NCBI RefSeq assembly: GCF_020715565.1
Contig: NZ_CP085839.1
Location: 620,001 to 684,000, forward strand
Source of the DNA: Nocardioides sp. Kera G14
GTDB lineage: Bacteria > Actinomycetota > Actinomycetes > Propionibacteriales > Nocardioidaceae
Length of the DNA stretch: 64,000 bases
Direction of reading: 5' to 3'
Shown here one piece after another: positions 1 to 64,000 of this stretch; the first letter of the stretch is position 1; every line of letters starts with the position of its first letter. The translations under genes and the position numbers were made by a program. The notes under the pieces are model-generated. The model saw only the letters and a list, made by a program, of their open reading frames with translations, had not been told where the DNA came from and made no database searches.

Positions 1-30
1 TACCTCCGCCGTCCGGACGCGGAGAAGTGA
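1..30 (+). CDS. tsaB: TsaB C-terminus (partial)
   Basis: Only the last nine codons are in the window; they read YLRRPDAEK followed by TGA. A Y-L-R-x-P-D-A ending is typical of TsaB, the inactive paralogue that partners TsaD in making the t6A modification of tRNA. The stop overlaps the start of rimI by four bases (GTGA), so the two are probably translationally coupled. The tsaB-rimI-tsaD order is standard in actinobacteria and is the main support for a call based on so few residues. Confidence 0.75.
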   Translation, partial: YLRRPDAEK

Positions 31-566
31 CTCCCGTGAGCAGTTCGCTCCTGAATGGCGAGAGCTGGTTCGAGATCAGGTCGGCCGAGCCGGCCGACGT
101 CGAGGCGATCGCCGCCTCGGAGCTCGAGTCGTTCCCTGACGATGCTTGGACACCTGCCTATCTGGAGGCCGTCGTGGACGGGCAGATGCCCACCGTCCGC
201 CTCCTGGCCCTCGAGGTCTCAGACGACCTCGCTGGCCACGCGATCATCTCCATCCTCTTCGAGGACGCCGAGCTCCAGCGGATCGCGGTCCTGCCGGCGT
301 ACCGGCGACGCGGCTTCGGGCGGCTGCTGCTGAACGCTGCCGAGGGGTTCAGCCAGTCGAAAGGTGCCGAGCGGCTGCTGTTGGAGGTGCGGGAGACGAA
401 CCAGGCCGCCCTCGCGCTCTACCGGGCGCAGGGCTATGTCGAGATCGACCGCCGCCTCGGTTACTACCGTGACGGCTCGACCGGGATCGTGCTCGAGAAG
501 CGCCTGGAGCTGCCGCCAGCAACCGTGGGACTGGAGATCAGCGTGGAGGGCGAGATCGATGAGTGA
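27..566 (+). CDS. rimI: Ribosomal protein S18-alanine N-acetyltransferase RimI
   Basis: GNAT-family acetyltransferase of 179 residues. The acetyl-CoA binding motif A is clear ([18 protein letters not shown], with the R-x-x-G-x-G/A core), followed by [20 protein letters not shown], the EVR..N.AA..LY..GF signature of RimI, and a YY motif near the C-terminus. RimI acetylates the N-terminal alanine of ribosomal protein S18. The GTG at 27 is preferred because it overlaps the tsaB stop; a second GTG lies at 36. The 3' end overlaps tsaD by eight bases, giving a tight tsaB-rimI-tsaD operon. Other GNAT substrates cannot be excluded from sequence alone. Confidence 0.9.
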
Positions 567-1602
567 GCCATTGGTCCTCGGGATCGAGACGTCGTGCGAC
601 GAGACGGGCGTCGGGATCGTGCGCGGGCACACGCTGCTGGCCGACGCGATCGCCAGCTCGGTCGAGCAGCACGCGCGCTTCGGAGGAGTGGTGCCGGAGG
701 TCGCCTCGCGCGCTCACCTCGAGGCGATGGTCCCGACGATCCAGCGGGCCTGCTCGACCGCCGGCATCGCACTGCGTGACGTCGACGCGATCGCCGTGAC
801 GTCCGGACCCGGCCTGGCCGGCGCCCTCCTCGTCGGCGTCGCGGCCGCCAAGTCGCTGGCACTGGCCCTCGACAAGCCGATCTACGGCGTCAACCACCTC
901 GCCGCGCACGTCGCGGTCGACCAGCTCGAGCACGGGGCGTTGCCCGAGCCGTCGATCGCCATGCTCGTCTCCGGCGGGCACTCGTCCCTGCTCAAGGTCA
1001 CCGACCTCACGACCGGGGTCGAGCCGATGGGCGCCACGATCGACGACGCTGCCGGCGAGGCCTTCGACAAGGTGGCACGCCTGTTGGGACTGGGCTTCCC
1101 CGGTGGCCCGATCATCGACCGTACGGCGACCTCCGGGTCGTCCATCGCCATCGACTTCCCCCGCGGCCTGTCGACCCGGAAGGACCTCGAGCGACACCGC
1201 TTCGACTTCTCCTTCTCCGGCCTGAAGACCGCGGTCGCACGTTGGGTCGAGGCCCAGCAGCGCGCCGGTGCCGAGATCAACATCCCCGATGTGGCGGCGT
1301 CCTTCCAGGAGGCGGTCGTCGACATCCTCGTCCGCAAGGCGCTCGACGCCTGCCAGAGCCAAGGCGTCGAGGACCTCGTCATCGGCGGTGGGGTCGCGGC
1401 CAATTCGCGCCTTCGGGTCGTTGCCGAGGAGCGCGCCGCCAAGCTCGGCGTCCGCGTACGCGTCCCCCGCCCCGGCCTCTGCACCGACAACGGCGCCATG
1501 GTCGCCGCCCTCGGATCCGAGATGGTCGCCCGCGGCCGGACGCCGTCGCCGCTCGACCTACCCGCCGACTCCAGCCAGCCGATCGAGTCCGTGCTCGTCT
1601 GA
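559..1602 (+). CDS. tsaD: tRNA N6-adenosine threonylcarbamoyltransferase TsaD
   Basis: A 347-residue ASKHA-fold protein that transfers the threonylcarbamoyl group to A37 of ANN-decoding tRNAs, acting with TsaB and TsaE. It opens [15 protein letters not shown], then [18 protein letters not shown], the metal-site segment [10 protein letters not shown] (two histidines), a GGHSSL phosphate loop and CTDNGAM near the end, all hallmarks of the Kae1/TsaD family. The ATG at 559 overlaps the rimI stop and gives the usual family length of about 340 residues; reading further upstream only adds rimI sequence in another frame. The gene ends the cluster; the following 365 bases hold repeats. Confidence 0.97.
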
Positions 1603-1610
1603 GGCCTTGG

Positions 1611-1645
1611 CTTCGAGGCTCGCTTCGCTCGCGCCTCAACCAGCG
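1611..1645. repeat. REP-like palindromic unit after tsaD
   Basis: Arms GAGGC (1615-1619) and GCCTC (1633-1637) enclose a GCTTCGCTCGCGC core. The same 13-base core occurs at 33608-33620 upstream of guaA, so this is a dispersed intergenic repeat rather than a one-off hairpin. It lies directly after tsaD and may help end the tsaD transcript. Related GC-rich palindromes are common between genes in actinobacterial genomes; the family was not identified. Confidence 0.5.
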
Positions 1646-1760
1646 GCGTTCGGCAGGCCCTCCACGCCAACCAGTGGCAGGGGTCAGCTGCGCTCGCGCG
1701 TCAGCCGGCTGGCGGGTGGCTCGGCGGCGGGCCGTCGGGCAGGCTCGCCTCCGCTGACCC

Positions 1761-1906
1761 GACTACGTCATCGGTCTCAACCGTGACCCACTCGGCCTGC
1801 AGTCGGTCACGGTTGTCACCGATGCGTCAGTCGGCCCGGATCACCCACGATCGGCGGTGGCTCCCAGCCTCCGCAGTGGGTCACGGTCGCAACCGATGAC
1901 GTAGTC
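1761..1906. repeat. Long imperfect inverted repeat with internal third copy
   Basis: A 32-base arm at 1761-1792 matches the reverse complement of 1875-1906 at 29 of 32 positions, an arm far longer than a normal terminator. A third related unit at 1805-1832 is a direct copy of part of the right arm (about 20 of 28 bases). The element lies in the gap between convergent genes. It could be a palindromic mobile repeat, a bidirectional terminator, or both; nothing resembling a transposase is nearby. Confidence 0.6.
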
Positions 1907-1915
1907 CTCCTAGGG

Positions 1916-1934
1916 CACGCCGCCCGCCGGCGTG
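1916..1934 (-). terminator. Terminator hairpin of the 1968 gene
   Basis: A seven-base GC-rich stem, CACGCCG (1916-1922) with CGGCGTG (1928-1934) and a five-base loop, sits 33 bases beyond the stop of the minus-strand gene at 1968. No U-run follows, which is usual in high-GC actinobacteria. Confidence 0.5.
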
Positions 1935-1967
1935 AGCACCGCCCAGCCCGGCGAGGGCCACGGGAGC

Positions 1968-3206
1968 TCAGGGGAGGACGAGCGTCTTGTAGTCCTCCGG
2001 CTTCCCGGTCAGCACCCGCAACGGGACCATCTCCTGGGAGACCACGTCGTAGCGCATCAGCTTCCAGGTCACGCCGTCGTCGTAAAGCATCGCGAGGAGC
2101 AGGTGCGTGTCGTCCTCCCACGCGCTGTCCATGATCGTCGAGCCGTCGTCGCCGAGGCCACCGAGGTCGCTGCCTTGGCCGTCGAAGAGCAGCAGTCGTC
2201 GGGGTCCGAGACCGTCGCTCTCCACGGGCGTGCCCACCGCGTAGGCGCCGGACGGGGAGACGTCGAGGTTGCGCGCCGAGCATGTCCGCCACAGCTCCGA
2301 GCCGGCCTGGAGGTCGACGACGCCCGACCAGCGGACGATCCCGTCGGCCACGCACAGCGGATCGGCATCGGACGCAGGGAACTCATCCACGGACAGGGTT
2401 CCCGCGGCGACGGTGCCCGTCACGTCGTCGACGGACTCGAGGTGGGCGTCACCCGGCACGAGAGGGGTCCACCTCGGAGGCGAGTCGCTTCCCGCAACCG
2501 AGGCGAGAGTGCCGACGAGGCTCACTGTGTCGCCGCCGGACGCCGTTCCGGTGACGTTGACGAAGACCGTGCACACCCGGGGGCAGTCCTCGCCGGTGAC
2601 CGCCACGACCTGAGCCCGGTCATCAGTGGTTCCCGACTTCACAGTTCCGAACCGGAGCGGGGCGGTCGCTGAGGCCGTCGACATCATGACGGCGTCGTTG
2701 TCGGGGTCGACCCACGCTGCGACCTTTCCGTCGGCCGAAGCGACCGCTGGAGCGGTGGCCGGAGAGGAGAGGTCTCCGATCGTCGTTGCGACGGTGTTCT
2801 GGCCATCCTTCGTCGTCGTCACGACCGGATGCCCGCCGACGAGTACGACGCCGGTGATCGGAGACCCCTTCGACGTGTACGAGAACCCGTCGGGCATGTG
2901 CAGCGTGCCGGACTCGACGTACGGGATCGTCGCCTCTTCCTGCATGTTCAGCGTCGCCTTGGCTGTGGGTGAAGGGCCGGTCGTGGCAGGGGCGACCGAC
3001 TTCGTCGACGTCCCCGACAGCGTCACCGGCACCGCCACGGCCGCGACAGCCGCGACGACGGCCAGCGCGCCGACCCCCGCACAGGCCGTACGCCGCCGCC
3101 GGATGGATCGAGCACGGGACTGCACGTCGGACAGGGACAGCGGTGCCTCGTTCAAGGACGAACCGCGCAGCGCGAGCGTCTCCTGCAGCAGCTTCTCGGC
3201 GCTCAT
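1968..3206 (-). CDS. Membrane-anchored partner of SigE-family sigma factor
   Basis: A 412-residue protein of unknown detailed function. The N-terminal ~40 residues are cytoplasmic and end in an arginine-rich RRRR stretch. One hydrophobic segment follows (about residues 42-65, GVGALAVVAAVAAVAVPVTL), then a Ser/Thr/Pro-rich linker and a large, probably extracytoplasmic domain rich in short beta-strand-like repeats that suggests a beta-propeller-type fold. Its ATG overlaps the stop of the sigma-factor gene by four bases (ATGA) behind a GGAGGA ribosome site. That coupling and the topology suggest an anti-sigma or sensor-type partner, but no zinc-binding anti-sigma motif is visible, so the regulatory role is inferred from context only. 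Confidence 0.6.
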   Translation of the reverse strand: MSAEKLLQETLALRGSSLNEAPLSLSDVQSRARSIRRRRTACAGVGALAVVAAVAAVAVPVTLSGTSTKSVAPATTGPSPTAKATLNMQEEATIPYVESGTLHMPDGFSYTSKGSPITGVVLVGGHPVVTTTKDGQNTVATTIGDLSSPATAPAVASADGKVAAWVDPDNDAVMMSTASATAPLRFGTVKSGTTDDRAQVVAVTGEDCPRVCTVFVNVTGTASGGDTVSLVGTLASVAGSDSPPRWTPLVPGDAHLESVDDVTGTVAAGTLSVDEFPASDADPLCVADGIVRWSGVVDLQAGSELWRTCSARNLDVSPSGAYAVGTPVESDGLGPRRLLLFDGQGSDLGGLGDDGSTIMDSAWEDDTHLLLAMLYDDGVTWKLMRYDVVSQEMVPLRVLTGKPEDYKTLVLP

Positions 3207-3700
3207 GACAGCTCCTCCAACAGGTCAGCGGGAACGCGCGCGCGCAAGGACGCGAGCGCACGGGACGCTTGGGACTTCACGGTCCCGACGGCGATCCCGA
3301 GGGTGTCGGCGATCTCGGACTCGGAGAGCCCTTCGTAGTAGCGGAGCACCACCACCGCGCGGGCCCGGGGAGCAAGCCCCTCGACGAGCTCCCAGACGAG
3401 GCGCTGCGTGTCGTCGTACAGGGGTGACGAGATCGTGCCGTCGGGCAGTTCGGACGCGGAGACCTCGCGCCGCCGCCACGCCCGCCGCCACAGCGAGGTG
3501 GTCTCGTTGGTCAACACCCGGCGGAGGAAGGCGTGCGGGTCGTCGACCCGGTCCCAGGCCAGGTAGAGCTTCGCGAGCGAGGTCTGCAGGATGTCCTCGG
3601 CCTCAGTCAGGTCGCCGGTCAGCAGCCAGGCGATCCGCAGCAGGGCGGGCTGGCGGGCGTGCAGGAAGTCGGTGAAGGCGGCATCGCGTGTCTGCCCCAC
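3203..3700 (-). CDS. SigE-family ECF RNA polymerase sigma factor
   Basis: An extracytoplasmic-function sigma factor of about 165 residues. Region 2 is visible as FLHARQPALLRIAWLLTGD followed by AEDILQTSLAKLYLAW; region 4 as GLAPRARAVVVLRYYEGL and SESEIADTLGIAVGTVKSQ, the helix-turn-helix that reads the -35 element. The GTG at 3700 is chosen because AGGAG lies eight bases upstream and the product then starts like other SigE-family members; longer reading frames run into the terminator hairpin at 3748-3781. It is coupled by a four-base overlap to the membrane protein downstream, the usual arrangement for a sigma factor and its regulator. The inducing signal cannot be told. Confidence 0.88.
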   Translation of the reverse strand: MGQTRDAAFTDFLHARQPALLRIAWLLTGDLTEAEDILQTSLAKLYLAWDRVDDPHAFLRRVLTNETTSLWRRAWRRREVSASELPDGTISSPLYDDTQRLVWELVEGLAPRARAVVVLRYYEGLSESEIADTLGIAVGTVKSQASRALASLRARVPADLLEELS

Positions 3701-3747
3701 TCTTCGCACTCCTGCGGTGGTCGAAACGTTCACACACCCTAGACGCG

Positions 3748-3781
3748 GACGGGGACCGGATGGTTGCATCCGGTCCCCGTC
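3748..3781 (-). terminator. Strong terminator between mmpL and sigma gene
   Basis: A perfect 15-base-pair stem (3748-3762 with 3767-3781) closed by a four-base GTTG loop lies 15 bases after the MMPL stop on the minus strand. It separates the exporter from the sigma-factor gene and rules out start codons for the sigma gene upstream of about 3745. Confidence 0.85.
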
Positions 3782-3796
3782 TGAGCTGGTGCCGCG

Positions 3797-6022
3797 TCAG
3801 TGAGTGGCGTGGTCCCTCTCAGGCGCTGCCTCATCGCCATGGCCGGGCCACCACGCGGCGTGCCCGACGAGAGCCGTGATCGCAGGGGTGAAGAAGAGAG
3901 CCATCACGAAGGCGGCCAGCGCGATGCCGAACGAGATCGCGAAACCCAGCGTCACCAGGAACGAGTTGCCACCGAACATCAGCGAGGCGAACGTCCCGGC
4001 GAGGATGAGGCCGGCCGCGGCGACGGTCGGGCCGGCGTGACGCACGGCCCAGGCGGCGGCCTCCCGAGGCCCCTTCCCCTCCTGCGCCTCCTCCCGCAGG
4101 CGGGTCACCATGAGGATGTTGTAGTCCGTGCCGAGGGCGACGACGAAGAGGTAGACGAGCAGCGGCAGCATGAAGATCAACCCGCTCTGACCGCCGATGT
4201 CCTGGAAGGTGAGCGTCGCGGCACCGAGGGTCGCAGCGAAGCCGAGGGCGACCGAGACCATCAGGTACCAGGGCGCCACCAGCGAGCGCAGCACCAGCAT
4301 CAGGATCAGGATGGTGATGGCAGCGGCGACCGGGAAGACCACGAGGTAGTCCCGGTTCATCGCGGACTTGAAGTCGACGAACACGGCGGTGATGCCGGTG
4401 ACCAGCGCCTCCGTGCCCTCCGGGGCGGCGGCGTCGACCTCCGGTCGCAGCGTGTCCTTGACGAACGCCAGCGCGGCATCGGAGGCGGGGTCGTTGTCGA
4501 GGTTCACGGTGACCGGCAGCGTGGGCGTCGACGGGATCTGGCTGAGGGCAGCTGCCGCATCGCCGCCGGTCGCCGCTGCGGCGCCGCCGAGGGAGATGCC
4601 CTTGATCTTCGAGATGGCGCCGTAGAACGACGTGATCTCCGCAGGAGTCAGCGGCTTGTCGTCCTTCGAGTGCAGCACGAGGATGGTCGGCGTCCCGGCG
4701 CCCGCCGAGAAGCCCCGGTCGACCTTGAGCGTGTCGACCTTCGCGGACTCGGTGCTCTGCGACGCGTTGGCGCTGGTGAGGTCGAAGGTCGGGTTGAACC
4801 CCAGAGCGAAGACGGCCAGGACGACGAGGACGCCGCCGCTGACCAGCGCGAAACGGGCCGGGTGCTTGCCGAGGGCATCACCGACACGGCCGAAGCCGGC
4901 CTCCTTGGGCTCGTTTCGCCACTTCTTCGACGGCCAGAACAGCGCTCGACCGAAGACGCTGGTGAGGGCAGGGACGAGCGTCAGGGCCGCGAGCACGGTG
5001 ACGGCCACCGCGATCGCGAGGTTCGGCCCCATCGACTTGAACATGCCGAGGGTCGAGAGCGCGAGGGTCATGAACGCGATGAAGACGGCGCCACCGGCGG
5101 ACGCGGTCGCCTCGCCGGCACGGGTGACGGCGTACTCGACGGCGGACCGGTGCTCGGCCACGCGTGCCGCGCGGTCGGTCGCCGCGACCCGGTGGCTCCG
5201 CATCCGCTCGCGGTAGCGGAAGAGGAAGAACAGGATGTAGTCGGTGCCGATGCCGAAGAGGACGATGTCGATGATGACGGCGGTGGAGTCGTCCTTCTGC
5301 AGCCCGAACAGCTTGGCGGCGTAGTTGTCGAGCCCCGCCGAGAGTGGTGCGAGGAAGAAGATCACGGTGATCAGCGGGAGCAGGGTGACCAGCACACTGC
5401 GGAAGATCACGCCGAGCAGGATGATGAGGAGCAGGACGGTCGCCAGGACGACGAGCTTCTCGGCATTGCCGCCGGACTGCGACTGGTCGTAGTTCTGCGC
5501 CAGCGTGCCGCCGACCTGTGCCCGCAGTCCGGTGCCCTCGGTCGCGTCGTCGAGGTCGCTGCGCAGCGTCTTGACCTGATCCATGTCGGACTGGTCCTGG
5601 CCCGTCACACCCGGCGCGAGATCCAGGGTGACCAGGCCCGCACGCTGCTTCCCGTCACCGGGAAGCTGGACGAGCGGCGTGGCGCCGCTCCCGTTCTTCT
5701 CCGCCGCGCCGAACGCAGAGCCGGGCTTGAGGCCCGCGGCGATCTGCTGGACCTTGGCGAGGTCGGCGGCGCTCAGCGCGCTGCCGTCCTCGTGGTCGAA
5801 GAGGATCGTCGCACCGCCCGAGGCGTTGGCCTCGTCGCCGAAGGCGTCGGCGATCAGCGAGTAGGCGCGGATCGAGTCGTACTTGTCGGGCAGGAAGTCG
5901 GCCTGGTCGGTCGTGGCCTTGATGGACGGGTGGAAGGCCGTGACGAGAACGGTGAGCACCACCCAGGCAGCGATGATGTACCAGGGGCGACGGCTGGCCA
6001 GACGGCCAAGTGCAGCGAACAT
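3797..6022 (-). CDS. MMPL/RND-family transporter
   Basis: A 741-residue inner-membrane protein of the MMPL branch of the RND superfamily, which exports lipids or hydrophobic compounds using the proton gradient. The layout is the family's two-fold repeat: a first membrane helix (RPWYIIAAWVVLTVLV), a large external loop (about residues 35-190), a block of five helices including VIIDIVLFGIGTDYILFFLFRYRER with the G-x-D-Y core, a second external loop, then five more helices containing VVALGTDYNILMVTRLREE. Both G-T-D-Y proton-relay motifs are intact. ATG 6022 is chosen because it starts just before the first helix. The gene stands alone on the minus strand and ends in a strong hairpin. Substrate unknown. 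Confidence 0.9.
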   Translation of the reverse strand: MFAALGRLASRRPWYIIAAWVVLTVLVTAFHPSIKATTDQADFLPDKYDSIRAYSLIADAFGDEANASGGATILFDHEDGSALSAADLAKVQQIAAGLKPGSAFGAAEKNGSGATPLVQLPGDGKQRAGLVTLDLAPGVTGQDQSDMDQVKTLRSDLDDATEGTGLRAQVGGTLAQNYDQSQSGGNAEKLVVLATVLLLIILLGVIFRSVLVTLLPLITVIFFLAPLSAGLDNYAAKLFGLQKDDSTAVIIDIVLFGIGTDYILFFLFRYRERMRSHRVAATDRAARVAEHRSAVEYAVTRAGEATASAGGAVFIAFMTLALSTLGMFKSMGPNLAIAVAVTVLAALTLVPALTSVFGRALFWPSKKWRNEPKEAGFGRVGDALGKHPARFALVSGGVLVVLAVFALGFNPTFDLTSANASQSTESAKVDTLKVDRGFSAGAGTPTILVLHSKDDKPLTPAEITSFYGAISKIKGISLGGAAAATGGDAAAALSQIPSTPTLPVTVNLDNDPASDAALAFVKDTLRPEVDAAAPEGTEALVTGITAVFVDFKSAMNRDYLVVFPVAAAITILILMLVLRSLVAPWYLMVSVALGFAATLGAATLTFQDIGGQSGLIFMLPLLVYLFVVALGTDYNILMVTRLREEAQEGKGPREAAAWAVRHAGPTVAAAGLILAGTFASLMFGGNSFLVTLGFAISFGIALAAFVMALFFTPAITALVGHAAWWPGHGDEAAPERDHATH

Positions 6023-6085
6023 GACCCTGAAACTACCGGGCCCCACCGACCACAAGCCGTGACATTCGGCATGGCCGGGCACGAC

Positions 6086-7306
6086 TCAGGACGAAATCAG
6101 GGTCATCCCTGAGAAGGGCTTCACCAACAGGCAGCGACCTTCGCCGGCGATCCGCGTCATCACGATCGTGCCCTCGTTGGGACCGGTGAGCGAGAGGGAG
6201 CGCCGCAGCGCCTCCGGCACGATCGAGACGCCGCGCTTCTTGATCGTCAGTCGCCCGATCCCACGCTCACGCAGGGCCGCCTTCAGTGCACGCTCGCGAT
6301 ACGGCAGCTCCTCCAGCACCTGGTAACCCGTCGCGAACGGCGTGTGGAACGAGGCGTCGGAGGTGACGTAGGCGATGTGCTCGTCGAGCAGCCCGCCGTC
6401 CACGCCGGCCGCCACCGCCGTCACCAGACCGGCCCGGATCACCGCCCCGTCGGGCTCATAGAGGAAGTCCCCCAGAGGTCGTACGGCGTCAGCCCGCCCC
6501 TCCACGTCCTCGGGGTCGATCGGCGAGTCCTCCTCGGTGATCGTCGCCAGGCCGCCGTCACCGATCACGGTCGCCCGTCGGCGTACGGTGGCGAGACGTC
6601 CGGACCAGAGCGCGGCCTCCTTCACGTCACCGTGGTCGGAGACCCACTCGCCCTCGACCCCGGCAGGGATCAGGGAGTGGTCGATCCCGGGCGCGACCTT
6701 CACGCACGCGTCGCGGTTGAAGAGCGTCGACACCCAGTCCCATGGCGGCGTCCAGCCTTCCGTGGCGAGTTCGCGCCCGCGCGCTGCGTTGTTCCGACGC
6801 CGCGCCGGGTCGGCGAAGGCGACGTCGAAGGGGGAGTGGTCGACCGTGGTGGCGTCCGCCTGCTGGACGGCACCACCGAGCCCGAGCGCGGTGAGGTTGG
6901 CGGAGGCCACCGCCACGCGTTCGGGATCCAAGTCGACACCGGCCGCCGTGGTGCCGGCGTGCGACAGGGCGATCAGGTCACCGCCGATGCCGCAGCCCAG
7001 GTCGATGACCGACGCGGCGCCGAAGGCCTGCAGTCGCGCCGCGCGGTGCGTCGCGACCGAGAGCCGCGTCGCCTGTTCGAGTCCGTCGGACGTGAAGTAC
7101 ATCGAGTCCGCGAGAGCCCCGAACTTGGCGCGACCACGGGAGCGCAGCTCCACCTGCGACATCGCCGCGGCGACGTACGCCGGCTCACAGTCCTTGCGCA
7201 GGAGCGTCTGCGCCTGCAGCGGATCCATCCCCGACAGCGACGAAGCCCGGTCCAGCAGCGCCTGCCCAGAAGGAGTCAGCAGCCAGCCGAAGGCATCCAG
7301 ATCCAC
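6086..7306 (-). CDS. Class I SAM methyltransferase, THUMP-like domain
   Basis: A 406-residue protein with a Rossmann-type SAM-binding core in the middle: [15 protein letters not shown] (motif I), [12 protein letters not shown] (acidic end of strand 2) and FADPARR (motif IV). The C-terminal third, ending [20 protein letters not shown], matches the THUMP-like domain found in actinobacterial proteins encoded near groES. RNA is the likely substrate class, but the target is unknown. Start is GTG 7306, and a TAGGTT hexamer lies six bases upstream, suggesting a leaderless transcript. The gene is divergent from groES. Confidence 0.82.
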
Positions 7307-7335
7307 GGACCGAACCTACCGGCGGAGACCCTGCG

Positions 7336-7398
7336 ACCGCCGCTGCGCGGCGGTGGCTCAGTCGCTCGGCGCAAGCGCTCGAGCAAGCTCGGCGCTTG
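7336..7398. repeat. Tandem hairpins upstream of the CIRCE elements
   Basis: Two stem-loops lie between the divergent methyltransferase and groES genes. The first has a perfect eight-base stem with a TGC loop (7336-7343 with 7347-7354). The second is a 12-base-pair stem with one bulged base and an AA loop (7372-7398), ending in a TTGACC sequence at 7396-7401. They could be remnants of a dispersed GC-rich repeat or insulate the heat-shock promoter; no direct evidence favours either. Confidence 0.45.
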
Positions 7399-7413
7399 AC
7401 CTCGCTCCCTCGC

Positions 7414-7440
7414 CTAGCACTCCTCTTGACCGAGTGCTAA
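7414..7440 (+). promoter_or_regulatory. CIRCE operator 1 (HrcA site) of groESL
   Basis: TAGCACTC at 7415-7422 and GAGTGCTAA at 7432-7440 flank a nine-base spacer, matching the CIRCE inverted repeat bound by the HrcA repressor at all but the first position (C for T at 7414). The spacer itself contains TTGACC, a possible -35 box, so HrcA binding would directly block polymerase. No hrcA gene is in the window. Confidence 0.95.
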
Positions 7441-7447
7441 CGTCGGA

Positions 7448-7474
7448 TTGGCACTCTCGCCATGAGTGTGCCAA
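7448..7474 (+). promoter_or_regulatory. Second, degenerate CIRCE-like operator
   Basis: TTGGCACTC at 7448-7456 faces GAGTGTGCCAA at 7464-7474, an imperfect inverted repeat close to CIRCE but with G for A in the left half and two extra bases in the right half. Two CIRCE copies in front of groES are known in other actinobacteria. The changed symmetry predicts weaker HrcA binding than site 1. Confidence 0.75.
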
Positions 7475-7511
7475 TCCCGGACGTGAAACACGCGCACGAA
7501 GGAGTCGACTC

Positions 7512-9433
<1,922 letters not shown>

Positions 9434-9455
9434 TCGACCTGCTCGACAGAACGAA

Positions 9456-9487
9456 CCGGATGCCGGCCCCTCGGGGCCGGCATCCGG
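9456..9487 (+). terminator. groESL terminator
   Basis: A perfect 14-base-pair GC-rich stem (9456-9469 with 9474-9487) and a four-base CTCG loop begin 22 bases after the groEL stop, followed by CATTT. It isolates the heat-shock operon from the ABC transporter genes. Confidence 0.9.
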
Positions 9488-9587
9488 CATTTCGGCGCCC
9501 GACCGGTTCGGTCTCGCGATGCGGACATGCACGTCAGGTTCCGGATGAAGTCCATAGGATTACTGGACAATCTCGGAAGGAGGACGC

Positions 9588-10549
9588 ATGTCGACCACGA
9601 CAGGCGAGCCGACAGCCCTGCACGTCAGCCCGGGTGATGACGACCTCATCGCCGCGCGTCTGGTCAGCAGGCGCCGCCCCGGCCAGTGGATCTCCGCCGC
9701 CGTGGTCCTGCTCCTCGTGGGCGGGGCGCTCTGGTCGGTCGTGACCAACCCACGTTTCCAGTGGGACGTCGTCGGCCACTTCCTGCTCCGCCCCTCGATC
9801 CTCGACGGGCTGTGGCTGACGTTGTGGCTGACGGCCGCCACCGTGGTCGTCGGCTACATCCTCGGCGTCGGGCTGGCCGCCATGCGGCTGTCGGGAACCC
9901 GGTCCTGGCCACCGTGAGCTTCGGCTACGTCTGGCTCTTCCGCTCCGTCCCGCCGCTGGTCCAGCTGCTCTTCTGGTTCCAGCTCGCGTCGCTCTACCCG
10001 ACGCTCTCGCTCAGCATCCCCGGGGTGAAGACCTTCGCGAGCGTCGACACCGCGCACCTCTTCACCGGGCTCACCGCCGCCTTCGTCGGACTGACCTTCG
10101 ACATCGCCGCCTTCTCCGCCGAGATCATCCGCGGCGGCCTGATCTCGGTCGACCACGGCCAGACCGAGGCGGCGAAGTCCCTGGGCCTCGGTCGCCGGCG
10201 GATCTTCTGGCGGATCGTCTTCCCGCAGGCCATGCCGGCGATCATCCCGGCGAGCGGCAACATGATCATCGGCATCGCCAAGGCGACCTCGATCGTCAGC
10301 GTCATCGCGGTGCAGGACCTGCTCTACTCCGTCCAGCTGATCTACAACCAGAACTACCTGATCATCCCGCTCCTGATCGTCGCGACGATCTGGTACATCG
10401 TCATCACCACCGTCCTGTCGATCGGGCAGTACTACATCGAGCGCCACTTCGCCCGCGGCAAGGGCGGCGACGCCGGCTCCGGCCTCTGGCGCTCGACCTG
10501 GCGGCGGCTCTCGCCCCTCGGCCGCACCGAGCTCGGGGGCCTTGCATGA
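9588..10549 (+). pseudogene. Amino-acid ABC permease, frameshifted
   Basis: A polar amino-acid type (HisM/GlnP-like) permease split over two frames. From ATG 9588 (GGAAGGAGG ribosome site) the protein reads through helix 1 and [21 protein letters not shown] to LAAMRLSG, then hits a stop near 9917. The expected continuation [20 protein letters not shown] runs from 9896 in the frame one base back and ends at 10549, with the inner-membrane loop motif [22 protein letters not shown] intact. One base is missing at about 9893-9896 (TCGGGAAC). Both halves keep normal codon use, so the lesion is recent or a sequencing error. If real, the importer encoded with the next two genes is inactive. Confidence 0.85.
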
Positions 10550-11313
10550 GTAAGCCGCCACCACTGGTCCGCATCCGCAACCTGGGCAAGCACTTCGGGG
10601 TGCATCGCGTCCTGGAGGGCATCGACCTGGACGTGGCGCGCGGCTCGGTCACCGTCCTGCTGGGTCCGTCGGGCTCGGGCAAGTCCACGCTGCTGCGCTG
10701 CATCAACCACCTCGAGCGCCCGGACCACGGCTTCATCGAGGTCGGCGGGAAGCTGATCGGCTTCCGGCGCGACGGTCGGCACCTGCGCGAGCTGCCCGAG
10801 CGTGAGATCACCCGGCAGCGCGCCCGGATCGGCATGGTCTTCCAGCAGTTCAACCTCTTCCCGCACCGCACCGCGTTGGAGAACATCGTCGAGGGACAGC
10901 TGGCTGCCGGCGTACGGCGCAAGGAGGCGGAGGCCCGGGGGAGCGAGCTGCTCGCGCGGGTCGGCCTCGCCGGCCGTGAGGGCGCCTACCCGCGTCAGCT
11001 GTCGGGCGGACAGCAGCAGCGCGTGGCGATCGCCCGTGCGGTCGCGGTGTCGCCGGACCTCATCCTCTTCGACGAGCCGACCAGCGCGTTGGATCCCGAG
11101 ATGGTCGGCGAGGTGCTCGCGGTCATCAAGGACCTCGCCCGCGACGGCCTCACGATGATCGTCGTCACCCACGAGATCGGCTTCGCCCGGGAGGTAGCCG
11201 ACCAGGTCGTCTTCCTCGACGGCGGCCGCATCGTCGAGTCAGGACCGCCGGCCGCGGTCCTCGCGGCCCCCCAGAACGAGCGCGCTCGCGCGTTCCTGTC
11301 CGCGGTCCTGTGA
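10546..11313 (+). CDS. Amino-acid ABC transporter ATP-binding protein
   Basis: A 255-residue ABC ATPase of the polar amino-acid uptake family. Walker [11 protein letters not shown]-loop [15 protein letters not shown], signature [14 protein letters not shown], Walker [16 protein letters not shown] and the H-loop VVTHEIGFA are all intact. The start overlaps the permease stop by four bases. It energises import with the frameshifted permease (9588) and the lipoprotein at 11345. Confidence 0.95.
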
Positions 11314-11344
11314 CCCGGTCATCCATGGAATCGAAAGGAACACC

Positions 11345-12310
11345 GTGAAGATCACCACGCCGGTCGCGCCGCTCCTCGGGCTGGCCCTCGCCGCCACCCT
11401 CGCCCTCAGCGGATGCGGCAACAGCACCGACGCGCTCTCCGCCGCGGACAAGGAGGTCGGAGGTACGACGACCACCAAGCAGGACGCGATCCCGACCCAG
11501 GACGTCGTCTCCTCGATCCAGACCGACAAGGCCCTGCACGACCGCCTGCCCGCCGAGATCAAGTCCTCGGGCACGCTGTCCCTCGGCACGACCGAGGCGA
11601 CCGGCACCTCCTTCCTCCCACACGGCGGCACCGACGACGCCGGCAAGCAGATCGGCCTCGACGTCGACATCCGCGACGCCGTCGCGAAACTCCTCGGCGT
11701 GAAGCTCGACGTGCAGTTCGGCAGCTTCGAGACGATCGTGCCGGGCACGCAGAACGGCAAGTACAACGTGGGTGAGGGCAACTTCGCCGTCACCTCGGAG
11801 CGGCTCAAGGTCGTCGACTACGCGACCTACCTCAAGGACGGCCAGTCCTTCGTCGCTCCGGCGAGCTCGGACCTCACGAAGGTCTCCGACATCACCGACG
11901 TCTGCGGGAAGTCCATCGCCACCAGCCCCGGCTCGAGCTTCCAGCAGATCCTCGAGTCCAACGCGTCCACGTGCGCCGCAGCGGGCAAGGAGCCCTACAA
12001 GGTCTCCTACTACAAGGACGGCGCGACCATCCTGCTCAGCCTGCAGAACGGCAAGGCCGACCTCTACTTCGGCCCGACCCTGAGCCTGAAGTATCTCGTC
12101 GACCACCAGTCGAACCTGAAGTACCTCGGCGAGCTCAGCCTCACCGACGTCGGCTTCGTCGTCGCCAAGGGCAGTCCGTTGGCCCCGATCCTCGTTGACG
12201 CCGTCAACGAGCTCATCGAGACCGGCGACTACGACAAGATCTTCGACAAGTGGAGCGTGGGCGACATCAAGCTCGCGAAGTCCGAGTTCAACCCCAAGCC
12301 GGCGTTCTGA
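11345..12310 (+). CDS. Amino-acid ABC substrate-binding lipoprotein
   Basis: A 321-residue extracytoplasmic solute-binding protein (family 3). It has a signal peptide with the lipobox LALSGC (cysteine about residue 23), then the SBP_bac_3 pattern: GTLSLGTTEATGTSF, IGLDVDIRDAVAKLLGVKLD, NVGEGNFAVTSERLKVVDYA, and KVSYYKDGATILLSLQNGKADLYFG. GTG 11345 follows AAAGGA. Location with a luciferase-like monooxygenase recalls the Bacillus ytm/ytn cluster for sulfur-containing cysteine derivatives, so an organosulfur amino acid is a plausible ligand; this is inference only. Confidence 0.9.
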   Translation: MKITTPVAPLLGLALAATLALSGCGNSTDALSAADKEVGGTTTTKQDAIPTQDVVSSIQTDKALHDRLPAEIKSSGTLSLGTTEATGTSFLPHGGTDDAGKQIGLDVDIRDAVAKLLGVKLDVQFGSFETIVPGTQNGKYNVGEGNFAVTSERLKVVDYATYLKDGQSFVAPASSDLTKVSDITDVCGKSIATSPGSSFQQILESNASTCAAAGKEPYKVSYYKDGATILLSLQNGKADLYFGPTLSLKYLVDHQSNLKYLGELSLTDVGFVVAKGSPLAPILVDAVNELIETGDYDKIFDKWSVGDIKLAKSEFNPKPAF

Positions 12311-12325
12311 GGCCGGGGTCCGACG

Positions 12326-13462
12326 GTGAGGTTCCAGCTCCTCGACATCCTGCCGCACTTCGTGAACCCGGTGACGGGGCGCGAGGTCAGCACCGATGAG
12401 CGACTCAACCAGGCCCTGACGGCGGCCCGCTACGCCGAGCAGTTCGGGCTCGACGCGGTGGCGATCGGTGAGCGGCATGCGGGCCACGTCATCTCCAGCG
12501 GCGTGACGGTCCTGCTCGGTGCCATCGCGGCGACGACGAGCCGGGTCCGGATCCAGTCCGGTGTCGCGGTGCTCTCCATCCTCGACCCGCTCCGGGTCGC
12601 GGAGGACTACGCCACCGTCGACCAGCTCTCACGCGGCCGGGTCGAGGTGGTGATCGGCAAGGGGAACGAGCTCAAGCAGCTGCCGATGTTCGGCATCGAG
12701 GCGGGCACCCAGTGGGACGCGTTGGCGGAAAAGTACGAGCTGCTCCGCCGGTTGTGGCGCGAAGAGGCCGTCTCCTGGTCGGGCTCCTTCCGCCCGCCGC
12801 TCGACGGTGTCACCTCCCAGCCGCGGCCGTACGCCGGCGCTCCCCGCGTCTGGCACGGCTCAGCCACCACGACGACCTCCGCGAGCCTGGCCGCACGGTG
12901 GGGTGATCCGCTCTTCAGCGCCAATGCCATCCAGCCTCGGGACAACTACACGGTCCTCGTCGACCAGTACCGCCGCGAGTACCTCGAGCACGGGCACGAC
13001 CCGCGGTTCGCGTACGTCGGCGCCGGGGCCGGCTTCCTCTACGTCGCCGACACGACGCAGGAGGCCAAGGAGGCCTTCGGGCCGACGTACGAGCGGATCG
13101 TGGAGTTCTTCAACCAGCCCGGCAACCACACGCCCGGCAACGAGTTCACCTTCGGCTCCATCGAGGACGCCATCGAGCGGGGGCCGGTCCTCGTCGGCTC
13201 GCCCGCCCAGGTGACGGAGAAGATCCTGTGGTTCCACGAGGCCTTCGGCCACGACCTCCAGTCGTTCAGCCTCCCGACCGTGCTGCCGCACGAGCAGCAG
13301 CTGCACATGCTCGAGCGGCTCGCCTCGGAGGTGATCCCGGTCGTCCGCCAGGCCGCGCCCACGACGCTGTGGACCGACGAGGACCCGTACGGCGGCCGCC
13401 CCGCGGCCTACGGGCGAACGGTGGCCGACGCGGCCGCGGAGGTGGAGAAGTCGCGCGCCTGA
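12326..13462 (+). CDS. Luciferase-like FMN-dependent monooxygenase
   Basis: A 378-residue TIM-barrel flavoprotein of the bacterial luciferase superfamily. Family traits are the N-terminal AARYAEQFGLDAVAIGERH, SRVRIQSGVAVLSILDPLRVAEDYATVDQLSRGRVEVVIGKGN, and a C-terminal VGSPAQVTEKILWFHEAFG. It lies 15 bases after the binding protein and so belongs to the importer operon. These enzymes typically oxidise or desulfurise the compound that the linked transporter brings in. Substrate unknown. The GTG start at 12326 is the only one that keeps the N-terminal strand. Confidence 0.85.
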   Translation: MRFQLLDILPHFVNPVTGREVSTDERLNQALTAARYAEQFGLDAVAIGERHAGHVISSGVTVLLGAIAATTSRVRIQSGVAVLSILDPLRVAEDYATVDQLSRGRVEVVIGKGNELKQLPMFGIEAGTQWDALAEKYELLRRLWREEAVSWSGSFRPPLDGVTSQPRPYAGAPRVWHGSATTTTSASLAARWGDPLFSANAIQPRDNYTVLVDQYRREYLEHGHDPRFAYVGAGAGFLYVADTTQEAKEAFGPTYERIVEFFNQPGNHTPGNEFTFGSIEDAIERGPVLVGSPAQVTEKILWFHEAFGHDLQSFSLPTVLPHEQQLHMLERLASEVIPVVRQAAPTTLWTDEDPYGGRPAAYGRTVADAAAEVEKSRA

Positions 13463-13478
13463 GGCTCCCTTCGACGCA

Positions 13479-13517
13479 ACATGCCCGCAACCTCCCGGTG
13501 CGAGGATGCGGGCATGT
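13479..13517 (+). promoter_or_regulatory. Hairpin covering RBS and start codon of ACT-GNAT gene
   Basis: Arms of 11 bases (13479-13489 and 13507-13517) pair perfectly. After an A/A mismatch, CCTC (13491-13494) pairs with GAGG (13502-13505) around a seven-base loop. The right-hand strand contains both the ribosome-binding GAGG and the ATG at 13514, so translation would be blocked while the hairpin is closed. It also stands 16 bases after the monooxygenase stop and could act as a terminator. Confidence 0.7.
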
Positions 13518-14413
13518 CGCTGTGGAGAGTGCGTGGGACGCTTCCCGACCAGCCGGGAACGCTGGCTGCGCTGGCGAACGCCTTCGGTGCGGCGGGGGTC
13601 AACATCCTTGCCCTGCAAGTCTTCCCGGGGCTGGACGAGGTCACCGACGAGATCGTCGTGCGTGCGCCCGACGGTGCCGACATCGAGGGCATCATGGCCA
13701 CCGCGGGTGCGACCGACGTCGTCATCCAGGCCTGCACCGAGGCGGCGCTGACCGACCAGCCGACGCTCTACGTCGAGGCCGCGCGCACGATCCTGCAGCG
13801 GCCGACCTCGTTCCCCGAGGTGGTCGCTCGGCTCTTCGACGCCGAGCCCGACCCGGTCGACGGGAAGATCCAGGAGTTCGCCGAGTTCACCGTCGGGGAC
13901 GTCCAGGTCTCGGTGCACCGCACCGCGCCGTTCACCGACACCGAGCAGGCGCGCGGTGAGGCCATCGCCGGTCTGGTGAGCGACGTGATGGCGCGCACGA
14001 AGGCGACGGCCGCCATGCTCGGCGGCTCCGGTGGTCGCCGGATCGGCGGCGGGATGACGCCGGAGTACGTCGTCGAGGAGTCCGGCGTCGCGGCGGTCGT
14101 CGACGACACGATCGTGGGCCAGGCGCAGATCCTCGCCGCCACGACGAACGAGGACGGTGACGTCGTACGGGCCGTGGACCTGCACGTCGACCCGGCGTGG
14201 CAGCGCCGCGGCATCGGCACCCGGCTGCTGACGGACTCCTCGCGGCTGGCGCACGGCCTCGGCGCCGACGAGATCCTGCTGACCACCCGGGCGGACAACC
14301 AGGCTGTGCTGCCGATGGTGCTCGCCGCGGGCCTGCGCGGCCGGATCCGGATGGCCGGTGACGACCTCACCGTCCGGGTGCCGGTCCGGGATCTGAAACC
14401 GCTCGACCGCTGA
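13514..14413 (+). CDS. ACT-domain and GNAT acetyltransferase fusion protein
   Basis: A 299-residue two-domain protein. Residues 1-70 form an ACT ligand-binding domain (VRGTLPDQPGTLAALANAF and VNILALQVFP), the module that binds amino acids in metabolic enzymes. The C-terminal half is a GNAT acetyltransferase with motif A around VDPAWQRRGIGTRLL. The combination suggests an acetyltransferase controlled by a small ligand, perhaps an amino acid. ATG 13514 follows GAGG and gives an N-terminus that begins directly at the ACT strand; the start lies inside the hairpin at 13479-13517. The gene precedes guaB, which has its own promoter. Substrate unknown. Confidence 0.75.
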   Translation: MSLWRVRGTLPDQPGTLAALANAFGAAGVNILALQVFPGLDEVTDEIVVRAPDGADIEGIMATAGATDVVIQACTEAALTDQPTLYVEAARTILQRPTSFPEVVARLFDAEPDPVDGKIQEFAEFTVGDVQVSVHRTAPFTDTEQARGEAIAGLVSDVMARTKATAAMLGGSGGRRIGGGMTPEYVVEESGVAAVVDDTIVGQAQILAATTNEDGDVVRAVDLHVDPAWQRRGIGTRLLTDSSRLAHGLGADEILLTTRADNQAVLPMVLAAGLRGRIRMAGDDLTVRVPVRDLKPLDR

Positions 14414-14439
14414 ATTCGGAGCGGCCCGGAGGGTCGCCG

Positions 14440-15960
<1,521 letters not shown>

Positions 15961-15963
15961 TCC

Positions 15964-16338
15964 ATGACGCGCGTCGACCAGTGGGTGTGGGCCGTGCGGC
16001 TCGCGCCGTCACGGTCGCAGGCCACTGCGGGCGCCAAGGCCGGTCACATCCGGATCAACGGCGAGCGCGCCAAGCCCTCCCAGACGGTCAAGGTCGGCGA
16101 CGAGGTCCGGGTCTACAACGTCCACGAGAAGCGCGAGCACATCGTGATCGTGCGTGAGCTCCTCGCCAAGAGGGTCGGCGCTCCGATCGCCGTCCTGGCG
16201 TACGACGACCGCACCCCCGCCCTCCCGCCGAAGCCCGAGCGCGTGCTCACCCCCTTCGAGCGTGAGCGCGGCATGGGCCGCCCGACGAAGCGTGACCGGC
16301 GACTTCTGGATCGGCTCCGCTCCGGCGAGTTCGACTGA
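15964..16338 (+). CDS. S4-domain RNA-binding protein, Hsp15-like
   Basis: A 124-residue protein with an N-terminal S4 RNA-binding domain (RVDQWVWAVRLAPSRSQA, then GHIRINGERAKPSQTVKVGDEV), as in the heat-shock protein Hsp15 that binds stalled 50S subunits carrying nascent chains. The C-terminal tail is basic (RPTKRDRRLLDRLRSG). It starts three bases after the guaB stop, so it is cotranscribed with guaB. A role in ribosome rescue is inferred from the family. Confidence 0.82.
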   Translation: MTRVDQWVWAVRLAPSRSQATAGAKAGHIRINGERAKPSQTVKVGDEVRVYNVHEKREHIVIVRELLAKRVGAPIAVLAYDDRTPALPPKPERVLTPFERERGMGRPTKRDRRLLDRLRSGEFD

Positions 16339-16358
16339 CGAACCTTCGCCCCTAGAAT
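16330..16358 (+). promoter_or_regulatory. guaB3 promoter, leaderless
   Basis: TTCGAC (16330-16335) and TAGAAT (16353-16358) are separated by 17 bases. The -10 box ends six bases before the GTG start at 16365, so the transcript probably begins at the start codon. The -35 half lies inside the end of the Hsp15-like gene. Confidence 0.75.
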
Positions 16359-16364
16359 CACGGG

Positions 16365-17474
16365 GTGACTGACATCGAGATCGGCAGGGCCAAGCGCGGG
16401 CGTCGCGCGTACGGGTTCGACGACGTGGCGATCGTGCCCAGCCGTCGCACGCGGGACACCGAGGAGGTCAGCGTCGACTGGCAGATCGACGCCTACCGCT
16501 TCGAGCTGCCGATCCTCGCCGCGCCGATGGACTCCGTGATGTCGCCGGCCACCGCGATCGCGCTCGGCAAGTTCGGCGGCCTCGGCGTACTCAACCTCGA
16601 GGGCATCTGGACGCGCTACGAGTCACCCGAGCCGCTCCTCGAGGAGCTCGCCGACCTGCGCGGTGCCGACGCCACCAAGCGGATGCAGGAGATCTACACC
16701 GAGCCGATCAAGGCCGAGCTGATCAGCCAGCGCCTCAAGGAGATCCGCGACGCCGGCGTCACCGTCGCCGGCGCGCTCTCGCCGCAGCACACCAAGGAGT
16801 TCGCCAAGGCGGTCGTCGACGCCGGCGTCGACATGTTCGTCATCCGCGGCACCACCGTCTCCGCCGAGCACGTGAGCAGCCAGGCCGAGCCGCTCAACCT
16901 CAAGGAGTTCATCTACGAGCTCGACGTCCCGGTGATCGTCGGCGGCTGCGCCACGCACCAGGCGGCCCTGCACCTCATGCGCACCGGCGCGGCCGGTGTG
17001 CTCGTCGGCTTCGGCGGCGGAGCGGCCCACACGACGCGGACCGTGCTCGGCGTCGCCGTACCGATGGCGTCTGCTGTGGCGGACGTGGCCGCGGCACGGA
17101 GGGACTACCTCGACGAGTCGGGCGGTCGCTACGTGCACGTCATCGCAGACGGCTCCATCGGCACCTCGGGTGATCTCGCGAAGGCGATCGCCTGCGGCGC
17201 CGACGCCGTCATGGTCGGCTCGCCCTTCGCGCGAGCCGCCGAGGCGCCCGGCAAGGGCTTCCACTGGGGCTCCGAGGCCCACCACGCCTCGCTCCCGCGC
17301 GGCCAGCGTGTCGAGTTCGAGACCGTCGGCTCGCTCGAGGAGATCCTCTTCGGCCCGAGTTACATGGCCGACGGCACGATGAACCTCATCGGCGCCCTCA
17401 AGCGCGCGATGGCGACGACGGGTTACACCGAGCTCAAGGAGTTCCAGCGGATCGAGGTCGTCGTCAACCGCTGA
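16365..17474 (+). CDS. guaB3: GuaB3-family IMP dehydrogenase-related protein
   Basis: A 369-residue TIM-barrel homologue of IMP dehydrogenase without CBS domains. It begins AKRGRRAYGFDDVAIVPSRRTRD, the GuaB3 signature, followed by PILAAPMDSVMSP and a phosphate site around VHVIADGSIGTSGDLAKAIA. The region of the catalytic IMPDH loop instead reads VLVGFGGGAAHTTRTVLGV, with no cysteine where GuaB has GSICTT. Actinobacteria carry this paralogue next to guaB. Its reaction is not settled for this organism, and the missing cysteine argues against standard IMP dehydrogenase activity. Start is GTG 16365, at the predicted transcription start. Confidence 0.93.
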   Translation: MTDIEIGRAKRGRRAYGFDDVAIVPSRRTRDTEEVSVDWQIDAYRFELPILAAPMDSVMSPATAIALGKFGGLGVLNLEGIWTRYESPEPLLEELADLRGADATKRMQEIYTEPIKAELISQRLKEIRDAGVTVAGALSPQHTKEFAKAVVDAGVDMFVIRGTTVSAEHVSSQAEPLNLKEFIYELDVPVIVGGCATHQAALHLMRTGAAGVLVGFGGGAAHTTRTVLGVAVPMASAVADVAAARRDYLDESGGRYVHVIADGSIGTSGDLAKAIACGADAVMVGSPFARAAEAPGKGFHWGSEAHHASLPRGQRVEFETVGSLEEILFGPSYMADGTMNLIGALKRAMATTGYTELKEFQRIEVVVNR

Positions 17475-17492
17475 CAACCGAAACACGGTTGT
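17474..17492 (+). terminator. Hairpin after guaB3
   Basis: ACAACCG (17474-17480) pairs with CGGTTGT (17486-17492) around AAACA, starting at the last base of the guaB3 stop codon. It is a modest stem, but ends the guaB3 unit before the riboswitch region. Confidence 0.55.
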
Positions 17493-17559
17493 TACGGCCG
17501 GGGGTGCTGACGGAAACCTCCGCCCGCTGAACTTCTTCCGACCCGCCCGAGACGGCGGG

Positions 17560-17670
17560 GCGCCCCTAGGGTTCCGTTCCTGCTCCGGCAGGAGGTCTGG
17601 TCCGAGAGGGGCAGGCGCCGACACGAGGACGTGGCGACGCTCCACGGCGGGACAAAAGCCCGGGAGGCCT
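17560..17670 (+). ncRNA. Guanidine-I (ykkC) riboswitch
   Basis: Three conserved blocks of the guanidine-I class appear in order: CTAGGGTTCCG (17566-17576), CTGGTCCGAGAG (17597-17608) and ACGGCGGGACAAAAGCCCGG (about 17644-17663). This aptamer binds guanidinium and normally switches expression on. Downstream genes encode a transporter and guanidine-breakdown enzymes, as expected for the class. The expression platform follows at 17714-17730. Confidence 0.95.
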
Positions 17671-17713
17671 CATCAGGCCCTTCCGCGCCGCGTTTCCAGT
17701 CGGGAGCTGTCGG

Positions 17714-17730
17714 GCCTTTCACGAAAAGGC
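17714..17730 (+). promoter_or_regulatory. Putative riboswitch expression platform
   Basis: GCCTTT (17714-17719) pairs with AAAGGC (17725-17730) around a CACGA loop. The right arm contains the AAAGG that is the only plausible ribosome-binding sequence for the transporter ATG at 17740, so this hairpin could close the ribosome site when guanidine is absent. Translational control is inferred from base pairing. Confidence 0.55.
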
Positions 17731-17739
17731 GCCGTACCG

Positions 17740-19314
17740 ATGTCAGTCGACTACGACCACACCAGCGCACGCGATCTCTCCACGTTCGGCTATCCGCAGG
17801 AGCTGGTCCGCAAGGTGGGCAGCTATGCCTCCTTCGCGGCCGGGTTCTCCTTCGTGTCGATCATGACCACCGTCTTCCAGCTCTTCGGGCTGGGCTACTC
17901 CTTCGGCGGCACGGCGTTCTTCTGGACCTGGCCGGCCGTCCTCGTCGGCCAGCTCCTGGTAGCGCTCTGCTTCGCCGAGCTCGCGGCCCGCTACCCGATC
18001 TCGGGTGCGATCTACCAGTGGTCGCGCCGCATGGGCGGCTCCGTCGTCGGCTGGTTCGCCGGCTGGACGATGGTCATCGCCCAGACCATCACCATCGCCG
18101 CGGCGGCGATCGCCCTCCAGGTGGTGCTGCCGATCGTCTGGAGCGGCTTCCAGATCATCGGCACCGACACCTCGGTCGCCAGCCGTGACGGTGCCGCCAA
18201 CGCCATCCTGCTCGGCCTGGCCCTGCTCGTGGTGACGACCCTGATCAACGCCTTCAGCGTGAAGCTGACCGCGCGGGTCACGAGCATCGGCGTCACCTGC
18301 GAGCTGATCGGCGTCGCGCTCCTCGTCGTGCTGCTCTTCGGCCACGCCGAGCGCGGCCCGTCGGTGATCGTGCACCACACCAATCTCGACGGCTCGACGG
18401 GATACGTCGTCCCGTTGTTGGTCTCCTCACTGATGGCCGCCTACGTGCTCGTCGGGTTCGACAGTGCCGGTGAGCTCGCCGAGGAGACACACGCCCCACG
18501 ACGTACGACCCCGCGCACGATCATCCGGGCTGTGCTCGCCTCGGGCGTCGGCGGCGCCTTCCTCATCGTCGCGGCCCTGATGGCCGCGCCGAGCCTCGGC
18601 GTCGACGACCTCGGCCTCGGTGGCCTGCCCTACGTGATCACCAGCCAGCTCGGCACCTTCTGGGGCAAGCTGCTCCTGCTGGACGTGGCGTTCGCCGTCA
18701 CCGTCTGCACGCTCGCGATCCAGACGGCCGCGGCGCGGATGTTCTTCTCCATGGCCCGCGACCACGTGCTGCCCTTCTCCAAGCAGCTCTCGAGGGTCTC
18801 GCCGAAGACCGAGGTGCCGGTGCTCGCCACGGTCGTCCCCGGCGTCGGCGCCGCGCTGTTCCTGGTGGTCAACATCGGCAACGCGGGCCTCTTCCTGGCC
18901 CTGTCGAGCGTCTGCATCATGCTGCTCTACATCGCCTACCTGCTGGTGACGGTGCCGCTGCTCAAGGAGCGGCTCGCCGGTCGCTTCCCGACCGGCGGCG
19001 TCGATGAGACGGGCCGGCCGCTCTTCTCCCTGGGCCGCCTCGGCGTGCCGATCAACATCGTGGCGGTGCTCTTCCAGCTCGTCATGGCGTGGAACCTCGG
19101 CTGGCCGAGGGCTGAGGTCTACGACCCGTACGGCGCCGGCTGGGCCGTCCATTACCTGCCGATCCTCGTGCTGGTCGTGACCTACGGCGTGGGCTACGTC
19201 GCCTACCGGGCGCAGAAGCCGGCCTACGAGGCGGCGATCGGGCTGACGCCGGCAGCGTCGTCCCGCGCGGTCGGCGTCGACGGCATCGACGGCCTCGAGG
19301 GAGAGCCGGCGTGA
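17740..19314 (+). CDS. APC-superfamily permease, probable guanidine transporter
   Basis: A 524-residue integral membrane protein with about 12 helices and APC features: SYASFAAGFSFVSIMTTVFQLF in helix 1, the conserved GGTAFFWTWPAVLVGQLLVALCFAELAARYPISGAIYQWS segment spanning helices 2-3, and HAPRRTTPRTIIRAVL in the cytoplasmic loop. APC permeases usually carry amino acids or amines. Here the gene directly follows the guanidine-I riboswitch and overlaps the first breakdown gene by four bases, so guanidine (or a related urea-type compound) is the likely cargo. The polypeptide itself does not prove specificity. Confidence 0.85.
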   Translation: MSVDYDHTSARDLSTFGYPQELVRKVGSYASFAAGFSFVSIMTTVFQLFGLGYSFGGTAFFWTWPAVLVGQLLVALCFAELAARYPISGAIYQWSRRMGGSVVGWFAGWTMVIAQTITIAAAAIALQVVLPIVWSGFQIIGTDTSVASRDGAANAILLGLALLVVTTLINAFSVKLTARVTSIGVTCELIGVALLVVLLFGHAERGPSVIVHHTNLDGSTGYVVPLLVSSLMAAYVLVGFDSAGELAEETHAPRRTTPRTIIRAVLASGVGGAFLIVAALMAAPSLGVDDLGLGGLPYVITSQLGTFWGKLLLLDVAFAVTVCTLAIQTAAARMFFSMARDHVLPFSKQLSRVSPKTEVPVLATVVPGVGAALFLVVNIGNAGLFLALSSVCIMLLYIAYLLVTVPLLKERLAGRFPTGGVDETGRPLFSLGRLGVPINIVAVLFQLVMAWNLGWPRAEVYDPYGAGWAVHYLPILVLVVTYGVGYVAYRAQKPAYEAAIGLTPAASSRAVGVDGIDGLEGEPA

Positions 19315-20030
19315 CCCTCTACAGCCACGACCTTCCCGGAGGGGCGGCCTGGTCGGCGCCCCTCCGGGCCGGTCGGACCCTCACCCTCACCGCCCTGGGC
19401 GACGGCGCCAACGTGTCGCTGCTGCTCTTCAACGCCGCCGGAACCTTCGGGGCCGACCGCATGAACGTCCCGGACACCCTCAAGGCGCAGATGTCGGCGC
19501 GCATCATGGCGCCGATGGTGCTCATGTCCGACCTCGGCCTCGCGCTCGCCTCGGTCACGGCCTCCAGCCTCGACTGGCATGACTGCCTCGGCGGCTTCGG
19601 CCACGACGTCCACCTCGACGCGGGCTCGTCGAGCTACCACGCCGACCGCAACGGTTGGCGTCGCAGCGGGCGCACCGGCCTGGTCAGCGAGCTCACCAAG
19701 AACGGCCTCGACGAGCGCGATCTGCACGCACCGGTCAACCTCTTCAGCCGTGTCGCGATCGACGAGAAGGCCGGTCTGGGCTGGGCTTCCGACCACGCGC
19801 ACGCCGGCGACACCGTCACGCTGCGCACCGAGCTCGACGTCCTCGTCGTCCTCTCCACCGCACCCCATCCGCTCGACACGAGTCCGCTCGACACGGTCGG
19901 CTACGCGCCGGCCGGGGTGCGACTCGATGTCGCCCTCGCCGAGGCCGTCGACCCGGCCACGGACGCGTCCTGGCAGTTCCGCGACGAGAGCGCCCGCGCC
20001 CTCGAGATGAGCAGGAGGCTCCTCGCATGA
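19311..20030 (+). CDS. Urea-amidolyase-associated protein UAAP1 (DUF1989; carboxyguanidine deiminase subunit)
   Basis: A 239-residue DUF1989 protein. GDGANVSLLLFNAAGTFGADRMNVPDTLKAQ is the UAAP1 hallmark, and DWHDCLGGFGHD carries His and Cys residues suited to metal binding. In guanidine-degrading bacteria the UAAP1/UAAP2 pair forms carboxyguanidine deiminase (CgdAB), which turns carboxyguanidine into allophanate and ammonia. GTG 19311 overlaps the transporter stop, and the stop overlaps UAAP2, so all are translationally coupled. Function is assigned from family and context. Confidence 0.88.
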   Translation: MTLYSHDLPGGAAWSAPLRAGRTLTLTALGDGANVSLLLFNAAGTFGADRMNVPDTLKAQMSARIMAPMVLMSDLGLALASVTASSLDWHDCLGGFGHDVHLDAGSSSYHADRNGWRRSGRTGLVSELTKNGLDERDLHAPVNLFSRVAIDEKAGLGWASDHAHAGDTVTLRTELDVLVVLSTAPHPLDTSPLDTVGYAPAGVRLDVALAEAVDPATDASWQFRDESARALEMSRRLLA

Positions 20031-20668
20031 GCACCGCCGTCAGCACCGCGCTCAGCACTGACACCGCGCCGGCGTACGACCGCGTCGTCGACGACGGCGA
20101 CGGCGACCTCGTCCTCGTCCCGGCCGGTGGTCGGCTGCGGATCGTCGACCTCGAGGGCAACCAGGCCGCTGACACGCTCGTCTACGACGCGGCCGACGTG
20201 CGCAACAAGTACTCCGCCTTCGACACCATCCGCGAGCAGGGCGCCGTCTACCTGACGACCGGCTCCCGGCTGCTCTCCACCCGGCTCGACGAACTCGCCG
20301 TGATCACCGACGACACCGTCGGCCGGCACGACACGATCGGCGGCGCGTGTGCCCAGGAGAGCAACGTCATCCGCTACGGCATTCACACCCGCCACCAGCA
20401 CGCCTGCCGGCAGACCTTCCTCGCCTACGGCGCAAGGGCGGGCATCGGCCCGCGCGAGCTCGGCCACAACATCAACTTCTTCATGAACGTGCCCGTCTCG
20501 CCCGACGGCGACCTGCACTTCGACGACGGCCTGTCGGCGCCCGGGCGGTACGTCGAGCTGACCGCGAGCCGTGACATCTACGTCCTGCTCTCCAACTGTC
20601 CGCAGCTCAACAACCCCTGCAACGGCTGGAACCCCACCCCCGTGCAGCTCCTGGGGTGGTGGTCATGA
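20027..20668 (+). CDS. Urea-amidolyase-associated protein UAAP2 (DUF1989; carboxyguanidine deiminase subunit)
   Basis: A 213-residue DUF1989 protein paralogous to UAAP1. GGRLRIVDLEGNQAADTLVYDA and YLTTGSRLLSTR match UAAP2. Candidate metal ligands include the cysteine in IGGACAQESN and the histidines in YGIHTRHQHACRQTF; a late NCPQLNNPCNGWNPTPVQ segment ends the protein, as in the family. It should pair with UAAP1 as carboxyguanidine deiminase. ATG 20027 overlaps the UAAP1 stop, and its own stop overlaps the carboxylase gene by four bases. Confidence 0.88.
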   Translation: MSTAVSTALSTDTAPAYDRVVDDGDGDLVLVPAGGRLRIVDLEGNQAADTLVYDAADVRNKYSAFDTIREQGAVYLTTGSRLLSTRLDELAVITDDTVGRHDTIGGACAQESNVIRYGIHTRHQHACRQTFLAYGARAGIGPRELGHNINFFMNVPVSPDGDLHFDDGLSAPGRYVELTASRDIYVLLSNCPQLNNPCNGWNPTPVQLLGWWS

Positions 20669-22659
20669 GCATCCGCGTGCTCGACCCGGGGGCGCAGACG
20701 ACCGTGCAGGACGTCCGCGGCCGACAGGGCTACTGGGACGTTGGGGTGCCTCCGTCGGGGGCTTTCGACGAGCTCACCTTCGCCCTCGTCTCCGCCGGCG
20801 TGGGGAACCCCGACGGTCTCGCCGGACTCGAGTGCGTCCTTCGCGGTCCAGTGCTGGCCTTCGACGAGGACCGGCTGGTCTGCCTCGGCGGCGGGCTCAC
20901 GTCGGCCACCGTCGACGACCGGCCGCTCCCCGTCGGGCAGGTCCGCCGGGTCCGCGCCGGCCAGACGCTCGACCTCGGTCCGGTCGACGGCCCCGGCATG
21001 CGCGGCTATCTCGCGGTCCGTGGTGGCCTCGACGTGCCGCGCGTACTGGGCAGCCGGTCGACCTTCATCCTCGGCGGCTTCGGTGGGTACGACGGCCGCC
21101 CGCTCGCCGCGGGCGACGTCCTGCCGCTCGGCCGACTCGAGAACCTGCTCGCGCCGGTCGAGGTCGCCGAGGTGCTGCCCGCGCTCACGCAAGAGTGGGA
21201 GCTGCGCGTCATCCCCGGCCCGCACGGTGCGCCCGACTACCTCACCCACGCCGGTGTGGAGGAGCTCTTCGCGGTCACGTGGTCCGTCGACCACCGCGCC
21301 GACCGTACGGGTGTGCGCCTCGTCGGGCCGACCCCACAGTGGTCGCGCGGCGACGGTGGCGAGGCGGGCATCCACCCCTCCAACCTGCACGACTCGGCCT
21401 ACCCGGTCGGCGGCATCATGCTCTCGGGTGACACCCCGGTGATCGTCGGCAAGGACGGCCCATCGCTCGGTGGCTTCGTCGTGCCGGCCGTCGTCATCGG
21501 CGCCGACCGCTGGAAGCTCGGCCAGCTCCGTCCGGGTGACACGGTGCGGCTGACCCCCGTCTCCCCGGCGGCGGCGGCAAACGCGATCGCCGCGCAGCGC
21601 GACCTCGTCGAGGGTCTGCACCCGGCGGCCGGCGTGACGGCACCGTCGCCTCGTCGTCGCGAGCCGGCCGCCGACGTACCGACGACGGCCGAGCGCCCGC
21701 CGCTGCTCGCGGCCGCGGGGACGATGGGCAGCGCCCCGGCGTTCACGATCCGCGCCTCAGGTGACCGGCACGTCCTGGTCGAGGCCGGCCCGGCCGAGCT
21801 CGACCTCACCGTGCGCGTCTGGATCCACCTCCTCGCCGAGCGGCTCCGTGCCCACCGGCCCGTCGGCGTCGTCGAGATCGTCGAGGGCGTGCGCTCGCTG
21901 CTGATCGCGCTCGACGACGACCGGCTCATACCCGCCGGGTTGGCCGCCCACCTCGCCGACCTGGCGGCGGACCTAGACGACCCGGCGACCGTCGATCTGC
22001 CGGTGCGCGAGGTCGAGCTGCCGATCGCCTTCGACCACCCGGAGGCGCACGAGGCGATGCGGCGCTACCAGAGCGTCAACCCGACGGCGCCGTGGAGCCC
22101 GGACAACGTCGAGTTCATCCGCCGGGTCAACGACCTCACCGACCGGGCCGACGTCTTCGACGTCGTCGCCCGGGCGACCTATCTCGTGGTCGGCCTGGGC
22201 GACGTCTACCTCGGCGCCCCGGTGGCAGTGCCGATCGACCCGCGCGACCGGCTCGTCACCACCAAGTACAACCCCGCCCGCACCTGGACCCCGCAGAACG
22301 CCGTCGGCATCGGAGGCATCTACCTCTGCGTCTACGGGATGGAGGGCCCGGGCGGCTACCAGCTCGTCGGTCGCACGGTGCCGGTCTGGCGCCTCCTGGC
22401 CGACGACCCGCACCGGGACCCGCAGCCCTGGCTGCTGCGCCAGTTCGACCGGCTTCGGTTCGTGCCGGTGACCGCCGAGGAGCTGGCCGACCAGCGTGCC
22501 GACATCCGCTCCGGGAAGGCCGACCTCGTGACCAGGCCCGCGACCTTCTCGATCAGCGAGGTGCGCGCCATCGAGCTCGCCGCCTCCGACGAGATTGCGG
22601 CCGTCCGTGCGACCCGCCGGGCGGCCTTCGACGCAGAGAAGACGAGGTGGGTCTCATGA
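20665..22659 (+). CDS. Urea/guanidine carboxylase, carboxyltransferase half only
   Basis: A 664-residue protein made only of the carboxyltransferase region of urea/guanidine carboxylase: an AHS2 (KipA-like) domain from the N-terminus (LDPGAQTTVQDVRGRQGYWD, PPSGAFDELTF) and an AHS1 (KipI-like) domain from about residue 360 (FTIRASGDRHVLVEAGP). The late segments YNPARTWTPQNAVGIGGIYL and GMEGPGGYQLVGRTVPVW are specific to the carboxylase rather than to 5-oxoprolinase subunits. The usual ~1200-residue enzyme also has an N-terminal biotin carboxylase and a C-terminal biotinyl domain; both are absent, and no candidate lies in the window. Overlaps of four bases with both neighbours leave no room for a lost domain. 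Confidence 0.87.
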   Translation: MSIRVLDPGAQTTVQDVRGRQGYWDVGVPPSGAFDELTFALVSAGVGNPDGLAGLECVLRGPVLAFDEDRLVCLGGGLTSATVDDRPLPVGQVRRVRAGQTLDLGPVDGPGMRGYLAVRGGLDVPRVLGSRSTFILGGFGGYDGRPLAAGDVLPLGRLENLLAPVEVAEVLPALTQEWELRVIPGPHGAPDYLTHAGVEELFAVTWSVDHRADRTGVRLVGPTPQWSRGDGGEAGIHPSNLHDSAYPVGGIMLSGDTPVIVGKDGPSLGGFVVPAVVIGADRWKLGQLRPGDTVRLTPVSPAAAANAIAAQRDLVEGLHPAAGVTAPSPRRREPAADVPTTAERPPLLAAAGTMGSAPAFTIRASGDRHVLVEAGPAELDLTVRVWIHLLAERLRAHRPVGVVEIVEGVRSLLIALDDDRLIPAGLAAHLADLAADLDDPATVDLPVREVELPIAFDHPEAHEAMRRYQSVNPTAPWSPDNVEFIRRVNDLTDRADVFDVVARATYLVVGLGDVYLGAPVAVPIDPRDRLVTTKYNPARTWTPQNAVGIGGIYLCVYGMEGPGGYQLVGRTVPVWRLLADDPHRDPQPWLLRQFDRLRFVPVTAEELADQRADIRSGKADLVTRPATFSISEVRAIELAASDEIAAVRATRRAAFDAEKTRWVS

Positions 22660-24272
22660 GCGACCAGCCGATGTGGATCACCCGGCTCGAGGACGAGGAG
22701 TCCGCGACTCTCGCCGCGACGACCGGCCCGCTGGCCGGGCTGACCTTCGCGATCAAGGACAACATCGACCTCGTCGGTGTGCCCACCACCGCCGCCGATC
22801 CCCGTCGTACGACGCCGGCGCCGAGCTCCGCGACCGCCGTCGACCTCCTCCTCCAGGCGGGCGCCGTGCCGCTCGGCAAGGCCAATATGGACCAGTACGC
22901 CACCGGCCTGGTCGGCACTCGATCCCCGTACGGCGCTTGCCATTCGGTCTTCTCACCCGCCCACATCAGCGGCGGCTCGTCGTCCGGGAGCGCGGTGGCC
23001 GTGGCCTCGGGCGAGGTCGACTTCGCCCTCGGCACGGACACCGCCGGCAGCGGCCGCGTCCCGGCCGCCTTCAACGCCCTCGTCGGTCTCAAGCCCAGCC
23101 GCGGCCTCGTCTCGACGACCGGAGTCGTGCCGGCCTGCGCGTCGCTGGACTGCGTCAGCGTCTTCGCCCGCACCGTCGACGTCGCCCGCCGCGTGCTGGC
23201 CGTCGTCGGTGCGTACGACGACACCGACCCGTTCAGCCGCCGGCTCCTCCAACGCCCGACCCCGCGACGTGCGCGCGTCGCCATCCCGGCGGGCGACCTC
23301 GGCCTCGACCCGCTCCATGCGGGGGCCTGGGAGGCCGCCAAGCAGCAGGCGGCGACGACCTATGACGTGACCGAGGTGGACGTGTCGGCCTTCTTGGAGA
23401 CCGCAGAGCTGCTCTACGGCGGGCCGTGGGTGGCCGAGCGGGCGCTGGCCTTCGGTGCAGCGATGGACGACGACCCGGCGGTCGACCCCACGGTGCGCGG
23501 CATCGTCGGGGCGGCTGCTCGGCTCACCGCCCAGGACGCCTTCGCCGCCTTCCACCAGCTCGCCGCCCTGGATCGACGCACCCAGCAGGTGTGGGAGAGC
23601 GCCGACGCGCTGCTGCTGCCGACCACCGAGACCCACCCGACCCACGCAGCCGTCGCTGCCGACCCGGTCGGTGTCAACAGCGGGCTGGGGCGGTTCACCA
23701 ACATGACCAATCTCCTCGACCTCTGTGCCGTGGCCTTCCCGGCGGCCGGCCGCTCCGACGGGTTGCCCTTCGGCGTGCAGCTGCTCGCCCCGGCGGGTGG
23801 TGACCGGATGCTCCTCGACCTGGCCGCCCGCTGGCTCGGCGAGCCGGAGGTCCTCACAGCGGAGGGACGGACGACGATCGCCGTCGCCGGCGCCCACCTG
23901 AGCGGTCAACCGCTCAACGCCGACCTGGTCGCCCGCGGCGGAGTCTTCCTGGAGACGACACGGACCTCGTCGGCGTACCGGATGTTCCTCGTCGACGGCC
24001 CGCTGCCGCGCCCGGGCCTCACCAAGCTCCCCGGGAGCCCGACGGCTGGCGACGGTATCGAGGTCGAGCTCTGGTCACTTCCCGACGAGGCGGTGGCCGG
24101 TTTCCTCGCCACGATCGCTCCGCCGCTCGGTCTCGGCCAGGTGGAGCTGGCCGACGGCCGGTGGACGACCGGCTTCCTCACCACCGCCGACGCGGTCGAT
24201 CCCGCGCGCGACATCACGTCATGCGGTGGATGGCGCGGGTGGCTGGTTCAGATCGGGACCGTTGACAAATAG
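22656..24272 (+). CDS. atzF: Allophanate hydrolase
   Basis: A 538-residue amidase-signature enzyme that splits allophanate to ammonia and CO2. The Ser-cisSer-Lys site is visible as FAIKDNIDLVGVPTT (lysine) and HISGGSSSGSAVAVASG (serines), with LGTDTAGSGRVPAAF giving the nucleophile loop. The C-terminal domain typical of allophanate hydrolases is present (FLVDGPLPRPGLTKLPGSP), although the total is a little shorter than the usual ~600 residues. It completes the riboswitch operon: import, carboxylation, deimination, hydrolysis. Its last codons overlap the promoter of the next operon. Confidence 0.93.
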   Translation: MSDQPMWITRLEDEESATLAATTGPLAGLTFAIKDNIDLVGVPTTAADPRRTTPAPSSATAVDLLLQAGAVPLGKANMDQYATGLVGTRSPYGACHSVFSPAHISGGSSSGSAVAVASGEVDFALGTDTAGSGRVPAAFNALVGLKPSRGLVSTTGVVPACASLDCVSVFARTVDVARRVLAVVGAYDDTDPFSRRLLQRPTPRRARVAIPAGDLGLDPLHAGAWEAAKQQAATTYDVTEVDVSAFLETAELLYGGPWVAERALAFGAAMDDDPAVDPTVRGIVGAAARLTAQDAFAAFHQLAALDRRTQQVWESADALLLPTTETHPTHAAVAADPVGVNSGLGRFTNMTNLLDLCAVAFPAAGRSDGLPFGVQLLAPAGGDRMLLDLAARWLGEPEVLTAEGRTTIAVAGAHLSGQPLNADLVARGGVFLETTRTSSAYRMFLVDGPLPRPGLTKLPGSPTAGDGIEVELWSLPDEAVAGFLATIAPPLGLGQVELADGRWTTGFLTTADAVDPARDITSCGGWRGWLVQIGTVDK

Positions 24273-24290
24273 AACACGTTCTACCACCGT
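24262..24290 (+). promoter_or_regulatory. Promoter with KstR-like palindromic operator
   Basis: TTGACA at 24262-24267 resembles a -35 box. A perfect 14-base palindrome, TAGAAC-AC-GTTCTA (24270-24283), lies in the spacer and fits the KstR consensus TNNAACNNGTTNNA of TetR-type sterol-catabolism repressors. A weak TACCAC follows at 24283-24288. The palindrome includes the stop codon of atzF, so a new regulon begins inside the end of the guanidine operon. Confidence 0.7.
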
Positions 24291-25451
24291 GTGAGCGTGT
24301 CGCAATCCGAACTTCCTGCAGTGTCACTGGACGTCACCAGCCTGCACCGCTCCACGAGAGACAGCAACGCAGTCGGTGACGCGCTCACCGCATGGCTCAC
24401 CGAGACCCTGCCGTCCGGTGCGCAGCCTGAGGTCGTGCTCCATGCGGGCATCGAGACCAACGGCATGTCCAGCGAGACCGTCCTCCTGGACGTGATCACG
24501 ACGGAGGAGGGCCAGCGCGTCAGCCGGCCGTACGTCGCCCGCGTGGCGCCCCGCGCCGAGGACCTGCCCGTCTTCCCGACGTACGACCTCGGCGCCCAGT
24601 TCCGTGCGATGCACCTCGCCGGGACCCTCACCGACGTGCCGGTGCCACCGGTGAGCCACCTCGAGGAGACGGGCAACGTGCTCGGCACACCGTTCTTCCT
24701 CATGGAGCGCATCGAGGGCCAGGTGCCGCCCGACGTGCTGCCCTACACCTTCGGCGACAACTGGTTCTACGACGCCGGGCCGGAGAAGCAGCGCGAGCTC
24801 CAGCGTTCGACCCTCGAGGTCGTCGCCAAGCTCCATGCCATCCCCGACGCGGCCTCGACCTTCGACTTCCTCGACCCCGGCGCTCAGGGCCACGGCGGCG
24901 AGACCGTGTTGGCCCGCAACCTCGCCCACATCCGCGCCTGGTACGAGTTCGCCGTCAACGAGCCGGGCGGCCGCCGCTCGCCGCTCGTCGAGCGTGGCTT
25001 CGCCTGGCTGGTCACCCATCTGCCCGCGACCGAGGAGTCGGTGCTCGTCTGGGGTGACGCCCGGATCGGCAACGCCATGTACCAGGACTTCAAACCGGTC
25101 GCCGTGCTCGACTGGGAGATGGCCACGGTCGGTCCGCGCGAGATGGACATCGCCTGGATGATGTTCGCCCACACGGTCTTCCAGGAGATCGCGGGCGTCC
25201 TCGAGCTGCCCGGCCTGCCCGACTTCCTCAGCGAGGAGACCGTCCGCGCCGACTACCTCGAGTTCTCCGGCGTCGAGCTCGGTGACCTCACCTGGTACCG
25301 CGTGCTCTGTGCCGTCCAGTGGGCCTGCGTCTTCCTGCGCACCAGCGCCCGCCAGATCCACTTCGGCGAGATCGAGCGGCCCGACGACCCCGAGGCCGTC
25401 TTCCACCACCGGCCGCTCTTCGAGCGCCTCCTCGACGAGGTCGGCGCCTGA
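24291..25451 (+). CDS. Phosphotransferase family protein (APH fold)
   Basis: A 386-residue aminoglycoside-phosphotransferase-fold protein. The catalytic loop is VLVWGDARIGNAMY (usual HGD replaced by WGD, as in the ACAD10-like branch) and the metal-binding loop is AVLDWEMATVGPREMDIAWMM. Members of this branch lie in lipid and sterol catabolic operons and probably phosphorylate a small hydroxylated substrate rather than an antibiotic. Start is GTG 24291, with an alternative GTG at 24297; there is no clear ribosome site, consistent with a short or absent leader. It shares one base with the next gene. Confidence 0.8.
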   Translation: MSVSQSELPAVSLDVTSLHRSTRDSNAVGDALTAWLTETLPSGAQPEVVLHAGIETNGMSSETVLLDVITTEEGQRVSRPYVARVAPRAEDLPVFPTYDLGAQFRAMHLAGTLTDVPVPPVSHLEETGNVLGTPFFLMERIEGQVPPDVLPYTFGDNWFYDAGPEKQRELQRSTLEVVAKLHAIPDAASTFDFLDPGAQGHGGETVLARNLAHIRAWYEFAVNEPGGRRSPLVERGFAWLVTHLPATEESVLVWGDARIGNAMYQDFKPVAVLDWEMATVGPREMDIAWMMFAHTVFQEIAGVLELPGLPDFLSEETVRADYLEFSGVELGDLTWYRVLCAVQWACVFLRTSARQIHFGEIERPDDPEAVFHHRPLFERLLDEVGA

Positions 25452-26623
25452 TGTCCGCCTCCCAGTCGAATCGCCAGCCGGGCCTGCACTCCGAGTACTA
25501 CGGCATCGGCCCGCTCGACGAGTTCCCGATCCACCAGCTCCCGCAGCCGATGGCGTGGGCGGGGTCGTCGGACCGCAACTTCTACGACCGGTGCTACTGG
25601 AACGCCTTCGACCGCTCCGGCGATGTCATGCTGATCTCCAGCCTCGGCTTCTATCCCAACCTCGGCACCAAGGACGCCTTCATGCTGGTCCGCCGGGGTG
25701 ACGTCCAGACCGCGGTGCACCTCTCCGACGCCGCCGACCCCAACGGCGCGGATCGGATGGCCCAGCAGGTCGGCGGCTACCGGATCGAGGTGATCGAGCC
25801 GCTGCGGAAGCTGCGGCTGGTCCTCGAGGAGACCGAGGGCATGGCGATGGACCTCACCTGGGAGGGCTCCGGCCCGGTCATCCAGGAGCTGCCCCACGTG
25901 ATGCGCCAGGGCACCGGCACCACCCTCAACGCCCAGCGCTTCGCGCAGCTCGGCTCATGGGAGGGCACGATCGTCGTCGACGGTGACGAGATCGCCGTGA
26001 CGCCCGACCAGTGGATGGGCAGCCGTGACCGCTCATGGGGCATCCGCCCGGTCGGTGAGGCCGTGCCCGCCGGACGGCCCGCCGACCCGGAGTGGCAGGG
26101 CATGTGGTGGCTCTACGTGCCGATCCGCTTCGACGACTTCAACGTCTGCCTGATCATCCAGGAGACTCCGGACGGTTTCCGCACGGTCAACGACTGCACC
26201 CGCGTCTTCCGTGACGGCCGCGTCGAGCAGCTCGGCTGGCCGCACGTCGCCATCCACTACACGCCCGGCACCCGCGTGCCCACAGGTGCCACGATCACGG
26301 CCACAACGCCGGACGGGAAGCCGTTCGTGCTCGAGGTCGAGTCCCTGCTCGGCGTACCCCTCCATCTCGGCGGCGGGTACGGCGGCGACAGCGACTGGGC
26401 ACACGGGGTGTGGAACGGCCCCGGTTTCACCGAGCGGAGGACGTACGACGTCACCTCCGACGAGCACAAGGGCAAGGTGACGTTCGGCGTGATCGACCAC
26501 GTCGGACGCGCGACGGCCACCGGCACCGGCGCCGACGGCATCGAGGGCTGGGGGCTCTTCGAGCACGGCGCCCTCGGCAGGCACGATCCCAGCGGATTCA
26601 AGGATTGGTTCGATCTCGCATGA
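25451..26623 (+). CDS. Protein of unknown function, possible AttH/CrtC-like beta fold
   Basis: A 390-residue soluble protein with no recognised catalytic motif. The sequence is rich in aromatic and charged residues with beta-strand character, for example SSDRNFYDRCYWNAF, WMGSRDRSWGIRPV and MWWLYVPIRFDDFNVCLI. The S-R-D-R-S-W-G-I-R segment resembles hydratase/isomerase-like proteins of the AttH/CrtC (lipocalin-like) type, a weak suggestion. ATG 25451 shares its first base with the phosphotransferase stop, and the stop overlaps the dehydrogenase start by four bases, so the three form one operon and are likely to act on one pathway. Confidence 0.6.
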   Translation: MSASQSNRQPGLHSEYYGIGPLDEFPIHQLPQPMAWAGSSDRNFYDRCYWNAFDRSGDVMLISSLGFYPNLGTKDAFMLVRRGDVQTAVHLSDAADPNGADRMAQQVGGYRIEVIEPLRKLRLVLEETEGMAMDLTWEGSGPVIQELPHVMRQGTGTTLNAQRFAQLGSWEGTIVVDGDEIAVTPDQWMGSRDRSWGIRPVGEAVPAGRPADPEWQGMWWLYVPIRFDDFNVCLIIQETPDGFRTVNDCTRVFRDGRVEQLGWPHVAIHYTPGTRVPTGATITATTPDGKPFVLEVESLLGVPLHLGGGYGGDSDWAHGVWNGPGFTERRTYDVTSDEHKGKVTFGVIDHVGRATATGTGADGIEGWGLFEHGALGRHDPSGFKDWFDLA

Positions 26624-28104
26624 CTCTCACGACTGACGACACCCGCGCCGGCTCGCTCGACCGCGACGCCCTCTACATCGGCGGCCGGTGGGTCAAGCCC
26701 GCCACCGACGAGGTCCTCGAGGTGATCTCGCCGTCGACCGAGCAGGTCGTCGCGCGGGTGCCTGAGGGCACCACCGCCGACATGGACGCCGCCGTCGCCG
26801 CGGCGCGGAAGGCCTTCGACGAGGGACCATGGCCCCGGATGGCGCCTGCCGAGCGGATCGAGATCGTCCAGAACCTCTCCGGCCTCTACGCCGCCCGCCT
26901 GGGCGACATGGCCGAGCTGATCACCACCGAGATCGGCTCTCCGATCTCCTTCTCCAACCTGGCCCAGTCGCCGGCGCCATGGATGCAGATCGAGGCCTTC
27001 CTCGCCATCGCCCGCGAGTTCCCGTGGGAGTCCACCCGCCCGGGTGCGCTCGGCGCAGACGTCATGGTCCGGCACGAGCCGGTCGGCGTCGTCGCGGCCA
27101 TCCCGCCGTGGAACGTCCCGCAGTTCACCCTCATCTCCAAGGTGATCCCCGCCCTCCTCGCCGGTTGCACCGTCGTCGCGAAGCCCGCGCCCGAGAGCCC
27201 GCTCGACGCCTACCTCCTGGCCGAGCTGCTGACCGAGGCGGGCGTCCCCGAAGGGGTCGTGAGCATCGTCGCCGGCGGACGCGAGGTCGGTGAGCATCTC
27301 GTCACCCACCCCGGCATCGACAAGATCGCCTTCACCGGATCGACCGCGGCCGGTCGTCGGATCGCTTCCCTCGCCGGCGAGCGGCTGAAGCGGGTCTCAC
27401 TCGAGCTCGGCGGCAAGTCCGCCGCGATCGTCCTCGACGACGCCGACCTCGACGCGACGCTGGAGGGCCTCAAATTCATCGGCCTGATGAACTCCGGCCA
27501 GGCCTGTGTCGCGCAGACCCGTGTCCTCGTCTCGCGCGAGCGGCACGACGCCTTCGCACAGGCACTCGCCGACGCCGTGTCGGGCATGAAGGTGGGCGAC
27601 CCGTTCGACGAGGCGACCGAGATCGGGCCGATGGTGGCCAGGCGTCAGCAGGAGCGCGTCGAGGGCTACATCAGGATCGGTCAGGAGGAGGGCGCCACCC
27701 TCCTCACCGGCGGCACCGGTATGCCGAGCGGGGTCGACGCGGGCTGGTTCATCCGTCCCACCGTCTTCGCGAACGTCGACAACCGGATGCGGATCGCCCA
27801 GGAGGAGATCTTCGGTCCGGTGCTGTCGGTGATCCCCTACGAGACGGTCGAGGACGCCGTACGCCTGGCCAACGACTCCGACTACGGACTGGCAGGCACG
27901 GTCTGGACCTCCGACGACGCCGCCGGCCTGGACGTCGCCCGGCAGATCCGCACCGGCACGTTCGGGATCAACACGTACACGATGGACTTCGCCGCGCCGT
28001 TCGGCGGCTACAAGGCGTCGGGCGCCGGGCGGGAGTTCGGACCCGAGGGACTGGCCCAGTACACCGAGCTCAAGTCGATCTACCTCAGCTCACCCCCGAT
28101 GTGA
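26620..28104 (+). CDS. NAD(P)-dependent aldehyde dehydrogenase
   Basis: A 494-residue aldehyde dehydrogenase oxidising an aldehyde to the acid. Catalytic cysteine about residue 296 in MNSGQACVAQTR, general-base glutamate in VSLELGGKSAAIVLD, cofactor loop FTGSTAAGRRI, the conserved asparagine in PPWNVPQFTL, and EEIFGPVLSVIPY are all intact. It is the last gene of the KstR-like operon, ATGA-coupled to the unknown protein, so its substrate is probably an intermediate of lipid or steroid breakdown. The exact aldehyde is not evident. Confidence 0.9.
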   Translation: MTLTTDDTRAGSLDRDALYIGGRWVKPATDEVLEVISPSTEQVVARVPEGTTADMDAAVAAARKAFDEGPWPRMAPAERIEIVQNLSGLYAARLGDMAELITTEIGSPISFSNLAQSPAPWMQIEAFLAIAREFPWESTRPGALGADVMVRHEPVGVVAAIPPWNVPQFTLISKVIPALLAGCTVVAKPAPESPLDAYLLAELLTEAGVPEGVVSIVAGGREVGEHLVTHPGIDKIAFTGSTAAGRRIASLAGERLKRVSLELGGKSAAIVLDDADLDATLEGLKFIGLMNSGQACVAQTRVLVSRERHDAFAQALADAVSGMKVGDPFDEATEIGPMVARRQQERVEGYIRIGQEEGATLLTGGTGMPSGVDAGWFIRPTVFANVDNRMRIAQEEIFGPVLSVIPYETVEDAVRLANDSDYGLAGTVWTSDDAAGLDVARQIRTGTFGINTYTMDFAAPFGGYKASGAGREFGPEGLAQYTELKSIYLSSPPM

Positions 28105-28144
28105 TTTCACGCCCGCGTGACATGCCCACTGACAGACTGGAGGC

Positions 28145-29887
28145 ATGACCACTGCGGGAGTGCTCAGCCCTGAGGCGCGTGACGCCGCACTGTCGACCAT
28201 GGTCGGCATCGGCGGCGACGAGCTCGACGTCCTCGTCGTGGGCGGGGGAGTGGTCGGTGCAGGGGTCGCAATCGACGCCGTCACGCGCGGACTGTCGACC
28301 GGCCTGCTCGAGCAGCGCGACCTCGCCTCCGGCACCTCCTCGCGGTCCAGCAAGCTGGTGCACGGCGGCCTGCGCTACCTCGAGATGTTCGACTTCGGGC
28401 TGGTCAAGGAGGCGCTCGAGGAGCGCGGTCTCCTCCTCACCCGCCTCGCCCCGCACCTCGTCCGGCCGGTGCCGTTCCTCTACCCGCTCACGCACCGGGT
28501 CTGGGAGCGGCCCTACGTCGGCTCCGGCCTGATGATGTACGACGGCATGGCGATGGCCAGCGCCGCGGTCAGCGGCCACGGCTCGATGGGCCTGCCCCGC
28601 CATCGCCACCTGACCCGTAAGGGGGTCCAGCGGATCGCCCCCGACTTCCGGACCGACACGATCGCCGGCGCGATCCAGTACTACGACGCGCAGGTCGACG
28701 ACGCCCGCCTGGTCATGACGCTCGCCCGCACGGCGTCACGACACGGCGCGCACATCGCCACACGGACACGCGTGGTCGGTTTCCTCCGCGAGGGTGACCG
28801 GGTCGTCGGCGTACGGGCGAAGGACCTCGAGCGCCCAGACGCACCCGAGTTCGAGATCCGCGCCCGCGTGGTCGTCAACGCTGCGGGAGTCTGGACCGAC
28901 GAGATCCAGGAGATGGTCGGCGGTCGCGGTGCCCTCCATGTCCAGGCAAGCAAGGGCATCCACCTCGTCGTGCCGCGCGACCGGATCCGCTCCGACTCCG
29001 GTTTCATCGTGCGCACCGAGAAGTCCGTCCTCTTCGTCATCCCCTGGGGTCGTCACTGGATCATCGGCACGACCGACACGTCCTGGGCGCTCGACCTGGC
29101 CCATCCGGCCGCGACCAAGGCCGACATCGACTACGTCCTCGCGCACGTCAACGCGATCCTCAAGGAGCCGCTCGACCACGAGGACGTCGAGGGCGTGTAC
29201 GCCGGCCTCCGACCCCTGCTGGTGGGGGAGAGCGACCAGACGGCGAAGCTCTCGCGTGAGCACACGGTGGTCACTCCCGTGCCGGGCCTCGTCATGATCG
29301 CGGGCGGCAAGCTGACGACGTACCGCCTGATGGCGAAGGACGCAGTCGACGCAGCCGCGCACACCCTGCGCACGCTCGGTCCGGAGCCGCGCGAGTCGAT
29401 CACCGACAAGGTGCGCCTGCTCGGTGCCGACGGCTACGAGACGCGTGAGAACCAGCGCGTCCTGCTCGCACGCCGAAGCGGGCTGCACGTCGCCCGCATC
29501 GACCATCTGCTCGGCCGTTACGGCGGCATGGTCGACGAGATCCTCGACCTGATCTCGACCCGGCGCCAGCTCGCGCTGCCCCTCGAGGGCGCCGAGGACT
29601 ACCTCGCCGCCGAGGTGGTCTACGCGGTCACGCACGAGGGCGCCCGCCACGTCGACGACGTCCTCACCCGACGTACCCGCATCTCGATCGAGACCTTCGA
29701 CCGCGGCGTCTCCGCCGTGCCGGGTGTCGCTCGCCTGATGGGCGCCGAGCTCGGCTGGGACCAGGCCGAGATCGACAAGCAGGTCACGTGGTGGATGCGC
29801 CGCGTCGAGGCCGAGCGGCTCAGCCAGACGATGCTGACCGACGAGGACGCCGACCGCGCCCGGCTGATGGTCAACGACCTCGTCTGA
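28145..29887 (+). CDS. glpD: FAD-dependent glycerol-3-phosphate dehydrogenase
   Basis: A 580-residue membrane-associated enzyme that oxidises glycerol 3-phosphate to dihydroxyacetone phosphate and passes electrons to quinone. The FAD motif is VLVVGGGVVGAGVAIDAVTRG, followed by GTSSRSSKLVHGGLRYLE, the GlpD active-site signature, and the later VYAGLRPLL and GGKLTTYRLMAKDAV segments. The C-terminal cap domain is present (residues about 420-580). ATG 28145 follows GGAGG. It stands between two aldehyde dehydrogenase genes with separate transcription signals. No glpF or glpK is in the window. Confidence 0.96.
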   Translation: MTTAGVLSPEARDAALSTMVGIGGDELDVLVVGGGVVGAGVAIDAVTRGLSTGLLEQRDLASGTSSRSSKLVHGGLRYLEMFDFGLVKEALEERGLLLTRLAPHLVRPVPFLYPLTHRVWERPYVGSGLMMYDGMAMASAAVSGHGSMGLPRHRHLTRKGVQRIAPDFRTDTIAGAIQYYDAQVDDARLVMTLARTASRHGAHIATRTRVVGFLREGDRVVGVRAKDLERPDAPEFEIRARVVVNAAGVWTDEIQEMVGGRGALHVQASKGIHLVVPRDRIRSDSGFIVRTEKSVLFVIPWGRHWIIGTTDTSWALDLAHPAATKADIDYVLAHVNAILKEPLDHEDVEGVYAGLRPLLVGESDQTAKLSREHTVVTPVPGLVMIAGGKLTTYRLMAKDAVDAAAHTLRTLGPEPRESITDKVRLLGADGYETRENQRVLLARRSGLHVARIDHLLGRYGGMVDEILDLISTRRQLALPLEGAEDYLAAEVVYAVTHEGARHVDDVLTRRTRISIETFDRGVSAVPGVARLMGAELGWDQAEIDKQVTWWMRRVEAERLSQTMLTDEDADRARLMVNDLV

Positions 29888-29962
29888 TTCGGTCTCGAAT
29901 AACCGGGACTCGTGTCACGGTTTTCTCTGGCACGCGTGGCGGCGGTCACATACTCTGGGTAT

Positions 29963-31576
29963 ATGTCCGACCAGCATGCAACGACGCACCTGACCGACGG
30001 CCCGCGGGACCCTGAGCACGACCCGGCGGCGGTCCTCGCCCTCGAGCCCGAGTACGTCGAGCGGTTGACGTCGCGCATCCTCGCCACCTCCGGGGAGTCC
30101 AAGGAGGTGACGTCGCCGATCAGCGGCGCTCCACTGGCGCACATCCCGCAGTCCTCGGAGGCGGACGTCGTCGAGGCGTTCGCCCGTGCGCGCACGGCGC
30201 AGGAGCAGTGGGCGCGGACGCCGTTCGCGGTGCGGAAGGCGATGCTGCTCAAGCTCCACGACCTCGTCCTCGAGCGCCAGGCCGAGATCCTCGACCTGAT
30301 CGTGCTCGAGTCCGGCAAGGCGCGGAAGCATGCCTTCGACGAGCCGGTCCACATCGCGCTCACCGCGCGCTACTACGGCCGCACCCTCGACAAGCACCTC
30401 GCCGCGGAGCGCAAGCCCGGCGTCTTCCCGCTCCTCACCCGGATCGACCTCAACCACCTCCCCAAGGGCGTCGTCGGCATCATCTCGCCGTGGAACTACC
30501 CGTTCACGATGGCGCTCTGCGACGGCCTCGCCGCGATCGCCGCCGGCAACGCGGTCGTGGCCAAGCCCGACGCCCAGACGATGCTGTCGGCGCTCCTCGG
30601 CGCCGAGCTGCTCGAGGAGGCCGGCCTGCCGCGTGACCTCTGGCAGGTCGTCGCCGGACCCGGCTCGGTCGTCGGCACGAGCATCATCGCGAAGGCCGAC
30701 TACATCTGCTTCACGGGCTCGACCGCGACCGGCAAGCGCGTCGCCGCCGGCTGCGCCGAGCGACTGATCGGCTGTTCGCTCGAGCTCGGCGGGAAGAACC
30801 CCATGCTCGTCCTCGCCGACGCCGACATCGAGCGGGCCGCCGAGGGCGCCGTGCGCGCGGTCTACTCCAACACCGGCCAGCTCTGCGTCTCCATCGAGCG
30901 GATGTACGTCGCCGACGCGATCTATGACCGCTTCATGGAGCGCTTCACCGCCCGGGTCGAGGCCATGACGCTCGGTGCCGGTCTCGACTGGGAGATCGAC
31001 ATGGGCTCCCTGATAAGCCAGGACCAGCTCGACACCGCGGTGCGCCACGTCGAGGACGCGGTCGCCCACGGCGCACACGTCCGCACCGGCGGCAGGGCGC
31101 GGCCCGAGCTCGCGCCGTTCTACTTCGAGCCGACCATCCTCGAGGGCGTCACGCCTGCGGCCGAGTGCTTCGCGCACGAGACCTTCGGGCCGATCGTCAG
31201 CGTCTACCGCTTCACCGACGAGGCCGACGCCATCGCCCGCGCCAACGAGGGGGAGTACGGCCTCAACGCCAGCGTCTGGACCCGCGACAGCTCACGTGGT
31301 CGTCGCGTCGCCGCGCAGATCAAGGCCGGCACGGTCAACGTCAACGAGGGCTTCGCGGCCAGCTTCGGCAGCCTCGAGGCGCCCATGGGCGGCGTGCGCG
31401 AGTCCGGCATGGGCCGGCGCCAGGGCCGCGAGGGCATCCTCCGCTACACCGAGACCCAGACGGTCGCCACCGAGCGACTGATGAACATCACTCCGCAGTT
31501 CGGCATGAGCGACGAGACGTGGGCGAAGGTCCTCACCGTGAGCCTCAAGGCCCTCAAGAAGACGGGACGCGCCTAG
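29963..31576 (+). CDS. gabD2: Succinate-semialdehyde dehydrogenase, GabD2 type
   Basis: A 537-residue aldehyde dehydrogenase close to the actinobacterial succinate-semialdehyde branch. Motifs: PKGVVGIISPWNYPF, FTGSTATGKRVAAGC, CSLELGGKNPMLVLAD, catalytic NTGQLCVSIERMYV, and HETFGPIVSVYRF. The long C-terminus ending LKALKKTGRA is typical of this branch. Start is ATG 29963; TACTCT (29951-29956) ends six bases before it, so the transcript is probably leaderless. It ends two bases before the ChoD-like oxidoreductase gene, so the two are cotranscribed. Substrate assignment is by family resemblance. Confidence 0.85.
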   Translation: MSDQHATTHLTDGPRDPEHDPAAVLALEPEYVERLTSRILATSGESKEVTSPISGAPLAHIPQSSEADVVEAFARARTAQEQWARTPFAVRKAMLLKLHDLVLERQAEILDLIVLESGKARKHAFDEPVHIALTARYYGRTLDKHLAAERKPGVFPLLTRIDLNHLPKGVVGIISPWNYPFTMALCDGLAAIAAGNAVVAKPDAQTMLSALLGAELLEEAGLPRDLWQVVAGPGSVVGTSIIAKADYICFTGSTATGKRVAAGCAERLIGCSLELGGKNPMLVLADADIERAAEGAVRAVYSNTGQLCVSIERMYVADAIYDRFMERFTARVEAMTLGAGLDWEIDMGSLISQDQLDTAVRHVEDAVAHGAHVRTGGRARPELAPFYFEPTILEGVTPAAECFAHETFGPIVSVYRFTDEADAIARANEGEYGLNASVWTRDSSRGRRVAAQIKAGTVNVNEGFAASFGSLEAPMGGVRESGMGRRQGREGILRYTETQTVATERLMNITPQFGMSDETWAKVLTVSLKALKKTGRA

Positions 31577-31578
31577 TC

Positions 31579-33408
31579 ATGACGACACCCGCGGCACAGC
31601 ATTTCGACGTCCTCATCATCGGCTCCGGCTTCGGCGGCTCCGTGTCGGCACTCCGCCTGACGGAGAAGGGGTACAAGGTCGGCGTACTGGAGGCGGGGGC
31701 GCGGTTGGACGACTCCGACTTCGCGGACACGTCCTGGGACCTGAAGAGGTTCCTCTTCAATCCCGCCCTCGGCTGCTACGGCATCCAGCGGATCGACATG
31801 GTGAAGGATGCCCTCATCCTCGCCGGCGCGGGCGTAGGCGGCGGTTCGCTGGTCTTCGCCAACACGCTCTACGAGCCCCTCGACCCGTTCTACAACGACC
31901 CTGCATGGAGCCACATCACGGACTGGAAGTCCGAGCTCGCGCCCCACTACGACCAGGCCAAGCGGATGCTCGGCGTCGTGGAGAACCCCTTCGTCACTCC
32001 GGCGGACACGATCATGCAGAAGGTCGCCGCCGACATGGGCGTGGCCGACACGTACCACCAGGCGCCGGTGGGCGTCTTCTTCGGGCAGGACGGCGTCGCG
32101 CCCGGTGAGCGGGTCGCCGACCCGTTCTTCGGTGGCGAGGGCCCCGACCGCAACGCCTGCCTGCAGTGCGGCGAGTGCATGGTCGGCTGCCGCCACAACG
32201 CCAAGAACACCCTGGTGAAGAACTACCTCCACCTCGCCGAGAAGAACGGCGCGGTGGTCCACCCGCTCACCACCGTCACCCGCGTGATCCCGCGCCCGGA
32301 GTCGGAGGGCGGCGGCTATGAGGTGCGCGCTCGCTGGACCAAGGCGAAGCTCCGTCGTGGCGGCGCCGCGACGAAGACCTTCACGGCCGACCAGGTGATC
32401 TTCTCCGCCGCTGCGATCGGCACCCAGAAGCTGCTGCACACGCTCAAGGTCACCGGTGACCTCCCGAAGGTCTCCGACCGTCTCGGCGAGCTCACCCGCA
32501 CCAACTCCGAGGCGATCCTTGGCGCGATCGCGCCCGACCTCGCCGTCGACTACACCGAGGGTGTCGCGATCACGTCGTCGATCCACCCCGATGCGACCAC
32601 CCACTTCGAGCCGGTCCGCTACGGCCACGGCTCCAACTCGATGTCGCTGCTCCAGACCGTCCTCACCGACGGTGGCCCCGGCCGCAAGCGTCGCTGGCTC
32701 AAGGAGATGTGGCGACACAAGACCGACCTCACGAAGCTCTACGACTTCAAGCACTGGTCGGAGCGAATGGTGGTGCTGCTCGTCATGCAGGCGCTCGACA
32801 ACTCGATCACCGTCTTCCCCAAGAAGACGGCGCTCGGCTGGAAGCTCTCCTCCAAGCAGGGCCACGGCGCGCCGAACCCGACCTGGATCCCGGCGGCCAA
32901 CGAGGGCGCGCGCCTGATGGCGGCCCACATGTCGTCCGGTGGCGAGGCGGGATTCCCCGGCGGCACGATCGGTGAGCCGTTCGACGTCCCGATGACCGCC
33001 CACTTCATCGGAGGGTGCGCCATCGGTGACTCGCCCGAGACCGGCGTGCTCGACCCCTACCAGCGTCTCTACGGGTACGACGGCCTCCACGTGGTCGACG
33101 GCTCGGCGATCTCGGCGAATCTCGGTGTGAACCCGTCCCTCACCATCACCGCCCAGGCGGAGCGCGCGATGAGCTTCTGGCCGAACAAGGGCCAAGCCGA
33201 CCCGCGGCCCGCGATGGGGGAGCGCTACATCCCGATCGCACCTGTCGCTCCGGTCCGTCCCGCGGTCCCGCCGACGGCTCCGGGAGCGCTTCGACTGCCC
33301 ATCGTCGAGGTCACTGTGGGCAAGCACGCGGCAGGGCCGATCGACCCGGTCACGGTCGCTCGGGAGAGTCTCGAAAAAACTTCGGATATTTCTTCGTCAC
33401 CCGCGTAA
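31579..33408 (+). CDS. GMC oxidoreductase, ChoD-like
   Basis: A 609-residue FAD-dependent glucose-methanol-choline family oxidoreductase. The dinucleotide-binding N-terminus is DVLIIGSGFGGSVSALRL; AGVGGGSLVFANTLYEP follows. A four-cysteine cluster, CLQCGECMVGC (about residues 194-204), is shared with mycobacterial ChoD-type proteins and hints at a bound metal or Fe-S centre. The C-terminal active-site region reads TAHFIGGCAIGDSPETGV and VDGSAISANLGVNPSLTITA. Annotated homologues are called cholesterol oxidase, but steroid activity is not proven for this branch. In mycobacteria choD adjoins guaB3; here other genes have been inserted between them. Confidence 0.85.
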   Translation: MTTPAAQHFDVLIIGSGFGGSVSALRLTEKGYKVGVLEAGARLDDSDFADTSWDLKRFLFNPALGCYGIQRIDMVKDALILAGAGVGGGSLVFANTLYEPLDPFYNDPAWSHITDWKSELAPHYDQAKRMLGVVENPFVTPADTIMQKVAADMGVADTYHQAPVGVFFGQDGVAPGERVADPFFGGEGPDRNACLQCGECMVGCRHNAKNTLVKNYLHLAEKNGAVVHPLTTVTRVIPRPESEGGGYEVRARWTKAKLRRGGAATKTFTADQVIFSAAAIGTQKLLHTLKVTGDLPKVSDRLGELTRTNSEAILGAIAPDLAVDYTEGVAITSSIHPDATTHFEPVRYGHGSNSMSLLQTVLTDGGPGRKRRWLKEMWRHKTDLTKLYDFKHWSERMVVLLVMQALDNSITVFPKKTALGWKLSSKQGHGAPNPTWIPAANEGARLMAAHMSSGGEAGFPGGTIGEPFDVPMTAHFIGGCAIGDSPETGVLDPYQRLYGYDGLHVVDGSAISANLGVNPSLTITAQAERAMSFWPNKGQADPRPAMGERYIPIAPVAPVRPAVPPTAPGALRLPIVEVTVGKHAAGPIDPVTVARESLEKTSDISSSPA

Positions 33409-33439
33409 CCGCCTCGGGAGGGCTTCGTTGAAGTGATCA

Positions 33440-33537
33440 GACCCGGGACTTGCTCCCTCCCTTAGATTTCCGGGTCTTAGGCGGTCACAAGACCCCGCTG
33501 AAGCCCGGCCATCCCTCCCTCCCCGGCCGGGCTTCAG
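33440..33537 (+). terminator. Double terminator after the ChoD-like gene
   Basis: Two hairpins in series. The first pairs GACCCGG (33440-33446) with CCGGGTC (33470-33476). The second is strong: a perfect 13-base stem, 33498-33510 with 33525-33537, followed by ACATTTCAT. Both loops carry a CCCTCCC run. They isolate the oxidoreductase operon from guaA. Confidence 0.85.
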
Positions 33538-33586
33538 ACATTTCATCCCCGCTCCCGGCGCCGGCCATCTGGCTGCGTTGCTGCTC

Positions 33587-33620
33587 GCTTCGCCGGCCTG
33601 GAGGCCGGCTTCGCTCGCGC
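33587..33620. repeat. REP-like palindrome upstream of guaA
   Basis: GCCGGCC (33592-33598) pairs with GGCCGGC (33603-33609), flanked by CGCTTCG and CTTCGCTCG. The sequence GCTTCGCTCGCGC at 33608-33620 is identical to one at 1622-1634 after tsaD, marking a dispersed intergenic repeat. Confidence 0.5.
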
Positions 33621-33656
33621 GCCTTGCCATATGACCGACGGCGGGGCGGGGATGGA

Positions 33657-33662
33657 TAGAAT
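33657..33662 (+). promoter_or_regulatory. guaA -10 element, leaderless transcript
   Basis: TAGAAT at 33657-33662 ends seven bases before the guaA ATG at 33670. A possible -35, TGACCG, lies at 33632-33637 with a rather long 19-base spacer. No ribosome site intervenes. Confidence 0.7.
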
Positions 33663-33669
33663 TCGCCGC

Positions 33670-35241
33670 ATGCCTGAGCCGGAGCACGATCTTGTTCTTG
33701 TCGTCGACTTCGGGGCGCAGTACGCCCAGCTGATCGCGCGGCGCGTCCGCGAGGCGCAGGTCTACTCCGAGATCGTGCCTCACACGATGCCCGTAGCCGA
33801 GATGCTCGCGCGCAACCCCAAGGCGATCATCCTGTCCGGCGGCCCGAGCTCGGTCTACGAGCCCGGCGCCCCGACGCTCGACACTGCGATCTTCGAGGCC
33901 GACACCCCCGTCTTCGGCATGTGCTACGGCTTCCAGCTGATGGCCCAGGGCCTCGGCGGCACCGTCGACAACAACGGCTACCGGGAGTACGGCCGCACGC
34001 CGGTCACGGTCGGCCTGGGTGGCACGCTGCTCGCCGGCATCCCGGCGGAGCACAACGTCTGGATGTCCCACGGCGACTCTGTCTCCCAGGCCCCCGAGGG
34101 CTTCACCGTCCTCGCCTCCACCGAGGGCACGCCGGTCGCGGCCTTCGAGAACGTCGACGCCGGTTTCGCAGGCGTCCAGTGGCATCCCGAGGTGCTCCAC
34201 TCCGAGCACGGCCAGCAGATCCTCGAGCACTTCCTCTGGGACATCGCCAAGTGCGACCGCACCTGGACGATCGGCAACATCGCCGAGGAGCAGATCGAGC
34301 GGATCCGCGAGCAGATCGGCGAGAACGGCCGCGCCATCTGCGGCCTCTCCGGCGGAGTCGACTCTGCGGTGGCCGCTGCCATCGTGCAGAGGGCCATCGG
34401 CGACCGCCTCACCTGCGTGTACGTCGACCACGGACTGATGCGCAAGGGCGAGTCGGAGCAGGTCGAGCGTGACTTCGTCGCCGCCACCGGTGCCAAGCTC
34501 GTCGTCGTCGATGCCGAGAAGCAGTTCCTCGACGCCCTCGCCGGTGTCAGCGAGCCGGAGGCGAAGCGGAAGATCATCGGCCGCGAGTTCATCCGGGCCT
34601 TCGAGGGTGCCGAGGCCGACATCATGTCCTCGGCGCCGGAGGGCTCCACCGTCGGGTTCCTCGTCCAAGGGACCCTCTACCCCGACGTCGTCGAGTCCGG
34701 TCACGGCGCCGGCACGTCGACCATCAAGAGCCACCACAACGTGGGTGGCCTCCCGGAGGACCTCGAGTTCGAGCTCGTCGAGCCGCTGCGCACGCTCTTC
34801 AAGGATGAGGTGCGCGCCGTGGGTGCCCAGCTCGGCCTGCCCAACGTGATCGTCCAGCGCCAGCCGTTCCCCGGCCCGGGCCTCGGCATCCGGATCATCG
34901 GCGAGGTCACCCGCGAGCGCCTCGACATCCTCCGCGACGCCGATGCCATCGCGCGTGAGGAGATGACCAAGGCCGGGCTCGACAACGACATCTGGCAGAT
35001 GCCGGTCGTCCTGCTGGCCGACGTGCGCTCCGTCGGCGTCCAGGGCGATGGCCGCACCTACGGTCACCCCGTCGTCCTGCGCCCGGTCACCTCGGAGGAC
35101 GCCATGACCGCCGACTGGGCGCGTCTCCCGTACGACGTCCTCGAGCGCATCTCCACCCGCATCACCAACGAGGTCCGGGAGATCAACCGCGTCACCGTCG
35201 ACATCACCTCGAAGCCCCCGGGCACGATTGAGTGGGAGTGA
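33670..35241 (+). CDS. guaA: GMP synthase (glutamine-hydrolysing)
   Basis: A 523-residue enzyme that aminates XMP to GMP using glutamine and ATP. The N-terminal glutaminase has the nucleophile in [12 protein letters not shown] and the His-Glu pair in [14 protein letters not shown]. The ATP-pyrophosphatase domain follows with the P-loop [15 protein letters not shown] (about residue 230), and the dimerisation domain ends with [17 protein letters not shown], the invariant C-terminus. ATG 33670 is chosen over upstream ATGs because it starts at the predicted transcription start and matches the family N-terminus. It completes the route begun by guaB. Confidence 0.98.
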
Positions 35242-35320
35242 GCGAGGCGCCAGGAGCAGTTCTCGCACCAGCGGGCCACGCGTCGCTGATGACTTCGCGG
35301 CGCAGGGGTACCCCGCTCGT

Positions 35321-35956
35321 ATGAGTGATGCCAGTCCGTGGGTCCCGTCGGACCCGACGCCGCACAGCCTGCACGAAGCGGCGCAGGAGTGTCGCGGCTG
35401 CGAGCTCTATGCCCCGGCCACGCAGGTGGTGATGGGCGAGGGCCGCGCTCCGGCGCGTCTGATGCTCATCGGGGAGCAGCCGGGCGACAGCGAGGACCGG
35501 GAGGGCGAGCCGTTCGTCGGCCCCGCCGGGGAGCTGCTCGACCGTGCGCTCGCCGAGGCCGGCATCGAGCGGGCGGACGCCTACGTCACCAATGTCGTGA
35601 AGCATTTCCGCTTCCGTGAGCAGGGCAAGCGCAGGATCCACATGTCACCGGCGAGCAAGCACGTGCGCGCCTGCCTGCCGTGGCTCGAGGCCGAGCTCCA
35701 GATGGTGCAGCCCGAGGGAGTCGTCCTGCTCGGCGGCACGGCGGGAAAGGCCCTCTACGGCGCCGACTTCCGCGTCGGTGAGTCCCGCGGCGAGCTCAAG
35801 GAGTGGCCGCTGCCGGCCGCCTCCGGAGGGACGAGTCCGTGGGTTCTCACCACGATCCACCCCTCGGCCGTGCTCCGTGCGCGCGACGACCGGGAGGCGG
35901 CGTACGACGGCCTGGTGACCGACCTGAAGGCGGTCGCCGCACAGCTCGCGGGCTGA
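35321..35956 (+). CDS. udgX: UdgX-type uracil-DNA glycosylase/crosslinking protein
   Basis: A 211-residue family-4-like uracil-DNA glycosylase. It has CRGCELY near the N-terminus for the 4Fe-4S cluster, the active-site block MLIGEQPGDSEDREGEPFVG, and ATIHPSAVLR-like C-terminal ligands (TTIHPSAVLRARDD). The insert QGKRRIHMSP (KRRIH at residues 103-107) is the diagnostic UdgX loop whose histidine forms a covalent bond to DNA at uracil, giving a suicide, tight-binding protein. All key residues are present. ATG 35321 is used because it starts at the first family strand. It is convergent with the small gene at 35970. Confidence 0.9.
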   Translation: MSDASPWVPSDPTPHSLHEAAQECRGCELYAPATQVVMGEGRAPARLMLIGEQPGDSEDREGEPFVGPAGELLDRALAEAGIERADAYVTNVVKHFRFREQGKRRIHMSPASKHVRACLPWLEAELQMVQPEGVVLLGGTAGKALYGADFRVGESRGELKEWPLPAASGGTSPWVLTTIHPSAVLRARDDREAAYDGLVTDLKAVAAQLAG

Positions 35957-35969
35957 ACGGTAGGCCTGC

Positions 35970-36368
35970 TCAGCGGCGGCGGAAGAGGCCGGCGAGGCCC
36001 TTGAGCGTGCCGATCAGGACGTTGCCGTTGGCGAAGTGGTCGTCCCAGAGCACGATCTTCCCGGACTCATCGAGCGCGAAGGTGCCACATACCCAGAAGG
36101 ATGCGGTGAACCTCCTGTAGCCGAGGTGATCGGTCCGGTCGGTCAGCACGACGTTGCCGTTGCTGGCGATGTGGTGCATGTCGGCTGAGAAGGCGATGCC
36201 GCGCTTCTCCATCGCGAGCAGGGCATCGACCACGCGACGTCCGCGGAGCGTCGGCAGGCCGGTGTTGCGCCACTCGATGTCGTCGGAGACCATCAGGACG
36301 GCCTCGGCGGCCTGGCCGGTGGCAAGCAGGTCCAGGAACTGGGTCACGGTGACGGCGGCATCGCTCAT
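35970..36368 (-). CDS. Limonene-1,2-epoxide hydrolase-like NTF2-fold protein
   Basis: A 132-residue NTF2-fold protein. VLTDRTDHLGYRRF and GKIVLWDDHFANG align with the limonene-epoxide hydrolase pattern in which an Asp-Arg-Asp triad activates water, so an epoxide-hydrolysing role is plausible; SnoaL-like proteins of other function share the fold. ATG 36368 is preceded by TAGGCT six bases upstream, so the transcript is probably leaderless. Its stop faces that of udgX across 13 bases. Confidence 0.72.
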   Translation of the reverse strand: MSDAAVTVTQFLDLLATGQAAEAVLMVSDDIEWRNTGLPTLRGRRVVDALLAMEKRGIAFSADMHHIASNGNVVLTDRTDHLGYRRFTASFWVCGTFALDESGKIVLWDDHFANGNVLIGTLKGLAGLFRRR

Positions 36369-36414
36369 GCACCGAGCCTAGGCGGGAGATCCCTGCGCCA
36401 CCCATGATGGAGCC

Positions 36415-36963
36415 ATGAGCGAAGCCCAGGAGCACCAGTCCGTCGCAGGTCACTTCAGCGAGATCGTCGACCAGGTCACCGACTGGGACGCACCCACACC
36501 CGTGGCCGGCTGGAAGGCCCGGGACGTGGTCGGGCATCTGGTGACGTGGCTCCCGGGCTTCCTGCAGCACGGTGCCGGCATCGAGCTGCCGGCGGTCGAC
36601 CTCGCGGACCCCGCCCAGGCGTGGAGGCAGCACACCGCCGCCGTACAGGCCCTGCTCGAGGACCCGCGAGGGCGTCTCTATCGGAGCGACTTCCTCGGCG
36701 AGAAGCCGGTGGAGGCGGCGATCGACCAGTTCTACACGAACGACGTCTTCATGCACACGTGGGACCTCGCGCGCTCCCAGGAGCTCGACCCGCAGCTGGA
36801 CGAGGCCCGGAGCGAGGCGCTGCTCGCCGGCCTCGCGACGGTCGATCCCGAGATGTTGCGGGGGAGCGGCCAGTACGGCCGGATCGTGCCCGTCTCCGAC
36901 GAGGCACCCGCCCAGGAGCGCCTCGCCGGCTTCATCGGCCGGGACCCGGCCTGGAGGCCGTGA
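36415..36963 (+). CDS. TIGR03086-type metal-binding DinB-like protein
   Basis: A 182-residue protein of the mycothiol-maleylpyruvate isomerase/DinB-like helical bundle group. The metal-ligand pattern is visible as ARDVVGHLVTWLPGF and NDVFMHTWDLARS, giving the His...His arrangement of the TIGR03086 family. Such proteins act in thiol-dependent chemistry, but substrates are mostly unknown. It is divergent from the epoxide-hydrolase-like gene, and its ATG 36415 lies about 40 bases from that gene's promoter. Confidence 0.7.
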   Translation: MSEAQEHQSVAGHFSEIVDQVTDWDAPTPVAGWKARDVVGHLVTWLPGFLQHGAGIELPAVDLADPAQAWRQHTAAVQALLEDPRGRLYRSDFLGEKPVEAAIDQFYTNDVFMHTWDLARSQELDPQLDEARSEALLAGLATVDPEMLRGSGQYGRIVPVSDEAPAQERLAGFIGRDPAWRP

Positions 36964-37068
36964 GCGCGCAGCCAGTGCGGGCGGGCGGGACGCGGAGGTA
37001 TCGTCAGGCGCCGGTCGCACGCCGGTTGGGGAGAGCAAGAGCTGGGGAGAGCAAGAGGGAGGGCCGCG

Positions 37069-38955
37069 GTGGAGGCCGAGGCGGGCGGGCTCACGCGCGA
37101 CGAGCTCGAGGGCGCGCTCGATGAGGGACGTCTCGTCGTGGCCTATCAGCCCTGCTACGACCTACGCACCGGCCAGCTCGTCGCGCTCGAGGCACTGGTC
37201 CGGATCCGCGACCGTGACGGTCGGGGCCTCATCCTCCCCGACCGGTTCCTCGCCGATGCCGAGGCCAACGGGCTCGTGTGCAGGATCGACGACCTGGTCA
37301 TGCGCCAGGCGCTCACCGACCTCGCGCGATGGCGCTCCACCCCCGCCGGCGCCCATCTCTGCGTCGCGGTCAACATCGCCGTGGCCGATCTCGTCGACCC
37401 TCTGCTCCCGGACCGGGTGGCGACGCTCGCCTCCGAGGCGGGCGTGCCGACCGACGCGCTGATCCTCGAGCTCACCGAGACGATGCTCTCCTCGGTCGGT
37501 CGCGGCCACGAGCAGATGCTCGCCCAGCTGTCCGCGATGGGATGCAACGTCACGCTCGACGACTTCGGCACCGGCAACTCGAGCTTCGCCTACCTCCAGC
37601 GGTTCGACGTCCAGGGCATCAAGATCGATCGAAGCTTCGTACAGCTGCTCGGCACCGGCGGGCCGAACCAGCGCGTGGTCGAGTCGCTCGTGCGGTTCTG
37701 TCTCTCCCTGGGCGTCCACGTCGTGGCCGAGGGCATCGAGAACGTCCGGCAGGTCGAGGCACTCCGCCGTCTCGGCTGTCCCTTCGGGCAGGGCTACCTG
37801 ATGAGCCACGCCGTCGAGGCGGACCAGATCGACACGCTCCTCCGTACCGACGGCCAGGGGACGGTGTCGGTGCTCGCCGACCACCCGACCCGCCCAGCCC
37901 CGGTGATGCCCGACGTCTCCGCGGAATCCGGAGGGCTGGCCGGCTCCGCCCCGCTCGCACGGGTGCTCGTCGCTCTCGGGACGCTCGCGGTCCTGACGGT
38001 CGTCGGCCTGGTCGTCGGTCGCCTCGTCGCCGTCCCGGTCGGGGTGGCGGTCGTCGCGTTCTTGCTCCTCCTGCTCTGGCTCCGCACCGACGTACGTCGA
38101 CGACGGCTCGAGTCCGACCTCCGCGAGGCCCGCGCGTGGGCCACCACGCTCATGACCGAGGCGCCCGCTCCGCTCGCCCTGTGTGACGCACAGGGGCGGA
38201 TCGAGCTCGCCAACCCGGCCTTCGCCGAGCTGATCGGCCTGGAGCTTGCCGTCCTCCGTGGCCAGCAACTGAGCAGCTGGGTGGCGCCCAACGACCTGCT
38301 GCCCTCGGCCGACGGTGTCACCCGCGCGACCGTCGTCCGGTCCGGTGGCGGGGTCCGCTCCGTGGAGACGCGGACGCGACCGCTCCGCGACCAGCGCGGG
38401 CGCGACCTCGTCCTCCATGCCATCGCCGACGTCACGCCGCACGAGGCCGAGCAGGAGCGCCTGCGCGCCGAGGGAAGGTTGGACCCGCTCACGGGCGTGG
38501 GTAACCGGATGGTCGTCTACGAGGCTCTCGCTACGGCGGTCACCGGCGGTGATGAGTCGGCGCTGCTGATGGTGGACCTCGACGGATTCAAGGCGGTCAA
38601 CGACACCCTCGGGCATGCCGTCGGTGACGACCTGCTCCGGACCGTGGCGGCCGCCATGACCGAGGCTCTCCCCGCCCGCGACGTCGTCGCTCGGGTCGGA
38701 GGCGACGAGTTCGTCGCTCTCCTCCGACTCGACGACGGGACCACGGCCGGCGCCGTCGCCGAGCAGCTGCACCACCGCCTGCAGGAGGCCATCGATCACC
38801 ATCCCGCCTCACATGCGGTGGCGGTCGGCGTGAGCGTCGGACTCGCGATCGTGGGGCGCGACGGCGTCGAAGCCGAGGAGCTCCTGCGTCTCGCCGACCT
38901 GCGGATGTACGAGGCCAAGCGGAGCCGAACAAACGAGTTGCCGCTCGATCGCTGA
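37069..38955 (+). CDS. EAL-PAS-GGDEF cyclic-di-GMP protein
   Basis: A 628-residue bifunctional second-messenger protein with an unusual order. The phosphodiesterase EAL domain is first: EAL at residues 41-43, LDDFGTG at about 163-169, IKIDRSF, VAEGIEN and GQGYLMSH, with the catalytic residues present. Two hydrophobic segments follow (about 298-340), then a PAS domain (about 365-460) and a C-terminal GGDEF cyclase with GGDEF at 544-548. Both enzymatic halves look competent. The usual order is GGDEF then EAL. GTG 37069 follows a GGGAGG ribosome site; a short direct repeat GGGGAGAGCAAG precedes it. Confidence 0.9.
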   Translation: MEAEAGGLTRDELEGALDEGRLVVAYQPCYDLRTGQLVALEALVRIRDRDGRGLILPDRFLADAEANGLVCRIDDLVMRQALTDLARWRSTPAGAHLCVAVNIAVADLVDPLLPDRVATLASEAGVPTDALILELTETMLSSVGRGHEQMLAQLSAMGCNVTLDDFGTGNSSFAYLQRFDVQGIKIDRSFVQLLGTGGPNQRVVESLVRFCLSLGVHVVAEGIENVRQVEALRRLGCPFGQGYLMSHAVEADQIDTLLRTDGQGTVSVLADHPTRPAPVMPDVSAESGGLAGSAPLARVLVALGTLAVLTVVGLVVGRLVAVPVGVAVVAFLLLLLWLRTDVRRRRLESDLREARAWATTLMTEAPAPLALCDAQGRIELANPAFAELIGLELAVLRGQQLSSWVAPNDLLPSADGVTRATVVRSGGGVRSVETRTRPLRDQRGRDLVLHAIADVTPHEAEQERLRAEGRLDPLTGVGNRMVVYEALATAVTGGDESALLMVDLDGFKAVNDTLGHAVGDDLLRTVAAAMTEALPARDVVARVGGDEFVALLRLDDGTTAGAVAEQLHHRLQEAIDHHPASHAVAVGVSVGLAIVGRDGVEAEELLRLADLRMYEAKRSRTNELPLDR

Positions 38956-38965
38956 CCCCGACAGG

Positions 38966-39871
38966 GTGACACCTGTGACCCTGCGCGATCGCCTGCTCGC
39001 TGTTCTGCTGCCGACGATCTGGGGGTTCAACTTCGTCGTCCTGGAGTGGGGGCTGGGGTCGGAGAGCGACCCACAGTCCGAGCGGATCCCGCCGCTGCTC
39101 TTCGTGGCGATCCGCTTCCTCTTCGTCGTCTTCCCGGCGATCCTCTTCGTGCGCAAGCCCGATGTGCCTCTGTCGAAGCTGCTGCTGATCGGCTCGTTCA
39201 CGCTGGGCGGGCAGTACGGCCTGCTTTACACGTCGATGGCGCTCGGCATGCCGGCGGGCCTCGCCTCGCTGGTCCTCCAGGTGCAGGTGCCGCTGACGAT
39301 CGTCCTCGCGGCCACCGTCCTGCGCGAGACGCCCACCACGGCTCAGATCGTCGGCGTCACCATCGGCGCGATCGGCATGGTCGTCGTCGGCGCCGGCAGG
39401 GGCGGCCACATCACGGCCGTCGCGCTGGTGCTCTGCCTCGCGGCGGGCCTCTCTTGGGCGATCGGCAACGCACTGACCCGGGCGCTCCGGGTCAGCGGCG
39501 GCTTCAACCTCACGATCTGGTCCTCGCTCGTGGTGCCCCTGCCGATGATCCTGCTGGCGGTGGTGGTCGAGGGGCCGCACGGGGTGGCCGACGGCCTTGA
39601 GGCCTTCGGCTGGAAGGCCGGCGTCTCGACGGCGTACACCGTCCTCGTCTCCACCATGCTGGGCTTCGCGATCTTCAACGGACTCCTGGCCCGCTACCCC
39701 TCCAGCAGCGTGGTGCCGTGGATCCTCATCGTGCCGGTCGTCGGCATCCTCACCGCGTGGCTCTGCCTGGGGGAGACGCCGAACGCCGCCGAGCTGGTCG
39801 GCGGCGCCGGGGTGATCCTCGGCGTCTGCATCGCGCAGGGGCTCCTACGACGACGGGGCCAGCGGGTGTGA
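38966..39871 (+). CDS. EamA/DMT-family permease
   Basis: A 301-residue inner-membrane protein with ten predicted helices in two EamA repeats: LLAVLLPTIWGFNFVVLEWGL and SLLLIGSFTLGGQYG-like helices in the first, VVPWILIVPVVGILTAWLCLGE in the last. The drug/metabolite transporter family exports amino acids and other metabolites. It starts ten bases after the cyclic-di-GMP gene (GTG 38966, or GTG 38975), suggesting cotranscription. Its end forms part of a bidirectional terminator. Substrate unknown. Confidence 0.85.
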   Translation: MTPVTLRDRLLAVLLPTIWGFNFVVLEWGLGSESDPQSERIPPLLFVAIRFLFVVFPAILFVRKPDVPLSKLLLIGSFTLGGQYGLLYTSMALGMPAGLASLVLQVQVPLTIVLAATVLRETPTTAQIVGVTIGAIGMVVVGAGRGGHITAVALVLCLAAGLSWAIGNALTRALRVSGGFNLTIWSSLVVPLPMILLAVVVEGPHGVADGLEAFGWKAGVSTAYTVLVSTMLGFAIFNGLLARYPSSSVVPWILIVPVVGILTAWLCLGETPNAAELVGGAGVILGVCIAQGLLRRRGQRV

Positions 39872-39885
39872 ACCCAGCTGGCCCC
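39855..39885. terminator. Bidirectional terminator between convergent genes
   Basis: GGGGCCAGC (39855-39863) pairs perfectly with GCTGGCCCC (39877-39885). It overlaps the stop of the DMT permease and lies 18 bases beyond the stop of the minus-strand small protein, so it can serve both. Confidence 0.8.
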
Positions 39886-39902
39886 GACAGGTCTCCGGTC
39901 GG

Positions 39903-40046
39903 TCAGGTGAAGATGCTCACGCCACCCGGACCGACGAGCAGTCCGACAACGATCAACACGATGCCCCAGAGCAACTGGCCGCGCACCAACGCGACGATCC
40001 CAGAGACAACCAGAACCACAGCAATAATCCACAGCAGAAGCGCCAT
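39903..40046 (-). CDS. GPGG-motif small membrane protein
   Basis: A 47-residue protein with an ATG at 40046 behind GGGAGG (six-base spacing). It has two hydrophobic helices: LLLWIIAVVLVVSGIVAL (residues 3-20) and LLWGIVLIVVGLLVG (25-39). They are joined by a short RGQ turn, and the protein ends in GPGGVSIFT. The G-P-G-G C-terminal motif is that of a small membrane-protein family found across actinobacteria. No function is known. It is divergent from the HTH-membrane fusion gene at 40198. Confidence 0.85.
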   Translation of the reverse strand: MALLLWIIAVVLVVSGIVALVRGQLLWGIVLIVVGLLVGPGGVSIFT

Positions 40047-40197
40047 GTTTACCTCCCGAATAGACGTGACCTTGAGATACCCGGGCTAATCCGGCTCATT
40101 CCTCGCGCGATCGGAAAATCTTCCGAACGGGGCCTCTGTGCTGACCATGTCGTCAGGGGCATGATCCGTTACCTTTGGCCCCGGCGTTTCGGGCGCC

Positions 40198-41205
40198 GTG
40201 TATGTCCACTGCCACTTCCGGGGAGCCGTCATCACCGCTGGAGATCCGCTGGAGGCGTCAGCCGCGGCATCGACCGTGACGCCGTTGGACGGGTTGATCC
40301 TGAGCCTGCGCGAGCGCCGCGCGGAGGCCGGGACGCCGTCGTACGCCGACATCGCCGCCCGCGTGATGGCGGACCGCCAGGCACGCGGGATCCCGGAGTA
40401 CGAGGCGCGGATCGCCCGCACGACGGTCTACGACCTCTTCCGCGTCGGTCGGAAACGGATCGACGCCGACCTCGTCGCCGAGGTCGTGCGGAGCCTGGGA
40501 GCTGACGAGGCGGAGGTCGCCGCATGGCGGGCCCGGTGCGCGGAGGCGGCACGCCCCGCGAACGACCAGGCTGTCCCTGTCGTCGACGAGCGACTCGAGC
40601 TCCCGCCCCTCAGCGCCGGTCGCCAGACCCTGCAGCGCCTGCGGGCACCGCTGGCGGTCGCTCTCATGATCGGGTGCCTCGCCCTGAACCTCGCCGGCGA
40701 CGCCTTCAACAAGGTGGTCCCCTTCGACCTCTACCTCGACATGATCGGCACCGCGATCGCGGCGATCGTCCTCGGCCCGTGGCACGGCGCGCTCGTCGGC
40801 GTCCTCACCAACGTGGGGGAGGCGCACTCCTCGCACAACTGGAACGCACTGTGGTTCGGACTCTGCAACGGCGGCGGTGCCCTGATCTGGGGTTACGGCG
40901 TACGGCGCGGCCTGGGCCGCTCGATCCCACGGTTCGTCGGACTCAACGCCTTGGTCGCCCTCTTCGTCACGTGCCTGGCCACCGTCATCATCGTCAGCTT
41001 CTACGACGGCCACACCGGTCATGGCAGCGACGGGCTGGTCGACACCATGCTGCAGCGCGGCCAGTCGATGGTGGTGAGCGTCTTCTCCACCAACCTGCTC
41101 AACTCGCTGTGCGACAAGATGCTGGCGGGCTTCATCGCGCTCTTCGTGGTCGACGCGATCATGGTGCGTCAGAGCGGTGAGAGCACGCCGCTCAAGCTCG
41201 GCTGA
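40198..41205 (+). CDS. XRE-type HTH fused to ECF S-component-like membrane domain
   Basis: A 335-residue two-part protein. Residues about 28-125 look like a cytoplasmic XRE-type helix-turn-helix region: LDGLILSLRERRAEAG, PSYADIAARV, TTVYDLFRVGRKRIDADLVAEVVRSLGADEAE. Residues about 145-325 are a membrane domain of five or six helices with LYLDMIGTAIAAIVLGPWHGALVGVLTNV, which resembles S-components of ECF vitamin transporters. The fusion suggests a membrane-bound transcription regulator that senses a small molecule, but this is inference. GTG 40198 is uncertain; another GTG lies at 40276. It is convergent with the AurF-like gene across six bases. Confidence 0.7.
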   Translation: MYVHCHFRGAVITAGDPLEASAAASTVTPLDGLILSLRERRAEAGTPSYADIAARVMADRQARGIPEYEARIARTTVYDLFRVGRKRIDADLVAEVVRSLGADEAEVAAWRARCAEAARPANDQAVPVVDERLELPPLSAGRQTLQRLRAPLAVALMIGCLALNLAGDAFNKVVPFDLYLDMIGTAIAAIVLGPWHGALVGVLTNVGEAHSSHNWNALWFGLCNGGGALIWGYGVRRGLGRSIPRFVGLNALVALFVTCLATVIIVSFYDGHTGHGSDGLVDTMLQRGQSMVVSVFSTNLLNSLCDKMLAGFIALFVVDAIMVRQSGESTPLKLG

Positions 41206-41211
41206 GGGACG

Positions 41212-42189
41212 TCAGTCGGCGGCGGCGCTGACCTCGCTGCGATAGCGGGCCGGCTGGCCGTCGATCCCGAGTGCCTTCCACAGCAGACGCGCCGGGCCCT
41301 TCCGGATGCCGAGGTTGTCCGCGAGCATCCGCACGTCGGAGAAGAGGTCGCGCAGCAGCTTCTCCGAGTCGTCGGAGCTCCACCAGATCTCCTTGGCGAC
41401 CTCGCTGGGGATGCCCATGTCCGCTCGCGCCTTGGCGCTCGGGATCATGATGACGTCGCACAGTGCCCGCATCGTGACCGGGAACATCACGGTGAGGAGC
41501 TGGCGCTTGATCAGGCCCAGGTCGGGCCAGTGGTGCTCGAGGTACTGATGGGCGAAGCCGATGTGGCGGGCCTCCTCGGCGATGTGGATCTGCATGATCC
41601 GGTCGATCAGCGGGTGCGAACCGCCGGCGCGCATGATCGACTTCTGCAGGTGGTCGATCGGCTCCTCGCCGGCGAGGATGCCGACGAAGAAGAGCTCGGG
41701 GAACCATGATCCGGCCGACGTGATGAGCGGGGCCAGCTTGGTGAACCACGCCGGGGCGCCCGCGATGTCCGTGCCGAACCGGTTGACGGCCTCCTGGAAC
41801 ATCTGGACGTGGTGGGTCTCCTCGGTGACCTCGTGCATGGCGTAGCGGAACTCGGGGTTGCGGTCCTCCATGCCGATGAGGTGGTGCATGACGCCGGCGA
41901 TGAGGACCTGCTCGAACTGGCGACCGACCTTGGCGATCTGGGCGAAGCGGTACATCCCGATCTCGATCTGGCGCTCACGCGGCAGCGTCTTGTACCAGGG
42001 GTGGCGTCCGATCTCGTCGGCGTCGTTGAGGATGAACCGGGGGTCGTCGTACTCGATCGACATCTCCGGCTCGTCCCAGGCGATGTCGCGGAACGCCTCG
42101 AAGTGCATGTCGACCGAGGCCTGCGACAGGGTGCGCAGCGTCTCGTAGTACTCCTGCCGGCCCTGCGGGCGGGTGTGCAACGTGGTCAT
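41212..42189 (-). CDS. AurF-like diiron oxygenase
   Basis: A 325-residue helical protein of the AurF/ferritin-like type. Iron ligands are seen in paired helices: FEQVLIAGVMHHLIG, HEVTEETHHVQMFQEAV and QIHIAEEARHIGFAHQYLEHH (E..H and EE..H patterns). Members oxidise amines or other substrates using a diiron centre. ATG 42189 follows GGGGAGAAG. It is the second gene of an operon with the acyl-CoA dehydrogenase 22 bases upstream, divergently controlled with the TetR gene. Substrate unknown. Confidence 0.82.
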   Translation of the reverse strand: MTTLHTRPQGRQEYYETLRTLSQASVDMHFEAFRDIAWDEPEMSIEYDDPRFILNDADEIGRHPWYKTLPRERQIEIGMYRFAQIAKVGRQFEQVLIAGVMHHLIGMEDRNPEFRYAMHEVTEETHHVQMFQEAVNRFGTDIAGAPAWFTKLAPLITSAGSWFPELFFVGILAGEEPIDHLQKSIMRAGGSHPLIDRIMQIHIAEEARHIGFAHQYLEHHWPDLGLIKRQLLTVMFPVTMRALCDVIMIPSAKARADMGIPSEVAKEIWWSSDDSEKLLRDLFSDVRMLADNLGIRKGPARLLWKALGIDGQPARYRSEVSAAAD

Positions 42190-42211
42190 GATCGCTTCTC
42201 CCCGTTGAGTG

Positions 42212-43369
42212 TCAGCTCGGCGCCGGAAGCGAGCGAGCGATGATCTCCTTCATGATCTCGGAGGTACCTCCGTAGATCTGGGAAACGCGAAGATCCGCCC
42301 ATGCCCGCGCGACCGGGTACTCGTTCATGTAGCCGTAGCCGCCGTGGAGCTGGAGGCACTTGTCGACGACCTGCTGGGCGTGCTCGGAAGCCCAGAGCTT
42401 GGCCATCGCGGCGGTCGGGATGTCGAGCTTGCCCTCGAGGTGGAGTTCGATGCACTCGTCGAGGAAGGAGCGGGTCACGCGGATGTCGGTGAAGACCTCG
42501 GCCATGACGAACTTCGTGTTCTGGAAGCCGAAGATCGGGCGGCCGAAGGCCTGCCGGTCCGTGACGTAGGTGTGGGTCAGGTCGACGACGGCCTCGGCCG
42601 CGGCGAGGCAGGAGACCGCGACGATGAGTCTCTCCTGGGGGAGCTGCAGCATCAGCTGCACGAAGCCCTGGCCCTCCTCGGCCCCGAGCAGGTTGGACTG
42701 CGGGACGCGGACGTCCTCGAAGGAGAGCTCGGAGGTGTCCTGCCCCTTCATGCCGATCTTGTCGAGCACGCGTCCCCTGGAGAAGCCGGGGGTGTCGGTC
42801 GGGACGATGACCAACGAGATGCCAGCGGCCTTCTCCTCGGGGTTCGTCTTCACGACGACGAGTACGACGTCGGCCTGGGCACCGTTCGTGATGAAGGTCT
42901 TCGATCCGTTGATGACGTAGTCGTCACCGTCCTTGAGCGCCTTGGTGCGCACGCTCTGAAGGTCCGAGCCGGTGCCCGGCTCGGTCATCGCGATCGCGCC
43001 GACCACCTCACCGGAGGCCATCTTCGGAAGCCACTCCCGCTTCTGCTCCTCGGTGCCGTAGGCGAGGAGGTAGTGGGCGACGATGCCGCTGTGCAGGCTG
43101 GCTCCCCAGGAGGAGTCGCCGGCGTAGGCCTGCTCCTCGATGAGGATGGTCTCGTGCGCCCAGGTGCCCCCGCCGCCGCCGTACTCCTCGGGGATCGAGG
43201 CGCACAGGAGGCCCATCTCGCCGGCCCTGTTCCAGAGCTCACGGTCGACGTGCTTCTGCTCGATGTACTTCTCGATGTTCGGCTTGACCTCCTTCTCCAT
43301 GAAGGTGCGCGCGAGGTCGCGGAAGTCGTCGAGGTCGCTGTCCATCCAGGGCGAGCGGCGAGGAGGCAT
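42212..43369 (-). CDS. Acyl-CoA dehydrogenase
   Basis: A 385-residue FAD enzyme oxidising an acyl-CoA. Signature segments: IPEEYGGGGGTW, GAIAMTEPGTGSDLQSVRTKA, GSKTFITNGAQADVVLVVVKT, RQAFGRPIFGFQNTKFVMAEV, and the C-terminal LQLHGGYGYMNEYPVARAWADLRVSQIYGGTSEIMKEIIAR, with the usual glutamate base region QIYGGTSE. ATG 43369 follows AAAGGGG. Together with the AurF-like gene it forms the minus arm of a divergent pair facing the TetR regulator, so a specialised lipid or amine pathway under local repression is likely. Confidence 0.93.
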   Translation of the reverse strand: MPPRRSPWMDSDLDDFRDLARTFMEKEVKPNIEKYIEQKHVDRELWNRAGEMGLLCASIPEEYGGGGGTWAHETILIEEQAYAGDSSWGASLHSGIVAHYLLAYGTEEQKREWLPKMASGEVVGAIAMTEPGTGSDLQSVRTKALKDGDDYVINGSKTFITNGAQADVVLVVVKTNPEEKAAGISLVIVPTDTPGFSRGRVLDKIGMKGQDTSELSFEDVRVPQSNLLGAEEGQGFVQLMLQLPQERLIVAVSCLAAAEAVVDLTHTYVTDRQAFGRPIFGFQNTKFVMAEVFTDIRVTRSFLDECIELHLEGKLDIPTAAMAKLWASEHAQQVVDKCLQLHGGYGYMNEYPVARAWADLRVSQIYGGTSEIMKEIIARSLPAPS

Positions 43370-43404
43370 GGGTGCCCCTTTCGGGTCGGAGGGTCGAGAG
43401 TGGA

Positions 43405-43421
43405 CGATACAGGCTGTATCG
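43405..43421. promoter_or_regulatory. TetR-type operator between tetR and acyl-CoA dehydrogenase
   Basis: CGATACA (43405-43411) and TGTATCG (43415-43421) form a perfect 7-3-7 palindrome. It lies in the -35/spacer region of the TetR gene promoter (TACGGT box at 43427-43432) and just upstream of the acyl-CoA dehydrogenase gene, so the repressor probably controls both directions. Confidence 0.8.
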
Positions 43422-43438
43422 GAGTGTACGGTGCCCGC

Positions 43439-44119
43439 GTGGTGGATGTGTCCCGATGGCTGGATCGCGTGGCGAGCCTCTCGCCGGTCAGGCGTACGGG
43501 GGACGACGGGCGCCGACGGGAGCAGGTCATTGCCGCGGCCCTGGTCGCGATCGAGGAGGACGGCCCCGACGTCGGTATGGCCTCGATCGCCGAGCGCGCC
43601 GGCGTCCAACGGCCGAACATGTACCGCCTCTTCAGGGGCAAGGAGGAGCTCGACGTCGCGGTGGCGATCGTGGCCTCGGGCGACCTGGTTGGCCAGGTCC
43701 GTGCGGCGTTCGCCGAGCCCGGTACGCCGCCCGAGATCGTGCACCGCCTCGTCGACGTCTCCGTCGCCTGGGCCGCGGAGCATCCCAACCTCTACCGCTT
43801 CCTCGCCTCGCGTCCGCAGACCCGCGCGCTGCATCGCACCCGGCTGGGGCGCGAGCGCTTCCTCAGTGACCTGGCGCAGCAGGTCAACGCCCACCTGGCC
43901 GTGAACGCGGAGCCGCCCGACGGGGCCATGGCCTCGCTGGTGGGTCTCGTCGACGCCGGCATCATCTGGTGGCTCGACCATGCCGACGAGAGCACCGAGG
44001 CGCTCGTCGACCGGCTCAGCAGGTACGTCGTCGCCATCCTGACCGACGTCCTCGCGCAGGCCGGCGTCGCGGTGGACGACGACCAGCTGCTCGCGCCCAT
44101 CGAGGACGGCGAACACTAG
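43439..44119 (+). CDS. TetR-family transcriptional regulator
   Basis: A 226-residue repressor. The N-terminal helix-turn-helix is IAAALVAIEEDGPDVGMASIAERAGVQRPNMYRLFRGKEEL, the standard TetR DNA-binding domain; the C-terminal ~150 residues form the ligand-binding helices. GTG 43439 lies six bases after a TACGGT -10 box, so the transcript is probably leaderless. The palindrome at 43405-43421 is the likely operator. The gene runs into the convergent ROK gene, sharing the CTAG at 44116-44119 for both stops. The effector may be an acyl-CoA, judging from the divergent operon. Confidence 0.88.
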   Translation: MVDVSRWLDRVASLSPVRRTGDDGRRREQVIAAALVAIEEDGPDVGMASIAERAGVQRPNMYRLFRGKEELDVAVAIVASGDLVGQVRAAFAEPGTPPEIVHRLVDVSVAWAAEHPNLYRFLASRPQTRALHRTRLGRERFLSDLAQQVNAHLAVNAEPPDGAMASLVGLVDAGIIWWLDHADESTEALVDRLSRYVVAILTDVLAQAGVAVDDDQLLAPIEDGEH

Positions 44120-45360
44120 CCGAGGGGTAGTGCGTCCGAGAGCGCTGAGTTGACGTCGACGATCGAGGAGGCCAGGCCTTCGACGGGATCGGTGAGGAGC
44201 GGTTCGAAGGCCATCTCCGCTGCGCCGAGAAGCACGGAATCGGAGCCCAGGCCCGGAAGCGCCAACCGGACCGACGTGCGGGGCGCCGCCAGGGAGGCGG
44301 CACTCAGGCCGCGATCGACCTCGTCCCTCACGAGCTGGTAGAGGGCCGTGTAGTAGCCACCGAGGATCACCCGCTGGGGGTTGAAGGCGTTGACGATCCC
44401 GGCGAGGCCGCGGCCGAGGTCGCCGCCGATGGCGCAGAGCTCCTCCGTCGGGCGCTCCAGGGCGTCGAGGGCGCCCACGATGCCGGTCATGTCGGTGGTC
44501 GCGAGGCCGAGCGCCTTGGCGAGCGCCGGGCCGCCGACGACGGTCTCCCAGCACCCGACGTTGCCGCAGTGACAGGGGGCGCCGGCCGGGTCGAACCGGA
44601 GGTGCCCGACCTCGCCCGCGTACCCCGCGACGCCGCGGAGGGGGTGGCCACCGGCGATGATGCCCGCGCCGACACCGACGTTGCCGGTGACATAGATGAG
44701 GTCGTCGACGTCCACTCCGGCACCGCGCTGGTGCTCGGCCAGGGCGCCGAGGTCGGCGTCGTTGGCGACCGTGATCGGGATGTCGAGGCCGAGGGCGGCC
44801 AGGACGACGGAGGTGAAGGCCACGTCGTGCCAGTTGAGGTTCGGTGCAAGGCGGACGAGACCGTCGCCACTGCGCACCAGACCCGGTACGCCGACGCCGA
44901 TGCCGACGAGAGGAGCGCCCCGCGGTGCCTCGCGGAGGACCGTGCGGATCTGCGCCGCCACCGCTGCGCCGACCTTCCATGCCTCGGGATCGGCGGGCAG
45001 CTCGGCCTCGGTGCGCTCGAGGACGCGGCCGCCGAGGCCGACCCGTGCGACGGCCACATGGGCGACGCCGAGATCGACGGCGACGACGTAGGGGCCCTCG
45101 ACGGCGAGGCGGACCTCGGCCGAGGGCCTGCCTGCGCCCTGTCGACTCACGGCGGCGGGGCCCGTGTGCTCGACGATGCCCGCGGCCCCGAGCTCGGCCG
45201 CGAGGCCGGCGATGGTGGAGCGGTTGAGCCCCATGCGGCTGGTCAGGTCAGCGCGTGAGATCTGACCGGCCGCATGGACATGCCGGAGCAGTGTCCCGAG
45301 ATTGTGGCGGCGGACGGCTTCCTGGTTGGTTCCCCGTCCTGTCCGCCGTGGTGCCGCCAT
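44116..45360 (-). CDS. ROK-family transcriptional regulator (promoter-distal)
   Basis: A 414-residue ROK repressor: an N-terminal winged helix (QISRADLTSRMGLNRSTIAGLAAELGAAGIV) and a sugar-kinase-like domain with ATP/sugar segments VAVDLGVAHVAVA and VGIGVGVPGLV, and the zinc motif CHCGNVGCWE. It is the last gene of the sugar ABC operon, eight bases after the permease. ROK regulators of this type sense free sugars. The stop codon shares CTAG with the convergent TetR gene. A second ROK regulator stands at the other end of the operon. Confidence 0.9.
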   Translation of the reverse strand: MAAPRRTGRGTNQEAVRRHNLGTLLRHVHAAGQISRADLTSRMGLNRSTIAGLAAELGAAGIVEHTGPAAVSRQGAGRPSAEVRLAVEGPYVVAVDLGVAHVAVARVGLGGRVLERTEAELPADPEAWKVGAAVAAQIRTVLREAPRGAPLVGIGVGVPGLVRSGDGLVRLAPNLNWHDVAFTSVVLAALGLDIPITVANDADLGALAEHQRGAGVDVDDLIYVTGNVGVGAGIIAGGHPLRGVAGYAGEVGHLRFDPAGAPCHCGNVGCWETVVGGPALAKALGLATTDMTGIVGALDALERPTEELCAIGGDLGRGLAGIVNAFNPQRVILGGYYTALYQLVRDEVDRGLSAASLAAPRTSVRLALPGLGSDSVLLGAAEMAFEPLLTDPVEGLASSIVDVNSALSDALPLG

Positions 45361-45368
45361 GGTGCGCC

Positions 45369-46643
45369 TTAGACGCCCGAGGCCGAGCGGCGGCGACGTG
45401 AGATCGCGTCGACGCTCGCGGCCAGGAGCAGGACGCCACCGGTCACCAGGTAGTTGATGTAGCTCGCCTGGTTGAGCAGGCCGAGGCCGTTGGCGATCGT
45501 GGCGATCACGACACCACCGATGACGGCGTCGATCGCCCGACCGCGCCCGCCGAAGAGGCTGGTGCCGCCGATGACGGCCGCCCCGACGGCGTAGAGGAGC
45601 GTGTTGCCGCCACCGGAGCTGGTGGAGACCTTCCCGGCGTACGACGCGGCGAGCATCCCGCTGACGGCCGCCATCGACGAGCTGATCATGAAGGCCATGA
45701 TCTTGATCCGACGCACGTTGATGCCCGCGCGGCGAGCCGCCTCGGCGTTGCCTCCGACGGCGTACAGGTGGCGGCCGAACGGGGTGCGCATCAGCACGAA
45801 GGTCCAGAAGCCGAGCAGGGCGACCACCACGGGCAACACCCACGGGATGCCATGGATCGGGAAGACCGGGTTCAGGCTGCGGTTCGTGTTGAGCAGGGCC
45901 GTGACGCCGAGGACGACCGCGGCGAAAGCGACGATTCGGACGATCAGGACAGAGAACGGCGCGTGCGCGAGCTGCTTGGCGACCTGCGTGCGGTGCCGGA
46001 GCACCGAGAGGACGGCGAAGCCGACGACGATCACGACGGCAGCGATCCAACCTGCGGTGACCGGGACGTTCTTGATCGTGAGCCCACGGATGACGTCGTC
46101 GTCGATACGGATTGAACCGCCGGCGCCGATCATCTTGAGGATCACGCCCTGGAGGGCGAGGAAGAAGGCCAGCGTCACGACGAAGGAGGGGATGCCCAGC
46201 TCGGAGACGAGCAGGCCGATCAGGAGGCCGATGACCGCGCCGACCGCGAGGCCGACGAGGACACCGATCCACCAGGACTGGCCGTGGTTGACCATCATCA
46301 GGCCGGTCGCTGCTGCTGCAGTGCCGCCGGTCACACCGGCCGAGAGGTCGATCTCGCCGAGAAGCAGGACGAAGACGAGGCCCATCGCCAGCACGCAGAT
46401 CGAGCCCGACTGGGTGATGAGGTTGGCCAGGTTGAGCGTCGACAGGAACGTGTCGTTGGCCAGGGCGAAGACGATGAAGAGGATGACGAGGCCGAAGATG
46501 GCGGGCAGCGAGCCCATGTCCCCGCCACGTACGCGGCCGAGGTAGTCGCGGACGGCGTCGCGGAGACTGCCGGCCTGGTGCGAGTCGATCGCGAAGTCGC
46601 TGGGGGCCCCGCTCTTGGGGGCGCTGGAGGGTGCAGTGGTCAT
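45369..46643 (-). CDS. Sugar ABC transporter permease (XylH-like)
   Basis: A 424-residue integral membrane protein of the ribose/xylose permease type. It has about ten helices, LLLGEIDLSAGVTGGTAAAATG (the conserved S/D-L-S motif), TPFGRHLYAVGGNAEAARRAGINVRRIK (the EAA-like loop) and GAAVIGGTSLFGGRGRAIDAVIGG. ATG 46643 lies 22 bases after the ATPase stop. With the ATPase at 46666 and the binding protein at 47574 it forms an importer resembling XylFGH; the sugar may be xylose or another pentose. Confidence 0.93.
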   Translation of the reverse strand: MTTAPSSAPKSGAPSDFAIDSHQAGSLRDAVRDYLGRVRGGDMGSLPAIFGLVILFIVFALANDTFLSTLNLANLITQSGSICVLAMGLVFVLLLGEIDLSAGVTGGTAAAATGLMMVNHGQSWWIGVLVGLAVGAVIGLLIGLLVSELGIPSFVVTLAFFLALQGVILKMIGAGGSIRIDDDVIRGLTIKNVPVTAGWIAAVVIVVGFAVLSVLRHRTQVAKQLAHAPFSVLIVRIVAFAAVVLGVTALLNTNRSLNPVFPIHGIPWVLPVVVALLGFWTFVLMRTPFGRHLYAVGGNAEAARRAGINVRRIKIMAFMISSSMAAVSGMLAASYAGKVSTSSGGGNTLLYAVGAAVIGGTSLFGGRGRAIDAVIGGVVIATIANGLGLLNQASYINYLVTGGVLLLAASVDAISRRRRSASGV

Positions 46644-46665
46644 GGGGAGGAGTCCTTGTCCGAGG

Positions 46666-47442
46666 TCAGATGGTCGCGGTCTCGGCGATGCCAAGGTGTC
46701 CGGAGCGGCCGGCCGTGATCAGCTCGACGACCTGGGAGTGAGTGACGTCCTTGGTGGCGACGTCAGCCGCGACCTGGCCGAGGTACAGCGGCACGATCCG
46801 GTCGGCCACCTCGAAGACGTCGGTCATGTTGTGCGAGATCAGCACGACGCCGAGGCCACGGTCGGCCAGTCGGCGGACGAGGTCGAGGACCTGGCGGGTC
46901 TGGGCCACACCGAGGGCGGCGGTGGGCTCGTCGAGGAGCACGATCTTGGAGTTCCAGAGGACCGCCTTCGCGATGGCGACGGTCTGGCGCTGACCGCCGG
47001 AGAGGCTGGCCACGCTCTGGCGGACCGACTTCACGGTGCGGACCGAGAGGGACGCGAGGGTCTCGCGGGCGCGGGACTCCATGTCGACCTCGTCGAGGGC
47101 GAGGCCGAGGGGCCCGGTGCGCTCCTCCCGGCCGAGGAACATGTTCTGGACGATGTCGAGGTTGTCGCAGAGCGCGAGGTCCTGGTAGACGACCTCGACG
47201 CCGAGGCCCGCGACGTCACGAGGGCTGTGCACGTTGACCTGCTTGCCGTCGAAGAGGTAGTCGCCGGTGTCACGACCGTAGATGCCGGCGATGACCTTGA
47301 CCAGCGTCGACTTTCCGGCGCCGTTGTCGCCGACCAGGGCGGTCACCTGGCCGGGATAGACGGCGAAGTCCACATCGTGCAGGACGTGGACGTTGCCGAA
47401 GCTCTTGTTGACGCCGCGGAGCTCGAGTAGCGGCTGCGTCAT
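46666..47442 (-). CDS. Sugar ABC transporter ATP-binding protein (XylG-like)
   Basis: A 258-residue single ABC cassette: Walker A GDNGAGKST, Q-loop VVYQDLALCDNLDIVQNMF, signature SLSGGQRQTVAIAKA, Walker B IVLLDEPTAALG, H-loop VVLISHNM. Ribose/xylose ATPases commonly have two fused cassettes; this one has only one, as in shorter actinobacterial XylG-like proteins. ATG 47442 follows AGAGGGA. A hairpin (47523-47559) and a ROK-type operator (47475-47491) separate it from the binding-protein gene. Confidence 0.93.
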   Translation of the reverse strand: MTQPLLELRGVNKSFGNVHVLHDVDFAVYPGQVTALVGDNGAGKSTLVKVIAGIYGRDTGDYLFDGKQVNVHSPRDVAGLGVEVVYQDLALCDNLDIVQNMFLGREERTGPLGLALDEVDMESRARETLASLSVRTVKSVRQSVASLSGGQRQTVAIAKAVLWNSKIVLLDEPTAALGVAQTRQVLDLVRRLADRGLGVVLISHNMTDVFEVADRIVPLYLGQVAADVATKDVTHSQVVELITAGRSGHLGIAETATI

Positions 47443-47474
47443 GGTGATCCCTCTTTCGCTGGAGGTCAGGAATT

Positions 47475-47491
47475 TGTTGTTCGAGACAACG
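47475..47491 (-). promoter_or_regulatory. ROK-type operator inside the sugar operon
   Basis: GTTGT (47476-47480) and ACAAC (47486-47490) around five bases match the site at 48725-48741, including the flanking TTTGTTGTTCG. It sits between the binding-protein stop and the ATPase start, next to a strong hairpin, and could give the permease/ATPase genes a separately controlled promoter. Confidence 0.65.
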
Positions 47492-47522
47492 CTGAAGGCC
47501 GGATGAGACCCGCGCGCCAGGG

Positions 47523-47559
47523 GGTCCGGGCCGTGTGGGGTGCCCACACGGCCCGGACC
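47523..47559 (-). terminator. Intra-operon hairpin after the sugar-binding protein
   Basis: A perfect 17-base-pair stem (47523-47539 with 47543-47559) and three-base loop begin 14 bases after the binding-protein stop. Such hairpins between a binding-protein gene and its permease often stabilise or attenuate the message, giving more binding protein than membrane parts. Confidence 0.85.
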
Positions 47560-47573
47560 TGATGAGCTCGTGC

Positions 47574-48653
47574 TCAGCTGATGCCGGCTGCCTTGCAGGC
47601 GTCGGCGAAGGCGCCGGTGCACACGTCGGAGGCCTTCTGGCCGCCGTCGGTGATGACGTCCTTGACGGTGTCCTTCGTGACGGCCTGCGGGCTCAGCAGG
47701 ATGGACGGGACGTCGCGGTTGCCGGTGGCGTCCTTGGTCGTGCCCGTGGTCTCGGCCTTGTCGCCCTTGACCAGCGCGATGGCCGCGTCGGCGAGGGCGC
47801 CGGCCTCGAGCTTGGCGGACTTGTAGATGGTCATGCACTGCTTGCCCACGAGAACGTTCTGCAGGCCCTCGACCGTGGCGTCCTGGCCGGTGACCGGGAC
47901 CTTGCCCGCGACACCGTTCTTCTCGAGGATCGAGATCGCGGCGCCGCCGAGACCGTCGTTGGCGGCGAGGACGCCGTCAACCTTGCCGTGCGCAGCGGTG
48001 TAGAGCTGCTCGAAGATCGTGACGGCCTGGTCGTTGTCCCAGTCCGGGACTGCCTGCTCGCCGACGACCTTGTAGTTGCTCATCTTGTCCAGGACGCTGT
48101 GGGCGCCTGCGGAGAAGAGCGTCGCGTTGTTGTCGGTGGGCGAGCCGTTGAGGTAGACGATGTTCGCCGGCTTGTCGCCGAGGCAGGTGGCCAGACCCTG
48201 GCCCTGGAGCTCGCCGACCTTGGTGTTGTCGAACGAGACGTAGTAGTCGGCCGAGCCGCCGAGGGTGAGGCGGTCGTAGTCGATGGTCTTGACGCCCTGC
48301 GAGGCCGCCTTCTCCTCGATCGCGGCACCGGAGTCGGAATCGAGGTTGACGATCGCGAGCACGGTGACGCCGGAGGCGATCATGCTGTCGGCGATCTTCG
48401 TCATGTTGTCCGCGTCGCCCTCGGCGTTCTGGATGTCGTAGTCGACGCCGGCGGTCTTGAAGGCCGACTCGAGGGCCGGCCGGTCGGCCGTCTCCCAGCG
48501 GACCGAGGACTTCGTGTCGGGGAGGATGACGCCGATCTTGCCCTTGGAGTCCTTGCTGTCCGACGCGTTGCTGTCGTCGCTACTCCCACACGCGGTGAGC
48601 GCCAGCGAGGCACCCAGGATTCCGGCGAGGACCAAACTGTGCTTTCGCTTCAA
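47574..48653 (-). CDS. Sugar ABC substrate-binding lipoprotein (XylF-like)
   Basis: A 359-residue periplasmic-binding-fold lipoprotein. The signal peptide is KRKHSLVLAGILGASLALTAC with the lipobox at about residue 21, followed by the type-1 fold: GKIGVILPDTKSSVRWETADRPAL, AEGDADNMTKIADSMI, VAILNLDSDSG-like (VTVLAIVNLDSDSGAAI), DYYVSFDNTKVGELQG, PVTGQDATVEGLQNVL. The TTG at 48653 is the best start: AAGGAGG lies eight bases upstream and the signal peptide follows at once. It is the first structural gene of the sugar importer, with a ROK-type operator upstream. Confidence 0.93.
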   Translation of the reverse strand: MKRKHSLVLAGILGASLALTACGSSDDSNASDSKDSKGKIGVILPDTKSSVRWETADRPALESAFKTAGVDYDIQNAEGDADNMTKIADSMIASGVTVLAIVNLDSDSGAAIEEKAASQGVKTIDYDRLTLGGSADYYVSFDNTKVGELQGQGLATCLGDKPANIVYLNGSPTDNNATLFSAGAHSVLDKMSNYKVVGEQAVPDWDNDQAVTIFEQLYTAAHGKVDGVLAANDGLGGAAISILEKNGVAGKVPVTGQDATVEGLQNVLVGKQCMTIYKSAKLEAGALADAAIALVKGDKAETTGTTKDATGNRDVPSILLSPQAVTKDTVKDVITDGGQKASDVCTGAFADACKAAGIS

Positions 48654-48724
48654 GCGAACCGCCTCCTTGCGGTGCCGTGGCCCATGCGAACTGTCATTCG
48701 GGGGGACAGCTGCGGGGCCGTGTT

Positions 48725-48741
48725 TGTTGTTCGGCACAACA
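48725..48741 (-). promoter_or_regulatory. ROK-type operator and promoter of the sugar operon
   Basis: TGTTGT (48725-48730) and ACAACA (48736-48741) form a palindrome with a five-base centre. On the minus strand a TGGACG box and a TATGTT box 17 bases apart overlap it, so repressor binding would cover the -10 region. It resembles the halves of the palindrome at 50013-50049. Confidence 0.7.
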
Positions 48742-48829
48742 TATAAAGTGAACTGGGTCACGTCCAGTGAATGGCGCCGGGAATCTCAGCGTTGTTACAG
48801 AAATGTGTCATCGCCCTCGGGCCGCCGAC

Positions 48830-50017
48830 TCAGACGGGCGGGTCGAGGCTGAGCTCGGTGCGCTCCGCGGCCAGCAGTACGGCGCCGACGAGGCTGGCCC
48901 GATCGGCCAGTGCTCCGATCACGACCGGGGTCTGCGCAACCACGTCGAGGGCATGTCGGCGTACGCCCATCGCGACGGACTCGAGGAGCAGGTCGCCGGC
49001 GCGGGCGATGTCGCCGCCGATCACGAGCACCTCCGGGTTGATCAGGTTCACGACGCCGGCCAGGCCCCAACCGAGGTGGAGGCCAGCGTCCTCGATGGCG
49101 CCGCGCGGCACCACCTCACCCGCGCGTGCCGCGGCGATGAGCTCGTCGAAGGTGGTAGCGCTGACGCGCCCCTCCGTCCGGGCCATGATCGAGTTGATCG
49201 AGGTGTAGGCCTCCAGGCAGCCACGGCCGCCGCAGCGGCACAGCGGCCCCGTCTCGTTGAGCGTGATGTGCCCGAGCTCGCCGGCCGTCCCGATGGCACC
49301 GTGGAAGAGCTGGTCGTCGTGCACGATCCCGGCACCGACGCCGGAGGAGATCTTGATGAAGAACGAGCTGCGGCGCCCTTGGGCCGCGCCCCGCCGGTGC
49401 TCGGCGAGGGCGCCCAGGTTCGCGTCGTTCTCGAGCTCCACAGGGATCCCGAAGATCTCCGCGGCGCGATCACGGGCCTCGGTTCCGTGCCAGCCGGGCA
49501 GGATGTGCGGACCGCGCACCACGCCGCCCGCGATCGGGGCGGGCAGGCCCATGGCCACCCGCATGACCGGGGCGTGATCGGGCGCGAGCTCCGCGATGAG
49601 CGAGGCGGCGAGCGCCAGGGAGCCGTCGTACGCGTGGGCAGGACGGAGGAGGTGGCGCTCCTCGGCGACGATCTCACCGGTCAGGGTGCCGATCGCGACG
49701 CCGAGGTGGGAGTGGCCGAAGTCGACGCCGGCGACCAGGCCCGATTCGTGCGAGAGGCGGACTGACGAGCCTCGCCTGCCACTGCCGGCGTCCGCCTGCA
49801 CGAGCCGCAGGGCGGTCAGGTCGCGCACGATGTTGGAGATCGTCGCCGGCGCGAGGCCAGTCAGCCGGGCCAGCTCGGCCTGGGTGTAGTCGGCCTTGCC
49901 TGCGCGCAGGACGTCGAGCACGCGCCGCTGGTTCGCATTGCGCAGCGACGCGTGCGATCCCGGGGCGTGCGAACGCCGGCGCGAGTGCGACACAAGGGAC
50001 ACTGTGTGGTGCGCCAC
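48830..50017 (-). CDS. ROK-family transcriptional regulator (promoter-proximal)
   Basis: A ROK repressor of about 395 residues. The winged helix reads VLDVLRAGKADYTQAELARLTGLAPATISNIVRDL; the kinase-like part has VAGVDFGHSHLGVAI, and zinc motif CRCGGRGCLEAYTS. It lies upstream of the sugar ABC genes on the same strand and is the likely main regulator. The start is uncertain: GTG 50017 lies four bases after the expected transcription start from TAGCTT (50028-50033, minus strand), with GTG 50002 and 49993 as alternatives. Its promoter lies within a large palindrome, indicating autoregulation. Confidence 0.88.
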   Translation of the reverse strand: MAHHTVSLVSHSRRRSHAPGSHASLRNANQRRVLDVLRAGKADYTQAELARLTGLAPATISNIVRDLTALRLVQADAGSGRRGSSVRLSHESGLVAGVDFGHSHLGVAIGTLTGEIVAEERHLLRPAHAYDGSLALAASLIAELAPDHAPVMRVAMGLPAPIAGGVVRGPHILPGWHGTEARDRAAEIFGIPVELENDANLGALAEHRRGAAQGRRSSFFIKISSGVGAGIVHDDQLFHGAIGTAGELGHITLNETGPLCRCGGRGCLEAYTSINSIMARTEGRVSATTFDELIAAARAGEVVPRGAIEDAGLHLGWGLAGVVNLINPEVLVIGGDIARAGDLLLESVAMGVRRHALDVVAQTPVVIGALADRASLVGAVLLAAERTELSLDPPV

Positions 50018-50049
50018 GTTTGTCGTCAAGCTATGACGACAAACGTGGC
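50013..50049. promoter_or_regulatory. Large palindromic autoregulatory operator
   Basis: A perfect 16-base inverted repeat (50013-50028 with 50034-50049) around AGCTA. It contains the TAGCTT -10 box of the ROK gene and its possible start codon. Half-site TTTGTCGTCA resembles TTTGTTGTTC of the two operon operators, so the same ROK protein may bind all three. Confidence 0.75.
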
Positions 50050-50091
50050 CGCGTTGCCGGGACGCCCGCCGTCAGCGATCACTCCCTGAAG

Positions 50092-51126
50092 TTAAGCGGA
50101 GGTCCATTCCTTCAGCTGGCCGATCAGTCCGACCGGGTCGTCGCTGCCGGGGACGACCTGCAGGCTCGTCACCCCTGCGGCGCGGAAGGCCTCGATCCGC
50201 TCCTTCACGTAGGACGCCGGCCCGACGAGGCTGATCTCCTCGAGGAATTCGACCGGGACGAGCGCCTCGGCCTCCTTCTTCTTGCCTGCCAGGTAGAGCT
50301 CCTGGATCGCATGAGCCTCCTTCTCATAGCCGTAGTGGGTGAAGAGCTGGTTGTAGAAGTTGCGGCCCTTCGCCCCCATCCCACCGATGTAGAGGGCGGC
50401 GTACGGGCGGACGAAGTCGAGCATCCCCTTGACGTCCTCACCGATCGCGACGAGCCCACCGGCGCTGATCTCGAGTGTGCCCAGGTCGGGGGAGCGCTTG
50501 GCCGCGCCCTTCGCCAGCGTCTCGCCCCAGACGGACCGAGCCTTCTCGGGGGAGAAGAAGATCGGCAACCAGCCGTCGGCGATCTCGGCGGTGAGCGCCA
50601 CGTTGGCGTCGCCGAGGGCGGCGATCCAGATCGGCAGGTCCGCCCGCTCGGGCCTGGTGAGGAGCTTGAGCGGCTTGCCCAGCCCGACACCCTGGTCGGC
50701 CGGGAGCGGAAGGGTGAAGTGCTTGCCCTCGTAGACGAGCGGCTCGCGCCGTAGGCCCATCCGGAGGATCTCGACGACCTCGCGGGTGCGGCCGAGTGGA
50801 CGGTCGTAGGGCATGCCGTGGAAGCCCTCGATGACCTGCGGACCGCTGGCGCCGAGGCCGAGGACGGCGCGTCCGCCGCTGACGTTGTCCAGGCCGGCTG
50901 CCGTCTGGAGGAGTGCGCCCGGCGTACGGGAGAAGACGTTCAGGATCCCGGCGGCGATCTCCAGGCGCTCGGTCCTGGCGGCGATGTAGCCCATCAGGGA
51001 GACCGCGTCGAAGCCGTAGGCCTCGGCGACCCAGACCTGGTCGAGGCCGGCGGCCTCGAGCTCGGTGAGCTGGTCCGCGGCTTCACGAGGATTGCCGGCG
51101 TATTGCAGGGCCATCGAGATCTTCAC
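50092..51126 (-). CDS. LLM-class F420-dependent oxidoreductase
   Basis: A 344-residue luciferase-like TIM-barrel protein. Features: ISMALQYAGNPREAADQLTELEAAGLDQVWVAEAYGFDA, AAGILNVFSRTPGALLQTAAGLDNVSGGRAVLGLGASGPQV, and ADLPIWIAALGDANVALTAEIADGW, the pattern of F420-linked members in actinobacteria. GTG 51126 lies six bases after TAACTT, so the mRNA is probably leaderless. The promoter overlaps that of the divergent acetyltransferase-like gene. Substrate unknown; cofactor F420 rather than FMN is inferred from family resemblance. Confidence 0.85.
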   Translation of the reverse strand: MKISMALQYAGNPREAADQLTELEAAGLDQVWVAEAYGFDAVSLMGYIAARTERLEIAAGILNVFSRTPGALLQTAAGLDNVSGGRAVLGLGASGPQVIEGFHGMPYDRPLGRTREVVEILRMGLRREPLVYEGKHFTLPLPADQGVGLGKPLKLLTRPERADLPIWIAALGDANVALTAEIADGWLPIFFSPEKARSVWGETLAKGAAKRSPDLGTLEISAGGLVAIGEDVKGMLDFVRPYAALYIGGMGAKGRNFYNQLFTHYGYEKEAHAIQELYLAGKKKEAEALVPVEFLEEISLVGPASYVKERIEAFRAAGVTSLQVVPGSDDPVGLIGQLKEWTSA

Positions 51127-51131
51127 GACGC

Positions 51132-51138
51132 TAAGTTA
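51132..51138. promoter_or_regulatory. Symmetric -10 element serving both directions
   Basis: TAAGTT (51132-51137, plus) and TAACTT (51138-51133, minus) overlap in the palindrome TAAGTTA. Plus transcription would start at ATG 51145 (seven bases on) and minus at GTG 51126 (six bases on), giving two leaderless messages from one shared element. Confidence 0.65.
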
Positions 51139-51144
51139 GCTCCC

Positions 51145-51852
51145 ATGCTCGATCCGGCCCATCGCTCGCGCCTGATCGACGCCGAGGTGCCGGCCGAGCT
51201 GATCGACACGCTGGACCTCATCGAGATCCCCTCCTCCGACCTGCCGTCGTGGTGGGAGGGGAGCGGCTCGTCCATCTATCTGCGTCCCGGCGTCCTCCTT
51301 CCCGAGGGCCTCATCGAGACCTTGACGCCGTACCCGTTCCAGAACGTCGTGATCGTGATCGCGAGCGACATCCCGAACGTCGTCTCCCTCCTCGTCGGCG
51401 GAGACGACGCGCTGATCTTCCTCGGCTCGGACTGCCGGCTCACGGCGACCGACATCTACTGCGGTCCCGGGTCGTCGATCGTGCTGATCGGCGACGTCAT
51501 CGCGACGCGCTGCGCGATCCTCGACGCCCGCAACGGCGGCTCGATCTTCTGCGACGCCGACCAGCTCTGGGCGGCCGACGTCTACATCGCCACCGACGAC
51601 ATGCACCGCCTCGAGGACGTGGCGACGGGCGCGCGACTCAATCCCTACGGCGGCCGCATCCGTCTCGGCCGACACGTGTGGCTCTGCCGTGACGTCATCG
51701 TCTCCGGTGACGTCGAGATCGGCTCCGGTTCGGTCGTGGGCGCGCGGGCGATGGTGCGCAACCAGAAGGTCGGTGACCAGGTGGCTGTGGCCGGCGTCCC
51801 GGCGAGGGTGATCCGTGAGGGCGTCACGTGGAGCGAGGACGACCGTCCCTAG
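51145..51852 (+). CDS. Hexapeptide-repeat acyltransferase-like protein
   Basis: A 235-residue protein with left-handed beta-helix features: IYCGPGSSIVLIGDVIATRCAILDARNGGSIFCDAD and IRLGRHVWLCRDVIVSGDVEIGSGSVVGARAMV, ending VAVAGVPARVIREGVTW, the V-x-G-x-P-A-x-x-I turn of hexapeptide transferases. Usual members transfer acetyl groups to sugars. The first 60 residues are not helical repeats and may cap the protein. Start ATG 51145 coincides with the predicted transcription start. Substrate unknown. Confidence 0.8.
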   Translation: MLDPAHRSRLIDAEVPAELIDTLDLIEIPSSDLPSWWEGSGSSIYLRPGVLLPEGLIETLTPYPFQNVVIVIASDIPNVVSLLVGGDDALIFLGSDCRLTATDIYCGPGSSIVLIGDVIATRCAILDARNGGSIFCDADQLWAADVYIATDDMHRLEDVATGARLNPYGGRIRLGRHVWLCRDVIVSGDVEIGSGSVVGARAMVRNQKVGDQVAVAGVPARVIREGVTWSEDDRP

Positions 51853-51939
51853 GGGGTGTGTGGCAACGCACGCTGTCCTGTCGGACGCCGTTCATGTCGA
51901 AGGAGTGAAGTCGACACCTCCTCCGCCGATCGTGGAGGC

Positions 51940-52779
51940 ATGACCTCGCGCGGCCTGGGCCTCGTCATCGGACATCGCGGTGCTCCCTCCCACCTGCCGG
52001 AGAACACCCTTCCCTCCTTCCGTCGGGCGTGCCGGCTCGGGGCGGACTCCCTGGAGACCGACCTGCAGATGAGCCGTGACGGCGTGCTCGTGCTGATCCA
52101 CGACACCGAGCTCTCACGTACGACCGACATCGCCCTGCACGGGGAGTTCGCCTCGCGCCGCAGCTCGCGTGTGATCGACCGCGAGCTTGTCGAGGGCTGG
52201 TTCGTGGACGACTTCACGCTCGCTGAGCTGCGGACGCTCAACACGGCCGACACCCGGATCCCGACCTTCGACGAGCTCCTCCTGCTCCTCGCCGAGGAGT
52301 CCCAGCGTGCCGGCCGTCGGATCGGGCTCCACGCCGAGGTCAAGCACCCCTCCTACTTCGCCGCCGCCGGCCTGCCGATGGCCCGGCCCGTGCTCGAGAC
52401 CCTGCGCGACCACGGCTTGGACCGCCGCGGCAAGCGGGTCTGGATCCAGTCGTTCGACGAGCAGTTCCTCCGGGCGCTCTCGCCGATGACGGAACTGCCG
52501 CTCGTCCAGCTGCTCGAGACCGACCAGCCGTTCACGTGCGCGTCGGTGGCGTCGTACGCCGACGCGATCGGTCCCGACCGTCAGCTGGTGCTCAGCAGCG
52601 ACCGGTTCGAGACCGGCCTGGTGGCTGAGGCGCACCGCGCGGGCCTCGTCGTCTTCGTCTGGACGCTGCGCGGTGACGCCCGCCAGGCGCGCCGCTTCCT
52701 CGACGCCGGTGTCGACGGGGTCTTCAGTGACGACGCCGCCGTGGCGCTCGCGGCCCGCGACCTCCTCACCCCCGCCTGA
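51940..52779 (+). CDS. Glycerophosphodiester phosphodiesterase
   Basis: A 279-residue TIM-barrel enzyme cleaving glycerophosphodiesters to glycerol 3-phosphate and an alcohol. Active-site signatures: VIGHRGAPSHLPENTLPSF (His-Arg, Glu-Asn) and DSLETDLQMSRDGVLVLIHD (Glu, Asp, His). The C-terminus shows the barrel's FVWTLRGDARQARRFLDAGVDGVFSDD. ATG 51940 follows TGGAGG. It ends at a large hairpin element. Product glycerol 3-phosphate could feed the GlpD enzyme encoded at 28145. Confidence 0.93.
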   Translation: MTSRGLGLVIGHRGAPSHLPENTLPSFRRACRLGADSLETDLQMSRDGVLVLIHDTELSRTTDIALHGEFASRRSSRVIDRELVEGWFVDDFTLAELRTLNTADTRIPTFDELLLLLAEESQRAGRRIGLHAEVKHPSYFAAAGLPMARPVLETLRDHGLDRRGKRVWIQSFDEQFLRALSPMTELPLVQLLETDQPFTCASVASYADAIGPDRQLVLSSDRFETGLVAEAHRAGLVVFVWTLRGDARQARRFLDAGVDGVFSDDAAVALAARDLLTPA

Positions 52780-52789
52780 CGCGCCGCCG

Positions 52790-52878
52790 CACCAAAAGGT
52801 CACCGTGACCTCTTGCGCTGTGGGTGACGGTTCCGAACGGTCACTCACAGCGCGAAGGGTCACGGTGACCTTTTGGTG
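52790..52878. repeat. Long hairpin element between convergent genes
   Basis: Two 39-base arms (52790-52828 and 52840-52878) pair at 35 of 39 positions around an 11-base centre that itself can fold. Each arm contains a GGTCAC/GTGACC palindrome. It lies between the phosphodiesterase stop and the minus-strand gene at 52883 and can terminate both; arm length is greater than for ordinary terminators. Confidence 0.85.
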
Positions 52879-52882
52879 CCGG

Positions 52883-53194
52883 TCAGCGGCGGACGCCGTG
52901 GCGGCGGGCTGACGAGAACGCGGCGGCGGCGAGGCCGACGGCTCCGGCGACCAGCCACGGGATCGGCAGCAGCCAGCGGATGTCGCTTCCCTGGACGACG
53001 TCGGCCTGGACGAGCGCCCAGGCGCCGACGATGCAGAGGAACCCCAGGCCCATCACGAGCTGGCCGATGTTGACCGGATGCCAGCCGGAGCGGGGCTCAG
53101 CTGTGGCCGCAACCGTCGGGTCCTGCTTCGTCAGGTCCGGGTGTGCCGGCGTGATGGCGACCGTTTCCTCATCGGGGTTGGGTGTCTCGGTCAT
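52883..53194 (-). CDS. Small two-helix membrane protein
   Basis: A 103-residue protein. The first ~38 residues are polar; then NIGQLVMGLGFLCIVGAWALV (about 43-63) and LLPIPWLVAGAVGLAAAAF (about 76-94) are membrane helices, ending in a basic tail SARRHGVRR. ATG 53194 follows GAGGAGTGAGG. It starts five bases after the PspC-protein stop and so is cotranscribed with it. No known family was recognised; a role with the PspC system is inferred from position. Confidence 0.7.
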   Translation of the reverse strand: MTETPNPDEETVAITPAHPDLTKQDPTVAATAEPRSGWHPVNIGQLVMGLGFLCIVGAWALVQADVVQGSDIRWLLPIPWLVAGAVGLAAAAFSSARRHGVRR

Positions 53195-53199
53195 GGTCC

Positions 53200-54447
53200 T
53201 CACTCCTCGTCGATCTCGATGGCGCCGAACCGGAGGTCGGCGTCGATGTGCACGGTCGCGCCCTGACCGTTGCCGTCCTGGCCGGTGATGGTCTGGCTGA
53301 ATCCGGCGCCCTCCTCACCGAGCGCCTGGACGTACCCCGGCCCGCTGATGTGGGCACTCGCCTGCGTGTTGAGGCCGGCGGGCAGCTTCACCCGGATCCG
53401 TCCGGCACGGCCGTCGATGTGGATGCTGCGTCCGGCCAGCGAGCTGGCGTCGTCGACCTGGGTCAGGTCGAGCAGGAAGTCGCCGTTGCGGAACGTGTAG
53501 TCGTCCTCGACCGCGGAGCCCGTCGACGGGACGTTGTTGAGGTCGCGGAAGCGGCCTCCGTCCACGTCCCACTGGTCGGCAGCGGTGGTGAGGCCGAGGA
53601 TGACGGCGGTGATGAGGCCGAGCAGGATCAGCCCGCCGGCACGACCCCAGAAGGCACCGAGCACGAGGAACAGGCCGATGATGCCGAGTGCGAGCGCCGG
53701 GTAGGCCGGTCCCGCGATGGAGGCGCCGGCACCGTCGATGACGCCGAGCACACCCTCGGCGAGGACGATCAGCGCCAGCGCGAAACCGAAGAAGAGCGGG
53801 CCACGCTTGGTCTCCCAGCGCTGCTGGGCGCGTTCGGCCCGTTGCTGGGCGCGCTCGAGCGCGGCGTCGGTCTTGATCTTCGCCTTCTCCAGCGCGACGG
53901 CCGCGGCGGTGTCGGACCTGTTGCGGGCCTGGGCCAGGGCGGCCTCGGTCTTCGCTCGGGCCTTCTCGAGCACCTCGACGACGACCGCCTCGTTCTCCTC
54001 GGGGGCGCCGCCGCGTCCGTACTGCCATGACTTCGTGGCGAGGGCGACGATGACGAGCACCGGGATGATCCACCAGGGGAAGTGGAAGCCGCCGGCGACG
54101 TCGCTGATCAACGCGCTCGCGGCGAGCGCCAGGGCGATCCACAGGGCGATGGCACGGTTGCGCGCGTCGAGCGTGATGACCGCCCTGCCGTCACGCTCGT
54201 CGGGCATGAAGAGCCAGCCGGCGGCGTACACGAGGACGCCTGCGCCGCCGAAGAAGACGGTGACGATGAGGACGATCCGCACGATGATCGGATCGATGTC
54301 GAGGTGGCGGGCGATGCCGCCTGCGACGCCGGCCAGGTAGCGGTTCTCCGGTCTGGCGGAGGAGGTGCGGACGAGCCGGCTCAGGTCACGCGCCTCGTCG
54401 CGTGTGACCCGTGGTCCCTCAGGTGTTTCCGTGTCGGTGGTGCTCAT
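53200..54447 (-). CDS. PspC-domain membrane protein with LiaF-like C-terminus
   Basis: A 415-residue membrane protein. A PspC domain is near the start (RYLAGVAGGIARHLDIDPIIVRIVLIV, about residues 36-75), several further helices follow, and residues about 170-220 form an Ala/Glu/Lys/Arg-rich coiled coil (EKARAKTEAALAQARNRSD). The C-terminus, ending LRFGAIEIDEE, resembles the LiaF/DUF4097 beta-sheet domain. PspC proteins sense envelope stress. It is divergent from a PspC-containing histidine kinase and response regulator, making a LiaF-S-R-like set. ATG 54447 is preferred; an upstream reading frame extends it by 19 residues. Confidence 0.82.
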   Translation of the reverse strand: MSTTDTETPEGPRVTRDEARDLSRLVRTSSARPENRYLAGVAGGIARHLDIDPIIVRIVLIVTVFFGGAGVLVYAAGWLFMPDERDGRAVITLDARNRAIALWIALALAASALISDVAGGFHFPWWIIPVLVIVALATKSWQYGRGGAPEENEAVVVEVLEKARAKTEAALAQARNRSDTAAAVALEKAKIKTDAALERAQQRAERAQQRWETKRGPLFFGFALALIVLAEGVLGVIDGAGASIAGPAYPALALGIIGLFLVLGAFWGRAGGLILLGLITAVILGLTTAADQWDVDGGRFRDLNNVPSTGSAVEDDYTFRNGDFLLDLTQVDDASSLAGRSIHIDGRAGRIRVKLPAGLNTQASAHISGPGYVQALGEEGAGFSQTITGQDGNGQGATVHIDADLRFGAIEIDEE

Positions 54448-54548
54448 GGCCTCAACAGTGGCGGCTTCCCGGGTCGAGAGCCATCGGGGACGCCCCCGGG
54501 TCAACCCCGATACCGCGGTCCCGCGTCCCCTGCCACGATGGACGCATC

Positions 54549-55808
54549 ATGAGCGAGACGAGCACGCCGCGGCAGATCCGACGCGCCACGCGCGACACGT
54601 CGGCGTCGATCCTCGGGGGCGTGGCGGCCGGCCTGGCGGAGCACCTGGCAGCGCCGGTGTTGTGGGTGCGGGCCGGCTTCGTGGTGCTGACCGCTCTCGG
54701 CGGCCTCGGGGTCGCGCTCTATGCGGCGCTCTGGGCGAGCCTGCCCTCGCGGGATCGGTTCGAGGTCTCGACGCCGGGGGCGGAGAGTGCCTCCCGCGGC
54801 GGACGCCGCCCGGGCCCGATCCGCCGTCTCACCGATGCCGGTCCCGCGTTTGCCCTTGCTGCGTTGGGTATCGGCGTCATCTTCGTCGTCGAGGTGACCT
54901 TCGGGATCAGCCAGGTCTTCTGGCCGCTCCTCCTCGCGGGCGGCGGTATCGCGCTGATCTGGCGGCAGGCCGATGAGGCCCAGCGCGAGCGCTGGCTCAA
55001 CAGCGCCGGACGGATCGATCCGCTCCGCGCCCTCTTCGGGCAGGGCTGGCAGTCGTGGCTCCGCGTCGGCGCCGGCCTGCTTCTCCTCCTCCTGGCAGCG
55101 GCGTACGTCGCCGCCCTCAACGCCACCCTCGTCGGCCTGCTCATCACCTCAGGGTTGGTGCTGGCCGCGATCGCGATCGTCGTCGGGCCGTTGCTCGCCC
55201 GCCTCGCCCGCGACCTCTCGGCCGAACGCGACGAGCGCATCCGCACCCAGGAACGCGCGGACGTGGCCGCGCATCTGCACGACTCCGTCCTCCAGACGCT
55301 CGCGCTCATCCAGAAGAACTCCGCCGACCCAGCCGCCGTCTCGCGTCTCGCGCGCGCCCAGGAGCGCGACCTGCGGTCCTGGCTGTACGCCGACGAGTCG
55401 GTCGTCCCCGACACCCTGGCCGGTGCGTTGCGCGGTGCCGCGGCAGAGATCGAGGACGCCCACGGCATCGCCGTCGATGTCGTGGCCGTCGGTGACGGGC
55501 CGTTCTCCGAGGAGGTCCGCCCCTTGGTGGCGGCCACCCGCGAGGCACTGACGAACGCTGCGAAGCATGCCGGTGTCGCGCAGGTCTCGGTCTACGCCGA
55601 GGTCACGCCCGGTCAGGCGGAGGTCTTCGTGCGCGACCGCGGCGTCGGCTTCGACGTCGACGGCGTCGCTGAGGATCGCCACGGCGTGGCCGGCTCGATC
55701 ATCGACCGGATGCGGCGTCACGGCGGGAGCGCCAGCGTCACCTCGACCCCCGGCGAGGGCACCAACGTCCATCTGGCCATGCCACTGAAGGAGACCACCC
55801 ATGACTGA
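54549..55808 (+). CDS. PspC-domain sensor histidine kinase
   Basis: A 419-residue membrane kinase. An N-terminal PspC domain (SASILGGVAAGLAEHLAAPVLWVRAGFVVLTALGG, about residues 18-55) is followed by several helices up to about residue 230. The dimerisation/phosphoacceptor box is ADVAAHLHDSVLQTLALIQ, characteristic of NarL-type kinases, and the ATPase domain has TREALTNAAKHAG and VRDRGVGFDV and ends with SVTSTPGEGTNVHLAMPL. It overlaps the response-regulator gene by eight bases. PspC fused to a kinase suggests envelope-stress sensing in a circuit with the divergent PspC protein. Confidence 0.9.
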   Translation: MSETSTPRQIRRATRDTSASILGGVAAGLAEHLAAPVLWVRAGFVVLTALGGLGVALYAALWASLPSRDRFEVSTPGAESASRGGRRPGPIRRLTDAGPAFALAALGIGVIFVVEVTFGISQVFWPLLLAGGGIALIWRQADEAQRERWLNSAGRIDPLRALFGQGWQSWLRVGAGLLLLLLAAAYVAALNATLVGLLITSGLVLAAIAIVVGPLLARLARDLSAERDERIRTQERADVAAHLHDSVLQTLALIQKNSADPAAVSRLARAQERDLRSWLYADESVVPDTLAGALRGAAAEIEDAHGIAVDVVAVGDGPFSEEVRPLVAATREALTNAAKHAGVAQVSVYAEVTPGQAEVFVRDRGVGFDVDGVAEDRHGVAGSIIDRMRRHGGSASVTSTPGEGTNVHLAMPLKETTHD

Positions 55809-56514
55809 GTCTGCTGAGTCCGCTGAGTCCGCTGAGCCCGTTGCGTCCGTCTCGTCCGGGGCCGGGGCCGTCCGCGTCGTCATCGTCGACGACCACGCCA
55901 TGTTCCGCCGCGGCGTCCACGCCGAGCTCGTCGGCGTCGGCGTGGGTCGGGTCGAGGTGGTCGGTGAGGCGGCCGACGTCGACGAGGCGGTCCGTGTCAT
56001 CAAGGAGACCGGCCCTGTCGTCGTACTGCTGGACGTGCACCTGCCCGGCGGGGGAGGCGTCGAGGTGATGCGGCGGGCGCCGAGCATCGACGGGCGGCCC
56101 CTGTATCTGGCGCTGTCCGTGTCGGATGCCGCCGAGGACGTCATCGGCACGATCCGTGGAGGGGCGCGTGGCTACGTCACCAAGACGATCACCGGGCCGG
56201 AGCTGGTCGACGCGATCGAGCGGGTGGCGACCGGCGATGCCGTCTTCTCGCCGCGACTGGCGGGCTTCGTGCTCGACGCCTTCGCGGGCACGATCGCTGT
56301 CGCGGACGTCGACGAGGACCTCGACCGGCTCTCCGAGCGCGAGCGCGAGGTGATGCGACTGATCGCCCGTGGCTACGCCTACAAGGAGGTGGCCAAGGAG
56401 CTCTTCATCTCCATCAAGACCGTCGAGACCCACATGTCCTCGGTCCTCCGGAAGCTCCAGCTCTCCAGTCGGCACGAGCTGACCCGCTGGGCCACCGACC
56501 GCCGGCTGCTGTGA
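55801..56514 (+). CDS. NarL/FixJ-family response regulator
   Basis: A 237-residue two-domain regulator. The receiver domain has VVIVDDHAMFRRG and the phosphoacceptor in VVVLLDVHLPGGGGVEV, and the output domain has a LuxR helix-turn-helix: LSEREREVMRLIARGYAYKEVAKELFISIKTVETHMSSVLRKL. An N-terminal stretch TESAESAESAEP precedes the receiver and is encoded by a nine-base tandem repeat. It partners the PspC-domain kinase, which it overlaps by eight bases. Confidence 0.95.
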   Translation: MTESAESAESAEPVASVSSGAGAVRVVIVDDHAMFRRGVHAELVGVGVGRVEVVGEAADVDEAVRVIKETGPVVVLLDVHLPGGGGVEVMRRAPSIDGRPLYLALSVSDAAEDVIGTIRGGARGYVTKTITGPELVDAIERVATGDAVFSPRLAGFVLDAFAGTIAVADVDEDLDRLSEREREVMRLIARGYAYKEVAKELFISIKTVETHMSSVLRKLQLSSRHELTRWATDRRLL

Positions 56515-56531
56515 CGTCCTAGGGTGAGCCC

Positions 56532-56891
56532 ATGACCTTCCTGCTGCATCTCTTCCTCCTGATCCACCTGCTCGGTTATGGCGCCCTGTTCGGCGGCCTC
56601 TTGGTGCAGGTGAAGGAGCCGGTGAAGAAGGTCAACGGCGCGATGCGCGACGGCATCGGCACCGCCGTCGTCGCCGGCCTGGTGCTCACCGGGATCGTCG
56701 AGGGGAAGTACCACCCCGGCGGCGAGTTCCACGGCTGGCTCTCGGTGAAGCTGATCGTCGGGCTCGTGATCCTCGGTCTCGTGATGGCCAACCTCCGCAA
56801 GCCCTCGATCCCCCAGGGTCTCTACTTCGGGCTGATCGGGCTCACCGTGATCAACCTTGGCGTCGCCACCCTGTGGCACCAGGGCGGCTGA
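56532..56891 (+). CDS. Small four-helix membrane protein
   Basis: A 119-residue membrane protein with about four hydrophobic helices: FLLHLFLLIHLLGYGALFGGLL, GIGTAVVAGLVLTGIVEG, LIVGLVILGLVMANL and LYFGLIGLTVINLGVATLW. The L-x-x-G-x-G-A-L-F-G-G opening recalls uncharacterised actinobacterial proteins. Function unknown. Start ATG 56532 follows a TAGGGT box by six bases, so the transcript is probably leaderless, and it is separate from the response-regulator gene 17 bases upstream. Confidence 0.65.
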   Translation: MTFLLHLFLLIHLLGYGALFGGLLVQVKEPVKKVNGAMRDGIGTAVVAGLVLTGIVEGKYHPGGEFHGWLSVKLIVGLVILGLVMANLRKPSIPQGLYFGLIGLTVINLGVATLWHQGG

Positions 56892-56910
56892 CTCCTGCCG
56901 AAAGCGCCTC

Positions 56911-57351
56911 TCAGAGGTCCATCTCGTACTGGATGAACTCGGTGCGGGCGAGCTGGTTATAGAGCGCCTGCGCGGTGTGGTTCTCGTACTCCGTCAGCCA
57001 GTACACCTTCGTCGATCCGTGCTCAATCGCCCACGTGCGGACGTGCTCGATCAGCGCCCGGCCCACGCCACCTGACCTCGCGTCAGGGTGGACGAAGAGG
57101 TCCTCGAGGTAGGTGTAGTCCGTCGTCGCCCACGTCGACAGGTGTGTCAGCCAGTGCACGATGCCGACGGCCTTCCCGCTCTCGTCGCGCGCGATCGCGC
57201 CGTGCAGCCCCGACCCCTCGGTGACGAGGCGCTTGTGCGTCGCCTCGCTGATCTCCGGCGCCAGGTCGGTCTTGTAGTACGTGAGGTAGCCGGCCCACAG
57301 CGGCTCCCACTCTGCGCGGTCCTCCGGCTGCAGCGCGCTGATCGTCACCAT
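56911..57351 (-). CDS. GNAT-family N-acetyltransferase
   Basis: A 146-residue acetyltransferase. Motif A is FVHPDARSGGVGRALIEHVR, with the pyrophosphate-binding G-G-V-G-R-A, and the end YWLTEYENHTAQALYNQLARTEF has the typical LY...G-F-like pattern. ATG 57351 is preceded by TAGTCT six bases upstream, consistent with a leaderless transcript. Its acceptor is unknown. The LLM gene at 57368 ends 16 bases upstream on the same strand. Confidence 0.85.
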   Translation of the reverse strand: MVTISALQPEDRAEWEPLWAGYLTYYKTDLAPEISEATHKRLVTEGSGLHGAIARDESGKAVGIVHWLTHLSTWATTDYTYLEDLFVHPDARSGGVGRALIEHVRTWAIEHGSTKVYWLTEYENHTAQALYNQLARTEFIQYEMDL

Positions 57352-57367
57352 CGCGCCAGACTAGGGG

Positions 57368-58396
57368 TCAGCGCCAGCCGAGCGCCGGGGCTACGTGCTC
57401 GAGGATGTTGCTGAGCAGCTTGGCGTTGTAGTCGACACCGAGCTGGTTGGGCACGGTGAGCAGCAGGGTGTCCGCGGCAGCGATGGCCTCGTCCTCGGCG
57501 AGCTGCTTGACGAGGACGTCGGGCGCGGCGGCGTACGTACGACCGAAGATCGCGCGGAAGTCCTCGAGCTGGCCGACCTGGTCGCGGCTCTCACCCTCGC
57601 GGCCGAAGTACATGTCGTCGATCTCGTCGACGATCGGCATGATCGAGCGGCTGACCGAGACGCGCGGGGTGCGCTCGTGGCCAGCTTCGCGCCACGCCTC
57701 GTGGAAGATCTCGATCTGCTTGCGCTGCTGGACGTGGAAGGGCTCGCCGGACTCGTCCTCCTTGAGGGTGGAGGACTGCAGGTTCATCCCGAGCCCGGCG
57801 GCCCAGCGGGCGGTGGAGTCGTTGCCCGAACCCCACCAGATCCGGTCGCGCAGCCCCTCGCTGAACGGCTCGAGGCGCAGGAGTCCCGGCGGGTTCGCGA
57901 ACATCGGGCGCGGGCTGGGCTGGGCGAAGCCCTCGCCCTTGAGGATCTCGAGCAGCACCTCGGCGTGACGGCGCCCCATCTCGGCACCGGAGGGATCAGA
58001 CTCGGCCGGCTCGTAGCCGAAGTACCGGAAGCCGTCGATGACCTGCTCGGGTGACCCACGCGAGATGCCGAGCTGCAGCCGGTGGCCGGCGATGAGGTCC
58101 GCGGAGCCGGCGTCCTCGGCCATGTAGAGCGGGTTCTCGTAGCGCATGTCGATCACGCCGGTCCCGATCTCGATGGTCGACGTCTTCGCACCGATCGCGG
58201 CGAGCAGAGGGAACGGCGAGGAGAGCTGCCGGGCGTAGTGGTGCACCCGGAAGTAGGCGCCGTCAGCGCCCACGCCCTCGGCCGCCTGGGCCAGGTCGAT
58301 CGACTGCAGCAGTACGTCGGCCGCCGACCGTGTCGCCGACTGCGGGGACGGCGTCCAGTGTCCGAAGCTCAGGAATCCGATGCTCTTGCGCGTCAT
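57368..58396 (-). CDS. Luciferase-like (LLM) oxidoreductase
   Basis: A 342-residue TIM-barrel flavin/F420 enzyme: KSIGFLSFGHWTPSPQSATRSAADVLLQSIDLAQAAE, YFRVHHYARQLSSPFPLLAAIGAKTSTIEIGTGVIDMRYENPLYMAEDAGSADLIAGHRLQLGISRGSPEQV. The second half has the barrel's C-terminal elements (VPNQLGVDYNAKLLSNILEHVA). ATG 58396 is chosen since it starts at the first strand; 58414 adds six residues. It lies 37 bases after the helicase gene. Substrate unknown. Confidence 0.82.
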   Translation of the reverse strand: MTRKSIGFLSFGHWTPSPQSATRSAADVLLQSIDLAQAAEGVGADGAYFRVHHYARQLSSPFPLLAAIGAKTSTIEIGTGVIDMRYENPLYMAEDAGSADLIAGHRLQLGISRGSPEQVIDGFRYFGYEPAESDPSGAEMGRRHAEVLLEILKGEGFAQPSPRPMFANPPGLLRLEPFSEGLRDRIWWGSGNDSTARWAAGLGMNLQSSTLKEDESGEPFHVQQRKQIEIFHEAWREAGHERTPRVSVSRSIMPIVDEIDDMYFGREGESRDQVGQLEDFRAIFGRTYAAAPDVLVKQLAEDEAIAAADTLLLTVPNQLGVDYNAKLLSNILEHVAPALGWR

Positions 58397-58433
58397 ACTC
58401 ACTTGAACCGTCAACTGGCCTCTTCCATTCCGG

Positions 58434-60851
58434 TCAGAGCTTCTCCACCGGCGCGTACCGCAGCAGGAGTCGCTTCACGCCTTCGGAGCCGAAGTCGATG
58501 CTGGCCACCGACTTCTCGGCCACGCCCTCGACGGTCACCACGGTGCCGAGGCCGAAGATCTGGTGCGTGACCCGATCGCCCGGCTCGAGCGAGGGGATCT
58601 CACCTGAGGTCTTGGCACGCTTCGCCGTGTCCGCCTTGAGGGCGGCGGAGGAGAAAGCACGACGTCCGGCCGCCGTCGGGGCGTTGAAGCCGGCGAAGGC
58701 TCCGCCGCGCTCAGCGCGATCGCCCCACTGGGACTGGCGGTTCCACGAGGTCTGCTCGGGCGCCGTCCGCTTCCAGTCGATCAGGTCGACCGGCAGCTCG
58801 TCGATGAACCGCGAGGCCGGGTTGTGCATCGGGGCACCCCACGCCGACCGGACGACGGCCCGGGAGATGTAGAGCCGCTCACGGGCGCGGGTGATGCCGA
58901 CGTACGCCAGGCGACGCTCCTCCTCGAGCTCCTGGGTGTCCCCGAGGGTGCGGGAGTGGGGAAAGACGCCGTCCTCGAGGCCGGTGAGGAAGACGACCGG
59001 GAACTCCAGGCCCTTGGCGGTGTGGAGGGTCATCAGTGTGACGACGCCGTCACCGTCCTCGGGGATCTGGTCGGAGTCGGCGACGAGAGCCACCCGCTCG
59101 AGGAAGTCGTCGAGCGTGCCGGCGGGCGGCTCGGTGTCGCCATCCTCCTCGTCGAGGGGATCGGCTGACGGCGCGGCCAACGGGTTGTCCGCGAACTCGC
59201 GCGCCACAGCGACGAGCTCGGCCAGGTTGTCGACGCGGGACGCGTCCTGCGGGTCCTCGGACGACTCGAGCTCGGCGAGGTAGCCGGAGCGGTCGAGCAC
59301 GGACTCGAGGATCACGTCGGCGCGCTCGCCGCCCGCGACCATCGACTGGAGCTCCTCCATCATGTCGACGAAGGCCTTGATCTGCGTGAAGGAGCGGGTC
59401 GCGAGGCCGGGCGCCTCCGACGCTCGCGTCAGCGCCGTCCAGAAGGTGATCGACTCCCGCTCGGCGAGCAGGTTGATCGCCGCGATCGCGCGGTCGCCGA
59501 TGCCACGCTTCGGGGTGTTGATGATGCGTCGCAGTGACACCTGGTCGTCGGGATTCGCGAGCGCGCGCAGGTAGGCGAGCGCGTCGCGGACCTCGCGGCG
59601 CTCGTAGAACCGCACGCCACCGACGACCTTGTAGGGCTGGCCGGTGCGGATGAAGATCTCCTCGAACACGCGGCTCTGCGCGTTGGTGCGGTAGAAGACC
59701 GCGACCTCGCTCGCCAGGCCGCCGCCGTCGACGAGCCGGTCGATCTCGTCGCTGACGAACCGCGCCTCGTCGTGCTCGTCGTCGGCGACGTACCCGACGA
59801 TCTTCTCGCCGTCCCCGGCGTCGCTCCACAGCCGCTTGGGCTTGCGACCCTTGTTGTTGTCGATGACGGTGTTGGCCGCCGACAGGATGGTCTGCGTGGA
59901 GCGGTAGTTCTGCTCGAGCAGGATCGAGCCGGCGTTGGGGAAGTCCTGCTCGAAGTCGAGGATGTTGCGGATGTTGGCGCCGCGGAAGGCGTAGATCGAC
60001 TGGTCGGCGTCACCGACGACCATGAGCTCGGCGCCGGGAACCCTTTCGCCGTCTAGGTTCTCGGGGTTGTCGGCACAGAGCTCCGCGACCAGCGCATACT
60101 GCGCGTGGTTGGTGTCCTGGTACTCGTCGACCAGCACGTGGCGGAAGCGCCGGCGCCAGGTCTCGCGCACCTCCGGGAACTCCCGCAGCAGGTGGACGGT
60201 GACCATGATCAGGTCGTCGAAGTCGAAGGCGTTGGCTTGGGCGAGCCGACGCTGGTAGAGCGAATAGGCCTTGGCGTAGGTCTCCTCGACCCCGTTCTTC
60301 GCGTCCTTGGCTGCGTCGTCCGGATCGCGCAGCTCGTTCTTCTGGTCGCTCACCCAGTTCAGGACCTGCTGCGGCTGGTAGCGCTTGGGATCCAGGTCGA
60401 GGTCGTGGCAGACCAGCGTCATCAGGCGCTTCTGATCCTGCGCGTCGTAGATCGTGAAGTTCGACTTGTAACCGAGCTTGTCGACCTCCTTGCGCAGGAT
60501 CCGCACGCAGGCGGAGTGGAAGGTCGAGACCCACATGATCTTCGCGCGACCGCCGACGAGCTCGGCCACGCGCTCCTTCATCTCGGCGGCCGCCTTGTTG
60601 GTGAAGGTGATGGCGAGGATCGAGCCGGGGTGGGCGCCGCGCTGGCTGATCAGCCAGGCGATCCGTCGGGTCAGGACGCGGGTCTTGCCCGACCCCGCAC
60701 CTGCCACGACGAGCAGCGGAGCGCCCTCGTGGACGACGGCAGCCCGCTGGGGCTCGTTGAGCCCGTCGAGAAGCTCCTCGGGCGAGGGTCCTCGTCGAGG
60801 CGCGGAAGGGGTGGGAGCAGCGAAGGCCTCAAGCCCGGGAATGATCGACAT
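58434..60851 (-). CDS. pcrA: DNA helicase PcrA (UvrD family)
   Basis: An 805-residue superfamily-1 3'-5' helicase acting in repair and replication. Motifs: NEPQRAAVVHEGAPLLVVAGAGSGKTRVLTRR (Q motif and Walker A), ITFTNKAAAEMKERV (Ia), VLVDEYQDTN (II), GDADQSIYAFRGA (III), QNYRSTQTIL (IV), VTLMTLHTAKGLEFPVVFLTG (V) and RRLAYVGITRARERLYI (VI). The C-terminus has the PcrA-type Tudor-like segment PGDRVTHQIFGLGTVVTVEG, which separates it from UvrD proteins lacking this domain. ATG 60851 is used; TAGGGT ends 11 bases upstream. Confidence 0.96.
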   Translation of the reverse strand: MSIIPGLEAFAAPTPSAPRRGPSPEELLDGLNEPQRAAVVHEGAPLLVVAGAGSGKTRVLTRRIAWLISQRGAHPGSILAITFTNKAAAEMKERVAELVGGRAKIMWVSTFHSACVRILRKEVDKLGYKSNFTIYDAQDQKRLMTLVCHDLDLDPKRYQPQQVLNWVSDQKNELRDPDDAAKDAKNGVEETYAKAYSLYQRRLAQANAFDFDDLIMVTVHLLREFPEVRETWRRRFRHVLVDEYQDTNHAQYALVAELCADNPENLDGERVPGAELMVVGDADQSIYAFRGANIRNILDFEQDFPNAGSILLEQNYRSTQTILSAANTVIDNNKGRKPKRLWSDAGDGEKIVGYVADDEHDEARFVSDEIDRLVDGGGLASEVAVFYRTNAQSRVFEEIFIRTGQPYKVVGGVRFYERREVRDALAYLRALANPDDQVSLRRIINTPKRGIGDRAIAAINLLAERESITFWTALTRASEAPGLATRSFTQIKAFVDMMEELQSMVAGGERADVILESVLDRSGYLAELESSEDPQDASRVDNLAELVAVAREFADNPLAAPSADPLDEEDGDTEPPAGTLDDFLERVALVADSDQIPEDGDGVVTLMTLHTAKGLEFPVVFLTGLEDGVFPHSRTLGDTQELEEERRLAYVGITRARERLYISRAVVRSAWGAPMHNPASRFIDELPVDLIDWKRTAPEQTSWNRQSQWGDRAERGGAFAGFNAPTAAGRRAFSSAALKADTAKRAKTSGEIPSLEPGDRVTHQIFGLGTVVTVEGVAEKSVASIDFGSEGVKRLLLRYAPVEKL

Positions 60852-60894
60852 GACTGGGCAAAACCCTAGACGGGAGTGCCGACAGTTCTGGAAC

Positions 60895-62073
60895 TTACGG
60901 CTGCACTCCCTGCGCCACCAGCGCAGTGAACGGGTCGACCGGGTCGCCGCCACCGGGGCGGACCTCGAGGTGCACGTGCGGGCCGGTGACGTGACCGGTG
61001 GCGCCGACGTAGCCGATGATCTCGCCGGCGTGGACCACCTGGCCGGGCGTGCTGCCGAAGCGGACCTGGTGGGCGTACCAGAGCTCGGTGCCGTCATCGA
61101 GCGTCTCGACGGTCTTGTTGCCGTAGGCGCCGTCCCACTGCGTCGAGGTGATGGTGCCGTTGGCGACAGCGCGGATCGGCGTGCCGGTCGGGGCGGCGAA
61201 GTCCAGGCCGGTGTGGCAGGCGGCCCAGAGGCCGCAGTCACCGAAGCGGGCGGTGAGGTGGTAGACGCCGGGCGCGATCGGCGTGACCCACTGGTTGGCC
61301 TTGAGCTGGTCGGACTTCGACTGCGCCTTCTTGGCGAGGTCGGCGAGGGCCGCCGCACGCTTCTGCGCGGTCGCGTTGGCGTCGCGGTTGGTGCTCCGCG
61401 AGAGGACGGCCTCACGGGCGCTGCCGACCACGGCGACGCCGGAGGTGCCGGACAGGGCGCTGGCAGCACGCAGGGGACCGGCGTCGACCTTGATCAGGTC
61501 GGAGTGGCCGGAGGTCACCGCACCGATGCCGGCGACGGCGAGGACCGCCACGCCGACCAGCGACGGCAGTGAGGAGAGGCCGCGCAGCAGGGGCGTGCGG
61601 GTCCGGGTCGCGGCCCGGCGCTTGCCGACGCGGATCGCCGGCATCGAGGTCGTGGTGTCCTGCGAGAGATCGGTGCCGGGGACGCCGTAGAACATCTCGT
61701 CGGTGATCTTCGGCAGCGAGCCGGTGAAGTCCTCGGTCAGCGCGTAGGGGAGGGCGCCGGTGTCCTCAGGCGACTCAGCGGCGAAGAGCTCCCACTCGAC
61801 CGAGGTGCGCGGAGTCGGCATCTGGAAGGCGGTCGCGGCCGGGGCGGCGGGGACGAGCTCGGGGGTCGGTGCGGGGATGATCAGCGACTCGGCGGGCGTC
61901 TCAGGGACCTCGACGCGGAGCGCGCGCCTGCCGACGTACGCCGACGGCTGCTCGACCACGGAGGTGGCTGCCTGAGCGAGGACATCGCGCCGGGCACGCT
62001 TGCCGGTGTACGGGGTCACCGGCTCCTTCTCGGGTCGCTCGGACGCGACGACTTCAGCTCGGTGGGATCCCAC
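60895..62073 (-). CDS. Membrane-anchored M23 peptidase
   Basis: A 392-residue protein likely cleaving cell-wall crosslinks or acting as an activator. A long variable cytoplasmic N-terminus (about 160 residues) is followed by one hydrophobic helix (LVGVAVLAVAGIGAVTS, about 172-188), a coiled-coil-like QKRAAALADLAKKAQSKSD linker and a LytM/M23 domain: HTGLDFAAPTGTPIRAVANG with the first zinc ligands, and GPHVHLEVRP with the HxH pair. All zinc ligands are present. GTG 62073 follows GGAGAA. A TTTACA/TATGGT promoter lies upstream. Confidence 0.9.
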   Translation of the reverse strand: MGSHRAEVVASERPEKEPVTPYTGKRARRDVLAQAATSVVEQPSAYVGRRALRVEVPETPAESLIIPAPTPELVPAAPAATAFQMPTPRTSVEWELFAAESPEDTGALPYALTEDFTGSLPKITDEMFYGVPGTDLSQDTTTSMPAIRVGKRRAATRTRTPLLRGLSSLPSLVGVAVLAVAGIGAVTSGHSDLIKVDAGPLRAASALSGTSGVAVVGSAREAVLSRSTNRDANATAQKRAAALADLAKKAQSKSDQLKANQWVTPIAPGVYHLTARFGDCGLWAACHTGLDFAAPTGTPIRAVANGTITSTQWDGAYGNKTVETLDDGTELWYAHQVRFGSTPGQVVHAGEIIGYVGATGHVTGPHVHLEVRPGGGDPVDPFTALVAQGVQP

Positions 62074-62183
62074 AGTTCACTTCTCCGCTGCTCGGGGTTC
62101 AGACGGCGAGCCCTGACCATAACGGACGCGCTGGGGGGCCTGTAAATCGGGGCGTGGCTTCGATTGTGGATGAACTCCGGCGG

Positions 62184-62215
62184 TCGGGTCATCGATCCCG
62201 AGTCATATGACCCGA
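62184..62215. promoter_or_regulatory. Inverted repeat between M23 and sucC genes
   Basis: TCGGGTCAT (62184-62192) and ATGACCCGA (62207-62215) are perfect nine-base arms 14 bases apart in the divergent intergenic space. A regulatory protein site is plausible; no specific regulator was matched. Confidence 0.5.
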
Positions 62216-62367
62216 TATACCTACGGATCCCGTCGCAGGGGTCCCAAGTGGCGTGCGTCACGTTCTGGACCCGTGTGGTTACTTGCGCGGAACACGGGTC
62301 TAGAGTCGCGGAGGGCCGAATCAGGTTCGGTTGGGCCCCCGTCATACACAACAGAAGTGGTGGATCC

Positions 62368-63534
62368 GTGGATCTGATGGAGTACCAGGCGAAGGAGCTC
62401 TTCGCCAAGCATGGTGTGGCTACCACCCTCGGGACCGTCGTCGAGACGGCTGAGGATGCGAAGGCCGCGGCTGAGGCAATCGGCGGCGTGACCGTCATCA
62501 AGGCCCAGGTCAAGGCAGGCGGCCGCGGCAAGGCCGGCGGCGTCAAGCTGGCCAAGACCCCGGACGAGGCGTTCGAGTACGCGTCCAACATCCTCGGGAT
62601 GGAGATCAAGGGGCTCACGGTCAACCGTGTCCTCGTGACGCCGGCCACCCCGCCGGAGGAGGAGTACTACTTCTCCTTCCTGCTGGACCGCTCCAACCGC
62701 CAGTACCTCTGCATCGCGTCGGTCGAGGGTGGTGTCGAGATCGAGGAGGTCGCCGAGACCAACCCCGACGCCATCCAGAAGATCGGCATCGACCCCGGCA
62801 CGGGCGTCGACGAGGCCAAGGCCCGCGAGATCGCGACCGCGGCCGCCTTCCCCGAGCCCGTCTTCGAGCAGGCCGTGGAGATGATCCAGGCGCTCTACAG
62901 GACGTTCGTCGAGGAGGACGCCACCCTCGTCGAGGTCAACCCGCTGGCCCGTCTGGCCGGCGACAAGCTCGAGGCCCTCGACGGCAAGGTGTCGCTCGAC
63001 GACAATGCGTCGGAGGTGCGTCATCCCGAGCACGAGGAGTTCGAGATCCGCGAGGAGGCCGACCCGCTCGAGGCGAAGGCCAAGGACCTCGGTCTCAACT
63101 ACGTGAAGCTCGACGGCCAGGTCGGCATCATCGGCAACGGCGCGGGCCTCGTCATGAGCACCCTCGACGTCGTCGCGTACGCCGGCGAGAAGCACGGCGG
63201 CGTCAAGCCGGCCAACTTCCTCGACATCGGTGGTGGCGCGAACGCGCAGGTCATGGCCAACGGCCTCGACGTCATCCTCAACGACGAGCAGGTCACGAGC
63301 GTCTTCGTCAACGTCTTCGGTGGCATCACCGCCTGTGACGAGGTCGCGAACGGCATCAAGGGTGCCCTCGAGATCCTCGGCGACAAGGCGACCAAGCCGC
63401 TGGTGGTCCGCCTCGACGGCAACAACGTCGAGCTCGGCCGCCAGATCCTCACCGACCTCAACCACCCCCTGGTCACCCAGGTCGACACCATGGACGGCGG
63501 CGCCGACAAGGCTGCCGAGCTGGCCAACGCCTGA
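62368..63534 (+). CDS. sucC: Succinyl-CoA ligase beta subunit
   Basis: A 388-residue subunit with an ATP-grasp fold. It opens [20 protein letters not shown], contains [33 protein letters not shown] and GKVSLDDNA, and the CoA-ligase part [21 protein letters not shown] and [20 protein letters not shown]. It makes succinyl-CoA reversibly with sucD in the citric acid cycle. GTG 62368 follows AGAAGTGG. sucC and sucD are 18 bases apart. A TTACTT/TAGAGT promoter is seen about 62280-62305. Confidence 0.97.
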
Positions 63535-63552
63535 CGAGGGAGAGAAAGAACA

Positions 63553-64000
63553 ATGAGCATCTACCTCAACAAGGACAGCAAGGTCATCGTCCAGGGCATC
63601 ACCGGCGGCATGGGTGCCAAGCACACCGCCCTGATGGTCGACTCCGGCGCGCAGATCGTCGGTGGCGTCAACGCCCGCAAGGCCGGCACGACCGTCACCC
63701 ACAAGGACCACGACGGCAACGACGTCGAGCTCCCCGTCTTCGGCTCAGTCGCCGAGGCGATCGAGAAGACGGGTGCCGACGTCTCCGTCGCGTTCGTCCC
63801 GCCGGCGTTCACGAAGGACGCGTGCATCGAGGCGATCGACGCCGAGATCCCGCTCCTCGTCGTGATCACCGAGGGCGTCCCGGTGCAGGACACCGCCGAG
63901 GTGTTCTCCTACCTGCAGGGCAAGAAGACCCGCATGATCGGCCCGAACTGCCCCGGCATCATCACGCCGGGCGAGTCGCTCGCCGGCATCACCCCGCACA
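63553..64000 (+). CDS. sucD: Succinyl-CoA ligase alpha subunit (partial)
   Basis: The first 149 codons of the alpha subunit; the gene runs off the end of the window. It starts [27 protein letters not shown], with the Rossmann CoA-binding loop, then [17 protein letters not shown] and [18 protein letters not shown], and ends [17 protein letters not shown]. The active-site histidine lies beyond the window. ATG 63553 follows GAGAAAGAA. It forms one operon with sucC. Confidence 0.97.

Follow-up and report, generated by a model that had tools for sequence, protein, structure and literature searches.

How can an operon for guanidine breakdown work if its carboxylase carries neither a biotin carboxylase (BC) domain nor a biotin carrier (BCCP) domain? 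The question arises in Nocardioides sp. Kera G14, from which we analysed a stretch of 64,000 bp (the window). A preliminary description of this DNA had singled out a 664-residue protein as the bare carboxyltransferase (CT) region of a guanidine or urea carboxylase, and had put forward three explanations: that the missing parts come in trans, an acyl-CoA carboxylase alpha subunit being one candidate source; that the carboxyl has a different donor; or that the pathway has changed. Our results fit the first best and leave the third partly alive, because a Met occupies the position that marks guanidine carboxylases.

The operon and its carboxyltransferase

The guanidine-I riboswitch under which the operon had been placed was recovered (Table 1), and its conserved CUAGGGUUCCG, GUCUGGUCCGAGAG and CACGG..GGGA.AAAAGCCCGGGAG segments agree with the guanidine-I consensus. 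Successive genes overlap by four bases (ATGA or GTGA) at permease-UAAP1 (19311), UAAP1-UAAP2 (20027), UAAP2-CT (20665) and CT-allophanate hydrolase (22656), the last two exactly as first described. With its riboswitch, UAAP1 and UAAP2, and allophanate hydrolase, the locus has the composition of a guanidine assimilation operon, in which the permease (669.4 bits, cut-off 740.45) and, slightly, UAAP1 (202.4 bits, cut-off 205.95) score under their NCBIfam cut-offs. UAAP2, which retains Cys108, 127, 191 and 198, lies barely above its own (285.0 v 284.7 bits), and allophanate hydrolase exceeds its threshold (619.1 v 511.05 bits). When ORFs at 11-32 kb of the window were compared with ten loci of the riboswitch-linked clade discussed below (clade A; E ≤ 1e-12), no conserved accessory gene was found beyond the operon: apart from three stray single-locus matches, all lay within the stretch occupied by the operon, counting both strands and so antisense shadow frames too. 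A 430-aa amidase-family ORF in L074 matched three further loci, where the target may be allophanate hydrolase.

Table 1. Features of the operon, in window coordinates.
Feature	Position	Strand	Remarks
Guanidine-I riboswitch aptamer (RF00442)	17555..17668	+	75.3 bits, gathering score 63
APC-type permease, 'urea carboxylase system' family	17740..19314	+	TIGR03428, PF13520
UAAP1 / CgdA-like (DUF1989)	19311..20030	+	GTG start; TIGR03425, PF09347
UAAP2 / CgdB-like (DUF1989)	20027..20668	+	TIGR03424
CT-only carboxyltransferase, 664 aa	20665..22659	+	CT_A_B + CT_C_D; no BC, no BCCP
Met252 codon	21418..21420	+	equivalent to K. lactis 1330
Asp513 codon	22201..22203	+	equivalent to K. lactis Asp1584, kept
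Lys534 codon	22264..22266	+	equivalent to K. lactis Lys1605, kept
Allophanate hydrolase, 538 aa	22656..24272	+	TIGR02713, AH_C domain

The CT gene starts with ATG and ends with a stop codon at 22657-22659. Pfam recognised only CT_A_B (aa 26-297) and CT_C_D (aa 361-582) in its product, and the urea carboxylase profile TIGR02712 matched over model positions 448-1107 of 1201 (774.5 bits, E = 1.8e-232), under the whole-protein cut-off of 1303.85 bits; the unmatched parts are those where full-length enzymes carry BC and BCCP. The protein therefore has a urea carboxylase-type CT domain, and profile searches found neither a BC nor a BCCP domain in the chain, in keeping with the reading as a CT region only. 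It scores below the family cut-offs of PxpC (148.2 v 500 bits) and PxpB (41.7 v 145.55 bits). Its predicted structure is of middling quality (pLDDT 77.5, pTM 0.80), with low confidence in several stretches, e.g. 234-242, 512-517 and 542-552. Some CT-only proteins of this sort are already labelled 'urea carboxylase' in sources.

Recurrence of the CT-only form

The single-chain enzymes known so far run to about 1200 residues, which speaks for an artefact, either misassembly or the decay of a gene that has shed its flanking domains. To this we attach practically no credence: the genome is a single contig and 99.49% complete, four-base overlaps lie on either side of the CT gene, and dN/dS indicates purifying selection (0.10-0.32 in 9/9 pairs). 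Relatives, moreover, share the split architecture (12/215 genomes in the genus, 24/38 Kribbella-type genomes, and further Actinomycetota), and this conservation refutes assembly error and gene decay alike. The order survey, which scored two candidates per genome, gave at least 31 CT-only genomes, and a later check confirmed the 24 Kribbella-type genomes and added a genus member, G357, with its gene in two pieces.

The riboswitch goes together with the CT gene in Kribbella-type genomes, where it was present in 24/24 with the gene and 1/14 without. Outside clade A, no guanidine riboswitch reached the gathering score at any of the 16 CT-only loci scanned (a count that takes in L170, whose residue was not typed and which stands outside the residue counts given below). 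Kera G14 itself has no second guanidine-I riboswitch (whole-genome search, E ≤ 0.001), so neither a full-length carboxylase at another riboswitch locus nor a free BC-BCCP gene beside a second riboswitch, both raised in the preliminary description, turned up. Four Kribbella-type genomes (G013, G057, G075 and G093) have a second, weaker site, and none of their BC genes sits on the same contig at 230 kb or less from it. One such site, in L197, lies ahead of an MFS-transporter-like ORF, and the other three had no clear downstream ORF that passed the composition filter.

We built a tree of 66 rows (14 of 26 from clade A, 15/15 other CT-only, 6/6 Asn, 30 of 90 full-length Asp and one outgroup). The CT-only rows did not form a single clade (AU P = 1.5e-18), so the architecture changed repeatedly. 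Biotin domains were probably lost more than once, in a tree which, with a PxpCB outgroup branch length of 10, is effectively unrooted as to which architecture came first.

Substrate-pocket residues and the downstream enzymes

In the guanidine pathway, as described in PMC12186494 and PMC11410670, the carboxylase contains biotin and its substrate is told by an Asp or Asn residue. Guanidine carboxylases are recognised there by Asp at Kluyveromyces lactis position 1330 together with Asp at 1584 (PMC11410670) and urea carboxylases by Asn at 1330 (PMC12186494), and Lys1605 is the proposed general base (PMC5770610). The CT protein has the second guanidine residue (Asp513) and the general base (Lys534), both retained in 137/137 aligned CT regions. 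At 1330 it has Met252, neither the Asp nor the Asn. The replaced Asp1330 goes against its designation as a guanidine carboxylase, made at the outset, and the early interpretation is accordingly supported in part. Met occupied this position in 26/26 clade A loci and in 119/119 homologues among the matches listed. The alignment, in which G-handle and named loci may include repeats of one species, omitted L010 and L039 (both the Kera G14 gene again), L064 (a second copy of L017) and L072 (a contig-end fragment).

The CT-only proteins outside clade A are of another type. Asp is found at 1330 in 15/15 of them in the alignment and 80/80 in a further set, and one column of 664 (85% threshold) sets these 15 apart from the 90 full-length Asp rows. 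Clade A, by comparison, is fixed differently from Asp-type enzymes in 21 columns. The Met suggests that the substrate is held otherwise than in known guanidine carboxylases; speculatively, acidic residues fixed in the clade, Asp209 or Glu407 for instance, may help to hold it.

These differences bear on whether the substrate itself has changed, with a trans-charged CT protein acting on a compound that resembles guanidine but is substituted or less basic, and guanidine serving merely as inducer. Besides the Met and the 21 columns, the divergence of UAAP1 points this way: sites with 92-98% conservation elsewhere carry other residues in clade A (D28 to A and D85 to S in 96% of the clade, R20 to A in 21/26, R77 to L in 18/26). 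However, the riboswitch core agrees with the guanidine-I consensus, no fixed difference separates the UAAP2 of the clade from that of other operons (at position 144, where 99% of the others have Asp, clade A is variable), allophanate hydrolase has only two, and the permease is 57-61% identical to those of six Asp-type CT-only loci. We therefore regard a changed substrate as unlikely, if worth keeping in mind.

We tentatively propose, at somewhat less than even odds, that the riboswitch-linked clade is a third, Met-type specificity class, a plug-in CT on the housekeeping AccA3, through which the assimilation of guanidine nitrogen would share biotin machinery with acyl-CoA carboxylation. The parts of the open PMC literature covered (PMC12186494, PMC11410670, PMC5770610 and PMC11001197 included) made no mention of a BC-less guanidine or urea carboxylase or of Met at 1330.

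Source of the carboxyl group and comparison with known systems

No BC or biotin-attachment motif had been seen in the window, and profile searches agree: PF02785 (BC) matches three genes and PF00364 six places in the whole genome, all outside the window. One of the three BC genes encodes a free AccA3-like BC-BCCP alpha subunit of 593 aa (genome 754967-756748, minus strand; BC and Biotin_lipoyl domains), which scores 848.5 bits across residues 3-593 against the AccA3 of PDB 9yx5. By its title, 9yx5 is an M. smegmatis long chain acyl-CoA carboxylase complex with MSMEG_0435-MSMEG_0436 bound, and its chain names give AccA3 with 'Allophanate hydrolase subunit 2' and '1'. This CT pair is of PxpB/PxpC type, farther from the CT protein than K. 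lactis urea carboxylase is. We take the entry as a probable precedent for binding between a related split carboxyltransferase and AccA3, binding itself not being carboxyl transfer.

No dedicated BC partner was seen in clade A genomes, and no BC frame in clade A loci with a BC query (flanking sequence of up to 10 kb at the named loci and L169, and of about 1.5 kb at other G-handle loci). Three BC genes passed the cut-off in 22/24 Kribbella-type genomes with the CT gene and 14/14 without. A fourth was present in two CT-carrying genomes (G069 and G087) and merely below the cut-off in G049 (with the gene) and G027 (without); in G002 the fourth row was a piece of one gene. With an AccA3-like subunit in the genome, no dedicated BC found, and AccA3 in 9yx5, supply in trans by an alpha subunit fits best.

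Other donors in trans can be imagined, since the genome also encodes a 674-aa alpha subunit (L154), a pyruvate carboxylase and a free small BCCP that might act with some BC. We think any of these very improbable: the 674-aa subunit already has its own carboxyltransferase gene, which overlaps it; the pyruvate carboxylase comes as a whole enzyme; 38/38 Kribbella-type genomes encode a BC in a frame some 590-680 aa long (a class set by length alone, one frame being cut by a contig end); and the partner in 9yx5 is AccA3. In L164, an Asp-type CT-only locus, a BC-plus-BCCP frame of pyruvate carboxylase size lies about 3 kb upstream; the one BC seen in a Gemmatimonadota CT-only genome lies in a frame of 462 aa, which gives no sign there of a fused alpha subunit.

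A biotin-independent enzyme, whose CT fold takes another carboxyl or phosphoryl donor, would explain why neither BC nor BCCP lies in the operon or the clade A surroundings, and the homologous PxpB/PxpC chains likewise lack a biotin domain. For PxpB/PxpC of 5-oxoprolinase, another carboxyl or phosphoryl donor is supposed. However, carboxylase CT motifs and the base Lys are retained in 137/137 rows, all CT-only genomes searched have at least one BC (24/24 Kribbella-type, 9/9 named-locus and Kera G14), and even a PxpB/PxpC-type pair occurs with AccA3 in 9yx5. We judge this reading improbable.

On balance we think it rather likely that the protein is a stand-alone CT subunit for guanidine breakdown, charged in trans by a housekeeping BC-BCCP and altered in substrate recognition. 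Guanidine would switch the operon on through the riboswitch, whose aptamer is seen in the sequence; the AccA3-like alpha subunit, the most likely partner, would carboxylate its own biotin with ATP and offer carboxybiotin to the CT protein, which would hand the carboxyl on to guanidine itself or to one of its close derivatives. As in the known pathway, for which the genes are present, UAAP1/2 would deiminate the carboxylated product to allophanate, from which allophanate hydrolase would free ammonia and CO2. We counted for trans supply the CT-exact TIGR02712 match, the kept Asp1584 and Lys1605, a UAAP2 free of fixed differences and an allophanate hydrolase with two, the lack of a BC frame in the clade A loci within the flanks searched, equal BC counts, riboswitch-CT gene co-occurrence, dN/dS, repeated architecture change, near-identical Asp-type columns and 9yx5. 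Counted against it were Met252, the distance of the 9yx5 pair, UAAP1 divergence, UAAP2 position 144, the L164 frame, the Gemmatimonadota BC and the fourth BC in two genomes.

The riboswitch-linked clade has neither biotin domains nor the published specificity residue. Should trans supply hold, nitrogen assimilation would draw on the housekeeping carboxylase alpha subunit as well; should it fail, a biotin-independent or differently specific enzyme would be in prospect. Either way, the published residue rule misses these operons.

Compared with K. lactis urea carboxylase / urea amidolyase (PDB 3va7, 5i8i), the CT protein is without BC and BCCP and has Met for Asn1330. Bacterial guanidine carboxylase (a single BC-CT-BCCP chain with Asp1330) resembles it in the UAAP1/2 and allophanate hydrolase operon, the guanidine-I riboswitch (6/6 picked loci) and a CT about 44-51% identical, but has the biotin domains and Asp in place of Met. 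PxpB/PxpC (5-oxoprolinase subunits; MSMEG_0435-0436, YbgJK) consist of the same two domains without biotin domains; in the CT protein, however, these are fused, its family scores are under the cut-offs and its operon has no PxpA. Apart from the operon, the Kera G14 genome encodes a PxpC-like protein, accompanied by PxpB- and PxpA-like frames. Asp-type CT-only proteins (Nocardia-like Actinomycetes, Acidimicrobiia, one Gemmatimonadota bin) share the CT-only form, UAAP genes and often allophanate hydrolase, but their residue at 1330 is Asp and none of the loci scanned has a guanidine riboswitch that reaches the gathering score. The fold of the usual AccD beta subunits is not that of the AHS-type CT. 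The AccA3-based carboxylases of Actinomycetota, in which one BC-BCCP alpha subunit is shared by several CT subunits, are like the present system in the separate CT chain and the AccA3-like alpha subunit in the genome, and with 9yx5 pairing AccA3 with an AHS-type CT pair, a similar association is predicted here.

Architecture and conservation of the CT-only enzyme

The window (620001-684000) lies in a single-contig genome of 3,469,009 bases (completeness 99.49%). Downstream of its guanidine-I riboswitch are a permease, the DUF1989 proteins UAAP1 and UAAP2, the carboxyltransferase (CT) protein and allophanate hydrolase, in that order, with a four-base overlap at each gene-gene junction from the permease through allophanate hydrolase. 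The 664-residue CT protein contains the CT_A_B and CT_C_D domains only, and its match to the urea/guanidine carboxylase model TIGR02712 spans positions 448-1107 of 1201; the N-terminal biotin carboxylase (BC) and C-terminal biotin carrier (BCCP) portions of that model are absent. This, together with the conservation of the form, confirms the preliminary description of a CT-only carboxylase in a guanidine operon.

Relatives share the split architecture. Within the genus, a CT-only gene occurs in 12 of 215 genomes, this one counted, and in a second genus (genomes of 7-10 Mb, Kribbella to judge from its named relatives) in 24 of 38 Kribbella-type genomes (70-73% identity). Those of other genus members were 69-77% identical, in frames of 694-926 aa (two pieces in genome G357); a further 16 genus genomes carried frames of at least 1192 aa that matched at 48-55%, and three had weak matches only (39-40%). 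A survey of the order (391 genomes, two candidates scored per genome) gave a CT-only match in at least 31 and a full-length match over the cut-off in 14. In a search of 5.8 billion proteins, 7992 candidates were scored and 3567 of these matched at E<=1e-60; the best 120 (query included) all had the two CT domains and no others; proteins longer than 1162 residues were left out of this search, so the full-length form cannot be counted there. Named loci with the CT-only operon came from Nocardioides, Kribbella, Actinokineospora, Amycolatopsis, Kutzneria and Frankiales bins, and searching these loci with a BC query turned up no BC frame. Across nine pairs from clade A, the riboswitch-linked CT-only group that includes the window protein, dN/dS was 0.10-0.32.

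Feature coordinates in the window, in other loci (L-numbers) and in the genome
Feature	Location	Strand	Remark
Guanidine-I riboswitch	window 17555-17668		upstream of operon
CT protein	window 20665..22659	+	664 aa
AccA3-like BC-BCCP alpha subunit	genome 754967-756748; L153:9520-11301	-	593 aa
BC-plus-BCCP frame	L164:3383-6787	+	pyruvate carboxylase size; ~3 kb upstream of Asp-type CT-only gene
Free small BCCP-like protein	L156 about 9001-9201	-	80-aa frame
PxpC-like gene	L157:8977-11157	-	own genome, beside PxpB- and PxpA-like frames

A residue change at the specificity position

Guanidine carboxylases are described in a review as marked by Asp and urea carboxylases by Asn (PMC12186494). The marking residue corresponds to K. 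lactis position 1330, and a further Asp, at 1584, is also needed (PMC11410670); Lys1605 is a proposed general base (PMC5770610). Alignment of the CT protein with the K. lactis structure 3va7 was gap-free around the 1330 and 1584 sites, which correspond to Met252 and Asp513. Across 137 aligned CT regions, Asp at 1584 and Lys at 1605 were invariant (137/137 each), and position 1330 was Met in all 26 clade A rows, Asp in the 15 other CT-only rows, and Asp (90) or Asn (6) in the 96 full-length rows. Met was also found in the query and 119/119 other proteins among the protein-search matches listed. Asp209, Arg211 and Glu407 were fixed in clade A (26/26 each), where other rows mostly had His (107/111), Asn (104/111) and Pro (109/111), respectively.

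A query from Acidimicrobiales found a large CT-only group (L095, P0124-P0243) with Asp at 1330 in 80/80 CT-only and 40/40 longer members. Of the CT-only members, 64 had Gln and 16 His at position 209, while at 211 65 had His and 15 Asn; the longer ones had His at 209 in 40/40 and Asn at 211 in 37/40.

Riboswitch linkage, partner proteins and origins

Besides the window, all ten clade A loci scanned carried guanidine-I at gathering score. The riboswitch was present in 24/24 Kribbella-type genomes with the CT gene v 1/14 without (P = 2.6e-9, Fisher test, shared descent ignored), counting two of the 25 positives (G057 and G108) with matches only below gathering score. Weaker second guanidine-I-like sites were seen in four Kribbella-type genomes (L196, L197, L198 and L199), that of L197 preceding an MFS-transporter-like ORF. 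Guanidine-I was present at 6/6 hand-picked full-length Asp loci and, at gathering score, at 0/16 Asp-type CT-only loci scanned, a set including L170 (residue not typed) and L168 (where only ~2.7 kb of sequence precedes the UAAP frame). At gathering score, Rfam gave no guanidine riboswitch for any of the 11 Nocardia-type loci (L158-L168), six of which show the permease.

Compared with other operons, clade A showed no fixed difference in UAAP2, whose cysteines are kept and whose position 144 is variable (99% Asp elsewhere), two in allophanate hydrolase, and three, plus several looser changes, in the weakly aligned UAAP1. On balance, the downstream chemistry looks conserved from these comparisons.

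In a 66-row tree, clade A formed one clade (SH-aLRT 98), and the Nocardia-type CT-only group a separate one (99), nested among actinobacterial full-length enzymes. At least three architecture changes, splits or fusions, are needed. The CT-only gene of a Gemmatimonadota bin (L151) paired with a full-length Phenylobacterium row (98), among full-length enzymes of other phyla. A single clade of all 29 CT-only rows was rejected (P = 1.5e-18). In locus L027 (G276), two adjacent frames hold a BC part (model 1-521) and a CT-BCCP part (522-1200), the result either of a frameshift or of another type of split.

Candidate biotin donors

At the threshold used, a single column separated the 15 Asp-type CT-only rows from full-length Asp enzymes, as expected if the same carboxybiotin chemistry is used in trans. 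The BC-plus-BCCP frame at L164 is probably a chance neighbour; neither L170 nor any of the ten remaining Nocardia-type G-handle loci showed such a frame. A free small BCCP-like protein was observed in the window's own genome, at L156.

The suggestion of a BC gene near a second guanidine-I riboswitch fell away, as the whole genome has only one such riboswitch. A whole-genome PF02785 search found three BC genes (the 593-aa AccA3-like protein, a 674-aa alpha subunit and pyruvate carboxylase). The 674-aa subunit gene overlaps a carboxyltransferase gene amid acyl-CoA dehydrogenase genes. The AccA3-like gene lies between Maf and a SpoIID/LytB-domain gene, and neither of these two neighbours is a CT gene. 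The search thus turned up no BC dedicated to the CT protein, but the genome does encode a BC-BCCP alpha subunit that is free, which agrees with the earlier proposal that an acyl-CoA carboxylase alpha subunit supplies the missing parts in trans; the partnership itself, like the reaction and substrate, we infer. Most likely, the CT protein works as a separate subunit that the housekeeping alpha subunit charges in trans, and its substrate recognition is altered.

AccA3 is described as an alpha subunit common to several carboxylases (PMC11001197). PDB entry 9yx5, 'Structure of the long chain acyl-CoA carboxylase complex from Mycobacterium smegmatis with MSMEG_0435-MSMEG_0436 bound', contains AccA3 with chains named 'Allophanate hydrolase subunit 2' and '1'. 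The Kera G14 genome has its own PxpC-like gene, whose neighbouring PxpB-like frame matches solved PxpB-type chains (the PxpA-like frame was named by eye), and 9yx5 raises the question of whether AccA3 serves CT pairs of this kind as well. The CT pair in 9yx5 is PxpB/PxpC-like, and is thus a precedent for the arrangement and not for the CT protein's own enzyme.
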